Assembly (NCBI RefSeq): GCF_015351105.1 | Contig: NZ_JADKRR010000001.1 | Location: forward strand, 1,841,069 to 1,905,068 | Source of the DNA: Clavibacter sp. VKM Ac-2872 | GTDB taxonomy: Bacteria; Actinomycetota; Actinomycetes; Actinomycetales; Microbacteriaceae | Reading direction: 5' to 3' | DNA length: 64,000 nucleotides | In this document: one piece after another, positions 1 through 64,000 of the stretch | How the letters are laid out: every line of letters starts with the position of its first letter | Numbering within the stretch: position 1 is the stretch's first letter | Made by a program: the position numbers and the translations under genes | The notes under the pieces: model-generated | What the model was told of the DNA's origin: nothing | What the model saw: the letters and a program-made list of their open reading frames with translations, nothing else | Database searches by the model: none

Positions 1-4
1 CACG

Positions 5-40
5 AGAGCCGGTCGGATCCGCGAGGATCCGGCCGGCTCT
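5..40. terminator. Hairpin with GCGA tetraloop, probable terminator of a gene outside the window
   Basis: A 16-bp stem (bases 5-20 with 25-40, one T-G wobble) closes a GCGA loop and is followed by a partly T-rich stretch. It lies 97 nt upstream of corA, so it most likely ends a gene left of the window. Orientation is not resolved because no upstream gene is visible. Confidence 0.6.
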
Positions 41-83
41 TCCTCGTTCCGGCCCCGCTCCCCTCTTCTCGCGGCGGGCCCGG

Positions 84-89
84 CTACAG
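84..89 (+). promoter_or_regulatory. Candidate -10 box of corA
   Basis: TACAGT in the context GGCTACAGT fits the actinobacterial -10 pattern TAnnnT. It would give a leader of about 40 nt before the ATG at 137. No convincing -35 is seen. Confidence 0.4.
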
Positions 90-136
90 TCGCACTCGGC
101 CCGCGCGCGGGTCTCCCGACCCGAGAGCGAGATCCG

Positions 137-1153
137 ATGACCGTCGTCGACAGCGCCGTGTACGTCCAGGGGGTCCGCACCGCGGATCCCGAGAGCCTCG
201 ACGAGACGTTCGAGGTCATGCGCGCGCGACAGGGCGTCGCGTGGATCGGCCTCTACCGGCCGGACCCGGAGGAGCTGCACCGCGTCGCCGACGAGTTCGG
301 CCTGCACCCGCTCGCCGTCGAGGACGCCCTCGGCGGCCACCAGCGCTCGAAGATGGAGCGCTACGGCGACACCTGGTTCGTGGTGCTGCGCCCGGCGCGC
401 TACCTCGACGACGACGAGCGCGTGGAGTTCGGGGAGCTGCACGTGTTCGTCGGGCCCGACTTCGTGGTCACCATCCGGCATGCGGAGTCCCCGGACCTCT
501 CCGCGGTCCGCGACCGCCTCGAGGAGGACCGCGAGCTCCTCGCCCTCGGCCCGCGCGCCGTGCTGTACGCGATCCTCGACCAGGTCGTCGACGAGTACGG
601 GCCCGTCGCGACGGGCCTCGAGGACGACGTCGACGAGATCGAGGACCAGATCTTCGGCGCCGACCCCGACGTCTCCCGCCGCATCTACGCGCTGATGCGC
701 GAGGTCACCGCGTTCCAGCGGGCGACGGCGCCGCTCGGCTCCATCCTCGACGACCTCCGCCAGCGCGCCGAGGAGCACGAGGTGGACCTCGAGCTCCGCC
801 GCGGCTTCCGCGACGTGCACGACCACGTCATCCGGGTCGCCGAGCGTGCCGACGCCTTCCGGACCCTGCTGCAGAACGCGCTCACGGTGCACACGACGCT
901 CGTCGGCCAGAGGCAGAACGACGAGATGAAGAAGCTCACCGAGACGAGCCTCGCCCAGAACGACCAGGTCAAGCGCATCTCCTCCTGGGCGGCGATCCTC
1001 TTCGCGCCCACCCTCGTCGGGACGATCTACGGCATGAACTTCGTGAACATGCCGGAGCTGAAGTGGACATACGGCTACCCGCTCGCGCTCGGACTCATGG
1101 TCCTCATGGGCGTCGTCCTCTACGCGGCGTTCCGGAAGCGCGGCTGGATCTGA
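137..1153 (+). CDS. corA: CorA-family magnesium/divalent metal transporter
   Basis: This 338-residue protein is a CorA-type pentameric inner-membrane channel for Mg2+ or related divalent ions. The long acidic, mostly helical N-terminal part is the cytoplasmic metal-sensing funnel. The C-terminus has two membrane helices (about 277-300 and 312-332), with the family signature GMN at residues 299-301 right after the first helix and a short basic tail. Length is typical. The ATG at 137 has a GAG-rich Shine-Dalgarno-like stretch upstream. It appears to be monocistronic, since the next gene has its own -10 box. Whether the substrate is Mg2+ or another metal cannot be read from sequence. Confidence 0.93.
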   Translation: MTVVDSAVYVQGVRTADPESLDETFEVMRARQGVAWIGLYRPDPEELHRVADEFGLHPLAVEDALGGHQRSKMERYGDTWFVVLRPARYLDDDERVEFGELHVFVGPDFVVTIRHAESPDLSAVRDRLEEDRELLALGPRAVLYAILDQVVDEYGPVATGLEDDVDEIEDQIFGADPDVSRRIYALMREVTAFQRATAPLGSILDDLRQRAEEHEVDLELRRGFRDVHDHVIRVAERADAFRTLLQNALTVHTTLVGQRQNDEMKKLTETSLAQNDQVKRISSWAAILFAPTLVGTIYGMNFVNMPELKWTYGYPLALGLMVLMGVVLYAAFRKRGWI

Positions 1154-1185
1154 TCGCCGGGCGGGTCGGCCGTCCGGCGCGGGGA

Positions 1186-1191
1186 TAGGGT
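1186..1191 (+). promoter_or_regulatory. -10 box placing transcription start at the epimerase ATG
   Basis: TAGGGT ends 6 nt before the ATG at 1198, so transcription would begin at or next to the A of the start codon. No Shine-Dalgarno is present, consistent with a leaderless mRNA. Confidence 0.5.
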
Positions 1192-1197
1192 GACGGG

Positions 1198-2163
1198 ATG
1201 CGCGTCGTCGTCATCGGAGCCACCGGCCACATCGGGACCTTCCTCGTCCCCCGACTCGTGGAATCCGGGCACGATGTCGTCGCGGTGAGCCGCGGGACGC
1301 GCGAGCCGTACCGCGAGTCGCCCCTGTGGGATCGCGTCGAGCGCGTGCGCGTCGATCGCGACGCCGAGGACGCGGCGGGCACGTTCGCGGAGCGGATCGC
1401 CGCCCTGTCGCCCGAGGTCGTCGTCGACCTGGTCTGCTTCACCCCCGACTCGGCGCGGCACCTCGTGGAGGGCCTGCGCGGCCGCGTGCGGCACCTCGTC
1501 CACATCGGCAGCATCTGGACCCACGGCCTCAGCGCCTCCCTGCCGCTGCGCGAGGACGACCCGAAGGAGCCCTTCGGCGAGTACGGCGTGCGGAAGGCGG
1601 AGATCGAGCGCTACCTCATCGCGGAGTCGCGGTCGGGGGGCGTGCCGTGCACGGTGGTGCACCCGGGCCACATCAGCGGGGGCGGCTGGCCCGTGATCAC
1701 CCCCGTCGGCAACCTCGACCCCGCCGTGTGGACCGCGCTCGCCACCGGCGGCGCGCTCGCCGTCCCGGGATCGGGCAGCGAGACGATGCACCACGTGCAC
1801 GCCGACGACGTCGCGCAGGTCGTGCAGCTGGCGATCGCCAACCGCGAGACCAGCGTCGGCGAGAGCTTCCACGCCGTGTCCGAGCGCGCGCTCTCGGTGC
1901 GCGGGTTCGCCCGGGCGGCGGCCTCCTGGTTCGGCCGCGAGCCCGAGCTGGAGCACCTCGACTGGGACGGGTTCCGTGCCCGCACCGAACCGGATCACGC
2001 CGACGCCAGCTGGCAGCACCTCAGCCGCAGCCACGTCGCGAGCATCGACAAGGCCCGGGACGTCCTCGGCTACGCACCGCGGTTCACGAGCGAGGAGGCG
2101 GCCCGCGAGGCCGTCGAGTGGATGGTGCGCGCGGGCGAGCTGGACGTGCCGCTCCCCCGCTGA
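1198..2163 (+). CDS. NAD(P)-dependent epimerase/dehydratase family protein
   Basis: A 321-residue extended short-chain dehydrogenase-like protein. The N-terminus carries the Rossmann nucleotide-binding motif GATGHIG at about residues 7-13. The middle has an IGS strand end and a YGVRKAE segment that matches the YxxxK catalytic pair of the family. The C-terminal half is the substrate-binding lobe. The substrate cannot be told; sugar-nucleotide epimerases and NmrA-like regulators share this fold. The gene is convergent with the J-domain gene, 25 nt away. A -10 box 6 nt upstream suggests leaderless translation. Confidence 0.85.
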   Translation: MRVVVIGATGHIGTFLVPRLVESGHDVVAVSRGTREPYRESPLWDRVERVRVDRDAEDAAGTFAERIAALSPEVVVDLVCFTPDSARHLVEGLRGRVRHLVHIGSIWTHGLSASLPLREDDPKEPFGEYGVRKAEIERYLIAESRSGGVPCTVVHPGHISGGGWPVITPVGNLDPAVWTALATGGALAVPGSGSETMHHVHADDVAQVVQLAIANRETSVGESFHAVSERALSVRGFARAAASWFGREPELEHLDWDGFRARTEPDHADASWQHLSRSHVASIDKARDVLGYAPRFTSEEAAREAVEWMVRAGELDVPLPR

Positions 2164-2180
2164 CCGAGGCGCGTCCTCGG
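2164..2180. terminator. Small hairpin between convergent genes
   Basis: CCGAGG (2164-2169) and CCTCGG (2175-2180) form a perfect 6-bp stem around CGCGT. It starts directly after the epimerase stop codon and lies 8 nt from the stop of the convergent J-domain gene, so it could serve both. There is no T tract. Confidence 0.45.
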
Positions 2181-2188
2181 CCGCCCTC

Positions 2189-3535
2189 TCAGACGAAGCG
2201 CGCGTCGAGGACCAGGCGGGTGCGGACCGCGAGCAGGCGCTCCGCGTCCATCGCGTGCAGGCCCGGCAGGCCCGCGGCGACGTGGTCGGCGAGGAGCGTG
2301 CGGGCGACCGCGTAGGCCGGGAGGGCGTGCGGGTCGTCGGCCGCGTGCAGGACGACGGGCGCCGCGCCGAGGACCCCGGACGGCAGCGAGAGCACCAGGC
2401 CGACCACGGGCACCTCCATCTCCCGGGCGAGCGCGCGGGCGCGGGAGTCGAGGCCGCGGAGGGCGGCGGCGCGCGCGGACGGATCCGTCGCGGCGACGGC
2501 TCCCGCTGGCACGGACTCGACGGCGACGAGGCCCTGCGGGCCCAGCACGAGGTGGTCGATGGCGTCGCCCGAGCGCGGCACGGCGACGCCGTTCCAGAAC
2601 GCGTACGACGGACCGAGCTCCATCAGCTCGCGCGCCGTCTCCTCCTGCGCGACCGCCGCCCGGAGCGCCTCGGACGCCGCCGCGGGGACCTCGGCGACGA
2701 GGTCGGGCGCGTAGGCGTCGGCCTCGAAGCGCCGGCGCAGCCCCTCGAGCCGGGCGAGCCGGGCGCTGTACGCGGCCATGAGATCCGGATAGGCGCGGAG
2801 GGCGCGCTCGTGCGCGATGGCGTCCTCCTGCAGCCGCACGGCCGCCCGACGCCGGGGCTCCTCCGCGCGGTGCCAGGCGCGTCCGATCGGACCCGCGCCG
2901 GCGAGGCCGGCGGCCGCGCCCACGACGAGGCCGACGACCGCCGGCACGACGCCGACGCCCGCGACGAGGAGGACGAGGGCGAGCAGGACGCCGAGCACGG
3001 GCGGGGCGATGGCCCGCGCACGCCGGACGTAGGGCTCCGGCCGGTCGGACAGGGCGGTCCCGCCGCGCGGCGGCTCCGGGGCCGCGGGCACCGACGGCTC
3101 GGCGGGATCCGCCAGCCACTCGCGCACGAGGGACAGGTAGCGGAGCCGGGCGAAGCCGCCCGGGTGCCCGAAGCTGCGGGTGCGCGCGGCACTCCGTGCG
3201 CGTGGGGCGCCGGGACGACCGCGCCGGGACGCCGGATCCCACGCCTCGCCCGCGGCGGTGGAGCCGGGGGACGCCGGGTGGGCGCGGCCCACGGGGTCCT
3301 CGGGCGCCGGCGCGTCGCGGAGCGTGCGCTCGTAGCGGGCGCGGCTCTCCGGGTCCCCCACGGCCTCGAACGCGTCGCGGACGGCCTGGAACGCGTCGGC
3401 GCTGCCGCCCATGTCGGGGTGGGCGTCGCGCACGCGCCGACGGTAGGCGCGGCGGATCTCGTCCTGCGACGCGGACGGCTCGACGCCGAGCACGGCGTAC
3501 GCGTCGGCGTGGGCGTCGCGCGACGGGACGGGCAT
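2189..3535 (-). CDS. J-domain membrane protein with degenerate NERD-like C-terminus
   Basis: 448 residues. An N-terminal J domain (about 11-72) carries the HPD tripeptide at 39-41, which in DnaJ proteins stimulates the Hsp70 ATPase. A low-complexity Pro/Arg linker follows, then two adjacent hydrophobic segments (about 178-195 and 197-215), so the protein is probably membrane-anchored. The C-terminal part resembles a NERD (nuclease-related) domain, with an IDHLVLGPQG segment at about 326-335 and a Glu at 340. However, the Lys expected in the ExK nuclease motif is Val, so nuclease activity is doubtful. The ATG at 3535 is preceded by GAGGAG. A -10 candidate (complement of 3591-3596, TACGCT) lies upstream. 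Cellular role unknown. Confidence 0.8.
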   Translation of the reverse strand: MPVPSRDAHADAYAVLGVEPSASQDEIRRAYRRRVRDAHPDMGGSADAFQAVRDAFEAVGDPESRARYERTLRDAPAPEDPVGRAHPASPGSTAAGEAWDPASRRGRPGAPRARSAARTRSFGHPGGFARLRYLSLVREWLADPAEPSVPAAPEPPRGGTALSDRPEPYVRRARAIAPPVLGVLLALVLLVAGVGVVPAVVGLVVGAAAGLAGAGPIGRAWHRAEEPRRRAAVRLQEDAIAHERALRAYPDLMAAYSARLARLEGLRRRFEADAYAPDLVAEVPAAASEALRAAVAQEETARELMELGPSYAFWNGVAVPRSGDAIDHLVLGPQGLVAVESVPAGAVAATDPSARAAALRGLDSRARALAREMEVPVVGLVLSLPSGVLGAAPVVLHAADDPHALPAYAVARTLLADHVAAGLPGLHAMDAERLLAVRTRLVLDARFV

Positions 3536-3590
3536 CGGTGGCTCCTCGCGGGAACCGGTCGGGCGGCTCCCAGGATGTCGAGCGTAGGCG

Positions 3591-3596
3591 AGCCCG
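3591..3596 (-). promoter_or_regulatory. Candidate -10 box of the J-domain gene
   Basis: TACGCT on the minus strand would give a leader of about 50 nt to the ATG at 3535, which has a good Shine-Dalgarno. No clear -35. Confidence 0.4.
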
Positions 3597-3704
3597 CCTG
3601 GACGACGCCCGAGCGCGCATCCGCGTCGACCGGTACCGCATCACAGCGCGCGCGCTCGCCCGCGCGGCGCGCGTGATACCACCGGAGGGCCGCCGCTGGC
3701 GAAC

Positions 3705-3733
3705 TTCGCGCTCCGGGGCGGCATGCGTAGGGT
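3705..3733 (+). promoter_or_regulatory. Promoter of the compatible-solute ABC operon
   Basis: TTCGCG (3705-3710), a 17-bp spacer, and TAGGGT (3728-3733). The transcript would start near 3740, giving a leader of about 45 nt with AGGAG ahead of the ATG at 3786. Confidence 0.5.
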
Positions 3734-3785
3734 GAGCCACCGCCGATGCCCCTCCCGGTGACCGACACATCATGAGGAGACCGAC

Positions 3786-4427
3786 ATGTGGGACTTCCTG
3801 CGCGACCGCGCCGACCAGATCGCGTTCTCCGCGTGGCAGCACCTCAGCCTCGTGGTGCAGTGCCTCGTGCTCGCGACGGTGATCGCCGTGGGGCTCGCGG
3901 CGCTGGTGTACCGCAGCCGTCCGCTCAGCTCGCTGGCCAACAGCGTCTCCGCGATCGGCCTCACGCTCCCCGCCTTCGCGCTCGTCGGGCTGCTCATCGC
4001 CCCGCTCGGCTTCGGCGTCGCGCCCGCCGTCGCGGTCGTCACGTTCTTCGCCGTGCTGCCCATCCTGCGGAACGCGGTGGTCGGGCTCACGGGCATCGAC
4101 CCCGCGATCGTGGAGTCGGCGCGCGGCATCGGCATGGGCCGCGTCCGCACGCTGCTGCGGGTCGAGCTGCCGCTCGCGTGGCCCGTCATCCTCGGCGGGA
4201 TCCGCGTGTCCGCGCAGATGGTCATGGGCATCGCCGCCGTGGCCGCGTACGTGCTCGGCCCGGGGCTCGGCGGCTTCATCTTCTCCGGGCTCTCCCGCCT
4301 CGGCGGCGCGAACTCGACCGAGTCCGTCCTCACCGGCGTCATCGGCGTCGTCCTGCTCGCCCTCCTGCTCGACCTCGTCCTCGTCGGCATCGGCCGGCTC
4401 ACCACTCCGAGAGGCATCCGTGTCTGA
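3786..4427 (+). CDS. opuCB: Glycine betaine/carnitine/choline ABC transporter, permease 1
   Basis: A 213-residue inner-membrane protein with about five hydrophobic segments. It carries the EAA-type loop of binding-protein-dependent permeases (around ESARGIGMGRVRTLLRVELP) that docks on the ATPase. Length and order match the OpuC/OpuB/YehW group of osmoprotectant importers. The ATG at 3786 has AGGAG 8 nt upstream. It is first in a four-gene operon (permease, ATPase, permease, lipoprotein) and overlaps the ATPase gene by 8 bp. The solute imported (betaine, choline, carnitine or ergothioneine-like) cannot be fixed from sequence. Confidence 0.9.
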   Translation: MWDFLRDRADQIAFSAWQHLSLVVQCLVLATVIAVGLAALVYRSRPLSSLANSVSAIGLTLPAFALVGLLIAPLGFGVAPAVAVVTFFAVLPILRNAVVGLTGIDPAIVESARGIGMGRVRTLLRVELPLAWPVILGGIRVSAQMVMGIAAVAAYVLGPGLGGFIFSGLSRLGGANSTESVLTGVIGVVLLALLLDLVLVGIGRLTTPRGIRV

Positions 4428-5712
4428 GACCAGCACCCCCACCGCCCCCGAGATCAGCGGACGATCGATCCTGCTCGACGGCGTCACCAAGCGGTACCCG
4501 GGACAGGCGAAGCCCGCCGTCGACGGCATCACGCTGGAGATCCCCGCCGGCAAGATCGTCATGCTGGTCGGCCCGTCCGGCTGCGGCAAGACGACGACGC
4601 TGAAGATGATCAACCGGCTCATCGAGCCCACCGAGGGCCGTGTCGTCCTCGGCGACGAGGACGTGACCGGCATCGACGGCGACGAGCTCCGGCGCCGCAT
4701 CGGCTACGTGATCCAGGCCGGCGGGCTCTTCCCGCACATGACCGTGGCCGCGAACATCGCCGTGGTGCCCAAGATGCTCGGCTGGGACGCCGCCCGCATC
4801 CGCGCCCGCGTGGACGAGCTGCTCGAGCTCGTCTCGCTCGACCCCGAGCAGTACCGCGACCGCTACCCGAAGGAGCTCTCGGGCGGCCAGCAGCAGCGTG
4901 TCGGCGTCGCCCGCGCGCTCGCCGCCGACCCGCCCGTGCTCCTCATGGACGAGCCGTTCGGCGCGGTGGACCCGATCACCCGGCAGCGCCTGCAGGACGA
5001 GCTCATCCGCATCCAGGCCGAGCTGCAGAAGACCATCGTCATCGTCACGCACGACTTCGACGAGGCCGTGAAGCTCGGCGACTGGATCGTCGTCTTCGCC
5101 GAGGGCGCCCGCATCGTGCAGTACGACACCCCCGAGCGGATCCTCGCGGAGCCCGCCGACGCGTTCGTCGAGGAGTTCATCGGATCGGGTGCCGGCCTCA
5201 AGCAGCTCACGCTCCGCCGCGTGGACGAGGTGCCGCTCGCGGACGCCGTCGTCGCCCGCCCCGGCGACGCCGCGCGCGACGTGCTCGCCCGCATGGACGA
5301 GGTCGGCCACCAGCACGCCGTCATCGTCGATGCCCGCAACCGCCCGATCCAGTGGCCGTCGCGCCGCCAGCTCGGCCGGCTCGAGGTCGTCGGCTCCGTC
5401 CCCGAGCCGCGGCTGCCGGTGATCGGCAACCGCGCGACCCTCAACGACGCGCTCGACACCATGCTCGTCTCGAGCGCGGGCGCCGCGCTCGTCACGGGAC
5501 GCGCGGGCGCGTTCCTCGGCGTGATCGACGTCGAGACGGTCATGGACGCCATCACGAGCGTCCGCGCGCAGGCCGCCGGCGACCTCGCGGGCGCGCCCGT
5601 CGGCACGAACACCGGCACGATCGGCACCGTGGGCGCCGACGCCGCGCGGGCCGAGCAGGCCGCGGCGGACGCCCCCGCCTCCTCCGCGGCGCAGGACGGG
5701 CAGGACGGATGA
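4420..5712 (+). CDS. opuCA: Glycine betaine/choline ABC transporter, ATP-binding subunit
   Basis: 430 residues. The N-terminal ABC ATPase domain has Walker A GPSGCGKTT (about 52-60), signature LSGGQQQRVGVARAL, Walker B VLLMDEPFGAVD, and a switch His in VTHDFDEA. The C-terminal third resembles CBS domains, with DAARDVLARMDEVGHQHAVIV as the best-preserved part. In OpuA/ProV relatives these domains sense ionic strength or cyclic di-AMP. An Ala-rich tail follows. The GTG start at 4420 lies inside the preceding gene with GAGAGG upstream, and the stop overlaps the next ATG (ATGA), so translation is coupled. It powers import of a compatible solute at the cytoplasmic face. Confidence 0.93.
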   Translation: MSETSTPTAPEISGRSILLDGVTKRYPGQAKPAVDGITLEIPAGKIVMLVGPSGCGKTTTLKMINRLIEPTEGRVVLGDEDVTGIDGDELRRRIGYVIQAGGLFPHMTVAANIAVVPKMLGWDAARIRARVDELLELVSLDPEQYRDRYPKELSGGQQQRVGVARALAADPPVLLMDEPFGAVDPITRQRLQDELIRIQAELQKTIVIVTHDFDEAVKLGDWIVVFAEGARIVQYDTPERILAEPADAFVEEFIGSGAGLKQLTLRRVDEVPLADAVVARPGDAARDVLARMDEVGHQHAVIVDARNRPIQWPSRRQLGRLEVVGSVPEPRLPVIGNRATLNDALDTMLVSSAGAALVTGRAGAFLGVIDVETVMDAITSVRAQAAGDLAGAPVGTNTGTIGTVGADAARAEQAAADAPASSAAQDGQDG

Positions 5713-6476
5713 GCGCCGTGACCGAGGCGCGCACCGAGGCCGTCGGCGGCGCCCAGGGCTGGCGTGGCCTCATCGCGCAGCCCGTCGCCATCGCTGCGGT
5801 CCTCGCGGCGTACCTGGTCTGGTTGGGCGTCGCGCCGCTCACCGCCGTGGAGCGCACGACCCTCGCGCCCTCCGCGCTGGGGAAGTCGACGCTCGAGCAC
5901 CTCGTGCTCACCTTCTCGGCCGCGGCGATCGTGCTCGTCATCTTCATCCCGCTCGGCGTCCTGCTGACGCGCGGCCGCCTCCGCCGGTACTCCGCGCCCG
6001 TCCTCGCCGTGGCGAACTTCGGGCAGGCGGCCCCCGCCATCGGCCTCATCGTGCTGCTGAGCATCGTGTTCACGGGCAGCGGCTTCTTCGCCAGCCTCGT
6101 CGCGCTCGTGCTCTACGCCGCGCTCCCGGTGCTGCGGAACACCATGCTCGGCATCCGCGGCGTCGACGAGCGGCTCGTCGAGGCCGGCCGCGGCATGGGC
6201 ATGAGCCGCGCGTCCGTGCTGTTCCGCATCGAGCTGCCGCTCGCCGTCCCCGTCATGCTCGCCGGGATCCGCACCGCCCTCGTGCTCCTCGTCGGCACCG
6301 CGTCGCTCGCGGCGTTCGTCAACGGCGGCGGGCTCGGGATCCTCATCACCACGGGCGTGAGCCTCTACGTCTACCCCGTGCTGGTCTCGGGGGCGCTGCT
6401 CATCGCGCTCCTCGCGCTCGCCATCGACTGGCTCGGCCGCGTCGTCGAGCACGTCGCCCGCCCGAAGGGACTCTGA
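5709..6476 (+). CDS. opuCD: Glycine betaine/choline ABC transporter, permease 2
   Basis: A 255-residue second permease of the operon, with five to six hydrophobic segments and the conserved loop AGRGMGMSRASVLFRIELPLAVPVMLAGIR-like, nearly parallel to that of permease 1. The frame is open far upstream, but the ATG at 5709 is chosen because it overlaps the ATPase stop codon as ATGA and gives a family-like length. Only 2 nt separate its stop from the start of the binding-protein gene. It should form the heterodimeric pore with the first permease. Confidence 0.92.
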   Translation: MSAVTEARTEAVGGAQGWRGLIAQPVAIAAVLAAYLVWLGVAPLTAVERTTLAPSALGKSTLEHLVLTFSAAAIVLVIFIPLGVLLTRGRLRRYSAPVLAVANFGQAAPAIGLIVLLSIVFTGSGFFASLVALVLYAALPVLRNTMLGIRGVDERLVEAGRGMGMSRASVLFRIELPLAVPVMLAGIRTALVLLVGTASLAAFVNGGGLGILITTGVSLYVYPVLVSGALLIALLALAIDWLGRVVEHVARPKGL

Positions 6477-6478
6477 TC

Positions 6479-7486
6479 GTGCCGACACTCCCCCGCTCCG
6501 CCCGCCTGCGCCGATCGCTCGGCGTCCCCGCCCTCGTGGCGGCGGCCCTCGCGACGCTCACCGGCTGCGGCCTGCAGCCCGCGACGGCCTACGTCCCCGA
6601 CGTCGCCCCCGGCTCCATCCAGCCCCTCGACCTGCCGGCCGGCGCGCACCTCACCATCACGTCCAAGAACTTCACCGAGCAGCTGATCCTCGGCAAGATC
6701 GCCGTGATCGCGGCGAAGGCCGCCGGGTTCGACGTGACCGACCAGACGAACGTGCCCGGCAGCGTGCCGGCGCGCGAGCTCATGACGAGCCACGGCGCCG
6801 ACATGACGTGGGAGTACACCGGCACCGCGTGGCTCAGCTACCTGGGCGAGGCGAAGGGCATCCCCGACCAGCGCGCCCAGTACGAGGCCGTGCGCGACGC
6901 CGACGCGGCCAACGGGCTCACCTGGCTGACCCCCGCGCCGCTCAACAACACGTACGCGCTCGCGATCCGCAGCGAGGAGGCCGACAAGCTCGGCATCACG
7001 AAGCTCTCGCAGATCAAGGACCTGCCGGTGGACCAGCGCACCTTCTGCGTGGAGGCGGAGTTCAACTCCCGCTCCGACGGGCTGTCGCCGCTGCTGGAGA
7101 CGTACGGGATCCCGCGCGGATCCGCCGACGGCGTGCCCGAGGGCAACGTGTCGATCTTCGACACGGGCGCGGTCTACACGGCCACGGATCGCGGCTCGTG
7201 CGAGTTCGGCGAGGTGTTCACGACCGACGGACGCATCGACAAGCTCGGCCTCACGATCCTCCAGGACGACCTCGGCTTCTTCCCGGCCTACAACGTCGCG
7301 CCCGTGCTCGACTCGGCGACGCTGGCGGAGTACCCGGGGCTCCAGGACGTCTTCGACCGGATCTCCCCCGTCATCACCGACGACGCCCTGCGCGAGATGA
7401 ACCTCCGCGTCGACGACCAGGGCGAGGAGCCCGCGGACGTCGCCTACGAGTTCATGGTCGACCACGGGTTCGTCACCGCGCCCTGA
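6479..7486 (+). CDS. opuCC: Glycine betaine/choline ABC transporter, substrate-binding lipoprotein
   Basis: 335 residues. A basic N-terminus and hydrophobic stretch end in a lipobox LTGC, so the protein is probably lipid-anchored outside the membrane. The body is an OpuAC/ProX-type binding protein, with the recognisable SKNFTEQ start and the MTWEYTGTAW segment typical of the choline/betaine-binding fold. The GTG at 6479 is 2 nt after the permease stop. It is the last gene of the operon and is convergent with the HIT gene, whose stop overlaps it by 14 bp. No terminator hairpin is obvious in that overlap. Confidence 0.92.
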   Translation: MPTLPRSARLRRSLGVPALVAAALATLTGCGLQPATAYVPDVAPGSIQPLDLPAGAHLTITSKNFTEQLILGKIAVIAAKAAGFDVTDQTNVPGSVPARELMTSHGADMTWEYTGTAWLSYLGEAKGIPDQRAQYEAVRDADAANGLTWLTPAPLNNTYALAIRSEEADKLGITKLSQIKDLPVDQRTFCVEAEFNSRSDGLSPLLETYGIPRGSADGVPEGNVSIFDTGAVYTATDRGSCEFGEVFTTDGRIDKLGLTILQDDLGFFPAYNVAPVLDSATLAEYPGLQDVFDRISPVITDDALREMNLRVDDQGEEPADVAYEFMVDHGFVTAP

Positions 7487-7967
7487 CCTCGACCGCCTCG
7501 TGCCGGGCGAGGTGCAGGAGCTCGCTCCGGATCCGCGCGCGCAGCTCGTCATGCGCGTGCCCGAGCGCGGTGGCGGGGTCCCGCCACCGCTCGGGCGCGT
7601 GCAGCCACACCGGACGCGCGACGAGCTCCGGCGGCTCCCAGGCGTAGCGGGGCCAGACGTGGGCGTGGACGAACGCGTCGGCGTTGCCCAGCACCTCGAG
7701 GTTCACGCGGCGGAAGCCCGGCACGAGGTCACGGCAGGCGCGCTCGACGGCGGTGGCGAGGAGGTCGGCGTCCGCGAGGAATCGCACGCGCTCGATCCGC
7801 GGCATCTCCGCGAGCGACGTCGCCGCCGGGTCCGTGCCCAGCAGCACGCAGTAGCCGGGGAGGAACTGCACGTCGCCGATGACGGCGTACCCGGCCCCCA
7901 GCTCGGCGAGGACGGTGGGGTTCTCGCCCCTCCTGGCTGATCCGATCCTGTCCTCGCGCCAGTCCAC
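7473..7967 (-). CDS. HIT-family hydrolase (diadenosine tetraphosphate hydrolase-like)
   Basis: 164 residues from a GTG at 7967. It contains a HAHVWP motif at about residues 100-105, a variant of the HxHxHxx motif of histidine-triad nucleotide hydrolases in which the third His is Trp. A family role in cleaving dinucleoside polyphosphates or AMP conjugates is plausible but unproven. The frame stays open upstream into the 47-bp tandem array, giving a possible 207-residue form starting at 8096. I prefer 7967 because a -10 box (7975-7980) ends 7 nt before it and the upstream residues are repeat translation. The 3' end overlaps the convergent binding-protein gene by 14 bp. Confidence 0.75.
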   Translation of the reverse strand: MDWREDRIGSARRGENPTVLAELGAGYAVIGDVQFLPGYCVLLGTDPAATSLAEMPRIERVRFLADADLLATAVERACRDLVPGFRRVNLEVLGNADAFVHAHVWPRYAWEPPELVARPVWLHAPERWRDPATALGHAHDELRARIRSELLHLARHEAVEVRAR

Positions 7968-7974
7968 GCGCGAC

Positions 7975-7980
7975 ACGGTA
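7975..7980 (-). promoter_or_regulatory. -10 box of the HIT gene
   Basis: Minus-strand TACCGT ends 7 nt before the GTG at 7967, predicting a leaderless transcript. The -35 region would fall in the first copy of the 47-bp array. Confidence 0.5.
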
Positions 7981-7989
7981 GCCGCGCTG

Positions 7990-8154
7990 GCTGCGCATCC
8001 ACCTGCGGAGCTGCCCCGCTCCACCCGGGCGCCCTGGCTGCGCATCCACCTGCGGAGCTGCCCCGCTCCACCCGGGCGCCCTGGCTGCGCATCCACCTGC
8101 GGAGCTGCCCCGCTCCACCCGGGCGCGCTAGCTGCGCATCCACCTGCGGAGCTG
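7990..8154. repeat. 47-bp tandem array, 3.5 copies (minisatellite)
   Basis: Units start at 7990, 8037, 8084 and 8131, exactly 47 bp apart. The first two are identical, the third differs at two bases near its end (8127 and 8130), and the fourth is the 24-bp partial that forms the 3' end of the helicase gene. The helicase stop TAG (8128-8130) is one of the two variant positions. Each unit holds a small inverted repeat GGAGC/GCTCC. Minus-strand reading is open in all three frames because 47 is not a multiple of 3. Confidence 0.95.
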
Positions 8155-9936
8155 GTCGATGCGCTGCTGCAGCTGCGTGACGCTGCACTGGCCGACCGCG
8201 GGACCGCCGCACACGCGCCGGAGCTCCGCGTGGACGAGCCCGTGCGGCTCGCCGTGGAGCTTGGCGCGCATGCCGACGAGGCTGTTGAGGAGCTGCCGCT
8301 GCTCCTTGAGCGTGCGGTACAGCGGGATGTCGTCGGGGTCCTTGGGTGCGCCGCTCTCGGCCTGCTTCCGCTCCCGCTCGCTCGCGTGCTTCGACTGCCG
8401 GTGCTGCCGCTGGGCGAGGAGCTCGCGCACCTGCTCGGGCTCGAGGATCCCCGGGAGCCCGATGAACTCCTCCTCCTCGAGGCTGCCGACGTCGGCCATC
8501 TGCCCGAACTCGGCGCCGTCGAAGAGCACCTTGTCGAAGGTGGCCTCGGAGCCCATCGCCTCGAACGAGAACTCGCTGAGCAGGGAGTCGGACCCCTTCT
8601 CGCTGCGGTTCGCCTCGCCCATCATGGCGTCCTCGGGGTTGTAGAGGTCGCCCTCCTTCGAGGAGTCGCGGTCGAGGGCGTGGTCGCGCTGGCGCTCGAG
8701 CTCGTTGGCGAGCACGAGGAGGTTCGGGACACTCGGCAGGAAGATCGACGCCGTCTCGCCGCGGCGCCTGGCCCGCACGAAGCGGCCGATGGCCTGCGCG
8801 AAGAACAGCGGCGTCGACGCGCTCGTGGCGTACACGCCGACCGCGAGCCGCGGGACGTCGACGCCCTCGGACACCATGCGCACCGCGACCATCCACCGCA
8901 TCGTCCCGGCGGAGAAGCGGTCGATGTTGGCGCTCGCCTCGACGTCGTCGGAGAGCACCAGGGTGACGGGCTGTCCGCTGATCCGCTGCAGGATCGCGGC
9001 GTATGCGCGCGCGGTCGTGTGGTCGGTCGCGATGACGAGCCCGCCGGCGTCGGGGATGGACTGCCGCACCTCGCTGAGGCGCCGGTCGGCCGCGGCGAGC
9101 ACCTGCGGGATCCACTCGCCGTCGGGTGCGAGCGCCGTGCGCCACGCCTGCGAGGTGATGTCCTTCGTGTTGCCCTCGGCGAGCTGGGCCTCCATCTCGT
9201 CGCCCATCTTGTTGCGCCAGCGCATGCTGCCGGCGTAGGCGAGGAAGATGACGGGCCGCACGACGCCGTCGGCGAGCGCGCGCCCGTACCCGTAGTCGTA
9301 GTCGGTCTGCGAGAGGCGGACGCCGCGGTGGTCGCGGAGGTAGCTCACGAACGGGATGGGCGAGGTATCGGAGCGGAACGGGGTGCCCGTGAGCGAGAGG
9401 CGGCGGGTGGCGCGCTCGAAGGCCTCGCGGATCGCGTCGCCCCAGCTGAGCGCGTCGCCGCCGTGGTGGACCTCGTCGAGGATCACGAGGGTGCGGCTCG
9501 ACTCGGTCATGGTCTTGTGCAGGTAGGGGTTCGCGGCGACCTGCGCGTAGGTCACGGCGGCCCCGTGGTAGTGCCGGCCGAGCGCGCCGGACGCGTTGGT
9601 GTACATGGGGTCGAGGCGGACGCCCGCGCGCGCGGCCGCGTCGGCCCACTGCTTCTTGAGGTGCTCGGTGGGCGCGACGACCGTGACCTTGTCGATGGTC
9701 TTCCGGTGCAGCAGCTCGGAGGCCAGCCGGAGCGCGAACGTGGTCTTGCCGGCGCCCGGCGTCGCGTTGGCGAGGAAGTCCCGCGGCTCCTTCTCGAAGT
9801 ACGCGGTGAGGGCCTCCTCCTGCCAGGCTCGCAGCTTGCTGACGGTGCCCCAGGCGGCGCGCTCCGGGAAGGCCGGCGAGAGGTGCTCGGCCGCGGCGGA
9901 TCCGACGTGCGGTGGAGGGGTCGGCATGGTGCTCAC
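8128..9936 (-). CDS. DEAD/DEAH-box superfamily 2 helicase
   Basis: 602 residues. Motif I is TPGAGKT (about 59-65), motif II is DEVH in VILDEVHHGG, and motif III-like LTGTPFRSD follows. The C-terminal RecA lobe has a QAIGRFVRARR segment matching motif VI. This is the architecture of UvrB/RecG-like SF2 helicases found singly in many actinobacteria; the substrate is unknown. The GTG at 9936 is 8 nt from a -10 box; an in-frame ATG at 9927 is the alternative. The last eight residues (QLRRWMRS) come from the partial fourth copy of the 47-bp array, so the C-terminus has been the source or the target of the duplication. Confidence 0.88.
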   Translation of the reverse strand: MSTMPTPPPHVGSAAAEHLSPAFPERAAWGTVSKLRAWQEEALTAYFEKEPRDFLANATPGAGKTTFALRLASELLHRKTIDKVTVVAPTEHLKKQWADAAARAGVRLDPMYTNASGALGRHYHGAAVTYAQVAANPYLHKTMTESSRTLVILDEVHHGGDALSWGDAIREAFERATRRLSLTGTPFRSDTSPIPFVSYLRDHRGVRLSQTDYDYGYGRALADGVVRPVIFLAYAGSMRWRNKMGDEMEAQLAEGNTKDITSQAWRTALAPDGEWIPQVLAAADRRLSEVRQSIPDAGGLVIATDHTTARAYAAILQRISGQPVTLVLSDDVEASANIDRFSAGTMRWMVAVRMVSEGVDVPRLAVGVYATSASTPLFFAQAIGRFVRARRRGETASIFLPSVPNLLVLANELERQRDHALDRDSSKEGDLYNPEDAMMGEANRSEKGSDSLLSEFSFEAMGSEATFDKVLFDGAEFGQMADVGSLEEEEFIGLPGILEPEQVRELLAQRQHRQSKHASERERKQAESGAPKDPDDIPLYRTLKEQRQLLNSLVGMRAKLHGEPHGLVHAELRRVCGGPAVGQCSVTQLQQRIDQLRRWMRS

Positions 9937-9944
9937 TCGACCTC

Positions 9945-9950
9945 ACGATA
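9945..9950 (-). promoter_or_regulatory. -10 box of the helicase gene
   Basis: Minus-strand TATCGT ends 8 nt before the GTG at 9936, so the transcript is probably leaderless or nearly so. Confidence 0.45.
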
Positions 9951-10082
9951 CCCGCACCCGGGGACGCTCCCGTCGATCGCGGGACCGCCGGGGCGGTGCG
10001 CGGCGGGCCGATCCGCGCCGTCCGCGGCCTCGGGTCGGCGGCGCGGGGCGCGGGCGGATCCGGGCCTCGGCGACGGGCCGGG

Positions 10083-10099
10083 CGCGTCGCCGCGACGCG
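10083..10099 (-). terminator. Hairpin downstream of the acyl-CoA dehydrogenase gene
   Basis: CGCGTCG (10083-10089) and CGACGCG (10093-10099) form a perfect 7-bp stem with a CCG loop, 36 nt past the stop codon. The stem is short and has no T tract. The rest of the 199-bp gap up to the helicase start shows nothing else clear. Confidence 0.4.
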
Positions 10100-10135
10100 G
10101 GTCCGATCGGCGCCCACCGGCCGTCCGGCAGGGGC

Positions 10136-11317
10136 TCAGGACGGGCGCGGAACCGGTCCGAGCAGCGTGGTCGCGATCGTCTCCGCGGCCTGCCGGTCGC
10201 TCGACGGGTGGAAGCCGCCGGCCAGCACGTCGCGGTACAGGCGGCCGAGCTCGTCGCCCGTGCGGAGGGATCCGCCGCCCGCGACCTCGACGGCCCGCCG
10301 CACGACCTCGGCCGCCGTCCGGGTCGCCCGCACCTTGGCGCCGACGAGGAGCGACGCCCAGCGGTCGCCGTGGTCGACGCCGCGGTCGACGTCGTCCGCG
10401 AGCGCCGTGAGCTGCGGGAGGAGCGCGTCCTGCGCGAGCGCGGCCTCCGCGACGAGGTGCCGGATCCCGGGGTCGGCCGCGAGCGCGGCGCCGCCGGCCG
10501 CGCGCGAGGTGCGGCGGAGCGCCGACTCCACGGCGAGGTCGAGCGCGCGCTGCCCGATCCCGGCGTACACGGCGGCGATGAGCAGCTCGAACGCCTGCAG
10601 CACGGCGAGCGCGAACGGGTCGTCGCGGCGGCCGTGCTCCCGCCGGCGGACGACGTCGGCGGGCTCCGCGCGCACGTCCCGGAGGATCACCGTGTGGCTC
10701 TGCGTCGCGCGCATGCCGAGCGTGTCCCAGTCGGGCACGATCTCGAGGCCGGGCGCGTCCCGCGGCACGAACGCGTGCACGAGGAGCGGCCGATCGGGAT
10801 CCGCGTCGTCCCGGCCGAAGAGGCCGAGCCGGGTCCACGCGGGCGCCATGCTCGACGTCGACTTGGTGCCCGTGAACCGGTACCCGCCGTCCGCGTCCGG
10901 TTCGGCCCGCGTGAGCGCGTCGGCGAGGGCCTGGTCGTTGCCGGGCTCGCTGATCGCGAAGGCCAGCAGCTCGTCGCGGCCCGCGTCCTCGAGGACGCCG
11001 CGGAGCGAGTCGTCGCCGCGGTCCGCGAGGATCCGGGCCACGGCCGTCCAGACGAGGTGCATGCCGACCCCCAGCGCCGTGGCGGGCGCCGCCTGCGCGA
11101 GGAGGTGCTGCGCGCGTACGGCGTCGGCGAGCGAGGCGCCGGATCCGCCGAGGTCACGCGGCACGAGCAGGCGCAGATGGCCGGCGGCGCGCAACTCGAC
11201 GAGGTCCTCGGCGAAGAACGCGTTGCGGGCGTCGTACCCGGCCGCGCGCGAGCGGATCCGGTCGAGCAGCGCGTCGTCGAGGTGCGCGAGCGGGTCGGCC
11301 GGGGAGGCGGGCGTCAT
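10136..11317 (-). CDS. Acyl-CoA dehydrogenase-family flavoprotein
   Basis: 393 residues from an ATG at 11317. The N-terminal helical domain is followed by the FAISEPGND segment, which matches the flavin/substrate-contacting strand region of acyl-CoA dehydrogenases, and then WDTLGMRATQSHTVIL, matching the family's second signature area. The C-terminal helical domain contains an EVAGGGSLRTGDELGRLYRD stretch like the FAD-contacting end. No canonical catalytic Glu can be assigned with confidence, and the family includes flavin-dependent monooxygenases of the DszC/HsaA type. It lies 59 nt downstream of the VOC gene in the same direction, so both may act on an aromatic or acyl substrate. The ATG is preceded by GGAGA. 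Confidence 0.82.
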   Translation of the reverse strand: MTPASPADPLAHLDDALLDRIRSRAAGYDARNAFFAEDLVELRAAGHLRLLVPRDLGGSGASLADAVRAQHLLAQAAPATALGVGMHLVWTAVARILADRGDDSLRGVLEDAGRDELLAFAISEPGNDQALADALTRAEPDADGGYRFTGTKSTSSMAPAWTRLGLFGRDDADPDRPLLVHAFVPRDAPGLEIVPDWDTLGMRATQSHTVILRDVRAEPADVVRRREHGRRDDPFALAVLQAFELLIAAVYAGIGQRALDLAVESALRRTSRAAGGAALAADPGIRHLVAEAALAQDALLPQLTALADDVDRGVDHGDRWASLLVGAKVRATRTAAEVVRRAVEVAGGGSLRTGDELGRLYRDVLAGGFHPSSDRQAAETIATTLLGPVPRPS

Positions 11318-11347
11318 GGGCCCAGTCTCCCCCGCGCAGCCGTCGCG

Positions 11348-11371
11348 CCGGATGCCGGATGCCGGATGCCG
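11348..11371. repeat. 7-bp microsatellite CCGGATG, 3.4 copies
   Basis: CCGGATG is repeated three times (11348-11368) and followed by CCG. It lies wholly in the 59-bp gap between the VOC and acyl-CoA dehydrogenase genes, so copy number could change without touching a protein. Confidence 0.9.
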
Positions 11372-11376
11372 CGTGC

Positions 11377-12228
11377 TCAGGTGGCGGACAGCACCAGCGC
11401 GTTGCCCCAGGGGTCCTCGAAGGCGAGCTCCCGGCCGTCGTCGCGCGTGGCGACGCCCGCGGCGCGGAGGCGCGCGTCCACCGCCACGACCTCGTCGCGC
11501 GTGGGCACCTCGATGCGCACCGCGCCCAGCCCGAGCGTCGCGGGCCGCCGTCCGGCGCCGCGGCTGTTCCAGGTGTTCATGGCCATGTGGTGGTGGTACC
11601 CGCCCGCGGAGACGAAGATCGCGGATCCGTGCCAGCCGGCGACGAGCTCGAAGCCCAGCGTGTCGACGTAGAAGGCGGACGCCTGCTCGGTGTCGCCCAC
11701 CTGCAGGTGCACGTGCCCGATGCCGGCCGCGTCGGACGCGGCGTCGGAGACGGGCGCGAGCTCGTCGCGGAGGAACGCGTTCGGGTCGAGGCGGAGCGAG
11801 TCCATGACGATCCGCCCGTCCTGCCAGGTCCACTCGTCGCGGGGCCGGTCGGTGTAGAGCTCGACGCCGTTGCCCTCGGGGTCGGTGAAGTAGAAGGCGC
11901 GGCTCACGAGGTGATCCGCGCTGCCGGTGAAGGTGCCGGGCGCGCGCTGGGCGAGCGAGGCGACGGAGCGGGCGAGCGCGGCCGGCTCGTCGAAGAGCAC
12001 GGCCGTGTGGAAGAGGCCGGCGTTCCCGGGGCTCGGGAGGTCGAGGCCGCTCGCGGGCTCGAGCACCACGGCGGGCACGCCCGCGCGACCGAGCGTCGTG
12101 GACTGGACGCCCTCGTCGAGCTGCTCGAGGCCGACCGCGTCGCGGTAGTAGGCGGTCATGCGGTCGAGGTCGCCGACGAGCAGGGTCACGGGCCCCATGG
12201 TCGTGTCGGCGGAGAGCAGGTCGGGCAT
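11377..12228 (-). CDS. VOC-family dioxygenase, CatE-like (catechol 2,3-dioxygenase family)
   Basis: 283 residues with two tandem vicinal-oxygen-chelate modules (about 10-130 and 165-280). Candidate metal ligands are His in LFHTAVL, His in GHVHLQV and Glu in NGVELYTD, with the YHHHMAMNTW stretch typical of the CatE/YfiE group, whose length it matches. Such enzymes open catechol rings using Fe2+, and in Bacillus catE responds to quinone stress; activity here is inferred. The ATG at 12228 has GAGGA upstream. The divergent region to the SGNH gene holds a 20-bp imperfect palindrome (12259-12278) that may be its operator. Confidence 0.85.
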   Translation of the reverse strand: MPDLLSADTTMGPVTLLVGDLDRMTAYYRDAVGLEQLDEGVQSTTLGRAGVPAVVLEPASGLDLPSPGNAGLFHTAVLFDEPAALARSVASLAQRAPGTFTGSADHLVSRAFYFTDPEGNGVELYTDRPRDEWTWQDGRIVMDSLRLDPNAFLRDELAPVSDAASDAAGIGHVHLQVGDTEQASAFYVDTLGFELVAGWHGSAIFVSAGGYHHHMAMNTWNSRGAGRRPATLGLGAVRIEVPTRDEVVAVDARLRAAGVATRDDGRELAFEDPWGNALVLSAT

Positions 12229-12258
12229 GGGTCCTCGTTCCTCGGGTGGTGCATCCAG

Positions 12259-12278
12259 TTGCTTGAATGCTCAACCAA
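12259..12278. promoter_or_regulatory. Palindromic operator candidate upstream of the CatE-like gene
   Basis: TTGCTTGAATGCTCAACCAA is a 20-bp palindrome with one mismatched pair around TTGA-ATGC-TCAA. It sits in an unusually AT-rich patch 31 nt upstream of the VOC start. TTGA/TCAA half-sites are typical of MarR-type and related dimeric regulators. No regulator gene is adjacent. Confidence 0.5.
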
Positions 12279-12321
12279 TACCATCACGCCGGCATTCCCT
12301 GGGCCCGCGCGCGGGCGTTCC

Positions 12322-12327
12322 TATGAT
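12322..12327 (+). promoter_or_regulatory. -10 box of the SGNH hydrolase gene
   Basis: TATGAT, close to consensus, lies 27 nt upstream of the ATG at 12355, with GGAAGGAAG as ribosome binding site between them. Confidence 0.55.
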
Positions 12328-12354
12328 GGGAGCGTCCCACCCGGAAGGAAGCGC

Positions 12355-13146
12355 ATGACCGAGCCCCACCCCTGGCGCCGCTACGTCGCCCTCGGCGACT
12401 CCTTCACGGAGGGCATCGGCGACCCCGAGCCGGGCAGCCCGGGCGGGCACCGGGGCTGGGCCGACCGGGTCGCCGAGGTGCTGGCCGACCAGGTCGAGGG
12501 CTTCTCCTACGCGAACCTCGCCATCCGCGGGCGCCTGCTCGGGCAGATCGCCGACGAGCAGGTCGAGCCCGCGCTCGCGCTGCACCCGGACCTCGTCTCG
12601 CTCTCCGCGGGCGGCAACGACATCCTCCGGCCCGGCGCCGACCCCGACCGCCTCGCGGAGCGCCTCGACCGGATGGTCGCCCGGCTCGCCTCCGAGGGCG
12701 CGACCGTGGTGCTCTTCACGGGCACCGACGTGAAGTTCTCCCCCGTCTTCGGGCGCCTCCGCGGCAAGGTCGCGATCTACAACGAGGACATCCGGGCGGT
12801 CGCCGCCCGGCACGACTGCATCGTGGCCGACCAGTGGTCGCTCACCGAGATCCAGGATCCGCGCATGTGGGACGTCGACCGGCTGCACCTCGCGCCGCTC
12901 GGGCACCACACCGTCGCGCGCATGGTGCTGCAGGCGCTCGCCGTCGAGAACGACCTCGAGCCCTTGAAGCCGGAGCCGCTGCCGACGCGCACCTGGCGCC
13001 AGGCGCGCGCCGGCGACATCGACTGGGCGCGCTCGTACTTCGTGCCGTGGGTGCTGCGGCGCCTCCGGCACCAGTCCTCGGGCGACGGGCGCACGGCCAA
13101 GCGGCCGGACGCGTCGCCGTGGACGCGCGTCGACGCCGGCGGCTGA
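12355..13146 (+). CDS. SGNH/GDSL-family hydrolase
   Basis: 263 residues. Block I is GDSFTEG (about 14-20) with the nucleophilic Ser. The Gly block is NLAIRGR, block III is SAGGNDI with the oxyanion Asn, and block V is DVDRLHLAPLGH with the Asp-His pair. No signal peptide is visible, so it is probably cytoplasmic. The substrate (an ester, acyl or acetyl group) is unknown. The ATG at 12355 follows GGAAGGAAG by 5 nt. It is convergent with the carboxypeptidase gene, 12 nt away. The C-terminal 40 residues are basic and proline-rich and lie outside the SGNH core. Confidence 0.88.
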   Translation: MTEPHPWRRYVALGDSFTEGIGDPEPGSPGGHRGWADRVAEVLADQVEGFSYANLAIRGRLLGQIADEQVEPALALHPDLVSLSAGGNDILRPGADPDRLAERLDRMVARLASEGATVVLFTGTDVKFSPVFGRLRGKVAIYNEDIRAVAARHDCIVADQWSLTEIQDPRMWDVDRLHLAPLGHHTVARMVLQALAVENDLEPLKPEPLPTRTWRQARAGDIDWARSYFVPWVLRRLRHQSSGDGRTAKRPDASPWTRVDAGG

Positions 13147-13158
13147 CCATCCGGCGTC

Positions 13159-14373
13159 TCAGCCGAGCAGCTCCCCCGGGTTGCCGAGGCGCCACCATCC
13201 GTCGGGCCCCGGGATCGCGCGGTCGAGCGCCAGCGGCACCCGCACCGTCTCCTGCCCGGCCGTGACCGTGGCCGCGCCGACCTCGGTGCCGGCGGCGGCC
13301 TCCCCGGATCCGGACGCCTCGACGGTCGTGGAGACGGGCGTGTCGCCCCATACCAGGAGCGACTCGTCCGCGGTGGCGACGGCCTGCGCCGTCGCGCCCC
13401 ACGCGGTCGTGTAGTCGGCGAAGGGCTCCCCCGCCGTGGCCACCTGCACCACGTGCAGGTTCGCCGACACCGTCGGCAGGAGCGCGGTCACCTGCCTGGC
13501 CAGCTCCGCGTGGTCCGTCGCGCCGAGCGTCACGCCGACGAGCGTCACGTCCCGGTCGCCCACCTTCGTGTCCACCGCCCAGAGCAGGCACTTGCCCGCC
13601 TGCTCCAGCGTGCCCGTCTTGATGCCCCGGAACCCGGGGATGCCGGCCAGCTGGTTGCGGTTCTCCACCGTGCCCACGCCCGCCACGTCGGCGCTCCGCT
13701 GGTCGACGATGCCCGACAGCACGGGGTCCGCGAGCACCATCTCGCCGATGCGGACGAGGTCGGCCGTCGTGCTCACGGTCGCGGGCGAGAGCCCCATCGC
13801 ATCGGCGACGTGCGTGCCCGTGAGCCCCTGCTCGGCGAGCCACGCGTTCGCGGCCGCGACGAAGGCGTCGTTCGAGCCGTACGCCCAGACCCCGAGCGCG
13901 GCCGCGTAGTTGTTGGCGCTGGCGAGCAGCGCGCCCTCGAGCAGGTCGCGCTGCGAGAGGCTCGTGCCCGGGACGGCGGGCTCGACGATGCCGTCCTGCT
14001 TGAGGATCTCGCCGCGCAGCGCCTCGTCCTCGGCCGTGAAGGTGACCTGCGGTCCGTCCTCCCCCGGCGCGAGCGGCTTGGCCCTCAGCACGACGAGGGC
14101 CGTCACGGTCTTGGTGATGCTGGCCATCGGCCGGGGCGTCGGATCCTGGTCGTCCGTCGCGAGCACGCCGTCGAACCCGACGGCGCCGACCGCGGAGACG
14201 CCCGCGGTCGGCCACGTCTCGGGCGTCGGGACGTTGACGACGGGCGACGGCGCGTCGACCTGCGCGACCGCGGCAGGCGGATCCGCCGTGAGGGTGACGG
14301 GGACGTACACACCTGCCGAGACGAGGAGCGCCGCGGCGAGGCCGCCCAGCGTGAGGCGGCGCGTGCGGCTCAC
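13159..14373 (-). CDS. D-alanyl-D-alanine carboxypeptidase (penicillin-binding protein, S11-type)
   Basis: 404 residues from a GTG at 14373. An N-terminal signal anchor (about 6-28) sends the catalytic domain outside. The three serine-acyl-enzyme motifs are present: SITK in PMASITKTV, SAN in LLASANNY, and KTG in GIKTGTLE. This class trims the terminal D-Ala from peptidoglycan pentapeptides. The Pro/Val-rich stretch after the anchor is probably a spacer, and the C-terminal beta domain ends without an amphipathic anchor helix. The start overlaps the stop of the upstream methyltransferase by 4 bp (GTGA), which fixes it and implies co-translation. Confidence 0.93.
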   Translation of the reverse strand: MSRTRRLTLGGLAAALLVSAGVYVPVTLTADPPAAVAQVDAPSPVVNVPTPETWPTAGVSAVGAVGFDGVLATDDQDPTPRPMASITKTVTALVVLRAKPLAPGEDGPQVTFTAEDEALRGEILKQDGIVEPAVPGTSLSQRDLLEGALLASANNYAAALGVWAYGSNDAFVAAANAWLAEQGLTGTHVADAMGLSPATVSTTADLVRIGEMVLADPVLSGIVDQRSADVAGVGTVENRNQLAGIPGFRGIKTGTLEQAGKCLLWAVDTKVGDRDVTLVGVTLGATDHAELARQVTALLPTVSANLHVVQVATAGEPFADYTTAWGATAQAVATADESLLVWGDTPVSTTVEASGSGEAAAGTEVGAATVTAGQETVRVPLALDRAIPGPDGWWRLGNPGELLG

Positions 14374-15179
14374 GCGGGGACCCGCAGCGCGTAGAGGGCC
14401 ACGGCGCTCGCCGCGGCCACGTTCAGCGAGTCGACGCCGTGCAGCATGGGGATCACGACCGTCGAGTCCGCGTGCCGGAGCGCGTGCCGGCTGAGGCCGT
14501 CGCCCTCGGTGCCGAGCACGAGCGCGATCCGCTCCGGCGCGTCCGCCGCGAAGGCGTCGAGCGTCACCGCGTCGTCCTCCAGCGCGAGCGCGGCGAGGTG
14601 GAAGCCGGCCTCGTGCAGGAGCGGCGCGGCCTCCGGCCACTCGGGCAGCCGGGTCCACGGCACCTGGAGCACGGTGCCCATGCTCACGCGCACGCTCCGG
14701 CGGTAGAGCGGGTCGGCGCAGCGCGGGGTGATGAGCACGGCGTCGGCGCCGATGCCCGCGACGGCGCGGAAGATCGCCCCGACGTTCGTGTGGTCGACGA
14801 TGTCCTCCAGCACGACGACCCGGCGCGCGTCGCGCAGCACGTCCGCGACCGCGGGCAGCGGCGGACGGTGCATCGCGGCGAGCGCCCCGCGGTGCAGGTT
14901 GTAGCCGGTGAGCCGCTCGAGCACGGGAGCGGCACCCACGAAGACCGGCACGTCGGGGAAGCCACCGAGGAGCGGCGCGACGTCGTCGAGCCACTGCTCC
15001 TGCACGAGGACCGAGCGCGGCACGTGCCCCGCGGCGAACGCGCGGCCCATGACCTTGGTGGACTCGGCGATGTAGAGGCCGCCCGCGGGCTCGCTCACGC
15101 GACGGAGGGCCACGTCGGTGAGACGCGAGTAGTCCTCGAGGCCCGGCGAGGAGAGGTCCTCGATGCGGTGGATGTGCAC
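14370..15179 (-). CDS. TrmH/SpoU-family RNA 2'-O-methyltransferase
   Basis: 269 residues from a GTG at 15179 preceded by GAGAGG. The C-terminal SPOUT domain shows its three trefoil-knot motifs: EDIVDHTNVGAIFR (motif 1, with the catalytic-type Asn and Arg), LVLGTEGDGLS (motif 2) and VVIPMLHGVDSLNVAAA (motif 3). The N-terminal part resembles the RNA-binding domain of TrmH-like rRNA methylases. The usual target is a ribose in 23S rRNA or tRNA; which one is not clear. The frame is open to 15323, but that extension lacks a ribosome binding site and overlaps the sirtuin promoter region. Coupled by 4 bp to the downstream carboxypeptidase gene. Confidence 0.9.
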   Translation of the reverse strand: MHIHRIEDLSSPGLEDYSRLTDVALRRVSEPAGGLYIAESTKVMGRAFAAGHVPRSVLVQEQWLDDVAPLLGGFPDVPVFVGAAPVLERLTGYNLHRGALAAMHRPPLPAVADVLRDARRVVVLEDIVDHTNVGAIFRAVAGIGADAVLITPRCADPLYRRSVRVSMGTVLQVPWTRLPEWPEAAPLLHEAGFHLAALALEDDAVTLDAFAADAPERIALVLGTEGDGLSRHALRHADSTVVIPMLHGVDSLNVAAASAVALYALRVPA

Positions 15180-15253
15180 GCCGGATCCTCTCTCGGTCCG
15201 CCGGGAGGGTTGCGGAGCCACTTCGCGCGGAGCCGTCGCGGGGATGCGCTGTC

Positions 15254-15259
15254 TAGACT
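15254..15259 (+). promoter_or_regulatory. Candidate -10 box of the sirtuin operon
   Basis: TAGACT in GTCTAGACTCG, the same -10 sequence seen before sodA and rapZ here. The leader to the ATG at 15335 would be about 70 nt. No clear -35. Confidence 0.45.
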
Positions 15260-15334
15260 CGACAGGACAATGATGCCCTGCCCCGTCGCCGCCCGCCGAC
15301 ACGGCGGGGCGCCAGCTCGGCACCGGGAGGCCCC

Positions 15335-16189
15335 ATGAGCACCGCTCTCCGTGACGATCCCCGACCCCCCGCGGGGTCCACGATCGCCGAGGCGGTCGAG
15401 CTGATGCGCGGCCGCCGCACCGCCGTCCTCACGGGCGCCGGCCTCAGCACCGACTCGGGCATCCCCGACTACCGCGGCGAGGGCGCCCCGAAGCGCGACC
15501 CCATGACCTTCCAGCAGTTCCGCAGCGAGGGCGACGACTTCCGCCGCCGCTACTGGGCGGGCGGGCACCTCGGCTGGAAGGCCTTCAGCTCCGCGCGGCC
15601 CAACGACGGCCACCGGGCGCTCGCCGACCTCGAGTCCGCCGGCGTCGTCGGCGGCCTGGTCACGCAGAACGTCGACGGCCTGCACGAGCGCGCGGGATCC
15701 CGCCGCGTCGTGGACCTGCACGGCTCGCTCGACCGCGTCCTCTGCCTCGACTGCGGCCAGGCCTACGCGCGCTCGGCGATCGCCGACCGCATCAGCGCCG
15801 AGAACCCCTGGCTCGACCAGCCCGACGCGGTCGAGCTGAACCCGGACGGCGACGCGCAGGTGCACGACGTGGACCGCTTCCGGATCCCCGTCTGCAGCGT
15901 GTGCGGCGGCATGCTCAAGCCCGACGTGGTGTTCTTCGGCGAGCTCGTGCCCACGGAGCGCTTCCGCGACGCGAGCGCCATCGTGTCCGAGGCGGACGTC
16001 CTGCTCATCGCCGGGTCGTCCCTCGCGGTCAACTCCGGCATCCGCCTGCTCGAGATCGCCCGGAGGGGCCGCATGCCGATCGTGATCCTCAACCGCGGCA
16101 CCACCAAGGGCGACACCCGGGCGACCGTGCGCCTCGAGGGCGGCACGAGCGAGATCCTCCGCGCCATCGCGACGGAGCTCGCGTCGTGA
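15335..16189 (+). CDS. cobB: Sir2-family NAD-dependent protein deacylase
   Basis: 284 residues. Sirtuin motifs are in order: GAGLSTDSGIPDYRG (NAD binding), TQNVDGLHERAG (catalytic QNVD), and the general base His in VDLHGSL. Two CxxC pairs, CLDC and CSVC, form the structural zinc site, followed by KPDVVFFGE and the GSSLAVNS nucleotide-contact loop. Such enzymes remove acetyl or longer acyl groups from lysines using NAD+, for example on acetyl-CoA synthetase. The ATG at 15335 has GGGAGG upstream. It overlaps the next gene by 4 bp (GTGA). Confidence 0.94.
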   Translation: MSTALRDDPRPPAGSTIAEAVELMRGRRTAVLTGAGLSTDSGIPDYRGEGAPKRDPMTFQQFRSEGDDFRRRYWAGGHLGWKAFSSARPNDGHRALADLESAGVVGGLVTQNVDGLHERAGSRRVVDLHGSLDRVLCLDCGQAYARSAIADRISAENPWLDQPDAVELNPDGDAQVHDVDRFRIPVCSVCGGMLKPDVVFFGELVPTERFRDASAIVSEADVLLIAGSSLAVNSGIRLLEIARRGRMPIVILNRGTTKGDTRATVRLEGGTSEILRAIATELAS

Positions 16190-16821
16190 CGCGGATCGTC
16201 CTCGTCCGCCACGGCCGCACCGCGTGGAACGTGGAGCGGCGCGTGCAGGGATCCAGCGACATCCCCCTCGACGACACCGGCCGCGCGCAGGCCGCCACCG
16301 CGGGCGCGCTGCTCGCCGAGGCCGTCGCCGGCGGCGCGCGCTGGGACGCGGTGCACGCGAGCCCGCTGAGCCGCGCCTTCGAGACGGCGTCGATCATCGC
16401 GGAGCACCTCGCGCTCGGCGGCGCGCCGACGACGGGCCCGCTGCCGGAGCCCGCGCTGGCGGAGCGCCGCTACGGGCTCGCGGAGGGGCTCACGCACACC
16501 GAGATCGAGGCGCGCTTCCCGGACGGCGACGTGCCCGGTCGCGAGACCGTGGAGTCCGTCACCGAGCGCGCGGGAGCCGCGCTGCTGCGCCTCGCGGAAC
16601 GGCACCCGGGCGGGTCGATCATCGCGGTGTCGCACGGCGGCGTCATCGCGGCGCTCGCCCGCAGCCTCGACGCGTCGCTCGTCGGCCGCCAGGGGCCCAT
16701 GATCGAGAACGGCTCGGCGCACACGTTCGGCGTGGTCGACGGCGAGCTGTCGCTGCTGCGCTTCGGCGGCATCGCGGACCTCGCCGGCGTCGTGGACCTC
16801 GACCCGGCGCGCCGGGCCTGA
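16186..16821 (+). CDS. Histidine phosphatase (phosphoglycerate mutase-like) family protein
   Basis: 211 residues from a GTG at 16186 that overlaps the sirtuin stop. The N-terminus carries the RHG motif (LVRHGRTAWN, about 7-16), which provides the phosphorylated His. A second catalytic His lies in VSHGGVIAAL (about 145). This places it in branch 1 of the histidine phosphatases, which includes cofactor-dependent mutases and many small-molecule phosphatases; the substrate is unknown. The 4-bp overlap suggests co-expression with the sirtuin. It is convergent with the glycosyltransferase gene across 39 nt. Confidence 0.9.
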   Translation: MTRIVLVRHGRTAWNVERRVQGSSDIPLDDTGRAQAATAGALLAEAVAGGARWDAVHASPLSRAFETASIIAEHLALGGAPTTGPLPEPALAERRYGLAEGLTHTEIEARFPDGDVPGRETVESVTERAGAALLRLAERHPGGSIIAVSHGGVIAALARSLDASLVGRQGPMIENGSAHTFGVVDGELSLLRFGGIADLAGVVDLDPARRA

Positions 16822-16860
16822 CCCGACGCCGCTCCCCCGCGGCCCGCGCCGGCGCGCGGC

Positions 16861-17955
16861 TCAGGCGCCGCGACGCCCCGTCCGGGCGACCTGCTCGAGG
16901 AGGTCGCCGAGCGCTTCCGCCGACCTGTCCCAGTCGTACTCGGCGGCGCGGGCGATGCACGCCGCCGACCGTCGCCGCCATTCGTCCGGGTCCTCCAGCG
17001 CGCGCACGGCCGCGGCGAACCCCTCGGCGTCGTCCGGGTCCACGTACACGGCCGCGTCGCCGCCGATCTCGCGGAAGATCGGGATGTCGCTGACCACCAC
17101 GGGCAGGCCGACGCTCATGGCCTCGATCACGGGGATCCCGAACCCCTCGTCCCGGGACGCCGTGAGGAGCGCGGTCGCGCCGCGGAGCGCGGACGCGTAC
17201 TCGGCGTCGCTCGCGCCATCGCGGAAGACGAGCCGCGCCCCGTCCGCGATCGCCTCCAGCCGCTCGCGCTCCGCCTGGCCGACGCGGCTCATGAGGTGCA
17301 GCTCGTGGTCGGGCAGGTCGTCGGCCGCGCGCACGAGCGTCTCGACGTTCTTGTAGGGCATGTACGAGCCCATGTAGACGAGCGTGCGCTCGACGGGTGC
17401 GTCGCGCGGCCCGTCCGGGCGGCCGTCGGGCGCGGGCGCGAGCTCGGCGGCGTTCGGCACGACGACCACGGGCCGCGTGGTCAGCCGGTGCGCGCGGATG
17501 AGGCCGCGTGTCGTCTCGCTGACCGTCACGATCGCGTCGGCCCGGTCGAGCAGCAGCCGCTGCGGCCACCACGCGAGGTGGAAGGCCCGCCAGAGCGCGC
17601 GCACGGGCGCGGGCAGGTCGCGCGGCGGACGCCGGTGCCGGTAGTAGATGAGGTCGTGCAGCGTGAGCACGAGCGGGTACGTGCGGCCGCGGGATCCCAT
17701 CGTCTGCATGGGGCTGTAGACGACGTCGGGCCGCATGCGCGACACACGACGGGCGACCCACGGCTCGCGCGGCCCGGTCGGCGAGCTGACGAGCTGCCAC
17801 GGCAGGTCGGGCAGGAGCGCGAGCTGGCGGTGGTCGCTGATGAGCATGGTCACGTCGAAGCGCGCGCCCAGCCGCGCGACGAGCTCGGCGCCGTAGCGGC
17901 TGATCCCGTCGTGCCGGCCGATGCGCGTGTACCTGCAGTCGAACACGAGCCTCAT
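16861..17955 (-). CDS. GT4-family glycosyltransferase
   Basis: 364 residues with the two Rossmann lobes of GT-B enzymes. The N-terminal lobe has the DCRYTRIGRHDGISRYG start seen in mannosyl/rhamnosyl transferases. The C-terminal lobe has GSYMPYKN and the donor-binding ExxxxxxxE motif in EGFGIPVIEAMSVGLP. No membrane segment is visible. It probably adds a sugar to a cell-envelope or exopolysaccharide acceptor; donor and acceptor are unknown. The ATG at 17955 overlaps the stop of the upstream hydrolase gene by 4 bp. Confidence 0.9.
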   Translation of the reverse strand: MRLVFDCRYTRIGRHDGISRYGAELVARLGARFDVTMLISDHRQLALLPDLPWQLVSSPTGPREPWVARRVSRMRPDVVYSPMQTMGSRGRTYPLVLTLHDLIYYRHRRPPRDLPAPVRALWRAFHLAWWPQRLLLDRADAIVTVSETTRGLIRAHRLTTRPVVVVPNAAELAPAPDGRPDGPRDAPVERTLVYMGSYMPYKNVETLVRAADDLPDHELHLMSRVGQAERERLEAIADGARLVFRDGASDAEYASALRGATALLTASRDEGFGIPVIEAMSVGLPVVVSDIPIFREIGGDAAVYVDPDDAEGFAAAVRALEDPDEWRRRSAACIARAAEYDWDRSAEALGDLLEQVARTGRRGA

Positions 17956-18848
17956 GACGCGCTCCCCTCGTCCAGGAACGCGCGGATGGAGCCGGCCGCC
18001 TCCCGGGGCGTCTCGTAGTGGATGAGGTGCCCGACCCGCGGGATCACCTCGAGCCGGGCGTCGGCGAAGAGGCGCTGCAGCCGGTGCTGCGCGGCGACGG
18101 GCGTGATGTCGTCGCGCTCGGCGGCCACCAGCAGCACGGGGACGGCGACGCGGGGCGCGTACGTGCTCGCGTCCGACGACACCGACGCGCGGAACGCCTC
18201 GAGCACGACGCGGCGGTCGCTGAACGCGCTGAAGAAGCGGTCGTGCTGGTCGTTGATCCACCGGCGGAGCGAGCGGTCGCGCGTCTTCGCCATGGCCTCG
18301 CTCATCACGCGGACGATGACGCGGTTGCGCAGCAGGCCGAAGCCCGCGCGCTCGGGCAGCACGGCGGCGGCGCGGTAGTACAGCACGGCGAGCCGGGTGA
18401 GGATCCCCCGCGGTCCCTCGAGCGCCGGAGCGGCGATCGGGTTGACGAGGATCGCGCGGGGGCTCGGGAGGCCGCCAGCGAGCGCGGCCGAGACGACGAT
18501 CGACCCGAACGAGTGGCCGAGCACGGTGGCGTCGCGCGTGCCGGTCGCGTCGACGAAGGCCCGCAGCCACGCGGAGTAGCCGGGGATGTCGTGCCGCGCG
18601 TCGACGAGCGGCGTCGAGTCGCCGAACCCCGGCAGGTCGGGCGAGAGGATCCGCACGCCCGGCAGCTGCGCGACGACCGGCTCCAGCCCGTGGTGGTCCC
18701 CGCGGAACCCGTGCACGACGACGAGCGTCTGCGGGGCGTCGGCGGGCCCGTACTCCCACCAGGCGGTGCGGCTCCCGAGGAGGTCGACGGTGCGGCGGAC
18801 CACGGGGATGCGGTCGAGCTGGGCGGCGTAGGGCGAGGGGACGGTCAT
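17952..18848 (-). CDS. Alpha/beta-hydrolase
   Basis: 298 residues. An oxyanion-hole region lies at VVHGFRGDHHG, the nucleophile elbow is GHSFGS (Ser about residue 117), and a C-terminal catalytic His lies in GHLIHYE. A cap-like helical insertion occupies the middle. The substrate is unknown. A -10 box (complement of 18857-18862) ends 8 nt upstream of the ATG, so the mRNA is probably leaderless. It is coupled to the downstream glycosyltransferase by a 4-bp overlap. Confidence 0.88.
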   Translation of the reverse strand: MTVPSPYAAQLDRIPVVRRTVDLLGSRTAWWEYGPADAPQTLVVVHGFRGDHHGLEPVVAQLPGVRILSPDLPGFGDSTPLVDARHDIPGYSAWLRAFVDATGTRDATVLGHSFGSIVVSAALAGGLPSPRAILVNPIAAPALEGPRGILTRLAVLYYRAAAVLPERAGFGLLRNRVIVRVMSEAMAKTRDRSLRRWINDQHDRFFSAFSDRRVVLEAFRASVSSDASTYAPRVAVPVLLVAAERDDITPVAAQHRLQRLFADARLEVIPRVGHLIHYETPREAAGSIRAFLDEGSAS

Positions 18849-18856
18849 CGAGGACG

Positions 18857-18862
18857 AGTCTA
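18857..18862 (-). promoter_or_regulatory. -10 box of the hydrolase-glycosyltransferase operon
   Basis: Minus-strand TAGACT ends 8 nt before the ATG at 18848, predicting a leaderless transcript. Confidence 0.5.
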
Positions 18863-18923
18863 CGAGCGGGCGCCGCCCCGGCCCCCGGGCGCGCCGGGCT
18901 CCGTCCGCCCGGCCTTCCGCGCC

Positions 18924-18929
18924 TAGAGT
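18924..18929 (+). promoter_or_regulatory. -10 box of treS
   Basis: TAGAGT in GCCTAGAGTTG gives a leader of about 50 nt. Together with the opposite -10 at 18857-18862 it makes this 125-bp gap a divergent promoter region. Confidence 0.45.
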
Positions 18930-18985
18930 TGCGACGAGCCTTCCCGCCCCGAGTCGATGCCCCCGTCGCGCCCATGAGGAGAACC

Positions 18986-20707
<1,722 letters not shown>

Positions 20708-20717
20708 CATCTACAGG

Positions 20718-21419
20718 ATGACCTCCCGCTGGCACGACACACTGGCCTCGTTCGACCTCGAGACGACGGGGGTGGACGTCGAGACCGCGCGCATCGTCAC
20801 GGCCTGCATCGTCGTGCTCGACGCGCAGGGCGAGGTCGTCGAGCGGCACGACTGGCTCGCGGATCCCGGCGTGGAGATCCCCGCGGGCGCGGCGGCCATC
20901 CACGGGGTCACGACGGAGCGCGCGCAGGCCGAGGGCCGCGACGCGGCCGCGGTCGTGCTCGAGATCGTCACCACCATCCGCGAGGTGTTCGCCCGCGGCC
21001 TCGCGCTGGTGGTCTACAACGCGCCCTACGACCTCACGCTCCTCAACCGGGAGGCCGTGCGGCACGGGGTCGAGCCCCTGCGCGACACCGGCCCCGTCAT
21101 CGACCCGCTCGTCATCGACAAGGCGGTGGACACCTACCGGCGCGGCAAGCGCACGCTGTCCGTCGCGGCCGAGCACTACGGCGTGCGCCTCGACGACGCG
21201 CACGACGCCGGCGCGGACGCCATCGCCGCCGGCCGCGTGGCCCAGGCCATCGCCGGGCGCTACGCCGACCAGCTCGACATCCCCGTCCTCGACCTGCACG
21301 ACCGCCAGGTCGACTGGTCGCGCGTCCAGGCGGAGAGCTTCCAGGACTACATGCGGCGCACGCGCGATCCCGCGTTCACCACCTCGGGCGCCTGGCCCGA
21401 GCGCCACGCCGACAGCTGA
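20718..21419 (+). CDS. DEDDh 3'-5' exonuclease (DnaQ/epsilon-like)
   Basis: 233 residues. Exo I is FDLETTG (acidic pair at about 12 and 14), Exo II is NAPYDLTLLNRE, and Exo III is DAHDAGADA with the His that defines the DEDDh subgroup. All metal ligands are present, so it should degrade single-stranded DNA or RNA from the 3' end. It is a stand-alone exonuclease without GIY-YIG or BRCT fusion. It follows treS by 10 nt but probably uses its own -10 box. A strong hairpin lies after the stop. Confidence 0.9.
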   Translation: MTSRWHDTLASFDLETTGVDVETARIVTACIVVLDAQGEVVERHDWLADPGVEIPAGAAAIHGVTTERAQAEGRDAAAVVLEIVTTIREVFARGLALVVYNAPYDLTLLNREAVRHGVEPLRDTGPVIDPLVIDKAVDTYRRGKRTLSVAAEHYGVRLDDAHDAGADAIAAGRVAQAIAGRYADQLDIPVLDLHDRQVDWSRVQAESFQDYMRRTRDPAFTTSGAWPERHADS

Positions 21420-21467
21420 GCCGGTCCGCGTCGCCCATCCGCGCGAGGTGGGCGACGCCGGGGACGA

Positions 21468-21501
21468 CGAAGGGCGCCCGGCCGAGGCCGGGCGCCCTTC
21501 G
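21468..21501. terminator. Bidirectional terminator between exonuclease gene and rpmE2
   Basis: A perfect 16-bp stem, CGAAGGGCGCCCGGCC (21468-21483) with its complement at 21486-21501. It ends 18 nt before the stop of the convergent rpmE2 and can act in both directions. Confidence 0.85.
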
Positions 21502-21519
21502 TGGTGCAGCGGGAGGCTG

Positions 21520-21777
21520 CTACTTCTTGGTGCCGAAGCCCGCGTAGCGCGAGTTGAACTTCTCGACGCGACCGGCGGAGTCCATGATGCGCTGCTTGCC
21601 CGTGTAGAACGGGTGCGACTCGCTCGAGATCTCGACGTCGATGACGGGGTACGTCTTGCCGTCCTCCCACTCGATGGTCTTCGAGCTGCCGACGGTCGAG
21701 CGGGTGAGGAACGTCGCACCGGAGGCGAGGTCGCGGAAGACGACGGGGGCGTACTGGGGGTGGATGTCGGTCTTCAT
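21520..21777 (-). CDS. rpmE2: 50S ribosomal protein L31 type B
   Basis: 85 residues, starting [20 protein letters not shown], which is diagnostic of L31 type B, the cysteine-free paralog that replaces zinc-binding L31 in many bacteria. There is no Cys at all. It binds the 50S subunit and bridges to 30S. In some bacteria the B form is under Zur control, but I see no Zur-like palindrome in the 134-bp upstream region. The ATG at 21777 is preceded by AGGACA. A -10 (complement of 21855-21860) gives a leader of about 70 nt. Confidence 0.97.
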
Positions 21778-21854
21778 CGGGGAGTGTCCTTCGTCGGTTC
21801 GATATCGTGCGCGGGAAGCGTGGGTGCCCGGGATGATCACCGGACCAGTGGACG

Positions 21855-21860
21855 AGCCTA
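21855..21860 (-). promoter_or_regulatory. Candidate -10 box of rpmE2
   Basis: Minus-strand TAGGCT in GGTAGGCTCG, with a predicted leader of about 70 nt before the ATG at 21777. Confidence 0.4.
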
Positions 21861-21911
21861 CCAGACGGGTGCCGGGAACGGGTCGGCGCGCCGGCGAGAG
21901 GCGCGACGGGA

Positions 21912-22700
21912 TCAGCGGCGGACGGCGCGGGCCGTGAAGCGGCCGTCGTCATGCGTGACCTCGAGCTCGAGACCGAACGCGCGTCCGAGGTTGTCGGCCG
22001 TGATGACGTCGCCGAGCGGCCCGGCCGCGACGACGGCGCCCTCGCGCAGGAGCAGCCCGTGCGTGAAGCCGCGCGGGATCTCCTCGACGTGGTGCGTGAC
22101 CATGACGATGCCGGGTGCCTCGGGCGCCGAGGCGTAGCCGCCGAGGAGCTGCAGCAGCTCCTCGCGCGCGCCGAGGTCGAGGCTCGCGGCCGGCTCGTCG
22201 AGGAGGAGCAGCTCGGGATCGGTCATGATCGAGCGGGCGATCTGCACGCGCTTCTGCTCGCCGTCGCTCAGCGTGCCGAACCTCCGCTGCTCGAGGTGGC
22301 CGAGGCGCCACTCGGCGAGCACGCGCTGGGCGCGGCGCACGTCGATGTCCTCGTAGTCCTCGTTCCAGCGGCCGGTGACCGAGTACGCGGCGGTGAGCAC
22401 GACGTCCAGCACGGTCTCGTCGGCGGGGATGCGCCTGGCCATCGCGGTGGACGCGAAGCCGATGCGCGAGCGGAGCTCGAAGACGTCGACGCGGCCGAGC
22501 TCGTGGTCGAGGACGGTCGCCGTGCCCGAGGACGGGTGCGCCATGGCGGAGGCGATCTGCAGGAGGCTCGTCTTCCCCGCGCCGTTCGGCCCGAGGACGA
22601 CCCATCGCTCGTCGCCGTCCACCGTCCACTCCACCTGGTCGAGGATGGTCGTCCCGTTCCGGACGAAGGACACTCCGGACAGGGAGAGGACGTGGCTCAT
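21912..22700 (-). CDS. ABC transporter ATP-binding protein
   Basis: 262 residues, a single ABC domain: Walker [11 protein letters not shown] (about 37-46), signature [14 protein letters not shown] (Asp replaces the usual second Gly-neighbour of LSGGQ), Walker [13 protein letters not shown], and switch His in VTHHVEEIP. It resembles the ModF/YlmA group, where no permease is linked. No permease lies nearby, so the transported substrate or non-transport role is open. A -10 box (complement of 22708-22713) ends 7 nt before the ATG at 22700. Confidence 0.88.
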
Positions 22701-22707
22701 GCGGAGG

Positions 22708-22713
22708 AGTCTA
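22708..22713 (-). promoter_or_regulatory. -10 box of the ABC ATPase gene
   Basis: Minus-strand TAGACT, 7 nt before the ATG at 22700. The intervening bases are CCTCCGC, the opposite of a Shine-Dalgarno, supporting leaderless initiation. Confidence 0.5.
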
Positions 22714-22787
22714 CCGGCCCGGACCCCGCGCACCTCCCGGTCGCGGTGCGAGCCGGGAGGCGCGGACGGCGGTGCGCCACCGTGCGC

Positions 22788-23972
22788 TCAGCGCAGGATC
22801 GACGCGTAGATCGCCTCGGTCTGGCGGGCGATGCGGTCCCAGCCGAACTCGCGCTCGGCGCGCACGCGGCCGGCCTCGCCCATGCGGCGCGCGGCGTCGG
22901 GATCCGCGACGACCTCGGTCAAGGCGTCGGCGAGGTCGCGGACGAAGCGCGCGGGATCCGTGGGCGTGCCCGTGCCGTCCGTGGCCTGGTCGATGGGGAC
23001 GAGGCGGCCGGTGACGCCGTCGTCGACGACCTCGGGGATCCCGCCCGTGGCCGTGCCGACGACGGGCGCGCCGCACGCCATGGCCTCGAGGTTCACGATG
23101 CCGAGCGGCTCGTAGACGGAAGGGCAGACGAAGACGGTGCCGGCGGTGAGGACGGCGGAGAGCTCACGGCGCGGCAGCAGGCGGTCGATCCACACGACGC
23201 CCGAGCGCTCCTCCTGCAGCCCGCGGACGAGGGCCGTCACCTCCTCCATGATCTGCGGGGTGTCGGGCGCGCCCGCGCACAGCACCATCTGCACGTCGGC
23301 GGGCAGCAGCGCGGCGGCGCGGAGGAGGTAGGGCAGGCCCTTCTGGCGAGTGATCCGGCCGACGAAGACGACCGACGGCCGCGACGGGTCGATGCCGAGG
23401 GAGCGCACGAGCTCGTCGTCGTGCACGGGCGACCACGCCTCGAGGTCGATGCCGTTGTAGACCGTGTGGACCCGGGCCTCGTCCAGCGCCGGGTACGAGC
23501 GGAGGATGTCGCGCTTCATGCCGTCGCTGACGGCGATCACGGCGTCCGCCGCCTCGTACGCGGTGCGCTCGATCCAGCTGGAGACGCGGTAGCCGCCGCC
23601 CAGCTGCTCGGCCTTCCACGGGCGCAGCGGCTCGAGGCTGTGCGCGGTGACCACGTGCGGGATCCCGTGCAGCATCGACGCCACGTGGCCCGCGTGGTTC
23701 GCGTACCAGGTGTGCGAGTGGACGACGTCGGCGCCCGCCACGTCGCTCGCGATCGCGAGGTCGACGGCCATCGTCTGCAGGGTCGCGTTCGCCTCGCGCA
23801 GCTCCGCCGGGACGGGGTAGGAGAAGACGCCGGGCTCGTCGCGCGGCGCGCCGAAGGCCCGGACGACGACCTCGGTCCTCTGCCGCATGGCCTTCACGAG
23901 CTCGGTGACGTGCACGCCGGCACCCCCGTATACCTCGGGCGGATACTCCTTGGTGATCACGTCTGCTCGCAT
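22788..23972 (-). CDS. glgM: GlgA/GlgM-type glycosyltransferase (glycogen synthase or maltose-1-phosphate synthase)
   Basis: 394 residues, GT4 family. The start [46 protein letters not shown] and [18 protein letters not shown] are the hallmarks of the actinobacterial enzyme long called GlgA, shown in mycobacteria to be GlgM, which joins ADP-glucose to glucose-1-phosphate to give maltose-1-phosphate. It is divergent from glgC with 46 bp between the start codons, the same arrangement as in Mycobacterium. Which of the two activities applies here is not decided by sequence alone. A -10 box sits 7 nt before the ATG. Confidence 0.88.
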
Positions 23973-23979
23973 TGGTCGA

Positions 23980-24012
23980 ACGCTAGTACATGCCCCGACG
24001 TGCATCTACGCT
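23980..24012. promoter_or_regulatory. Compact divergent promoters of glgM and glgC
   Basis: The minus-strand TAGCGT (complement of 23980-23985) ends 7 nt before the glgM ATG. The plus-strand TACGCT (24007-24012) ends 6 nt before the glgC ATG. The -10 boxes are only 21 bp apart, so each -35 region overlaps the other gene's -10 and the two promoters may compete. Both mRNAs would be leaderless. Confidence 0.55.
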
Positions 24013-24018
24013 GGACCA

Positions 24019-25260
24019 ATGGCATCGAAGAAGATCTTTGGAATCGTGCTCGCCGGCGGCGAGGGCAAGCGCCTCATGCCCCTCACCGCGGACCGGGCGA
24101 AGCCCGCCGTCCCCTTCGGCGGGCAGTACCGGCTGATCGACTTCGCGCTCTCCAACCTCATCAACTCGGGGCTCACGCAGATCGTGGTGCTGACCCAGTA
24201 CAAGTCGCACTCGCTCGACCGCCACGTGTCGCAGACCTGGCGCCTCAACCAGATGCTGAACTCCTACATCGCGTCGGTGCCCGCGCAGCAGCGCCTCGGA
24301 AAGCGGTGGTTCAGCGGGTCGGCCGACGCGATCCTGCAGAGCCTCAACCTCATCAACGACGAGAAGCCCGACATCGTCGTCGTGGTCGGCGCCGACCACG
24401 TGTACCGCATGGACTTCAGCCAGATGATCGAGGCGCACATCGCGTCGGGCCACGGCGCCACGGTCGCCGCGATCCGCCAACCCATCGAGCTCGCCGACCA
24501 GTTCGGCGTCATCGACGTGGACCCCGCGAACCCGTACCAGATCCGCGCCTTCCTCGAGAAGCCGAAGGACCCGCAGGGGCTCGACGACTCCCCCGGCGAG
24601 GTGCTCGCGTCGATGGGCAACTACGTCTTCGACACCGACCAGCTCATCGACGCGGTGCGCCGCGACGGCGAGAACGCGGAGTCCGCGCACGACATGGGCG
24701 GCGACATCGTGCCGTGGTTCGTCGAGCAGGGGAACGCCGGCGTCTACGACCTCAACCGCAACGAGGTGCCCGGCGCCAACGACCGCGACCGGTACTACTG
24801 GCGCGACGTCGGCACGATCGAGTCGTTCTTCGACGCGCACCAGGACCTCATCTCGGCGCTGCCCGTGTTCAACCTCTACAACAAGGACTGGCCGATCTTC
24901 AGCCAGCAGCTCAACAGCCCGCCGGCCAAGTTCGTCCGCGACGCGCAGGGCAACACGGGCACCATGATCGACTCGATCACCTCGCTCGGCGGCGTGATCA
25001 GCGGTGCCCACGTCGAGCGCAGCGTGCTGGGCCCGTGGGTCATCGCGGAGTCGGGTGCGCGCATCGTCGACAGCATCGTGTTCGACAAGGTGCACATCGG
25101 GGCGGGCGCGGTCATCACCCGCGCGATCCTCGACAAGGACGTCGAGGTCGAGCCGGGCGCCACGGTCGGCGTCGACCACGACCGCGACCTGGCGCGCGGC
25201 TTCACCGTGACCGACGGCGGCATCACCGTCGTGGGCAAGGGCGTGCGCGTCACCCCGTGA
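24019..25260 (+). CDS. glgC: Glucose-1-phosphate adenylyltransferase
   Basis: 413 residues. The N-terminal nucleotidyltransferase domain has [14 protein letters not shown] (pyrophosphorylase loop) and [19 protein letters not shown] (allosteric/substrate Lys region), then the [11 protein letters not shown] catalytic Asp. The FLEKPKDP segment binds glucose-1-phosphate, and a C-terminal left-handed beta-helix of hexapeptide repeats follows. It makes ADP-glucose for glycogen or maltose-1-phosphate. The ATG at 24019 matches family starts ([14 protein letters not shown]). It overlaps serB by 4 bp. Confidence 0.97.
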
Positions 25261-25955
25261 GCGTCGTCCATCCGCTGACGCCGCCCGCCCCGTCGTCGGC
25301 GCCCGTCCCCCGCGTCCTCCCGCGCATGCTCGTGGTGCTCGACGTCGACTCGACCCTCATCGAGGACGAGGCGATCGAGCTGCTCGCCGCCGAGGCGGGC
25401 GCGGTCGACGAGGTCGCGGCCGTCACCGACCGGGCGATGCGCGGCGAGCTCGACTTCGCGGAGAGCCTGCGCTCGCGGGTCGCCACGCTGGCCGGGCTGC
25501 CGACGACGGTCCACGCCGCTGTCGGGTCGCGGATCCGCGTCACGCCCGGCGCCGAGCGCATGATCGCCGGGCTGCACGAGGCCGGCCACGTCGTCGCGGT
25601 CGTGTCGGGGGGCTTCCACGAGCTGCTGGATCCGCTGGCCGAGCGCCTCGGGCTCGACCTCTGGCGCGCCAACCGGCTGGAGACGGCCGACGGGCGGCTC
25701 ACGGGACGCGTCGCGGGCCCGGTCGTCGACGCGGCCGCCAAGCGCGCGGCCGTCGAGGAGTGGAGCGCCGCGCTCGGGATCCCGCTCGCCCGCGTCGTGG
25801 CGGTGGGCGACGGCGCCAACGACCTCGAGATGATGGCCGTGGCCGGGCTGTCCGTGGCCTTCGACGCGAAGCCCGCGGTCCGCCGACGCGCCGACGTGTG
25901 CGTCGACCGCCGCGACCTCGCGCAGGTGCTCGCGCTCCTCGGCCTCCCCCGCTGA
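25257..25955 (+). CDS. serB: Phosphoserine phosphatase, short form
   Basis: 232 residues from a GTG at 25257 that overlaps the glgC stop. HAD motif I is [11 protein letters not shown] (catalytic Asp pair), motif II is VVSGGFHE, the motif III Lys lies in [10 protein letters not shown], and motif IV is [11 protein letters not shown]. This matches SerB, which releases serine from O-phosphoserine in the last step of serine synthesis. It lacks the N-terminal ACT domains of the mycobacterial SerB2. A Pro-rich 20-residue N-terminus precedes the core; an internal ATG at 25326 (MLVVLDVD) is an alternative start. Confidence 0.9.
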
Positions 25956-25981
25956 TCCGGTCGCCCAGGCGTGCGTGCGGG

Positions 25982-26938
25982 TCAGCCCGTGACGACGGCC
26001 CGGGCGATCGCCGCGAGCTGGGCGATGTTCGCGGGCATCCGCTCCCGCTCCGACGGCAGGCTCGCCAGGTGCGTCACGTTGTCGAGGTACGCCAGGAAGA
26101 TGAACGCGCCGAATCGCTCGTCCGGGACGCCCGTGCTGCCGCCCGCCGCCGTGTAGGCCCGGTGGAACTGCGCGCGCTGGCGGGGCGCCAGGTACATGAT
26201 CGCGGCGGCGACGTCGAGGCCGGCCGGACCCAGCCCGCACCGGTCGAAGTCGATGACGGAGACGCCGGCGGGGCCCTGGATCAGGTTCCCCGGGTGGTAG
26301 TCGCCGTGCACCATGATCGGCGGCCCGGCCTCCGCCAGCGTCGATCGGAGCTCCGCGATCGCGCCGGCCAGCGCCTCCGCGGTGGAGCCGTCGGCCATGA
26401 TCCCCGGGTAGCCCTCGACGAGCCGCTCCAGGCGCACGGTCGCGTAGTCGGCGTCGTAGCGGCGTCGCTCGCCCGCGAGCGCGACGGCCGCCGGATCCGC
26501 GCCGGCCGCGTGCAGGGCCGCCAGCGTCTCCGCGAACGGCCCGGCGTCCGACGAGGCCGGGAGGCTGCTCAGCATCTCGCCCTCGTGCCACGTGAGCAGG
26601 CTCGCGAGGCGCCGCTCGACGCGCGCGCCCGAGGCGCCGACCACCGCGCGGCGGAGGCCGATCTCGTCGTCGTCGGGGACGGCGACCTCGACGGTCGTCG
26701 TCCAGGATCCGGTGCGGGTCCGCTGCGGCTCGGGCACGGACGGCCCGCCGCGCCCCGCGAGCAGGTCGAGCCAGTCGAGCTCCAGGTCGATCTCGCGCTG
26801 CTTCCGGCGCGCGACGTGCAGCCGCAGCAGGTACCGGCACCCACCCTGGACGTCGACCCGGTAGGCGTGGTTGTGGGTGGCCCCCAGCTCGGTGAGCTCC
26901 ACCGGACCGAGGTCCCAGGCGGCCAGGAGGTCGGACAC
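25982..26938 (-). CDS. Aminoglycoside-phosphotransferase-like (APH) family kinase
   Basis: 318 residues from a GTG at 26938 with GGGGAG upstream. The kinase-like catalytic loop is VHGDYHPGNLI (about 221-231), with the Brenner-type HxDxxxxN arrangement, followed by the metal-binding IDFDRCGLGP. The family includes drug kinases but also choline, homoserine, fructosamine and maltose kinases, so resistance is not implied. It lies 23 nt downstream of fabG, probably co-transcribed. Because TreS is present without a maltokinase, a sugar-kinase role was considered, but the fold alone does not support it. Confidence 0.82.
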   Translation of the reverse strand: MSDLLAAWDLGPVELTELGATHNHAYRVDVQGGCRYLLRLHVARRKQREIDLELDWLDLLAGRGGPSVPEPQRTRTGSWTTTVEVAVPDDDEIGLRRAVVGASGARVERRLASLLTWHEGEMLSSLPASSDAGPFAETLAALHAAGADPAAVALAGERRRYDADYATVRLERLVEGYPGIMADGSTAEALAGAIAELRSTLAEAGPPIMVHGDYHPGNLIQGPAGVSVIDFDRCGLGPAGLDVAAAIMYLAPRQRAQFHRAYTAAGGSTGVPDERFGAFIFLAYLDNVTHLASLPSERERMPANIAQLAAIARAVVTG

Positions 26939-26961
26939 GGCGCGCTCCCCGACGGGCGGGG

Positions 26962-27672
26962 TCAGTGGCCCATGCCGAGGCCGCCGTCGACCGGGATCAC
27001 GGCGCCCGAGATGTACGCGGCCTCGTCGGAGGACACCCACGCCACGACGCCCGCGACCTCGGCCGCGGTGCCGTAGCGTCCGGCCGGGATGGACTTCTTG
27101 TACTCGGCCGCGGTCGCCTCGGGAAGCTCCGCAGTCATGTCGGTCTCGATGAAGCCGGGCGCGACGACGTTCGCGGTGATGCCGCGGGCCCCGAGCTCGC
27201 GCGTGACGGAGCGGGCGAGGCCGACGAGCCCGCTCTTGGACGCCGCGTAGTTGACCTGCCCACCCGAGCCGTACAGCCCGACGACGCTGGAGATGAGGAC
27301 GATGCGGCCGAAGCGCGCCTTGAGCATGCCCTTGGACGCGCGCTTGACGACGCGGAACGCGCCGCCCAGGTTCGTGTCGACGACCTCGGTGAAGTCGTCG
27401 TCGCTCATCCGCATCATGAGGGTGTCGCGCGTGATGCCCGCATTGGCGACCACGACCTCGACGGGGCCGTACGCGGCCTCGACCTCGGTGAACGCGGCGT
27501 CGACGGACGCGGCGTCGGTCACGTCGGCCCGCACCGTGAGGCTGCCATCGGGCCCCTGGCCGGAGCGCGCGGTGACGGCGACGCGGTGGCCGCGGCGCAG
27601 CATCTCCTCGGCGATCGCGTAGCCGATCCCCCTGTTGCCTCCGGTGACGACGACGGTGCGGGCGGTGCTCAT
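26962..27672 (-). CDS. fabG: 3-oxoacyl-ACP reductase
   Basis: 236 residues, a classical SDR: TGGNRGIG cofactor motif (about 10-17), NAG in VVANAGITRD, catalytic Ser in LISSVVGLYG, and YAASK (Tyr and Lys). Its sequence is closest to the actinobacterial FabG/MabA group, which reduces beta-ketoacyl-ACP in fatty acid elongation. No enoyl reductase gene is adjacent in the window. The ATG at 27672 has GGAAGG upstream, and a -10 (complement of 27719-27724) precedes it. Confidence 0.92.
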   Translation of the reverse strand: MSTARTVVVTGGNRGIGYAIAEEMLRRGHRVAVTARSGQGPDGSLTVRADVTDAASVDAAFTEVEAAYGPVEVVVANAGITRDTLMMRMSDDDFTEVVDTNLGGAFRVVKRASKGMLKARFGRIVLISSVVGLYGSGGQVNYAASKSGLVGLARSVTRELGARGITANVVAPGFIETDMTAELPEATAAEYKKSIPAGRYGTAAEVAGVVAWVSSDEAAYISGAVIPVDGGLGMGH

Positions 27673-27718
27673 GGGGGACCTTCCATTACGGGTTGGAGGG
27701 GGCTTGCGGACGCGGACG

Positions 27719-27744
27719 AGCCTATCGGTGGCCGGGCGTACCCT
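27719..27744. promoter_or_regulatory. Divergent -10 boxes of fabG and the DUF3099 gene
   Basis: Minus-strand TAGGCT (complement of 27719-27724) serves fabG, and plus-strand TACCCT (27739-27744) serves the DUF3099 operon. Only 14 bp separate them. Confidence 0.4.
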
Positions 27745-27792
27745 GGTCTCGATGGGGAGCGCGTCGCTCCCTGCGAAGGACGCCATCCACGC

Positions 27793-28248
27793 ATGCCAGC
27801 TCCGCAGCAGTCGGTCACCAGCCTCCCCCGGTCACCCCAGGAGGACCGCCATGCCCGCATGGTGAAGTACACCATCGCGATGAGCATCCGCATGGTCTGC
27901 ATCCTGTCCTGCCTCTTCCTCCAGGGGTGGTGGCTGGCCGTCGCCGCCATCGGCGCCATCGTGCTCCCGTACTTCGCCGTCATCCTCGCGAACGTCGGCG
28001 GCAACCAGGGCACAGCGGTCGAGCGTCCCGGCGGCGTCGTCGTCGTGTCCGCGCGCCACTCCGGCTTCCCGCCCCCGGCCGAGCCGTACGTGCCGTCGGA
28101 GCCGTTCCGGGCGTCGGAGCCGTTCACCACGCCCGAGCCCTTCACGACCTACGAGACGGGTCGGGCGCCCGAGCCGACCCGCGCCTCCGACGTCCGTCCG
28201 ACGACCGTGGGCGGACCCACCGCACCCGACGCGCCGGCCGACGCGTGA
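27793..28248 (+). CDS. DUF3099-family membrane protein
   Basis: 151 residues. The N-terminal part (QSVTSLPRSPQEDRHARMVKY) and the hydrophobic hairpin with PYFAVILANVGGNQ match the DUF3099 family of actinobacteria: two membrane helices (about 29-45 and 48-66) and a cytosolic tail. The tail is unusual, with imperfect repeats of SEPF/PEPF at about 97-115 and many Pro, Thr and Glu. Function unknown. The ATG at 27793 gives the family-like N-terminus; an internal ATG at 27862 would delete it. The stop overlaps the next start as GTGA. Confidence 0.8.
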   Translation: MPAPQQSVTSLPRSPQEDRHARMVKYTIAMSIRMVCILSCLFLQGWWLAVAAIGAIVLPYFAVILANVGGNQGTAVERPGGVVVVSARHSGFPPPAEPYVPSEPFRASEPFTTPEPFTTYETGRAPEPTRASDVRPTTVGGPTAPDAPADA

Positions 28249-28502
28249 GCGGGCTCGCCTCCTGGGGGCTCGGATCCGACGGGCCGTCCTCCGACGTCGC
28301 CGAGTGCTCGCGCGCCGCGTGCCGCCTCGATGCCGCCTGGCGCGTGGAGTGGCGGAACCCGCGCATCCACACGGCCGACCGGGTCAAGACCTGGACCGCG
28401 TGCGACGAGCACGTGGGCTTCCTGCGGGACTTCCTCGCCGGGCGCGACTTCCCCGTGCGTGTCGCCGCGATCGACGCGCCCGTCGCGGGGGCGATCGCGT
28501 GA
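28245..28502 (+). CDS. Small conserved Cys/His protein, function unknown
   Basis: 85 residues, sandwiched by 4-bp overlaps with both neighbours, which supports it as a real gene. It has CSRAAC (spacing C-x4-C) near residue 25, then CDEH about 30 residues later, a possible CCCH metal site. The sequence between (WRNPRIHTADRVKTWTAC) is characteristic of a small actinobacterial family. I do not know its function. Position between DUF3099 and SURF1 suggests a link to the membrane or to cytochrome oxidase assembly, which is inference only. Confidence 0.72.
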   Translation: MSGLASWGLGSDGPSSDVAECSRAACRLDAAWRVEWRNPRIHTADRVKTWTACDEHVGFLRDFLAGRDFPVRVAAIDAPVAGAIA

Positions 28503-29344
28503 ACCGCTGGCGCTTCGTGCTCAACCGCAGGTGGGCGGGCTATCTGCTCGTGGCCGTGGTCTTCGCCATCGCGTGCGTCCTGCTCAGCCACTGGCAGTTC
28601 GCGCGCCGCGACGAGGCCCTCGCCGAGATCGCCAAGGTCGAGGTCAACTGGGACCGCGCCCCGCAGCCCGTCGACCAGGTGCTCGCCGGCACCTCGGCGT
28701 ACGTCGACACCCAGAAGTGGACCCCGGTCCGGATGACCGGCACGTACCTGGTGGACCAGCAGCTGCTCGCGCGCAACCGGCCGTTCAACGGGCAGCCGGG
28801 CTTCGAGGTCCTCACGCCCCTGCGCCTCGACGACGGGCGGGTGTTCGTCGTCGACCGCGGCTGGGTGCCCATCGGCAACTCGCAGGACTCCCCCGACTCC
28901 GTCCCGGCGCCGCCTGCCGGCGAGGTCACCGTGACGGCGCGGCTCAAGGCGGGAGAGCCGGAGCTGCCGGGTCGCTCGGCGCCCGAGGGGCAGATCGCGA
29001 CCGTCAACCTTCCCGACATCGCCGAGCGCGTCGGGTCCCCCACGTTCACGGGCGCCTACGGCCTGCTGATCTCCGAGGACCCCGCCCCCTCGGACCCCGC
29101 GCCGTTCGCGACGCCGCGTCCCGAGGAGGACGAGGGCCCGCATCTCTCCTACGCGTTCCAGTGGCTGGTGTTCGCGATCATCGCCTTCGTCGGGCTGGGA
29201 GTGGCGATCCGCAACGAGTACCGCATCATCAACCAGGACGACCCCGAGGAGCAGGACCGCGAGCGCGCCCGACAGGCCAAGCGCGCGCGGAAGCAGCCGT
29301 CGGACGCGGACGTCGAGGACCGGATCCTCGACGAGGCGCGCTGA
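28499..29344 (+). CDS. SURF1-family cytochrome oxidase assembly protein
   Basis: 281 residues from a GTG at 28499. Two membrane helices, one near the N-terminus (about 14-32) and one near 225-243, flank an extracytoplasmic domain with the family motifs KWTPVRMTGTY, LARNRPFNGQPGFEVLTPL and VDRGWVP. SURF1 proteins help insert heme a into cytochrome oxidase subunit I, which fits ctaA and ctaB a few kb away. A charged cytosolic tail of about 40 residues is extra. The gene ends 6 nt from the convergent ABC-F gene, with no room for a terminator. Confidence 0.92.
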   Translation: MNRWRFVLNRRWAGYLLVAVVFAIACVLLSHWQFARRDEALAEIAKVEVNWDRAPQPVDQVLAGTSAYVDTQKWTPVRMTGTYLVDQQLLARNRPFNGQPGFEVLTPLRLDDGRVFVVDRGWVPIGNSQDSPDSVPAPPAGEVTVTARLKAGEPELPGRSAPEGQIATVNLPDIAERVGSPTFTGAYGLLISEDPAPSDPAPFATPRPEEDEGPHLSYAFQWLVFAIIAFVGLGVAIRNEYRIINQDDPEEQDRERARQAKRARKQPSDADVEDRILDEAR

Positions 29345-29350
29345 GCCCGA

Positions 29351-30949
<1,599 letters not shown>

Positions 30950-30977
30950 GGTGAGGGGTCCTTCTGTTGAGCGGATG

Positions 30978-30994
30978 TCCCACGGTCCGTGGGA
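30978..30994 (-). promoter_or_regulatory. Hairpin in the ABC-F leader, with upstream -10 at 31064-31069
   Basis: TCCCACG (30978-30984) and CGTGGGA (30988-30994) form a perfect 7-bp stem with a GTC loop, 28 nt upstream of the GTG. The likely -10 is minus-strand TACACT (complement of 31064-31069), so the hairpin is inside the leader. It may be an attenuator or just a leader structure. Confidence 0.4.
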
Positions 30995-31112
30995 GAGGGG
31001 CGACCCGCAGCAGAGGGGGTCGAGCCCGGTCGGTCGAGGGCGTCCATCGGACCCGACCCGTCCAGTGTACGAGACGACGGCGACGCGGGCCTCCCCGGGC
31101 CGTCAGGCGACG

Positions 31113-31152
31113 CGACGACGGCCCCACCCGGGAGCGGGTGGGGCCGTCGTCG
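31113..31152 (-). terminator. Terminator of the SUF operon
   Basis: A perfect 18-bp stem, 31113-31130 with 31135-31152, and a 4-nt loop, beginning 19 nt after the sufT stop. No U tract, as is common in high-GC actinobacteria. Confidence 0.85.
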
Positions 31153-31171
31153 ACGAGCGGTGGAGCGAGGA

Positions 31172-31503
31172 TCACATGGAGAAGCCGAGGGCCCGCATCA
31201 TGTCGCGGCCGTCGTCCGTGATCCGGTCGGGACCCCACGGCGGCATCCACACCCAGTTGATGCGGAACGCGGCCACGACGCCGTCGAGCGCCTCCGCCGT
31301 CTGCTCCTCGAGCACGTCCGTGAGCGGGCAGCCCGCGGACGTCAGCGTCATGTGGATGATGAGGGCGTCGTTCTCGTCGTCCCACGCGAGGTCGTAGATG
31401 AGGCCGAGGTCGACCACGTTGATCCCGAGCTCGGGATCCATCACGTCCTTGAGCGCCTCCTCGACCTCGTCGAACTTCTGCGGGGTCAGCGTGCTCTGCG
31501 TGC

Positions 31504-31507
<4 letters not shown>
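31172..31507 (-). CDS. sufT: SufT-like Fe-S assembly protein (MIP18/DUF59 family)
   Basis: 111 residues: the DUF59 core VMDPELGINVVDLGLIY followed by a LTSAGCPLTDVL segment with the conserved Cys (about 60) of this family. SufT/MIP18 proteins help deliver or mature Fe-S clusters. It is the last gene of the SUF operon. The GTG at 31507 overlaps the sufC stop by 4 bp, so it is translationally coupled. The stop is followed by a strong hairpin. Confidence 0.92.
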
Positions 31508-32274
<767 letters not shown>

Positions 32275-32287
32275 GCGTGCGGTTCCT

Positions 32288-32608
32288 CTAGCTCTTCGGG
32301 GTGGTGTCGATGTGGATGTCGCCGTCCACGATCGTCACGGGGTAGACGGGGACGGGCTCGTAGGCCGGCAGCGTGCGCGGCTTGCCCGTCTCGAGGGAGA
32401 ACTTGGACCCGTGGGCCCAGCACTCCAGGGTGTCGCCCTCGACGAACCCCTCGGCCAGCGAGATGTCGCCGTGCGTGCAGGTGTCGCCGATGGCGTGCAC
32501 CGTGCCCGAGGAGTCCTTCACGAGCGCGATGGCGAGGCCCTCGATCTCGATGCGGAGCGCCTCGTTCTCGCCCAGCTCGTCGACGGCGCAGATGCGGACG
32601 GCGGTCAT
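32288..32608 (-). CDS. Rieske [2Fe-2S] ferredoxin-like protein of the SUF operon
   Basis: 106 residues. The two Rieske cluster loops are present: CTHGDI (Cys-x-His) and CWAHGSKF (Cys-xx-His), giving the 2-Cys 2-His site. It is a soluble, NirD/BphF-like small Rieske protein without a membrane anchor. A Rieske gene between sufD and sufC is common in actinobacterial SUF operons. It may supply electrons during cluster assembly, which is inference. The ATG at 32608 overlaps the sufD stop by 4 bp. Confidence 0.93.
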   Translation of the reverse strand: MTAVRICAVDELGENEALRIEIEGLAIALVKDSSGTVHAIGDTCTHGDISLAEGFVEGDTLECWAHGSKFSLETGKPRTLPAYEPVPVYPVTIVDGDIHIDTTPKS

Positions 32609-33816
32609 CGCGCGACCCCCGCGGACGGGCTGGCGGCGAGCTCGGCCTCGATGGCGGCTTGGAGCCGCTCCTCGAGGTCGGGGACGCCGATCTGCTGCAC
32701 GATCTCGCTGAGGAATCCGCGGACGACGAGGCGGCGCGCCTCCTCCTCCGTGATCCCGCGGGCCTGCAGGTAGAACAGCTGCTCGTCGTCGAAGCGACCC
32801 GTGGCGCTCGCGTGACCGGCGCCGGCGATGTCGCCGGTCTCGATCTCGAGGTTCGGGACCGAGTCGGCGCGTGTGCCGTCCGTGAGGACGAGGTTGCGGT
32901 TCTGCTCGTAGCTGTCGGTGCCCGGCGCCGAGCGGCGGATGAGCACGTCGCCGATCCACACGGTGCGCGCGCCCTTCCCCTGCAGGGCGCCCTTGTAGGT
33001 CACGCGGCTGCGGGTGTTCGGGGCGTCGTGGTCGACGTACACCTGCTGCTCGAGGTGCTGGCCCGCGTCGGCGAAGTACACGCCGAGCAGCTCGCCGTCG
33101 GCGCCCTCGTTCGAGAGGTGCGCCGAGGGGTTGACCCGGACGATGGATCCGCCGAGCGTCACCACCACGTGCTTGAGCTTGGCGTCGCGGCCGACGACGG
33201 CCTGGTGCGCCGCGAGATGGCGCGCCTCGTCGTCCCACTCCTGCACGGTGACGACGGTGAGCTCGGCCTGGTCGCCGACGACGATCTCGACGTTCTCGAC
33301 GAGCGAGGCCGAGCCGGCGTTGTCGAGGATGACGACACCGCGGCTGAAGGGCGCCGCCGTGATGACGGTGTGCGCGGCGCGCGGCGCGGAACCGAGCTCG
33401 GAGCGGCCGACCGTGACGGTGACGCGCTCCTCCCCCGAGACGTCGATGGCGAGCGCCTCGCCGAACGACGACCAGGCGTTGGCCTGGGCGCGGTCCTCGG
33501 GGGCGCCCGCGCCGCCGATGCGGGCGTCGTCGCGAGGGATCCACGTCACGGACGTGCCCGCGGCCTCGGAGCTGGTGACCGGGTAGCGCGAGCCGTCGAG
33601 CTCCCCGGAGATGAGGTCGTCGAGCCGGCGGACGGGCGTCAGCTTCCAGACGGCCTCGCGGCCGGTGACGGCGTCGAACGCGTCGACGTCGGTCGACGTG
33701 AAGCGCTCGGAGCGCGTCTGGATGGGGACGGCCGCCCACCCTCCGTCGGTGTGCGCCCGGCTGCCGTGCTGGTCGGCGGGGACGGGGGCTTCTGTGGTGG
33801 CGAGTGGGGTCGTCAT
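32605..33816 (-). CDS. sufD: Fe-S cluster scaffold subunit SufD
   Basis: 403 residues. The C-terminal SufBD beta-helix core contains DNAGSASLVENVEIV and SDVxT-type repeats, with the ending FYLQARGITEEEARRLVVRGFLSEIV being the SufD form of the SufB/D C-terminal signature. The N-terminus is Thr/Ala-rich and less conserved. It pairs with SufB on the SufC dimer. The ATG at 33816 directly abuts the sufB stop, and the stop overlaps the Rieske gene. Confidence 0.95.
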   Translation of the reverse strand: MTTPLATTEAPVPADQHGSRAHTDGGWAAVPIQTRSERFTSTDVDAFDAVTGREAVWKLTPVRRLDDLISGELDGSRYPVTSSEAAGTSVTWIPRDDARIGGAGAPEDRAQANAWSSFGEALAIDVSGEERVTVTVGRSELGSAPRAAHTVITAAPFSRGVVILDNAGSASLVENVEIVVGDQAELTVVTVQEWDDEARHLAAHQAVVGRDAKLKHVVVTLGGSIVRVNPSAHLSNEGADGELLGVYFADAGQHLEQQVYVDHDAPNTRSRVTYKGALQGKGARTVWIGDVLIRRSAPGTDSYEQNRNLVLTDGTRADSVPNLEIETGDIAGAGHASATGRFDDEQLFYLQARGITEEEARRLVVRGFLSEIVQQIGVPDLEERLQAAIEAELAASPSAGVAR

Positions 33817-35235
33817 CTAGCCGACGGATCCTTCCATGCCCATCTCGATGAGCTTGTTGAGTTCGAGCGCGTACTCCATGGGCAGCTCTCGGGCGATGGG
33901 CTCGATGAAGCCGCGGACGATCATGGCCATGGCCTCGTCCTCGGGCATGCCCCGGCTCATCAGGTAGAACAGCTGCTCCTCGCTGACGCGCGAGACCGTG
34001 GCCTCGTGGCCGAGCTGCACGTCGTCCACGCGGATGTCGATCGCGGGGTACGTGTCGGAGCGGGAGATGGTGTCGACCAGCAGCGCGTCGCAGCGGACGG
34101 TGTTGGCGGAGTGGTGGGCGGCCGCGTCGACGCGGATCTCGCCGCGGTAGCCGGCCCGGCCGCCGCCGCGCGCGATCGACTTGGAGACGATCGACGACTG
34201 CGTGTACGGCGCCATGTGCACCATCTTCGCGCCGGCGTCCTGGTGCTGGCCGGGACCCGCGAACGCGACGGACAGGGTCTCGCCCTTGGCCCGCTCGCCC
34301 ATGAGGTAGATGGAGGGGTACTTCATCGTGACCTTGGAGCCGATGTTGCCGTCGATCCACTCCATGGTCGCGCCCTCGGCCGCCGTCGCGCGCTTGGTGA
34401 CGAGGTTGTAGACGTTGTTCGACCAGTTCTGGATGGTCGTGTAGCGGACGCGGGCGTCCTTCTTCACGATGATCTCGACGACCGCGGAGTGCAGCGAGTC
34501 GGACTTGTAGATGGGGGCGGTGCAGCCCTCGATGTAGTGGACGTAGCTGCCCTCGTCCGCGATGATCAGCGTCCGCTCGAACTGGCCCATGTTCTCGGTG
34601 TTGATGCGGAAGTACGCCTGCAGCGGGATCTCGACGTGCACGCCCTTGGGCACGTACACGAACGAGCCGCCCGACCACACGGCCGTGTTCAGCGCGGCGA
34701 ACTTGTTGTCGCCCGCGGGGATGACGGTGCCGAAGTACTCCTTGAAGAGCTCCGGGTGCTCGCGCAGGGCCGTGTCGGTGTCCATGAAGATGACGCCCTG
34801 GTCCTCGAGCTCCTTCTGGATGGAGTGGAAGACGACCTCGGACTCGTACTGGGCCGCGACGCCGGAGACGAGGCGCTGGCGCTCCGCCTCGGGGATGCCG
34901 AGACGCTCGTACGTGTTCTTGATGTCGTCGGGCAGGTCCTCCCACGTCTGGGCCTGCTTCTCCGTGGAGCGCACGAAGTACTTGATGTTGTCGAAGTCGA
35001 TGCCGGAGAGGTCGGCGCCCCAGGTGGGCATGGGCTTCTTGCCGAACAGCTCGTAGCCCTTCATGCGGTTGGCGAGCATCCACTCGGGCTCGCTCTTGCG
35101 CCGCGAGATGTCGGCGACGACCTGCGGGGAGATGCCGCGCTTGGCCGAGGCGCCGGCGACGTCCGAGTCGGACCAGCCGAACTCGTACTGCCCCAGGCTC
35201 TCGAGCTCCGGTCGGTCGATGAGCACATCTGACAT
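33817..35235 (-). CDS. sufB: Fe-S cluster scaffold subunit SufB
   Basis: 472 residues from an ATG at 35235 with AGGAAAG/CAGGTAG upstream. The long form includes [17 protein letters not shown], the [18 protein letters not shown] helix-strand region, [10 protein letters not shown] with the conserved Cys proposed to hold nascent clusters, and the ending [27 protein letters not shown]. It is first of the SUF operon. No sufR repressor gene precedes it; ctaA is divergent 266 bp away. The frame is open upstream to 35454, but that stretch has no family similarity. Confidence 0.97.
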
Positions 35236-35372
35236 GGCTACCTGCTTTCCTGACGATCTGGGCGTATCAGCGCCGTATCGGCATTCACCCTCCGCACGGC
35301 GATGCCGCTTCGGTGACGGAGGGAAGACTGTGGGTGTCCGGGATGCGGCGGTTCCGCGCCGCGCACCCCTCT

Positions 35373-35407
35373 TAGGATGAACGGGAACGCGGGTGGACTT
35401 GTTCCCG
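35373..35407 (+). promoter_or_regulatory. ctaA promoter region with inverted repeat at the predicted start site
   Basis: TAGGAT (35373-35378) is the -10 candidate. CGGGAAC (35382-35388) and GTTCCCG (35401-35407) form a 7-bp inverted repeat with half-site centres 19 bp apart. The left arm overlaps the predicted transcription start near 35385, which fits a repressor operator. The gap from sufB to ctaA shows no other clear signal. Confidence 0.45.
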
Positions 35408-35501
35408 CCGTCCTCGATGACGGGCCGGATGCTGCAAGACCCGACGTGTTGCACGAACCACCCGATTCTACGGGCAATCCAGCGGGCACGGAAGGCAGGC
35501 A

Positions 35502-36512
35502 GTGACTCACGGCACCGATGCGGGGCAGTCTCCCAGTGGGAGCGTGCTAGGTCAGACCACCATGGTGGCGAGGAGGCTGCGGGAGCGGCTGCCGGACGGG
35601 ATCACGCGCACGACGCGGCTCCTCGTCTGGACCACCCTCGTCGTGCAGACGCTCGTGGTCGGCACGGGCGGGCTCGTCCGGCTCACGGGTTCGGGCCTCG
35701 GCTGCCCCACCTGGCCGAGGTGCACCGCGGACTCCTTCGTCTCGACGCCCGAGATGGGCGTGCACGGCATCATCGAGTTCGGCAACCGCCTGCTCACCTT
35801 CGTCCTGGTGATCGTGGCGATCGCCACCTTCCTCGCCGTGCTCCGGCTCCGGAACCGCGGACGCGGGCTCTTCTCGATCGCGCTCGCCATCGGCCTGGGC
35901 ATCCCCGCGCAGGGCGTCATCGGCGGGATCACCGTGCTGACGGGGCTGAACCCGTACGTCGTGGGCCTGCACTTCGTCGTGTCGGTGGTGCTCGTGGTCC
36001 TGTCGACCGTGCTGGTGTGGCGCGCCTACCACCCGCTCGACGAGGCCGAGCGCTCGGTCCCCTCGTCCTTCGTGGCCCTCGCGCGCATCACCGCCGTCGT
36101 CGTGGGCATCACGATCCTCGTCGGCATCGTCGTCACCGGATCCGGCCCCCACGCGGGCGACCAGGGGGCGGCGCGCAACGGCCTCGACCCGGAGCTGCTG
36201 CAGCACGTCCACAGCTGGCCGGCCTACACGACCTTCGCGCTCACCGTGGCGCTCGTCGTCGTCGCCACCCGCAGCAGGTGGACCGCCGTCTCGCGCTGGA
36301 CCCGGGTGCTGCTCGCGGTCGAGCTCGCGCAGATCGCCGTGGGCCTCATCCAGGCGCGCACCGGCCTGCCCGAGTTCCTGGTCGGGCTGCACATGGTCCT
36401 GGCGTGCCTGCTGGCGGCGGCGATGACGGCGACCCTGCTGAGCACGACACGACGCGCCGACACGCTCCGGCTCACGCCCGCGGAGGTGCGGCGCTCCGCC
36501 CACGTGGGCTGA
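35502..36512 (+). CDS. ctaA: Heme A synthase
   Basis: 336 residues, eight predicted membrane helices. Conserved elements are the [13 protein letters not shown] loop with the paired Cys (about 67 and 73), EFGNRLLTF with the heme-ligand His/Glu region in [25 protein letters not shown], and GLHMVLA near the end. It oxidises heme O to heme A for cytochrome aa3 oxidase. The GTG at 35502 has GGAAGG upstream. A start at the internal ATG (MVARRL, 35562) would remove a poorly conserved 20-residue leader. Confidence 0.95.
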
Positions 36513-36528
36513 TCCCCGCCCGTCCCCT

Positions 36529-36564
36529 CGACGCCCGCCCGAGCACCGCTCGCGGCGGGCGTCG
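36529..36564 (+). terminator. Terminator of ctaA
   Basis: A 16-bp stem with one bulged C (36529-36544 with 36548-36564) and an ACC loop, 16 nt after the ctaA stop. The remaining 137 bp to the ctaB stop show no other clear structure. Confidence 0.75.
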
Positions 36565-36701
36565 ACGTGTCGGGCGCCGACCGCGGGCGACGGTCGGTCA
36601 CGGGACCGGCGGCGATCGGGGATCCGGTCCGGCATCCGCCGACGCGGGACCCGCGCGGGTACCCGACCCCCTCACGCGGGCGGGCGCACGGCCCGAGCGG
36701 A

Positions 36702-37622
36702 TCAGAAGGGCAGGAGCGGGTCGATGCCGACCGCGAGGAACAGCAGCGAGAGGTACGAGATGGACGCGTGGAAGACGCGCATGGGCTTGATGGGCTCGTG
36801 CCGCACCGCGAGGTCGTACAGGCGGTGCGTCTCGTAGACGAACCAGCCGCCGCCCGCGAGCGCGGCGAGCGTGTAGACGAGGCCCATGCCCGCGACCGGG
36901 ATGAGCAGCAGCGAGCAGGCGAGCGTGGCCCACGCGTAGAGGATGGTCTGCAGCCCGACGGCCGCGCGGCCGCGCACGACGGCGAGCATGGGCACGTTGA
37001 CCGAGGCGTAGTCGTCGCGGTACTTCATGGACAGCGGCCAGTAGTGCGGCGGGGTCCAGAGGAACACGATCATGAAGAGGATCACGGGTGCCCAGGAGAC
37101 GTCCCCCGTCACGGCCGCCCAGCCGATGAGCACCGGCATGCAGCCGGCGGCCCCGCCCCAGACGATGTTCTGCGGCGTGCGGCGCTTGAGCCACAGCGTG
37201 TAGACGAACACGTAGAAGAGGATCGCGGCGAGCGAGAGCGCCGCAGCCAGCCAGTTAGAGATGATGCCGAGCCACACGATGCTGGCGACGCCGATGATCC
37301 AGGCGAAGACGAGAGCCTCGCGGTCCGTCAGCTCCCCCGTCACCAGGGGACGGCGCTGCGTGCGCTTCATGACGCGGTCGATGTCGCGGTCGATGTAGCA
37401 GTTGAAGGCGTTCGCGCTGCCCGCGCTGAGCGTGCCGCCGACGAGGACGCCGAGGATCAGCCAGGGGTTCGGCCATCCCCCCTGGGCGAGGATCATGACG
37501 GGCGCGGTGGTCACGAGCAGGAGCTCGATGACGCGCGGCTTCGTCAGTGCGACGTACGCCTTGGTCTTCCTCGCCACGCCGATCGTCTCCCGATCGACCC
37601 GACTCTGCACCGCAACGTTCAT
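36702..37622 (-). CDS. ctaB: Protoheme IX farnesyltransferase (heme O synthase)
   Basis: 306 residues with eight to nine membrane helices, a UbiA-type prenyltransferase. The first Asp-rich motif lies in [20 protein letters not shown] and the second in [30 protein letters not shown] is the family start. It attaches farnesyl to heme b, giving heme O for CtaA. The ATG at 37622 is preceded by AGAGGTG. It is divergent from tkt (173-bp gap) and convergent with ctaA, so the heme A genes are not one operon here. Confidence 0.96.
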
Positions 37623-37738
37623 CGCACCTCTAACTCGCCGGACATTCCCTTCCCATGGTAAGCCACGCCCCCTGCGAGCCGAGCCGCGGGGGCCCGCCCG
37701 GACGGGCTCGGAACACCTGGGCCGAGGTGGGTGTTCCC

Positions 37739-37744
37739 TATACT
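37739..37744 (+). promoter_or_regulatory. -10 box of the tkt operon
   Basis: TATACT, near consensus, 51 nt upstream of the tkt GTG. A G/C-rich inverted repeat with arms near CCGAGCC and GGGCTCGG (about 37678-37712) lies just upstream, between the divergent ctaB and tkt promoters. Confidence 0.55.
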
Positions 37745-37795
37745 GATAGGCGGTCCGGCTGGGCCTCCCCCCATCTTCAGAAGGGCTAGAACCAA

Positions 37796-39886
<2,091 letters not shown>

Positions 39887-39937
39887 AAGCTGACGAGGAG
39901 CGGGGCGGCCGAGCTGCTCCGCTCCCCGCCGGCCCGT

Positions 39938-39971
39938 CCCGACCGACCGCGTCACCGGCGCGTCGGTCGGG
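39938..39971 (+). other. First hairpin in the tkt-tal gap
   Basis: CCCGACCGAC (39938-39947) and GTCGGTCGGG (39962-39971) form a perfect 10-bp stem with a 14-nt loop. It lies 51 nt after the tkt stop and just before a second, perfectly symmetric hairpin. It may be a terminator, attenuator or RNA-processing site. Confidence 0.6.
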
Positions 39972-39976
39972 CACCC

Positions 39977-40002
39977 GGAGGGGCGCACGCGTGCGCCCCT
40001 CC
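39977..40002 (+). other. 26-nt perfect palindrome between tkt and tal
   Basis: GGAGGGGCGCACG (39977-39989) is followed directly by its complement (39990-40002). It ends 33 nt before the tal ATG. As RNA it would fold to a hairpin with a minimal loop; as DNA it is a possible operator. Placed inside the operon, it could set the tkt:tal ratio. Confidence 0.7.
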
Positions 40003-40035
40003 CCCGAACCTCACAACCAGCGAGAAGAAGGCAAC

Positions 40036-41151
40036 ATGACCGACACCACATCCCCCACCGCGCAGCTCTCCGCCGCGGGCGTCAGCATCTGGCTTGACGA
40101 CCTGTCCCGCGAGCGCATCGATGCCAAGGGCATCGAGAAGGTGATCGCCGAGCGCGACGTCGTCGGCATCACGACGAACCCCACCATCTTCGCGTCGGCC
40201 CTCGCCAAGGGCGAGGCGTACGACGCCCAGGTCCGCGAGCTCGCGGCCGACGGCGCCGACGTCGACCGCGCGGTCTTCGAGATCACCACGCGCGACGTCG
40301 GCGAGGCCGCGCGCATCTTCCGCCCCGTCTACGACCGCACCGCCGGATTCGACGGCCGCGTCTCCATCGAGGTCTCCCCCGACTTCGCGAACGACACGAA
40401 GGCCACCATCGACGAGGCCCACAAGCTGTGGGACAAGATCGCCGAGCCCAACGTCATGATCAAGATCCCCGCGACCCGCGAGGGACTCGAGGCCATCACC
40501 GAGGTCATCGGCGCCGGCATCAGCGTCAACGTGACCCTGATCTTCAGCCTCGAGCGCTACCGCGAGGTCATCAACGCGTACCTCACCGGCCTCGAGAAGG
40601 CGAAGGCGGCGGGCATCGACCTGTCGACGATCCACTCGGTCGCCTCCTTCTTCGTGTCGCGCGTCGACACCGAGATCGACAAGCGCCTCGACGCGCTCGG
40701 CACCGACGAGGCCACGGCGCTGAAGAGCAAGGCCGGCGTCGCCAACGCGCAGCTCGCCTACCAGGCCTTCGAGCAGTCCTTCGCGTCCGAGCGGGCCCAG
40801 GGCCTCCTCGGCGCCGGCGCCAACAAGCAGCGCCCCCTCTGGGCGTCGACGGGCGTCAAGAGCCCCGACCTGCCCGACACGCTCTACGTGACGCAGCTCG
40901 TCGCGGCCGATGTCGTCAACACGATGCCGGAGAAGACGCTGGACGCCACGTTCGACCACGGCGTCATCGAGGGCGACACCATCACGGGCTCCTACGACGC
41001 CGCGAACGACGTGCTCAACCGGGTCGACGCGCTCGGCATCTCCTACAAGGAGGTCACCGAGCTCCTCGAGGAGGAGGGCGTCCAGAAGTTCAAGGTGTCG
41101 TGGAGCGAGCTCATCGAGACCGTCACGACCGCCCTGGACGGCGCCAAGTGA
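40036..41151 (+). CDS. tal: Transaldolase
   Basis: 371 residues, the longer actinobacterial type. It starts with the [12 protein letters not shown] motif and has [22 protein letters not shown] with the Schiff-base Lys (about 140), [11 protein letters not shown], and [17 protein letters not shown]. It transfers a dihydroxyacetone unit between sedoheptulose-7-phosphate and glyceraldehyde-3-phosphate. The ATG at 40036 is preceded by GAAGAAGG. It overlaps pgi by 4 bp (GTGA). Confidence 0.97.
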
Positions 41152-42743
41152 GCGTCCGCATCGCGCTGAGCGGCGCGGCGGCCACGGCCGTCGAGACCCA
41201 CGTCCCGGCGCTCGTCGAGGCGCATGTCGCCTCCGGCATCACCGGGCTCGACGGCACGCTGTGGGGACCGGACGCCGAGTCCGAGGCCACCAAGCGCCTC
41301 GGCTGGACGCAGGCGGTCGCCGTCTCGCGTCCCCTCGTCGCCGAGATCACGGCGCTCCGCGAGGAGCTCCGCGGGCAGGGCGTCGACCACATCGTCCTCG
41401 GCGGCATGGGCGGATCCTCGCTCGCGCCCGAGGTCATCACCCGCACCGCGGGCGTCGAGCTCACGGTCCTCGACTCGACGGACCCGGGCCAGGTGCTCGC
41501 CGCGCTCGGCGACCGACTCGCCACCACCGCTGTCGTCATCTCCTCGAAGTCCGGGTCCACGCTCGAGACCGACAGCCAGAAGCGCGTCTACGAGAAGTCG
41601 TTCCGCGAGGCGGGCATCGACCCGACCACGCGCATCGTCATCGTGACCGACCCGGGCTCCCCGCTCGACGAGTCGGCCCGCGCCGACGGGTACCGCGTCT
41701 TCAACGCCGACCCCGACGTGGGCGGCCGCTACAGCGCGCTGACCGCGTTCGGCCTCGTGCCGTCCGGCCTCGCCGGTGCCGACATCGGCGGCCTGCTCGA
41801 CGAGGCGGAGGCCGCGTCCGCGCAGCTCGCCGTCGACGACGTCTCGAACCCGGGCCTCGTGCTCGGCGCCGCGATCGCCGGCACCTCGCCGCTGAAGGAC
41901 AAGCTCGGCATCGTCTCCGACGGCACGCACATCGTGGGCTTCGGCGACTGGGTCGAGCAGCTCATCGCGGAGTCCACCGGCAAGCTCGGCACGGGCCTCC
42001 TGCCCGTCGTCCTGCCGACCGACGCCCCCGAGCTGGGCCTCGGGCTCGCGGACCTGCAGATCGCGCGGCTCGTCGCCGACGTCGACGCGCACGACGCGGC
42101 CGAGGGCGAGATCGTCATCAGCGGCACGCTCGGCGCGCAGATCCTCACGTGGGAGTACGCCGTCGCGGTCGCGGGTCGCCTGCTCGAGATCAACCCGTTC
42201 GACCAGCCCGACGTGGAGGCCGCCAAGGTCGCCGCGCGCGGACTGCTCGACGACCGACCCGCGCCCGAGGCCCCCGTCGTCACGACGGACGGCATCGAGG
42301 TGCGCGGCACGAGCGAGGTCACCGACGGCGCGACCGACGTGTCCTCCGCGATCGACGCCCTGCTCGCGCAGGTCGGCCCCACGGGCTACGTCGCCGTGCA
42401 GGCCTTCGTCGACCGCCTCGCGCTCCCCGAGCTCGAGCGCCTGCGCGACGCGGTGGCCCGCAAGGTCGGCCGCCCCGTCACGTTCGGCTGGGGCCCGCGC
42501 TTCCTCCACTCCACGGGGCAGTTCCACAAGGGCGGCACCCCCGTCGGCGTGTTCCTGCAGATCACCGCGGACGCTGCCGAGGATCTCGAGATCCCCGACC
42601 GCCCCTTCACCTTCGGGCAGCTCATCCAGGCGCAGGCCGCCGGCGACGCCACCGTGCTCGCCGAGCACGGCCGTCCCGTCCTGCGACTGAACCTGACCGA
42701 TCCCACCACGGACGCCCGGGCTCTGCTCTCGACGCTCGAATGA
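41148..42743 (+). CDS. pgi: Glucose-6-phosphate isomerase
   Basis: 531 residues from a GTG at 41148 fixed by overlap with the tal stop. It contains the SIS-type sugar-phosphate motifs [12 protein letters not shown] and [10 protein letters not shown]. The second lobe has [19 protein letters not shown] and, towards the C-terminus, [17 protein letters not shown], including the conserved His/Lys of this actinobacterial, divergent Pgi form. It links glycolysis with the oxidative pentose phosphate branch. Placement between tal and zwf is typical of some actinobacteria. It overlaps the longer zwf reading frame by 4 bp. Confidence 0.93.
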
Positions 42744-42781
42744 CCGCATCGCCGGATCCGTCCGGCAGATCGAGGAGTTAC

Positions 42782-44323
42782 ATGTCGCCGGTGGATATCA
42801 CCCCGGAATTCAATCCACTGCGGATCCCGTCAGACCGACGGCTGAACCGCATCGCGGGGCCGAGCAGCCTCATCATCTTCGGCGTGACGGGTGACCTGTC
42901 GCGAAAGAAGCTGATGCCGGCCGTCTACGACCTCGCCAACCGGGGGCTCCTGCCCCCCGGCTTCGCGCTCATCGGCTTCGCCCGGAGGGACTGGGAGGAC
43001 CAGGACTTCGAGCAGGTCGTGTACGAGGCCGTCAAGCAGTACTCCCGCACCAAGTTCGACGAGGACGTCTGGCGCCAGCTGGCGCAGGGCATCCGCTTCG
43101 TGCAGGGCACCTTCGACGACGACGAGGCGTTCCAGACGCTGAAGGACATCACGGAGGAGCTCGACCGCGAGCGGGGCACGATGGGCAACCACGCGTTCTA
43201 CCTCTCGATCCCGCCGAAGTCCTTCCCGCTGGTCACCGAGCAGCTCCGCCGCTCGGGCCTCGCGGACCAGAAGGAGGGCCACTGGCGCCGCGTCGTCATC
43301 GAGAAGCCCTTCGGGAGCGACCTCAAGACCGCGCGCGAGCTCAACGCGGTCGTCGAATCGGTCTTCCCGCCGGACTCAGTGTTCCGCATCGACCACTACC
43401 TGGGCAAGGAGACGGTCCAGAACATCCTGGCGCTGCGCTTCGCGAACCAGCTCTACGAGCCCCTGTGGAACGCCAACTACGTGGACCACGTCCAGATCAC
43501 CATGGCCGAGGACATCGGCGTGGGCGGCCGTGCCGGCTACTACGACGGCATCGGCGCGGCGCGCGACGTGATCCAGAACCACCTCCTGCAGCTCCTCGCC
43601 CTCACGGCCATGGAGGAGCCCGTCGCGTTCGACGCGTCGAGCCTCCGGGACGAGAAGGAGAAGGTGCTGTCCGCGGTGCGCCTGCCGAAGGACCTCTCCA
43701 CCGCCACTGCCCGCGGGCAGTACGCCGGCGGGTGGCAGGGCGGCGAGGAGGTCCTGGGCTTCCTCGACGAGGACGGCATGGACCCCGAGTCCCTGACCGA
43801 GACCTACGCGGCCATGCGGCTCGACATCAACACGCGCCGCTGGGCCGGCGTGCCGTTCTACCTGCGTGCCGGGAAGCGCCTCGGCCGCCGCGTGACGGAG
43901 ATCGCGGTCGTGTTCAAGCGCGCGCCGCAGAACCTGTTCGCGGAGGACCAGACGTCGGCCCTGGGCCAGAACGCGCTCGTGATCCGGGTGCAGCCCGACG
44001 AGGGCGTCACCATCCGCTTCGGCTCCAAGGTGCCGGGTGCGGGGATGCAGGTGCGCGACGTCACCATGGACTTCGGCTACGGCCACGCCTTCACCGAGGC
44101 GAGCCCGGAGGCGTACGAGCGGCTCATCCTCGATGTGCTGCTCGGCGACCCGCCGCTCTTCCCCCGCCACCAGGAGGTCGAGCTGAGCTGGAAGATCCTG
44201 GACCCCATCGAAGAATTCTGGCGCACGCAGGGCCAGCCCGAGCAGTACCGTCCGGGCACCTGGGGGCCGGCCTCGGCCGACGAGCTCCTCGCCCGCGACG
44301 GACGGACCTGGAGGCGGCCATGA
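42782..44323 (+). CDS. zwf: Glucose-6-phosphate 1-dehydrogenase
   Basis: 513 residues from an ATG at 42782 that has GAGGAG 6 nt upstream and yields the family start (MSPVDITPEFNPLR). An in-frame ATG at 42740 overlaps the pgi stop (ATGA) and would add 14 residues. Motifs: GVTGDLSRKKLMPA (NADP binding), VIEKPFGSD, RIDHYLGKE with the catalytic His region, and a C-terminal substrate domain. It oxidises glucose-6-phosphate to 6-phosphogluconolactone, making NADPH. It overlaps opcA by 4 bp. Confidence 0.97.
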   Translation: MSPVDITPEFNPLRIPSDRRLNRIAGPSSLIIFGVTGDLSRKKLMPAVYDLANRGLLPPGFALIGFARRDWEDQDFEQVVYEAVKQYSRTKFDEDVWRQLAQGIRFVQGTFDDDEAFQTLKDITEELDRERGTMGNHAFYLSIPPKSFPLVTEQLRRSGLADQKEGHWRRVVIEKPFGSDLKTARELNAVVESVFPPDSVFRIDHYLGKETVQNILALRFANQLYEPLWNANYVDHVQITMAEDIGVGGRAGYYDGIGAARDVIQNHLLQLLALTAMEEPVAFDASSLRDEKEKVLSAVRLPKDLSTATARGQYAGGWQGGEEVLGFLDEDGMDPESLTETYAAMRLDINTRRWAGVPFYLRAGKRLGRRVTEIAVVFKRAPQNLFAEDQTSALGQNALVIRVQPDEGVTIRFGSKVPGAGMQVRDVTMDFGYGHAFTEASPEAYERLILDVLLGDPPLFPRHQEVELSWKILDPIEEFWRTQGQPEQYRPGTWGPASADELLARDGRTWRRP

Positions 44324-45318
44324 GAGTCGATCTGCCGAACACCACCACCGCCAAGATCTCGAAGGCGCTCGTCAAGATCCGCGAGGAGGGCGGCGCCGTC
44401 GCCCTCGGTCGCGTCCTGACGCTCGTGATCTCCACCTCGCTCGGCAGCGAGGAGGAGGCCATCGAGGCGGCCAACGACGCGTCGCGCGAGCACCCCATGC
44501 GCGTCATCGTGATCTCCACCGAGCGCGGTGCCGCCGCGGAGACGACCACGGAGAAGGCGCGCGTCGACGCCGAGATCCGCGTGGGCGGCGACGCCGGCGC
44601 GAGCGAGGTCGTCGTGCTCCGCGTCTACGGCGCCGCCGCCGAGGACAAGGAGAGCCTGGTCACGGGCCTCCTGCTCCCCGACGCGCCCGTCGTCGCCTGG
44701 TGGCCGCACGATGCCCCCGCGGTGGTCAGCCAGTCGCCGCTCGGCCGCATCGCGCAGCGCCGCATCACGGACTCGTCCACGAGCAGCAACCCGCGCGTGG
44801 CCCTGCAGCACCTGGCGGAGACGTACGCCCCCGGCGACACGGACTTCGCCTGGACGCGCCTGACGCTCTGGCGTGCGCTGCTCGCCGCGGTGCTCGACCA
44901 GCCGCCGTACGAGCCCGTCACGCAGGTGGAGGTGTCCGGCGCCGCCGACTCCCCCTCCACCGTCCTCCTCGCCGCCTGGCTCGGTCTGCAGCTGCAGGTT
45001 CCGGTGCTGCACGAGGTCACCACGCGGGCCACCGGCTCGAGCGGGATCCACGGCGTGCGCCTCCACCGCGCGTCGGGCGTCATCGACCTCGATCGCCCCA
45101 TCGCGAACGTGGCGACGCTCAAGCAGCCGAACCAGCCCACGCACGATGTGAGCCTCCCCCGGAGGAGCCTCCGCGACTGCCTGGCGGAGGAGCTCCGGCG
45201 CCTCGACCCCGATGCGCTGTACGGGGACGTGATCCGTCACGGTCTCGAGCGCTCGACAGCCGGCCACGGGTACGTCACCGCGTCCACGACCGCAGGGAAG
45301 GACTCGGGAGACCGATGA
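44320..45318 (+). CDS. opcA: OxPP-cycle protein OpcA, glucose-6-phosphate dehydrogenase assembly factor
   Basis: 332 residues. OpcA is an allosteric or assembly partner of Zwf in cyanobacteria and actinobacteria, with no catalytic site. Family features are the VIVISTERG segment, LPDAPVVAWWPHDAP, the RRITDSST run near the middle and an LKQPNQP motif near the C-terminus. The gene sits directly between zwf and pgl and overlaps both by 4 bp, the usual actinobacterial order. Confidence 0.95.
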   Translation: MRVDLPNTTTAKISKALVKIREEGGAVALGRVLTLVISTSLGSEEEAIEAANDASREHPMRVIVISTERGAAAETTTEKARVDAEIRVGGDAGASEVVVLRVYGAAAEDKESLVTGLLLPDAPVVAWWPHDAPAVVSQSPLGRIAQRRITDSSTSSNPRVALQHLAETYAPGDTDFAWTRLTLWRALLAAVLDQPPYEPVTQVEVSGAADSPSTVLLAAWLGLQLQVPVLHEVTTRATGSSGIHGVRLHRASGVIDLDRPIANVATLKQPNQPTHDVSLPRRSLRDCLAEELRRLDPDALYGDVIRHGLERSTAGHGYVTASTTAGKDSGDR

Positions 45319-46085
45319 CCAACGACCGCAGGGTGCTCGTGCACCCCGACAAGAAGGCCATGACCGGCTCCGTCGCCGCGCGCTTCCTCACGAAGCTCGT
45401 CGACATCCTGGATGAGGAGGAGATCGCCAACGTCGTCCTCACCGGGGGGACGGTGGGCCCGAGCATCCTCGCGGCCGTCAACGAGTCCGCGGCGCGCGAC
45501 AGCGTCGACTGGACCCGCGTCCACTTCTGGTTCGGCGACGAGCGGTGGCTGCCCCATGGCGACCCCGAGCGGAACGACACCACGGTGCGCGCGGCCCTGC
45601 TGGATCACATCGAGCTGCCCGCGGAGAACGTCCACGCCATGGGCGCGAGCGACGCGGGGCTGAGCCTCGACGAGGCCGTCGCGGCGTACACGGCGGAGCT
45701 CGCCGCGCACGCCAACGGCGACACCGCGCTCCCCCGCTTCGACATCACGTTCCTCGGCGTCGGGCCGGACGGGCACGTGGCGTCGCTCTTCCCGGACAGC
45801 GACGGCATCCGCACCATGGACGCCGCCGTCATCCCGGTGCGCAACTCGCCGAAGGCTCCCGCGGAGCGGATCTCGCTCACCCTGCCGGTGCTCAACTCGT
45901 CGCTGCGCATCTGGATGGTGCTCGCGGGGCCCGACAAGGCGTTCGCCCTGGGCCTCGCGCTCGCGGGCGCCGACCGGATCGAGGTGCCCGTCGCGGGCAT
46001 CAAGGGCCGCAAGCGCACGGTGTTCTTCATCGACCGCGAGGCCGCGGCGGACGTGCCGGAGAACCTCAGGCTCTCCTCGTACTGA
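45315..46085 (+). CDS. pgl: 6-phosphogluconolactonase
   Basis: 256 residues, DevB/SOL family. Sugar-phosphate-binding motifs are LTGGTVGPSIL, WFGDERWLPHGDPERN and GVGPDGHVASLFP with the catalytic His. It hydrolyses 6-phosphogluconolactone, completing the oxidative branch begun by Zwf. The 6-phosphogluconate dehydrogenase gene (gnd) is not in the window. The ATG at 45315 overlaps opcA. It is last of the operon; a strong hairpin follows 31 nt after the stop. Confidence 0.96.
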   Translation: MTNDRRVLVHPDKKAMTGSVAARFLTKLVDILDEEEIANVVLTGGTVGPSILAAVNESAARDSVDWTRVHFWFGDERWLPHGDPERNDTTVRAALLDHIELPAENVHAMGASDAGLSLDEAVAAYTAELAAHANGDTALPRFDITFLGVGPDGHVASLFPDSDGIRTMDAAVIPVRNSPKAPAERISLTLPVLNSSLRIWMVLAGPDKAFALGLALAGADRIEVPVAGIKGRKRTVFFIDREAAADVPENLRLSSY

Positions 46086-46116
46086 CGACGGTGCCGGCAT
46101 CATCCGGCGCACGACG

Positions 46117-46148
46117 CGAAGGGCGGATCCTCCGGGATCCGCCCTTCG
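46117..46148 (+). terminator. Terminator of the pentose-phosphate operon
   Basis: Perfect 14-bp stem, 46117-46130 with 46135-46148, loop TCCG, starting 31 nt after the pgl stop. The right arm is followed by the modest T/C run TCGTCC. Confidence 0.85.
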
Positions 46149-46205
46149 TCGTCCTCGCCGACCGGCGTCGGCAAGATCGTGAGCGAAGAGGGAAGCACCT
46201 ACGCA

Positions 46206-46237
46206 GAACGCCCCCGTCCGGGAGGACGGGGGCGTTC
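46206..46237 (-). terminator. Terminator of the secG-rbpA unit
   Basis: Perfect 14-bp stem, 46206-46219 with 46224-46237, loop GGGA on the plus strand, 20 nt beyond the rbpA stop. With the hairpin at 46117-46148 it separates the convergent operons. Confidence 0.85.
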
Positions 46238-46257
46238 GACGCTGTGGTGCGGTGGAG

Positions 46258-46626
46258 CTACTTGGTGGCCTTGACCGTGCCGCGACGGGCGCGGAGCTGC
46301 TCCAGCGCCTCCTCGAGGAGCTGGCTGGCCTCCTCCTCGCTGCGACGCTCCTTCACGTACGCGAGGTGGGTCTTGTACGGCTCGAGCTTCGCGACCGACG
46401 GCGGGTTGGCCTTGTCGCGCCCGGCGGGCAGACCCGACTGGGGCGAGTCGATCGTGACGGGGATCTCCTCCTCGGGCAGGTTCGCCGCGAAGTGGCGGAC
46501 GGTCTCATTGCCGAGGGCGTCCCAGTACGAGATCGAGATGCGCTCCGCGTGGAAGCCGCGGTCCTGCTCGCCCATGGGGCCCGCGCCGACGCGCGAACCG
46601 CGGATGGCGCTTCCTCCAGATGCCAT
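46258..46626 (-). CDS. rbpA: RNA polymerase-binding protein RbpA
   Basis: 122 residues starting MASGGSAIRGSRVGAGPMGE, the nearly invariant N-terminal tail and basic linker of RbpA. The core follows, and a C-terminal sigma-interacting helix region (EEEASQLLEEALEQLRARR) ends the protein. RbpA stabilises the open complex with the housekeeping sigma factor, specific to actinobacteria. The core has no cysteines, so it is the zinc-free type as in mycobacteria, unlike Streptomyces. The gene is 11 nt downstream of secG and probably shares its promoter. The ATG at 46626 has GGGAGCAG upstream. Confidence 0.96.
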   Translation of the reverse strand: MASGGSAIRGSRVGAGPMGEQDRGFHAERISISYWDALGNETVRHFAANLPEEEIPVTIDSPQSGLPAGRDKANPPSVAKLEPYKTHLAYVKERRSEEEASQLLEEALEQLRARRGTVKATK

Positions 46627-46637
46627 GTGGCTGCTCC

Positions 46638-46889
46638 CTACAATCCGGTGTCGAACTTGGTGATGAGCCCCAGGACCACGATGCACGTGACCCAGACGAG
46701 GCCGAGGATGACGGTGATGCGGTTCAGGTTCCGCTCGGCCACGCCCGACGAGCCGAGGCTCGACGTGGTGCCGCCCCCGAACATGTCGGAGAGACCGCCG
46801 CCCCGCCCCTTGTGCAGGAGGATGAGCATGGTCAGCAGGAGGCTGGTGATTCCCAGAACCACCTGCAGGACTACCTGGAGGATTTCCAC
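46638..46889 (-). CDS. secG: Protein-export membrane protein SecG
   Basis: 83 residues with two membrane helices (about 4-23 and 56-76) separated by a glycine-rich cytosolic loop holding LHKGRGGGLSDMFGGG, the SecG signature. It is the small subunit of the SecYEG translocon. The GTG at 46889 has GAAAGG upstream. The position downstream of tpiA is widely conserved in bacteria, but here a perfect TATAAT box and a terminator-like hairpin lie between them, so secG-rbpA is probably its own unit. Confidence 0.95.
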   Translation of the reverse strand: MEILQVVLQVVLGITSLLLTMLILLHKGRGGGLSDMFGGGTTSSLGSSGVAERNLNRITVILGLVWVTCIVVLGLITKFDTGL

Positions 46890-46932
46890 GTGCGGCCTTT
46901 CGGGTGCGGTGCTGTGGCCGAGTCGACCGATG

Positions 46933-46950
46933 AACGGCCGATGGGCCGTT
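46933..46950 (-). other. 5'-terminal hairpin of the secG transcript
   Basis: AACGGCC (46933-46939) and GGCCGTT (46944-46950) form a perfect 7-bp stem with loop GATG. The start site predicted from the TATAAT box is near 46948, so the hairpin would be at the very 5' end of the mRNA. Confidence 0.55.
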
Positions 46951-46954
46951 GTCG

Positions 46955-46960
46955 ATTATA
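46955..46960 (-). promoter_or_regulatory. Consensus -10 box of secG
   Basis: Minus-strand TATAAT, a perfect consensus and rare in this GC-rich sequence. It predicts a start near 46948 and a 59-nt leader. The -35 region overlaps the hairpin that ends the gap-pgk-tpiA unit; no good -35 hexamer is seen. Confidence 0.7.
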
Positions 46961-46978
46961 GCGGGCGCCTGGATGCGG

Positions 46979-47014
46979 CGAGCCGCCCGCGCCCGGATGG
47001 ACGCGAGCGGCTCG
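46979..47014 (-). terminator. Terminator-like hairpin after tpiA
   Basis: CGAGCCGC (46979-46986) pairs with GCGGCTCG (47007-47014); after one mismatch a further 3 bp pair, leaving a 12-nt loop. It starts 14 nt past the tpiA stop and overlaps the secG -35 region. Confidence 0.6.
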
Positions 47015-47028
47015 TGGACGACAGCGGA

Positions 47029-47832
47029 TCAGACCCCGACGTGCGAGCGGAACCGCGCGATCGCGGAGAACTCCTGCACGTCGAGGCTCGCACCGCCGAC
47101 GAGGGCGCCGTCGACGTCCGGCTCGCGGAGGAAGCCCGCGATGTTGCCGGACTTGACAGAGCCGCCGTAGAGGATGCGCGTGGCCTTCGCCGCCTCGTCG
47201 CCCAGGAGCTCGGCGACGACGGCACGCAGCGGCGCGGCGACCTGCTGCGCCTGCTCCGGCGTCGCGGCCTGGCCGGACCCGATGGCCCACACGGGCTCGT
47301 AGGCGACGACCACGTCGGCGCCCTTCTCGAGGCCCTGGAGCGCGACGCGCAGCTGGGCCACGGGGACGGCGCTCGCGCCGTGCTCCTCGAGGTCGGCCGC
47401 GGTCTCGCCCACGCAGATCACCGGGACGATGCCGTGCTTCACGGCGGCCGCGGACTTCGCGGCCACCTGCTCGTCGGTCTCGCCGTGCAGCGTGCGCCGC
47501 TCGGAGTGGCCGACGATGACGTAGCGGCAGGCGAGCTGGGCCAGGAACGCCGCGGAGATCTCCCCCGTGTACGCGCCCGACTCGTGCTCCGACACGTCCT
47601 GCGCTCCGTAGGCCAGCTCGAGCTTGTCGGCCGAGACGAGCGTCTGCACGCTGCGGATGTCGGTGGCCGGCGGGAAGACCGCGACCTCCGCCTCCGTGTA
47701 GTCGTGCTTGGCGTCCTTGAGGCTCCACGCGAGCTTCTGGACGAACGCGATGGCCTGGAGGTGGTCCAGGTTCATCTTCCAGTTGCCCGCGATGAGGGGC
47801 GTGCGCCCCTGCGGGCGATCGGTCACTGCCAT
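47029..47832 (-). CDS. tpiA: Triosephosphate isomerase
   Basis: 267 residues. Motifs: GNWKMNLDH with the catalytic Lys (about 17), VIVGHSERR with the electrophilic His, [10 protein letters not shown] with the base Glu, and the phosphate loop GGSVKSGN. It interconverts dihydroxyacetone phosphate and glyceraldehyde-3-phosphate. The ATG at 47832 lies inside the end of pgk (10-bp overlap), and gap, pgk and tpiA form a glycolytic operon. Confidence 0.97.
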
Positions 47833-49037
47833 CCGAGGACCTCCAGTCCCGGCAGGCGCTTCCCCTCGAGGAACTCGAGGCTCGCGCCGCCTCCGGTCGA
47901 GATGTGACCGAAGCGGTCATCATCGAATCCGAGCGCGCGGACGGCCGCGGCGCTGTCGCCGCCGCCGACCACGGAGAGCCCCTCGACGCGGGTGAGCGCG
48001 TCGGCGACCGTCCTCGTGCCGGCCGCGAACGGCTCCAGCTCGAAGACGCCCATGGGCCCGTTCCAGAACACCGTGGTCGAGCCGCGGATGATCGTCGCGA
48101 ACGCGTCGGCGGTCTCGGGGCCGATGTCGAGCCCGAGCCCCTTCGCGCCCGCGGGCGTCGACTCGATGGCGTCGGCGCCCGTGACCTCGTGGGCCGCGTC
48201 GGCCGAGAAGCCGTCGGCGACGACCACGTCGGTGGGGAGGACGATCTTCACGCCGCGCTCCTCCGCCTCGGCCAGGTAGCCCTTGACGGTCTCGACCTGG
48301 TCCTCCTCGAGGAGGCTCGCGCCCACCTCGTGGCCCTGGGCCTTGAGGAACGTGAAGAGCATGCCGCCGCCGATGAGCAGCGAGTCGACGCGCGGCAGCA
48401 GGTGGCCGATCACGCCGAGCTTGTCGGACACCTTGGATCCGCCGAGCACGACCGTGTACGGCCGCTCCGGGTTCTCCGTGAGGCGGTCGAGGACCTCGAG
48501 CTCGCTCGCGATGAGCGAGCCGGCGGCGCTGGGGAGCACCGACGCGAGCTCGAAGACGCTCGCCTGCTTGCGGTGCACGACGCCGAAGCCGTCGGACACG
48601 AACGCGTCCCCGAGCTCGGCGATCGACTCCGCGAAGCCGCGGCGGACGGCCTCGTCCTTGCTGGTCTCCTCCGCGTGGAAGCGGAGGTTCTCGAGCACGA
48701 CGACGTCGCCGTCGCCGAGGGCCTCGACGGCCGCGCGGGCGGAGTCGCCGACGGTGTCGGTCGCGAAGGCCACGTCGGCGCCCAGCAGCTCGCCGAGGCG
48801 GGCCGCGACGGGACGCAGGCTGTACTTCTCATCCGGCGTGCCGTCGGGGCGGCCGAGGTGGGAGATCACGACGACGCGTGCCCCGGCCTCGCGGAGACCC
48901 GTGAGGGTCCCCAGCGAGGCGCGGATGCGCCCGTCGTCGCCGATCAGGCCGTCCTTGAGGGGGACGTTGAGGTCGCAGCGCACGATGACGCGGCGTCCCC
49001 GGAGATCCCCCAGGGAGTCGATGGTGCGGAGTGCCAC
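47823..49037 (-). CDS. pgk: Phosphoglycerate kinase
   Basis: 404 residues. Motifs: [11 protein letters not shown] near the N-terminus, [21 protein letters not shown], the hinge and nucleotide-binding [13 protein letters not shown], and GGGDSAAAV near the C-terminus. It makes ATP from 1,3-bisphosphoglycerate. The GTG at 49037 lies 6 nt after the gap stop. The final residues overlap tpiA. Confidence 0.97.
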
Positions 49038-49043
49038 GGCCGG

Positions 49044-50177
<1,134 letters not shown>

Positions 50178-50804
50178 CTAGGAGAGGAGGAAGAGGCCCT
50201 GCGTCTTCGTGCGCGCGGCGTCGAAGCGCGCCTGCACGTCCGCCCAGTTGACGATGTTCCAGAACGCCTTCACGTAGTCGGCCTTGACGTTGACGTAGTC
50301 GAGGTAGAAGGCGTGCTCCCACATGTCGAGCAGCAGGATCGGGACGGTCGCCGCGGCGAGGTTGCCCTGGTGGTCGTACAGCTGCTCGATGATGAGCTTC
50401 TGACCGAGCGAGTCCCACGCGAGGATGCTCCAGCCGGAGCCCTGGATGCCGAGGGCGGAGGCGGTGAAGTGCGCCTGGAACTTGTCGTACGAGCCGAAGA
50501 ACTCGTCGATGGCCGCGGCGAGCTCGCCGGTGGGCTTGTCCCCGCCGTCGGGGCTGAGGTTGTTCCAGAAGACCGTGTGGTTGACGTGGCCCGCGAGGTT
50601 GAACGCGAGGTCCTTCTGCAGCTTGTTGACGAAGGTCAGGTCGCCGGCGTCACGCGCCTCCTGCAGCTTGACGAGGGCGGTGTTCGCGCCGTCGACGTAG
50701 GTCTTGTGGTGCTTGTCGTGGTGCAGCTCCATGATGCGGCCGCTGATGCTCGGCTCGAGGGCCGAGTAGTCGTACGGGAGGTCGACGAGAGTGTAGTCAG
50801 CCAT
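50178..50804 (-). CDS. sodA: Superoxide dismutase, Mn-type (Fe/Mn family)
   Basis: 208 residues. The metal ligands are all present: His28 (MELHHDKHH), His76 ([10 protein letters not shown]), Asp160 and His164 ([14 protein letters not shown]). Gln121 in the C-terminal half (GIQGSGW) together with Gly72 before the His is the pattern of manganese enzymes. No signal peptide. It removes superoxide in the cytoplasm. It interrupts the conserved whiA-gap neighbourhood of actinobacteria and has its own promoter, leader hairpin and terminator. The ATG at 50804 has GAGGAGA upstream. Confidence 0.97.
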
Positions 50805-50833
50805 AGGTGTATCTCCTCTTCATTGCCCGGGGG

Positions 50834-50854
50834 CTCCCGGCCAGAGGCCGGGGG
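50834..50854 (-). other. Hairpin between whiA and sodA, in the predicted sodA leader
   Basis: CCCGGCC (50836-50842) and GGCCGGG (50846-50852) with an AGA loop, extendable to 9 bp by a wobble pair. The sodA start predicted from the -10 is near 50862, so the hairpin would be close to the 5' end of the sodA mRNA. It could also end whiA transcripts. Confidence 0.55.
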
Positions 50855-50868
50855 TGGGTGACGGATCG

Positions 50869-50874
50869 AGTCTA
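50869..50874 (-). promoter_or_regulatory. -10 box of sodA
   Basis: Minus-strand TAGACT in GGACTAGACTCG, predicted leader about 59 nt. No good -35 hexamer 16-18 bp upstream. Confidence 0.5.
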
Positions 50875-50971
50875 GTCCGGCGGCCCTCCGCGCCACCTGG
50901 CCGGATGACGCGCGACGTCCCGCGGATCCCCGTCGCCGCCGCGCGGGCGATGCCGACGGACGCGAGGCGAC

Positions 50972-51952
50972 TCAGACGTCGTCGAGGTCGGCGGGGAGGT
51001 TGGCGTCGGTGCCGGGCAGGCCCTCGTCGACGGCCTTCTTGTCGGCCATCGCGAGCAGGCGGCGGATGCGGCCGGCGACGGCGTCCTTCGTCATGGGCGG
51101 GTCCGCGTGGTGGCCCAGCTCGTCGAGGCTGGAGTCGCGGAAGCGCAGGCGCAGGTCGCCCGCGTACTTGAGGTGCTCGGGGATGTCCGGGCCGAGGATC
51201 TCCATGGCCCGCTCGACGCGCGCGCACGCGGCGACGGCGGCCTGGGCGGAGCGGCGGAGGTTGGCGTCGTCGAAGTTGACGAGGCGGTTGGCGGTCGCCC
51301 GCACCTCGCGGCGCTGGCGCATCTCCTCCCAGTTGACGACCGTGCCCTGCGCGCCCATGACACGCAGCATCTGCCCGATGGCGTCGCCATCGCGGATGAC
51401 CACGCGGTGCACGCCGCGGACCTCGCGCGCCTTGGCGCTCACGTCGAGGCGGCCGGCGGCGCCGACGAGCGCCATGGCGGCCTCGTTGCCGGGGCAGGTG
51501 ACCTCCAGCGCGGCCGAGCGGCCGGGATCCGTGAGCGTGCCGGCAGCCAGGAACGCGCCCCGCCAGACGGCCGCGATCTCCTCGCGGGATCCCGTGGTGA
51601 GGCGGTTGGGCAGGCCGCGGATGGGCCGACGGCGCGCGTCGAGCAGGCCGGTCTGGCGGGCGAGCGTCTCCCCGCCCTCCATCACGCGCACCAGGTAGTG
51701 CGTGGCCCGGCGCATGCCGGAGGCGGGGATGACGGAGATGTCGCTGCGGACGCCGTAGAGCTCCGCGAGGTCCTTGCGGACGCGGCGGGCGAGGAGAGGG
51801 GTGTCCAGCTCGGACTCGACCGCGATGCGGTTCGAGATGAGGTGCAGCCCGCCGGAGAAGCGCAGGATGGTTGCCAGCTCGGCGGCCCTCACCGTGGTCT
51901 TGCTGACCTCGACGCGTGACAGTTCTTCCTTGACGTCCGAGGTCAGAGGCAA
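50972..51952 (-). CDS. whiA: DNA-binding protein WhiA
   Basis: 326 residues from a TTG at 51952. It matches the WhiA family: an N-terminal LAGLIDADG-like lobe ([12 protein letters not shown]..., [16 protein letters not shown]) without endonuclease residues, and a C-terminal helix-turn-helix domain ([29 protein letters not shown]). WhiA controls cell division and sporulation genes in Streptomyces. Its role in a non-sporulating actinobacterium is less clear. The TTG start is supported by AGGGAG 8 nt upstream and by alignment of the start SDVKEEL with other family members. It follows rapZ by 29 nt, with no yvcK between. Confidence 0.95.
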
Positions 51953-51981
51953 ATGCTTACTCCCTTGATGAGATGGGTGCC

Positions 51982-52857
51982 CTACTCCCGGCCGAGGTCG
52001 CGGTGCTTGGTGCTGACAGCGACGCCGGGAAGGGCGCGGAGGAGGCTGGAGAGCTCCTCGGAGACGGCGACCGAGCGGTGCTTGCCGCCGGTACAGCCGA
52101 TAGCGATCGTAGCGTGTCTCTTGTTCTCCCGCTGATACCCGGCCAGCACCGGGGCGAGCGCGCGGGCGTACGCGTGGACGAACTCCTCGGCGCCCTCCTG
52201 ACCGAGCACGTAGTCGCTGACGGCCTTGTCGCGACCCGTGAGCGGGCGGAGCTCCGGGGTCCAGAACGGGTTCGGGAGGAAGCGCATGTCGGCCACCATG
52301 TCGGCGTCCGCGGGGGTGCCGTACTTGAAGCCGAAGCTCATGACGGTGACCCGCACGCCCGCGTCGTCCGCGCCGCTGAACTGCTCGGTGATGGTGGTGG
52401 CGAGCTGGTGGATGTTGAGCTCGGACGTGTCGATGACGAGGTCGCTGGCCTCGCGGATCTCGATCATGCGCGCCCGCTCCGCGGCGATGCCGTCGAGCAG
52501 CGTGCCGTTGCCCTGGAGCGGGTGCGGGCGGCGGACCTGCTCGAAACGTCGCACGAGCGCCGCGTCGGTGGCCTCGAGGAAGAGGACGCGCAGGCGCGGC
52601 CCGGTGCCGAAGGTCTGCAGGATGTCGCGCAGCTCGGAGAAGAAGTCGCCGCCGCGGACGTCGACCACCGCCGCGATCTTCGGCAGCGACGTGCCCGCGC
52701 GGCCGGCCAGCTCGACGAGCGGCTTGAGCATCTGCGGCGGGAGGTTGTCGACCACGTACCAGCCGAGGTCCTCCAGCGCGTTGCCGACGGTGGAGCGGCC
52801 CGCGCCGGACATCCCCGTCACGATCATGACGTCCTGTTGGGGGATCTCCACGCTCAT
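51982..52857 (-). CDS. rapZ: RapZ/YvcJ-family nucleotide-binding protein (RNase adapter)
   Basis: 291 residues from an ATG at 52857; a GTG at 52869 would add four residues. Walker A is [10 protein letters not shown], unusual in having Arg in place of Lys. The C-terminal domain has [24 protein letters not shown] and the [12 protein letters not shown] motif typical of RapZ. In E. coli it guides RNase E to a small RNA of amino-sugar control; the actinobacterial role is unknown. Located between uvrC and whiA, with a -10 at 52896-52901. Confidence 0.93.
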
Positions 52858-52895
52858 GCGGGCATGCACCTCTCGTCGCGCCGGTCGATGGGTCC

Positions 52896-52901
52896 AGTCT
52901 A
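52896..52901 (-). promoter_or_regulatory. -10 box of rapZ-whiA
   Basis: Minus-strand TAGACT in GCCTAGACTGG, about 38 nt upstream of the rapZ ATG. AGAGG lies 11 nt before that ATG. It lies in the 76-bp gap after uvrC. Confidence 0.5.
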
Positions 52902-52933
52902 GGCGGGACCCGCGACACCCGACCGGGCGCGGA

Positions 52934-54861
52934 TCACGAACGGAGCCGCTCGTAGACGGCCTGGGCGAGCGTCGGCCCGATGGTGCGGACCGCCGCGATC
53001 TCCTCGACCTCGGCCTGCTTCAGCTTCGCGACGGATCCGAACTGCTGCAGCAGCCGCTGCACGCGCGACGGCCCGAGCCCCGGGATCTCGTTGAGCACCG
53101 ACGTGATGTCGCGCTTCCGGCGGGCCCGCTGGTGCGTGATGGCGAACCGGTGGGCCTCGTCGCGGATGCGCTGGATGAGGAAGAGCGCGTCGCTGTTGCG
53201 CGGCAGGATGACGGGGTAGTCGGAGTCCGGCAGCCAGATCTCCTCGAGGCGCTTCGCGATGCCGACCAGCTGGATCCCCGTCACGCCGGACTCCTCGAGC
53301 GCCCGCCGCGCCGCGGCGACCTGCGGCTGGCCGCCGTCGACGATGAGCAGGTTGGGGCTGTACGAGAACTTGTTCACCGCGGGCGCCTCCCCCAGCTCGG
53401 GCGGCGCGGCGTCGGCCGGGACCTCCGCCTCCTTGCCGAGGTAGGCGAGACGGCGCGTGATGACCTGGTGGATCGACTCGGTGTCGTCCGTGGAGTCGGC
53501 GATGTTGAACCGGCGGTACTGGTCCTTGCGCGGGAGGCCGTCCTCGAAGACGACCATGGACGCGACGATGTTGGTGCCGCTCAGGTGCGAGACGTCGTAG
53601 CACTCCATCCGCAGCGGCGCGTCGGGCATGCCGAGCGCCTCCTGGATGTCGGCGAGGGCCTTCGACCGCGTGGTGAAGTCGGAGCTGCGGCGCGTCTTGT
53701 AGAGCATGAGCGCGTTCTGCGCGTTCGTGGCGGCCGTGTGCGCGAGCGCCGCCTTGTCGCCGCGCTGGGCGACCCGGAGGTCGACCTGCCACGAGCTCGG
53801 ACGTCCCCGGCGGACGGTGCCGTCGTCCTCCCCCGCGGCCCGTCGCTGGCTGAGCCACAGCTCGAGCTCGGCCGCGTCCGCAGGCAGCTCGGGGACGAGG
53901 ACCTCGCGCGGCGGGTGCGCCTCGTCCTCGTAGGCGTTGTGCAGAACCGTCTCGACGAGCTCCCCGATGCCGATGTCGAGCTCCTTGTCGACCACCCAGG
54001 TGCGCGTGCCCCGGATGCGGCCACCGCGGACCATGAACTGCTGCACGGCCGCGGCGAGCTCGTCGGCGGCGATGCCGAACACGTCGGCGTCGACCCGGTC
54101 GTCGAACACGACCGCGGTCTTGGACAGGGCGGCCTCGAGCGCACCGATGTCGTCGCGATGGCGGGCGGCGGCCTCGTAGTCCATCTCCGCGGCCGCGTCC
54201 TTCATCCGCTGGGTGAGCTGGCCCACGTACGTCGAGTCGTTGCCGGCCATGAAGCTCACGAAGTCGTCCGCGATCTCGCGGTGCTCCTCCTCCGACACGC
54301 GGCCGACGCACGGCGCGGCGCACCGGCCGATGTCGCCGAGCAGGCAGGGCCGGTTCGTCTGGCGGGCGCGCTTGAAGGTGCTCTCCGAGCAGGACCGCAC
54401 GGGGAAGACCTTGAGCATGTGGTCGACGGTCTCGCGGATCGCCCAGACCTTGGTGTACGGCCCGAAGTACTTGGCGCCGCGGATCTTCCGGTTGCGGGTG
54501 ACCATGACCCGCGGGTACTCCTCGCCCAGCGTGACCGCCAGGTACGGGTACGACTTGTCGTCGCGGAACTTGACGTTGAACGGCGGGTCGAACTCCTTGA
54601 TCCACGTGAACTCGAGCTGGAGCGCCTCGAACTCGCTGCCGACGACGGTCCACTCGACCCCGGCGGCGGACGTGACCATGCGCCGGGTGCGCTCGTGCAG
54701 GCTCTCGAGCGGCGCGAAGTAGTTGGCCAGCCGGGCACGGAGGTTGTTGGCCTTGCCCACGTAGAGCACGCGGTCCGCGGCGTCGCGGAAGCGGTACACG
54801 CCCGGCGCCGTGGGGATCTCCCCCGCGGCGGGTCGGTACCCGACGGTGTCGGTGCGGGCCA

Positions 54862-54862
<1 letters not shown>
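52934..54862 (-). CDS. uvrC: Excinuclease ABC subunit C
   Basis: 642 residues. An N-terminal GIY-YIG nuclease domain ([26 protein letters not shown]) makes the 3' incision. A UVR motif (about 210-240) binds UvrB, and the RNase H-like endonuclease domain with [25 protein letters not shown] and [11 protein letters not shown] makes the 5' incision. A C-terminal tandem helix-hairpin-helix ([21 protein letters not shown]) ends the protein. It acts with UvrA/UvrB in nucleotide excision repair. The ATG at 54862 shares one base with the uvrA stop (TGATG), so translation is tightly coupled. Confidence 0.97.
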
Positions 54863-57783
<2,921 letters not shown>

Positions 57784-57789
57784 CTGTCC

Positions 57790-57795
57790 ATCGTA
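57790..57795 (-). promoter_or_regulatory. -10 box of uvrA
   Basis: Minus-strand TACGAT ends 6 nt before the GTG at 57783, predicting leaderless uvrA-uvrC mRNA. I see no LexA-type palindrome nearby. Confidence 0.5.
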
Positions 57796-57860
57796 TGCGT
57801 CGCCACCGACAGCGAGCGCGGGGCGGGGGCGCCGGCCACCGCCGCTCCCCCGCGCTGGCG

Positions 57861-59927
<2,067 letters not shown>

Positions 59928-59933
59928 GGGACC

Positions 59934-59939
59934 AGCCTA
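59934..59939 (-). promoter_or_regulatory. -10 box of uvrB overlapping the coaE stop codon
   Basis: Minus-strand TAGGCT ends 6 nt before the uvrB ATG. Its first three bases are the TAG stop of coaE. Confidence 0.5.
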
Positions 59940-60551
59940 CGAGCGGCCTCCGACACCGCCGGCCAGGTTCGCCCAGAGCCGATCCGTCTGGGCCAGCGTC
60001 GACGCGAGCGAGACGCCGGAGTCGACGACGTCGTCGGCGACACGGAGACGCTCCTCGTCGGACGCCTGCAGGGCGATGCGGCGCTCGGCCTCCTCGACGG
60101 GCATGCCGCGCAGCTCGACGAGGCGGCGGATCCGCTCCTCGCGCGGCGCGTGGACCACGACGATCCGGTCGAACTCGTCGACGCGGCCGGACTCCACGAG
60201 GAGCGGGATGTCGTAGACGACGACAGCGTCGGCGTCCGCCTCCCCCGCCGCCTGGATGCGCGCGGCGGACAGCGCCCGCACGGCGGGGTGGGTGATGGCC
60301 TCGAGGTCACGGCGGGCCTCGGGATCCCGGAAGACGATCGCCCCGAGGGCCGGCCGGTCGAGCGTGCCGTCCGCGGCGATGACGCCCGCGCCGAATCGGC
60401 GGGCGATCTCCGTCAGCGCGGGGGTGCCCGGCTCGACGACCTCGCGGGCCAGGCGGTCGGCGTCGATCCGCACCGCCCCCAGCTCCGCCAGCCGGTCGGC
60501 CACCACCGTCTTGCCCGCGGCGATGCCGCCCGTCAATCCGATCACCTGCAT
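59937..60551 (-). CDS. coaE: Dephospho-CoA kinase
   Basis: 204 residues. Walker A is [17 protein letters not shown] with the family-typical GGIxxGK form, [11 protein letters not shown] is the acidic substrate motif, and VYDIPLLVE and the lid [13 protein letters not shown] follow. It phosphorylates dephospho-CoA, the last step of coenzyme A synthesis. It lacks the extra C-terminal UPF0157 domain of the mycobacterial enzyme. A -10 (complement of 60558-60563) ends 6 nt before the ATG. Confidence 0.96.
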
Positions 60552-60557
60552 GGATCC

Positions 60558-60563
60558 AGCCTA
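60558..60563 (-). promoter_or_regulatory. -10 box of coaE
   Basis: Minus-strand TAGGCT, followed by GGATCC and then the ATG at 60551, so the mRNA is probably leaderless. Confidence 0.5.
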
Positions 60564-60590
60564 GGCGGGCGGCTCGCCCCGGGGACGACG

Positions 60591-60621
60591 GAGGCCGCCC
60601 TCCCGAAGGGAGAGCGGCCTC
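60591..60621 (-). terminator. Terminator of rpsA
   Basis: GAGGCCGC (60591-60598) with GCGGCCTC (60614-60621), one C-A mismatch, then CTCCC with GGGAG and a GAA loop. It begins 17 nt after the rpsA stop. Confidence 0.8.
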
Positions 60622-60638
60622 GTCGTGGTGCGATGGGA

Positions 60639-62093
60639 CTACTTGGAGCTGGACAGCTTCTCGCGGAGGGCGGCGAGGCTCTCGTCGTCCGCCAGCGTGC
60701 CGGCGCCCGTCGAGTCGCTCGTGAAGCCGGGGCCGGCGGACGTGATGCCCGTGTCGGCCGCCTCGGCCTCGGCTGCCGCCGCGACCTGCTTCTTGTGGGC
60801 CTCCCAGCGGGCCTGGGCCGCGGCGTACTGCTGCTCCCAGGTCTCGCGCTGCGACTCGAAGCCGTCCTTCCACTCGTTGGTCTCCGGGTCGAAGCCCTCG
60901 GGGTACTTGTAGTTCCCCTGGTCGTCGTACTCGGTGAGCATGCCGTAGAGGGCGGGGTCGAACTCGGTGCCCTCCGGGTCGACGCCGTCGTTGGCCTGCT
61001 TGAGGCTCAGCGAGATGCGGCGACGCTCGAGGTCGATGTCGATGACCTTGACGAAGACCTCGTCGCCCACGGACACGACCTGCTCGGCGAGCTCGACGTG
61101 CTTGCCGGAGAGCTCCGAGATGTGCACGAGGCCCTCGATGCCCTCGGCCACGCGGACGAACGCACCGAACGGCACCAGCTTGGTGACCTTGCCGGGCGCG
61201 ACCTGGCCGATGGCGTGCGTGCGGGCGAAGACCTGCCAGGGGTCCTCCTGCGTCGCCTTGAGCGACAGCGAGACGCGCTCGCGGTCCAGGTCGACCTCGA
61301 GGATCTCGACGGTCACCTCCTGGCCCACCTCGACGACCTCGCTGGCGTGCTCGATGTGCTTCCAGCTGAGCTCGGAGACGTGCACGAGGCCGTCGACGCC
61401 GCCCAGGTCCACGAACGCACCGAAGTTGACGATCGAGGAGACCACGCCCTTGCGGACCTGGCCCTTCTGGAGGTTGTTGAGGAACGTGCTGCGGCTCTCG
61501 GACTGCGTCTGCTCGAGGAGCGCACGGCGCGACAGGACCACGTTGTTGCGGTTCTTGTCGAGCTCGAGGATCTTGGCCTCGATCTCCTGGCCGAGGTACG
61601 GCGTGAGGTCGCGGACGCGGCGCAGCTCGATGAGGGAGGCCGGGAGGAAGCCGCGGAGACCGATGTCCACGATGAGGCCGCCCTTGACGACCTCGATGAC
61701 GGTGCCGGTGACGACGCCGTCGGACTCCTTGATCTTCTCCACGTCGCCCCACGCGCGCTCGTACTGCGCGCGCTTCTTCGACAGGATCAGACGGCCTTCC
61801 TTGTCCTCCTTCTGGAGGACGAGGGCCTCGACGGTGTCGCCGACCTTGACGACCTCCGTGGGGTCGACGTCGTGCTTGATGGACAGCTCACGCGAGGGGA
61901 TGACGCCCTCGGTCTTGTAGCCGACGTCGATCAGGACCTCGTCCCGATCGATCTTCACGACGGTGCCCTCGATGAGGTCTCCGTCGTTGAAGAACTTCAG
62001 TGTCTTCTCGACCGCGGCGAGGAAGTCCTCTGCAGATCCGATGTCGTTGATCGCGACCTGCTTGGGCGCCTTGTCGGTCGTTGCGATTGTCAT
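60639..62093 (-). CDS. rpsA: 30S ribosomal protein S1
   Basis: 484 residues with four S1 OB-fold repeats (roughly 36-105, 122-190, 207-277 and 293-363), each ending with a LSxK-type strand such as RLILSKKRAQ or VSLSLKATQ. S1 binds mRNA and aids initiation on structured leaders. Four repeats rather than the six of E. coli is usual for actinobacteria. The C-terminal 110 residues are acidic and then Ala/Gln-rich (QYAAAQARWEAHKKQ), probably flexible. The mRNA has a leader of about 100 nt beginning with a hairpin. Because many genes here look leaderless, how far translation depends on S1 is an open point. Confidence 0.97.
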   Translation of the reverse strand: MTIATTDKAPKQVAINDIGSAEDFLAAVEKTLKFFNDGDLIEGTVVKIDRDEVLIDVGYKTEGVIPSRELSIKHDVDPTEVVKVGDTVEALVLQKEDKEGRLILSKKRAQYERAWGDVEKIKESDGVVTGTVIEVVKGGLIVDIGLRGFLPASLIELRRVRDLTPYLGQEIEAKILELDKNRNNVVLSRRALLEQTQSESRSTFLNNLQKGQVRKGVVSSIVNFGAFVDLGGVDGLVHVSELSWKHIEHASEVVEVGQEVTVEILEVDLDRERVSLSLKATQEDPWQVFARTHAIGQVAPGKVTKLVPFGAFVRVAEGIEGLVHISELSGKHVELAEQVVSVGDEVFVKVIDIDLERRRISLSLKQANDGVDPEGTEFDPALYGMLTEYDDQGNYKYPEGFDPETNEWKDGFESQRETWEQQYAAAQARWEAHKKQVAAAAEAEAADTGITSAGPGFTSDSTGAGTLADDESLAALREKLSSSK

Positions 62094-62177
62094 GTAGTTA
62101 GTGCTCCAGGATGGGCATGAATAAGGCCGCTGGCGCGGACCCGCGCGGGTACCGGTCGAGCGGCGGACGGATGGGTC

Positions 62178-62193
62178 GTCGCAGAAGTGCGAC
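62178..62193 (-). other. 5'-terminal hairpin of the rpsA mRNA
   Basis: GTCGCA (62178-62183) and TGCGAC (62188-62193) with a GAAG loop. The start predicted from the -10 is near 62192, so this perfect inverted repeat covers the first 15 or so nucleotides. It could be an operator in DNA or a stabilising or autoregulatory hairpin in RNA. Confidence 0.55.
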
Positions 62194-62198
62194 AGTCG

Positions 62199-62228
62199 AT
62201 CTTAGACCCGGCCCGGGAGGTGCGACAA
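62199..62228 (-). promoter_or_regulatory. rpsA promoter
   Basis: Minus-strand TTGTCG (-35, complement of 62223-62228), 18-bp spacer, TAAGAT (-10, complement of 62199-62204). This is the best -35/-10 pair in the window, as expected for a ribosomal protein gene. Confidence 0.75.
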
Positions 62229-62273
62229 CCGCGCCGCGCGGGACGTCGGCGCGGCGCGACCGCGCGGCCGGGC

Positions 62274-63953
62274 TCAGCGGAGGACCGCGGCCCGCAGCGT
62301 GTCGAGGCCCACGCCGCCGACATCGAGCGCGCGGCGGTGGAACGCGCGGATGTCGAACGCGTCGCCCTCCCGGCGGCGGGTCTCATCGCGGAGGTCCTCC
62401 CAGATGCGCTGGCCCACCTTGTAGGAGGGGGCCTGGCCGGGCCAGCCGAGGTAGCGGTTGACCTCGAAGCGCACGAACGAGGGATCCATGTTGACGTTGC
62501 GGCCCATGAAGTCGAAGGCGTACTCGGCGTCCCAGGCGGCCTCGCCGTCGGGGCGCGTCTTGCCGAGGTGCACGCCGATGTCGAGCACCACGCGGGCGGC
62601 GCGCATGCGCTGGCCGTCGAGCATGCCGAGCCGGTCGGCCGGGTCGTCGAGGTAGCCGAGCTCCTGCATGAGGCGCTCGGCGTACAGGGCCCAGCCCTCG
62701 GCATGGCCCGAGGTACCGGCGAAGCGGCGCCACGTGTTGAGCTCGGCCTTGTTGTAGGTGGCCTGCGCGATCTGCAGGTGGTGGCCGGGGACGCCCTCGT
62801 GGTAGACGGTGGTCAGCTCGCGCCAGGTGTCGAACTCCGTGACGCCCTCGGGCACGGACCACCACATGCGGCCGGGGCGGCTGAAGTCGTCCGCGGGGCC
62901 CGAGTAGTAGATGCCGCCCTCCTGGGTGGGGGCGATCATGCACTCGAGCGCCCGGATCTCCTCGGGGATGTCGAAGTGCGTGCGCCCGAGCTCCTCCACC
63001 GCGCGGTCGCTGGTCTCCTGCATCCACGCCTTCAGGGCGTCGGTGCCGTGGAGCTTGCGCGAGGCGTCGCCGTCGAGGTGCGCGATGGCCTCGAGCACGC
63101 TCGCACCGGGGAGGATCTCGCGGGCGATGGCCTCCTGCTCCTCCACCATGCGGGCGAGCTCGCCCACGCCCCACTCGTACGTCTCGTCGAGGTCGACCTC
63201 GGCGCCGAGGAAGGAGCGCGACCGCAGGGCGTACTGCTCGCGGCCCACTGCGTCGGCGTCGCGGCCCGCGGGCTCGAGCTCGGAGCCGAGGAACGCGGCG
63301 AGCCGCTCGTAGGCGGAGCGGGCCTCCTCGGCGCGGGCGCCGAGGTCCTGGCGCAGCGACGCGGGCAGCTCGCCGGCGTCGGGGCGCGCGTCGGCGGCGA
63401 AGGAGCGGAAGAATCCGTCCGGCGCCGCCTGCCGCTCGACCTGGCCGAGCACCTCGCGGATCTGCCGCTTGGCCGGCACCTGGCCGCGGCGGACGCCCTC
63501 CCGCAGGGTCTCGATGTAGCCGTCGACCGCGCCGGCGACGTTGCCGAGGCGCGTCGCGACATGCTCCCAGTCGTCGACGGTGGCCGTCGGCGAGATGTCG
63601 AAGACCTCGCGGATGCCCTGCGCGGGCGACGCGATCACGTTGAGGTCGGAGAGGTGCACGCCGGCGTCGTGCATCTCGACGTCCAGCTCCAGCTCGCGCG
63701 TGAGGTCCATGCGGGTGACCTCGTCGACCGCGTCGACGGGCGTGGCGGCGGCGAGCTGCCGGACGACCGCGCGCGCGGCCTCGGCGTGCGCCGCGTGGCC
63801 CGCGGGCGAGGTGTCGCCGTACTCGCCCTCGCGACCCGGGCGGCCGAGGTAGACGCGCTCCTCGGGGTGCAGGTCGAGCGAGACGTCGATCCACCCCTCG
63901 GCGATCCGGTCGATGTCCGTCTGCGGTCGGGGGGCCTTCGGCGTCGTCGTCAT
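62274..63953 (-). CDS. DUF885-family protein, probable zinc peptidase-like hydrolase
   Basis: 559 residues, no signal peptide. The family's zinc-type motif HEGVPGHH is at about 385-392, an HExxxxHH variant of the metallopeptidase HExxH. A downstream Glu lies in GHAEGWALYAE (about 415-425), a plausible third ligand. Such proteins are related to M3/M32-like carboxypeptidases; the substrate is unknown. The ATG at 63953 overlaps the stop of an upstream reading frame by 4 bp, so it is probably the second gene of an operon. A 180-bp gap follows before rpsA, holding the rpsA promoter. Confidence 0.85.
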   Translation of the reverse strand: MTTTPKAPRPQTDIDRIAEGWIDVSLDLHPEERVYLGRPGREGEYGDTSPAGHAAHAEAARAVVRQLAAATPVDAVDEVTRMDLTRELELDVEMHDAGVHLSDLNVIASPAQGIREVFDISPTATVDDWEHVATRLGNVAGAVDGYIETLREGVRRGQVPAKRQIREVLGQVERQAAPDGFFRSFAADARPDAGELPASLRQDLGARAEEARSAYERLAAFLGSELEPAGRDADAVGREQYALRSRSFLGAEVDLDETYEWGVGELARMVEEQEAIAREILPGASVLEAIAHLDGDASRKLHGTDALKAWMQETSDRAVEELGRTHFDIPEEIRALECMIAPTQEGGIYYSGPADDFSRPGRMWWSVPEGVTEFDTWRELTTVYHEGVPGHHLQIAQATYNKAELNTWRRFAGTSGHAEGWALYAERLMQELGYLDDPADRLGMLDGQRMRAARVVLDIGVHLGKTRPDGEAAWDAEYAFDFMGRNVNMDPSFVRFEVNRYLGWPGQAPSYKVGQRIWEDLRDETRRREGDAFDIRAFHRRALDVGGVGLDTLRAAVLR

Positions 63954-64000
63954 CCCTCGACCGTACCGGCTCCCAGGAGGGACCGGACGGTCGCGGGATC
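63950..64000 (-). CDS. C-terminal end of an unidentified gene, cut by the window edge
   Basis: The last 51 bases read on the minus strand as 16 sense codons (DPATVRSLLGAGTVEG) and a TGA that overlaps the ATG of the DUF885 gene (ATGA). G/C-ending codons dominate and the 4-bp overlap is the coupling seen throughout this window, so I think it is real. Too little is visible to name a family. Confidence 0.45.
   Translation of the reverse strand, partial: DPATVRSLLGAGTVEG

Follow-up and report, generated by a model that had tools for sequence, protein, structure and literature searches.

The helicase gene end and its tandem array

In the window, i.e., the whole 64-kb stretch of Clavibacter DNA analysed here, a tandem array lies at the 3' end of a gene encoding a DEAD/ResIII-type helicase, with a HIT-like gene and a convergent transporter gene beyond it. 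The features are as follows (window coordinates):

6479..7486, + strand: OpuAC-type substrate-binding protein gene, convergent (PF04069, 9.6e-56)
7473..7967, - strand: HIT-like gene coding for 164 aa, counted from a GTG that lines up with ATG-GACTGG in relatives (comparison with relatives; weak PDB match)
7983..8154, no strand assigned: tandem array, period 47, 3.7 copies, the Clav-VNTR16 locus (TRF and core matches)
7990..8013, - strand: core copy 4, the last one ahead of the HIT-gene flank (core match)
8037..8060, - strand: core copy 3 (core match)
8084..8107, - strand: core copy 2 (core match)
8108..8127, - strand: spacer between the stop and the next core (unit comparison)
8128..8130, - strand: helicase stop codon TAG (sequence)
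8131..8154, - strand: seed core, helicase codons QLRRWMRS (sequence, translation)
8128..9936, - strand: DEAD/ResIII-type helicase gene, source of the core (PF04851, 9.6e-17; PF00270, 8.8e-9)

An initial annotation of this DNA had described 47-bp units set exactly 47 bp apart after the helicase stop, and this was confirmed: TRF reports the array at 7983-8154 with 97% matches, and the copies of a 24-bp core start at 7990, 8037, 8084 and 8131, at a spacing of exactly 47 bp. The window contains these four core matches, versus none in 100 shuffles. The unit originates, as had also been claimed, from the 3' end of the helicase gene, the gene-proximal core (hereafter the seed, at 8131-8154) being made of the final eight codons, QLRRWMRS on the minus strand, immediately followed by the stop. 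Equally borne out is the two-base difference that separates the stop-bearing unit from the two adjoining complete units, TAGC versus CAGG on the coding strand, by which TAG is read as CAG. No second array of like unit length and identity is present in the TRF list for the 64-kb window.

The HIT-like protein (window 7473-7967; L018) has a weak match in the PDB, to the HIT protein 2oik (E 0.017), and Pfam and NCBIfam searches gave no match. The hexamer TACCGT at 7975..7980 on the minus strand, 7 bp ahead of the HIT GTG, is presumably a -10-like element; the promoter scan of the window did not call it, and TACGGT is found at the equivalent position in four other genomes (G003, G008, G009 and G011).

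A published typing locus and its distribution

The array is an already published VNTR locus, seen here in another Clavibacter genome. Clav-VNTR16, or Cmm-V16, is entered in the MLVA scheme of Zaluga et al. (2013; PMC3691591) for Clavibacter michiganensis subsp. michiganensis as a 47-bp repeat present in 2-6.5 repeats, with five alleles among 56 strains of this subspecies; a glycine/betaine ABC transporter and a helicase are given as its genes. The sequences of its two primers occur unaltered in the window, one on either side of the array:

7439..7458, + strand: Clav-VNTR16 primer site, 0 mismatches (published primer matched to the window)
8276..8294, - strand: Clav-VNTR16 primer site, 0 mismatches (published primer matched to the window)

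The window thus shares with Clav-VNTR16, as described in the passages of that paper used here, the 47-bp unit, both primer sites and the ABC transporter and helicase genes on either side. It differs from the locus described there by a HIT-like gene between the array and the transporter gene, and by three units in which CAG stands where the stop would be. Those same passages of PMC3691591 do not mention that the unit stems from the end of the helicase gene. Since both primers match exactly, the length variation between strains that had been anticipated for this array is documented by the 2-6.5 repeats of the 56 strains, which belong to C. michiganensis subsp. michiganensis and not to the window's own species.

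Comparison of the locus across Clavibacter, which the initial annotation had proposed, showed that copy number also differs between species. With a 501-bp region as query, the helicase locus was found in 17 of 18 genomes; the remaining one, G004, was left out, having short weak matches and no usable helicase locus, with a single 3-mismatch core match at another place. When up to 5 mismatches are allowed, the 17 genomes contain 4, 4, 5, 3, 4, 5, 3, 4, 3, 3, 1, 3, 1, 1, 1, 1 and 1 cores, hence at least two in 11 genomes and a single one in the other six. That the array would be an assembly artefact is unlikely, judging from these sequences, since 10 of the other 16 Clavibacter genomes likewise have at least two cores there. 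The core is confined to this locus: in none of the 17 genomes was one found away from it at up to 3 mismatches.

Outside the genus, the last 27 bases of the helicase gene were not found repeated (at least 20 of 27 matching) within 400 bp downstream in any of the 77 non-Clavibacter genes among the best 80 of 577 relatives, taken from named genomes (the other three being from Clavibacter). The array is thus a Clavibacter feature in the sample examined, probably ancestral there and lost or reduced in some species. Parsimony requires five changes for the array and five for the HIT gene, and these numbers of gains and losses are not firm because the helicase tree of the 17 genomes has poor resolution, with stars on 2 of its 14 inner branches. 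Three Streptomyces orthologues of the helicase (L075, L093 and L111) have unrelated arrays of their own touching the stop, with units of 31, 14 and 20 bp.

The DNA beyond the helicase end varies as well. The next gene is HIT-like in five of the 17 genomes, the convergent OpuAC gene in ten, a DnaJ-domain gene in one (G007) and an IS481-type element in one (G012). The HIT-like neighbour is intact in G000, G008, G009 and G011, and its reading frame is broken in G003. In G012 (L019), the IS481-type transposase gene (PF13011) is found just past the helicase stop; sequence matching the HIT-side flank is located some 310 kb from there, on the opposite strand (L025), as if an insertion and a rearrangement had split the locus. 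In G013 (L014), which has a single core, the helicase stop is followed by ACCGGGGCAGCTGCCCCGGT, a 20-bp perfect palindrome whose beginning resembles the end of the spacer plus the start of a further unit.

Probable turnover of units within arrays

Units of one array resemble each other in the part that varies between species. Spacer identity is 0.89 within arrays (29 pairs) and 0.69 between arrays of different genomes (406 pairs), a gap that none of 5000 label shuffles equalled, and the nearest spacer belongs to the same array for 25 of 30 units. Spacers that are alike within an array and different between species point to concerted evolution. Core identity is 0.98 within arrays and 0.97 between them.

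The link between each array and its own gene is visible at core position 10, where an Arg codon begins. Among arrays whose seed has CGG, this position is C in five of seven non-seed units and G in the other two; in arrays with an AGG seed, it is A in 20 of 23 non-seed units, G in three and C in none. The G, which would give a Gly codon, is absent from all 17 seeds. Apart from this G, non-seed units match the synonymous state of their seed, and they never show the base of the other seed type. Each unit thus stems from the helicase gene of its own genome and is itself exempt from the constraint on the coding sequence.

Taken together, these data argue for a mainly neutral minisatellite, with a probability that we put at roughly 80%: a tandem duplication across the stop codon would have been tolerated and followed by slippage or unequal recombination. 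In a Clavibacter ancestor of most species, about 47 bp, comprising the last eight helicase codons, the stop and some 20 bp beyond, would have been duplicated in tandem, probably in one event rather than several. Such a duplication could be tolerated since the first copy leaves the gene its normal end. Units would later have been gained and lost through slipped-strand mispairing or unequal recombination, a turnover that would keep the units of one array alike, let the spacer drift between species and vary copy number among strains. Because selection on the protein would keep the helicase copy as it is, this copy could serve time and again as an invariant master for the cores of new units.

What speaks most strongly against plain neutrality is the lower variability of the core compared with the spacer. 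Within six arrays, the complete non-seed units show 4 variable columns of 144 in the core versus 14 of 144 in the spacer (Fisher p 0.026); once the last units are included, the core is more variable, with 21 of 264 columns. Equal variation of the two parts would be expected under plain unselected turnover, so that the core may either be overwritten by re-copying from the seed or be itself under weak constraint. In addition, the final bases of the spacer, GGG or GGGG ahead of the core, are similar across species, which a coding seed does not account for. The third positions of the seed are not unusually conserved, 16% of 8-codon windows being equally low.

Arrays over the ends of other genes

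Other loci of the MLVA scheme share this architecture. Both primers were found in G005 for V2, V5, V9 and V13, and V16, read from L007, likewise lies over a gene end; V15, for which no primer was found, V22, with a single primer in a G000 stretch, and V26, also with a single primer, were left out. Like the window array, three of these four readable loci open with the final codons of a gene and its stop, each with a unit unrelated to that of the window: V5, a 46-bp unit at a MerR gene (L114:9917-10173); V2, a 45-bp unit at an oxidoreductase gene (L116:5709-5930); and V9, a 20-bp unit at a gene ending in KRTQGR (L115:9911-9951). CGA takes the place of the gene's TGA in three of the four later V2 units, as CAG replaces TAG in the window. 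V13, by contrast, is intergenic, with a 17-bp array between its primers in G005 (published unit 35 bp).

A survey of 2,063,307 bases (the window and 100 further stretches, with 1870 genes from our own gene finder) indicates that gene 3' ends are moderately enriched in arrays. Among 185 arrays of at least 85% match, 131 are coding, 31 intergenic, 19 over a 3' end, one over a 5' end and three over both, whereas random placement of the 54 non-coding arrays gives 31.2, 9.1, 9.8 and 4.0 for the latter four classes (intergenic, 3' end, 5' end and both, respectively). Five rows had been chosen beforehand (this locus twice, V2, V5 and V9); without them the 3' count is 14 versus 8.2 expected, a value reached in 3 of 100 random sets, although orthologues of other loci may also recur among the rows. 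The corresponding counts are 16 versus 10.7 at 80% match (10 of 100 sets) and 7 versus 3.6 at 90% match (3 of 100 sets). When 30 bp of play are allowed at gene starts, the deficit at 5' ends is gone and, with the five rows again excluded, 12 arrays lie over a 3' end versus 8.3 expected (17 of 100 sets).

Tolerance would suffice to produce such a 3' excess, as the gene remains whole when the duplicated segment spans its stop, and has its signals disturbed when that segment spans its start. Gene ends could also be subject to a mutational bias. More tentatively, stop codons in Clavibacter, and perhaps in high-GC actinobacteria generally, might be favoured birthplaces of minisatellites, through mutational causes (e.g., termination-linked breaks) or tolerance, with the protein-constrained seed then acting as a master that re-imposes its sequence on a neutral array; at present this wider proposal seems to us rather doubtful. 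Within the literature covered at title level, from which subscription journals were mostly absent, no report of a 3'-end bias of bacterial minisatellites was recognised, and a single paper was found to name Clav-VNTR16.

Some further arrays of the survey deserve mention. Short ones (16-20 bp) run across stop codons at L131:10918-10959, L155:3280-3345, L137:6200-6260 and L192:4252-4292, and a 51-bp, 3.3-copy array of 98% match lies between two divergent genes in G005, off any gene end (L176:2225-2391). Non-coding arrays with units of at least 25 bp, at least three copies and 90% match (five rows from four loci) all have units of 45-51 bp.

In Mycobacterium, MIRU-VNTR loci are intergenic minisatellites of some 50-100 bp that are used for typing, some of them touching stop codons. 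The Clavibacter array resembles them in these respects, i.e., as a typing minisatellite at a stop codon. MIRUs are one sequence family dispersed genome-wide and, as with REP-type repeats, occupy many genomic sites, unlike the window core with its single locus in all 17 genomes.

Alternative readings of the core

The lower variability of the core could also reflect a functional site, i.e., a transcription terminator, an RNA-processing hairpin or a binding site that overlaps the helicase end and whose copies are under selection. The core, AGCTcCGCA-GGTGGA-TGCGcAGCT, is a near-palindrome, and in 10 of 17 genomes the helicase gene runs straight towards the convergent OpuAC gene, which would fit such a site. 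Core-spacer-core stretches taken on the antisense strand of the helicase gene have negative folding z values in 25 of 27 cases (mean about -1.1, lowest -2.4), which amounts to at most a slight effect on stability relative to shuffles, the 27 stretches being related sequences with two near-palindromes each. On the helicase strand, however, the mean over the same 27 stretches is about -0.3, and the core alone gives -0.7 and -1.5 on the two strands for its AGG form and +0.8 and -0.4 for its CGG form. The scan found neither terminator-like nor promoter-like sites in 7400-8400, the 26 spacers fold like their shuffles (mean z 0.06), and the best Rfam match is far from its cut-off (E 0.57, 19.6 of 44 bits), so that terminator scan, spacer folding and Rfam all leave a structured RNA, a hairpin or an intrinsic terminator without support. 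Changes in spacer stems that seemed compensating by eye were likewise discarded after the shuffle test on the spacers. Together with the ordinary third positions of the seed and the six genomes that do with a single core, this makes a selected site unlikely.

A site-specific recombination (attachment) site at the 3' end of the gene, with the array units as insertion scars, appears very improbable. Such a site would fit the position of the core at a gene end, its 9-bp inverted arms around 6 bp and the genome-dependent flank past the array (HIT, OpuAC, DnaJ-domain gene or IS481-type element). A second core was found neither beyond the HIT gene in the window nor elsewhere in the 17 genomes, and the like build of three of the four other readable MLVA loci, whose units are unrelated, argues for duplication rather than for one recombinase.

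The initial annotation had further proposed that loss of the stop would extend the helicase through the array and that the HIT frame is open back into it. The first idea finds no support, the helicase C-terminus being QLRRWMRS or QLRKWMRS, with TAG or TGA intact, in all 17 genomes at any copy number. In the other genomes, TAG or TGA is kept after the core in 23 of 27 non-seed units, CAG being seen in the three units of the window genome only. The HIT frame is indeed open into the array, as DNA of 76% GC (7473-8130) would readily give; the N-terminal extension drawn from it is not supported, since the HIT gene is intact in G008 and G009 with a single core and no array in front, so that an array-derived extension is not a conserved part of the protein. 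G003 also has a single core and no array, but there the HIT reading frame is broken. Effects of the array on either protein are thus without support as far as these comparisons go. A contingency device, in which stop loss and copy-number change would shift the helicase C-terminus or the HIT N-terminus between frames, is hardly credible in spite of a unit length that is not a multiple of 3, the CAG of three window units and the long open frames through the array, given the conserved stops, the array-less intact HIT genes and the 12 of 17 genomes in which the helicase has no adjoining HIT gene.

Significance of the locus

The mainly neutral minisatellite remains our preferred reading, and the array looks like ordinary, tolerated repeat growth and not like a device. 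The window finding is settled as a published strain-typing marker, the source of whose unit is now explained. What is new beyond this is modest: three of the four other readable published VNTRs straddle a stop, and arrays are moderately in excess at gene 3' ends in 2.06 Mb. Several Clavibacter typing loci have one architecture, in which the unit is copied from the last codons of a gene and its stop, and this shared architecture offers a simple setting in which to study the birth of minisatellites and the joint evolution of a selected seed and a mostly free array.
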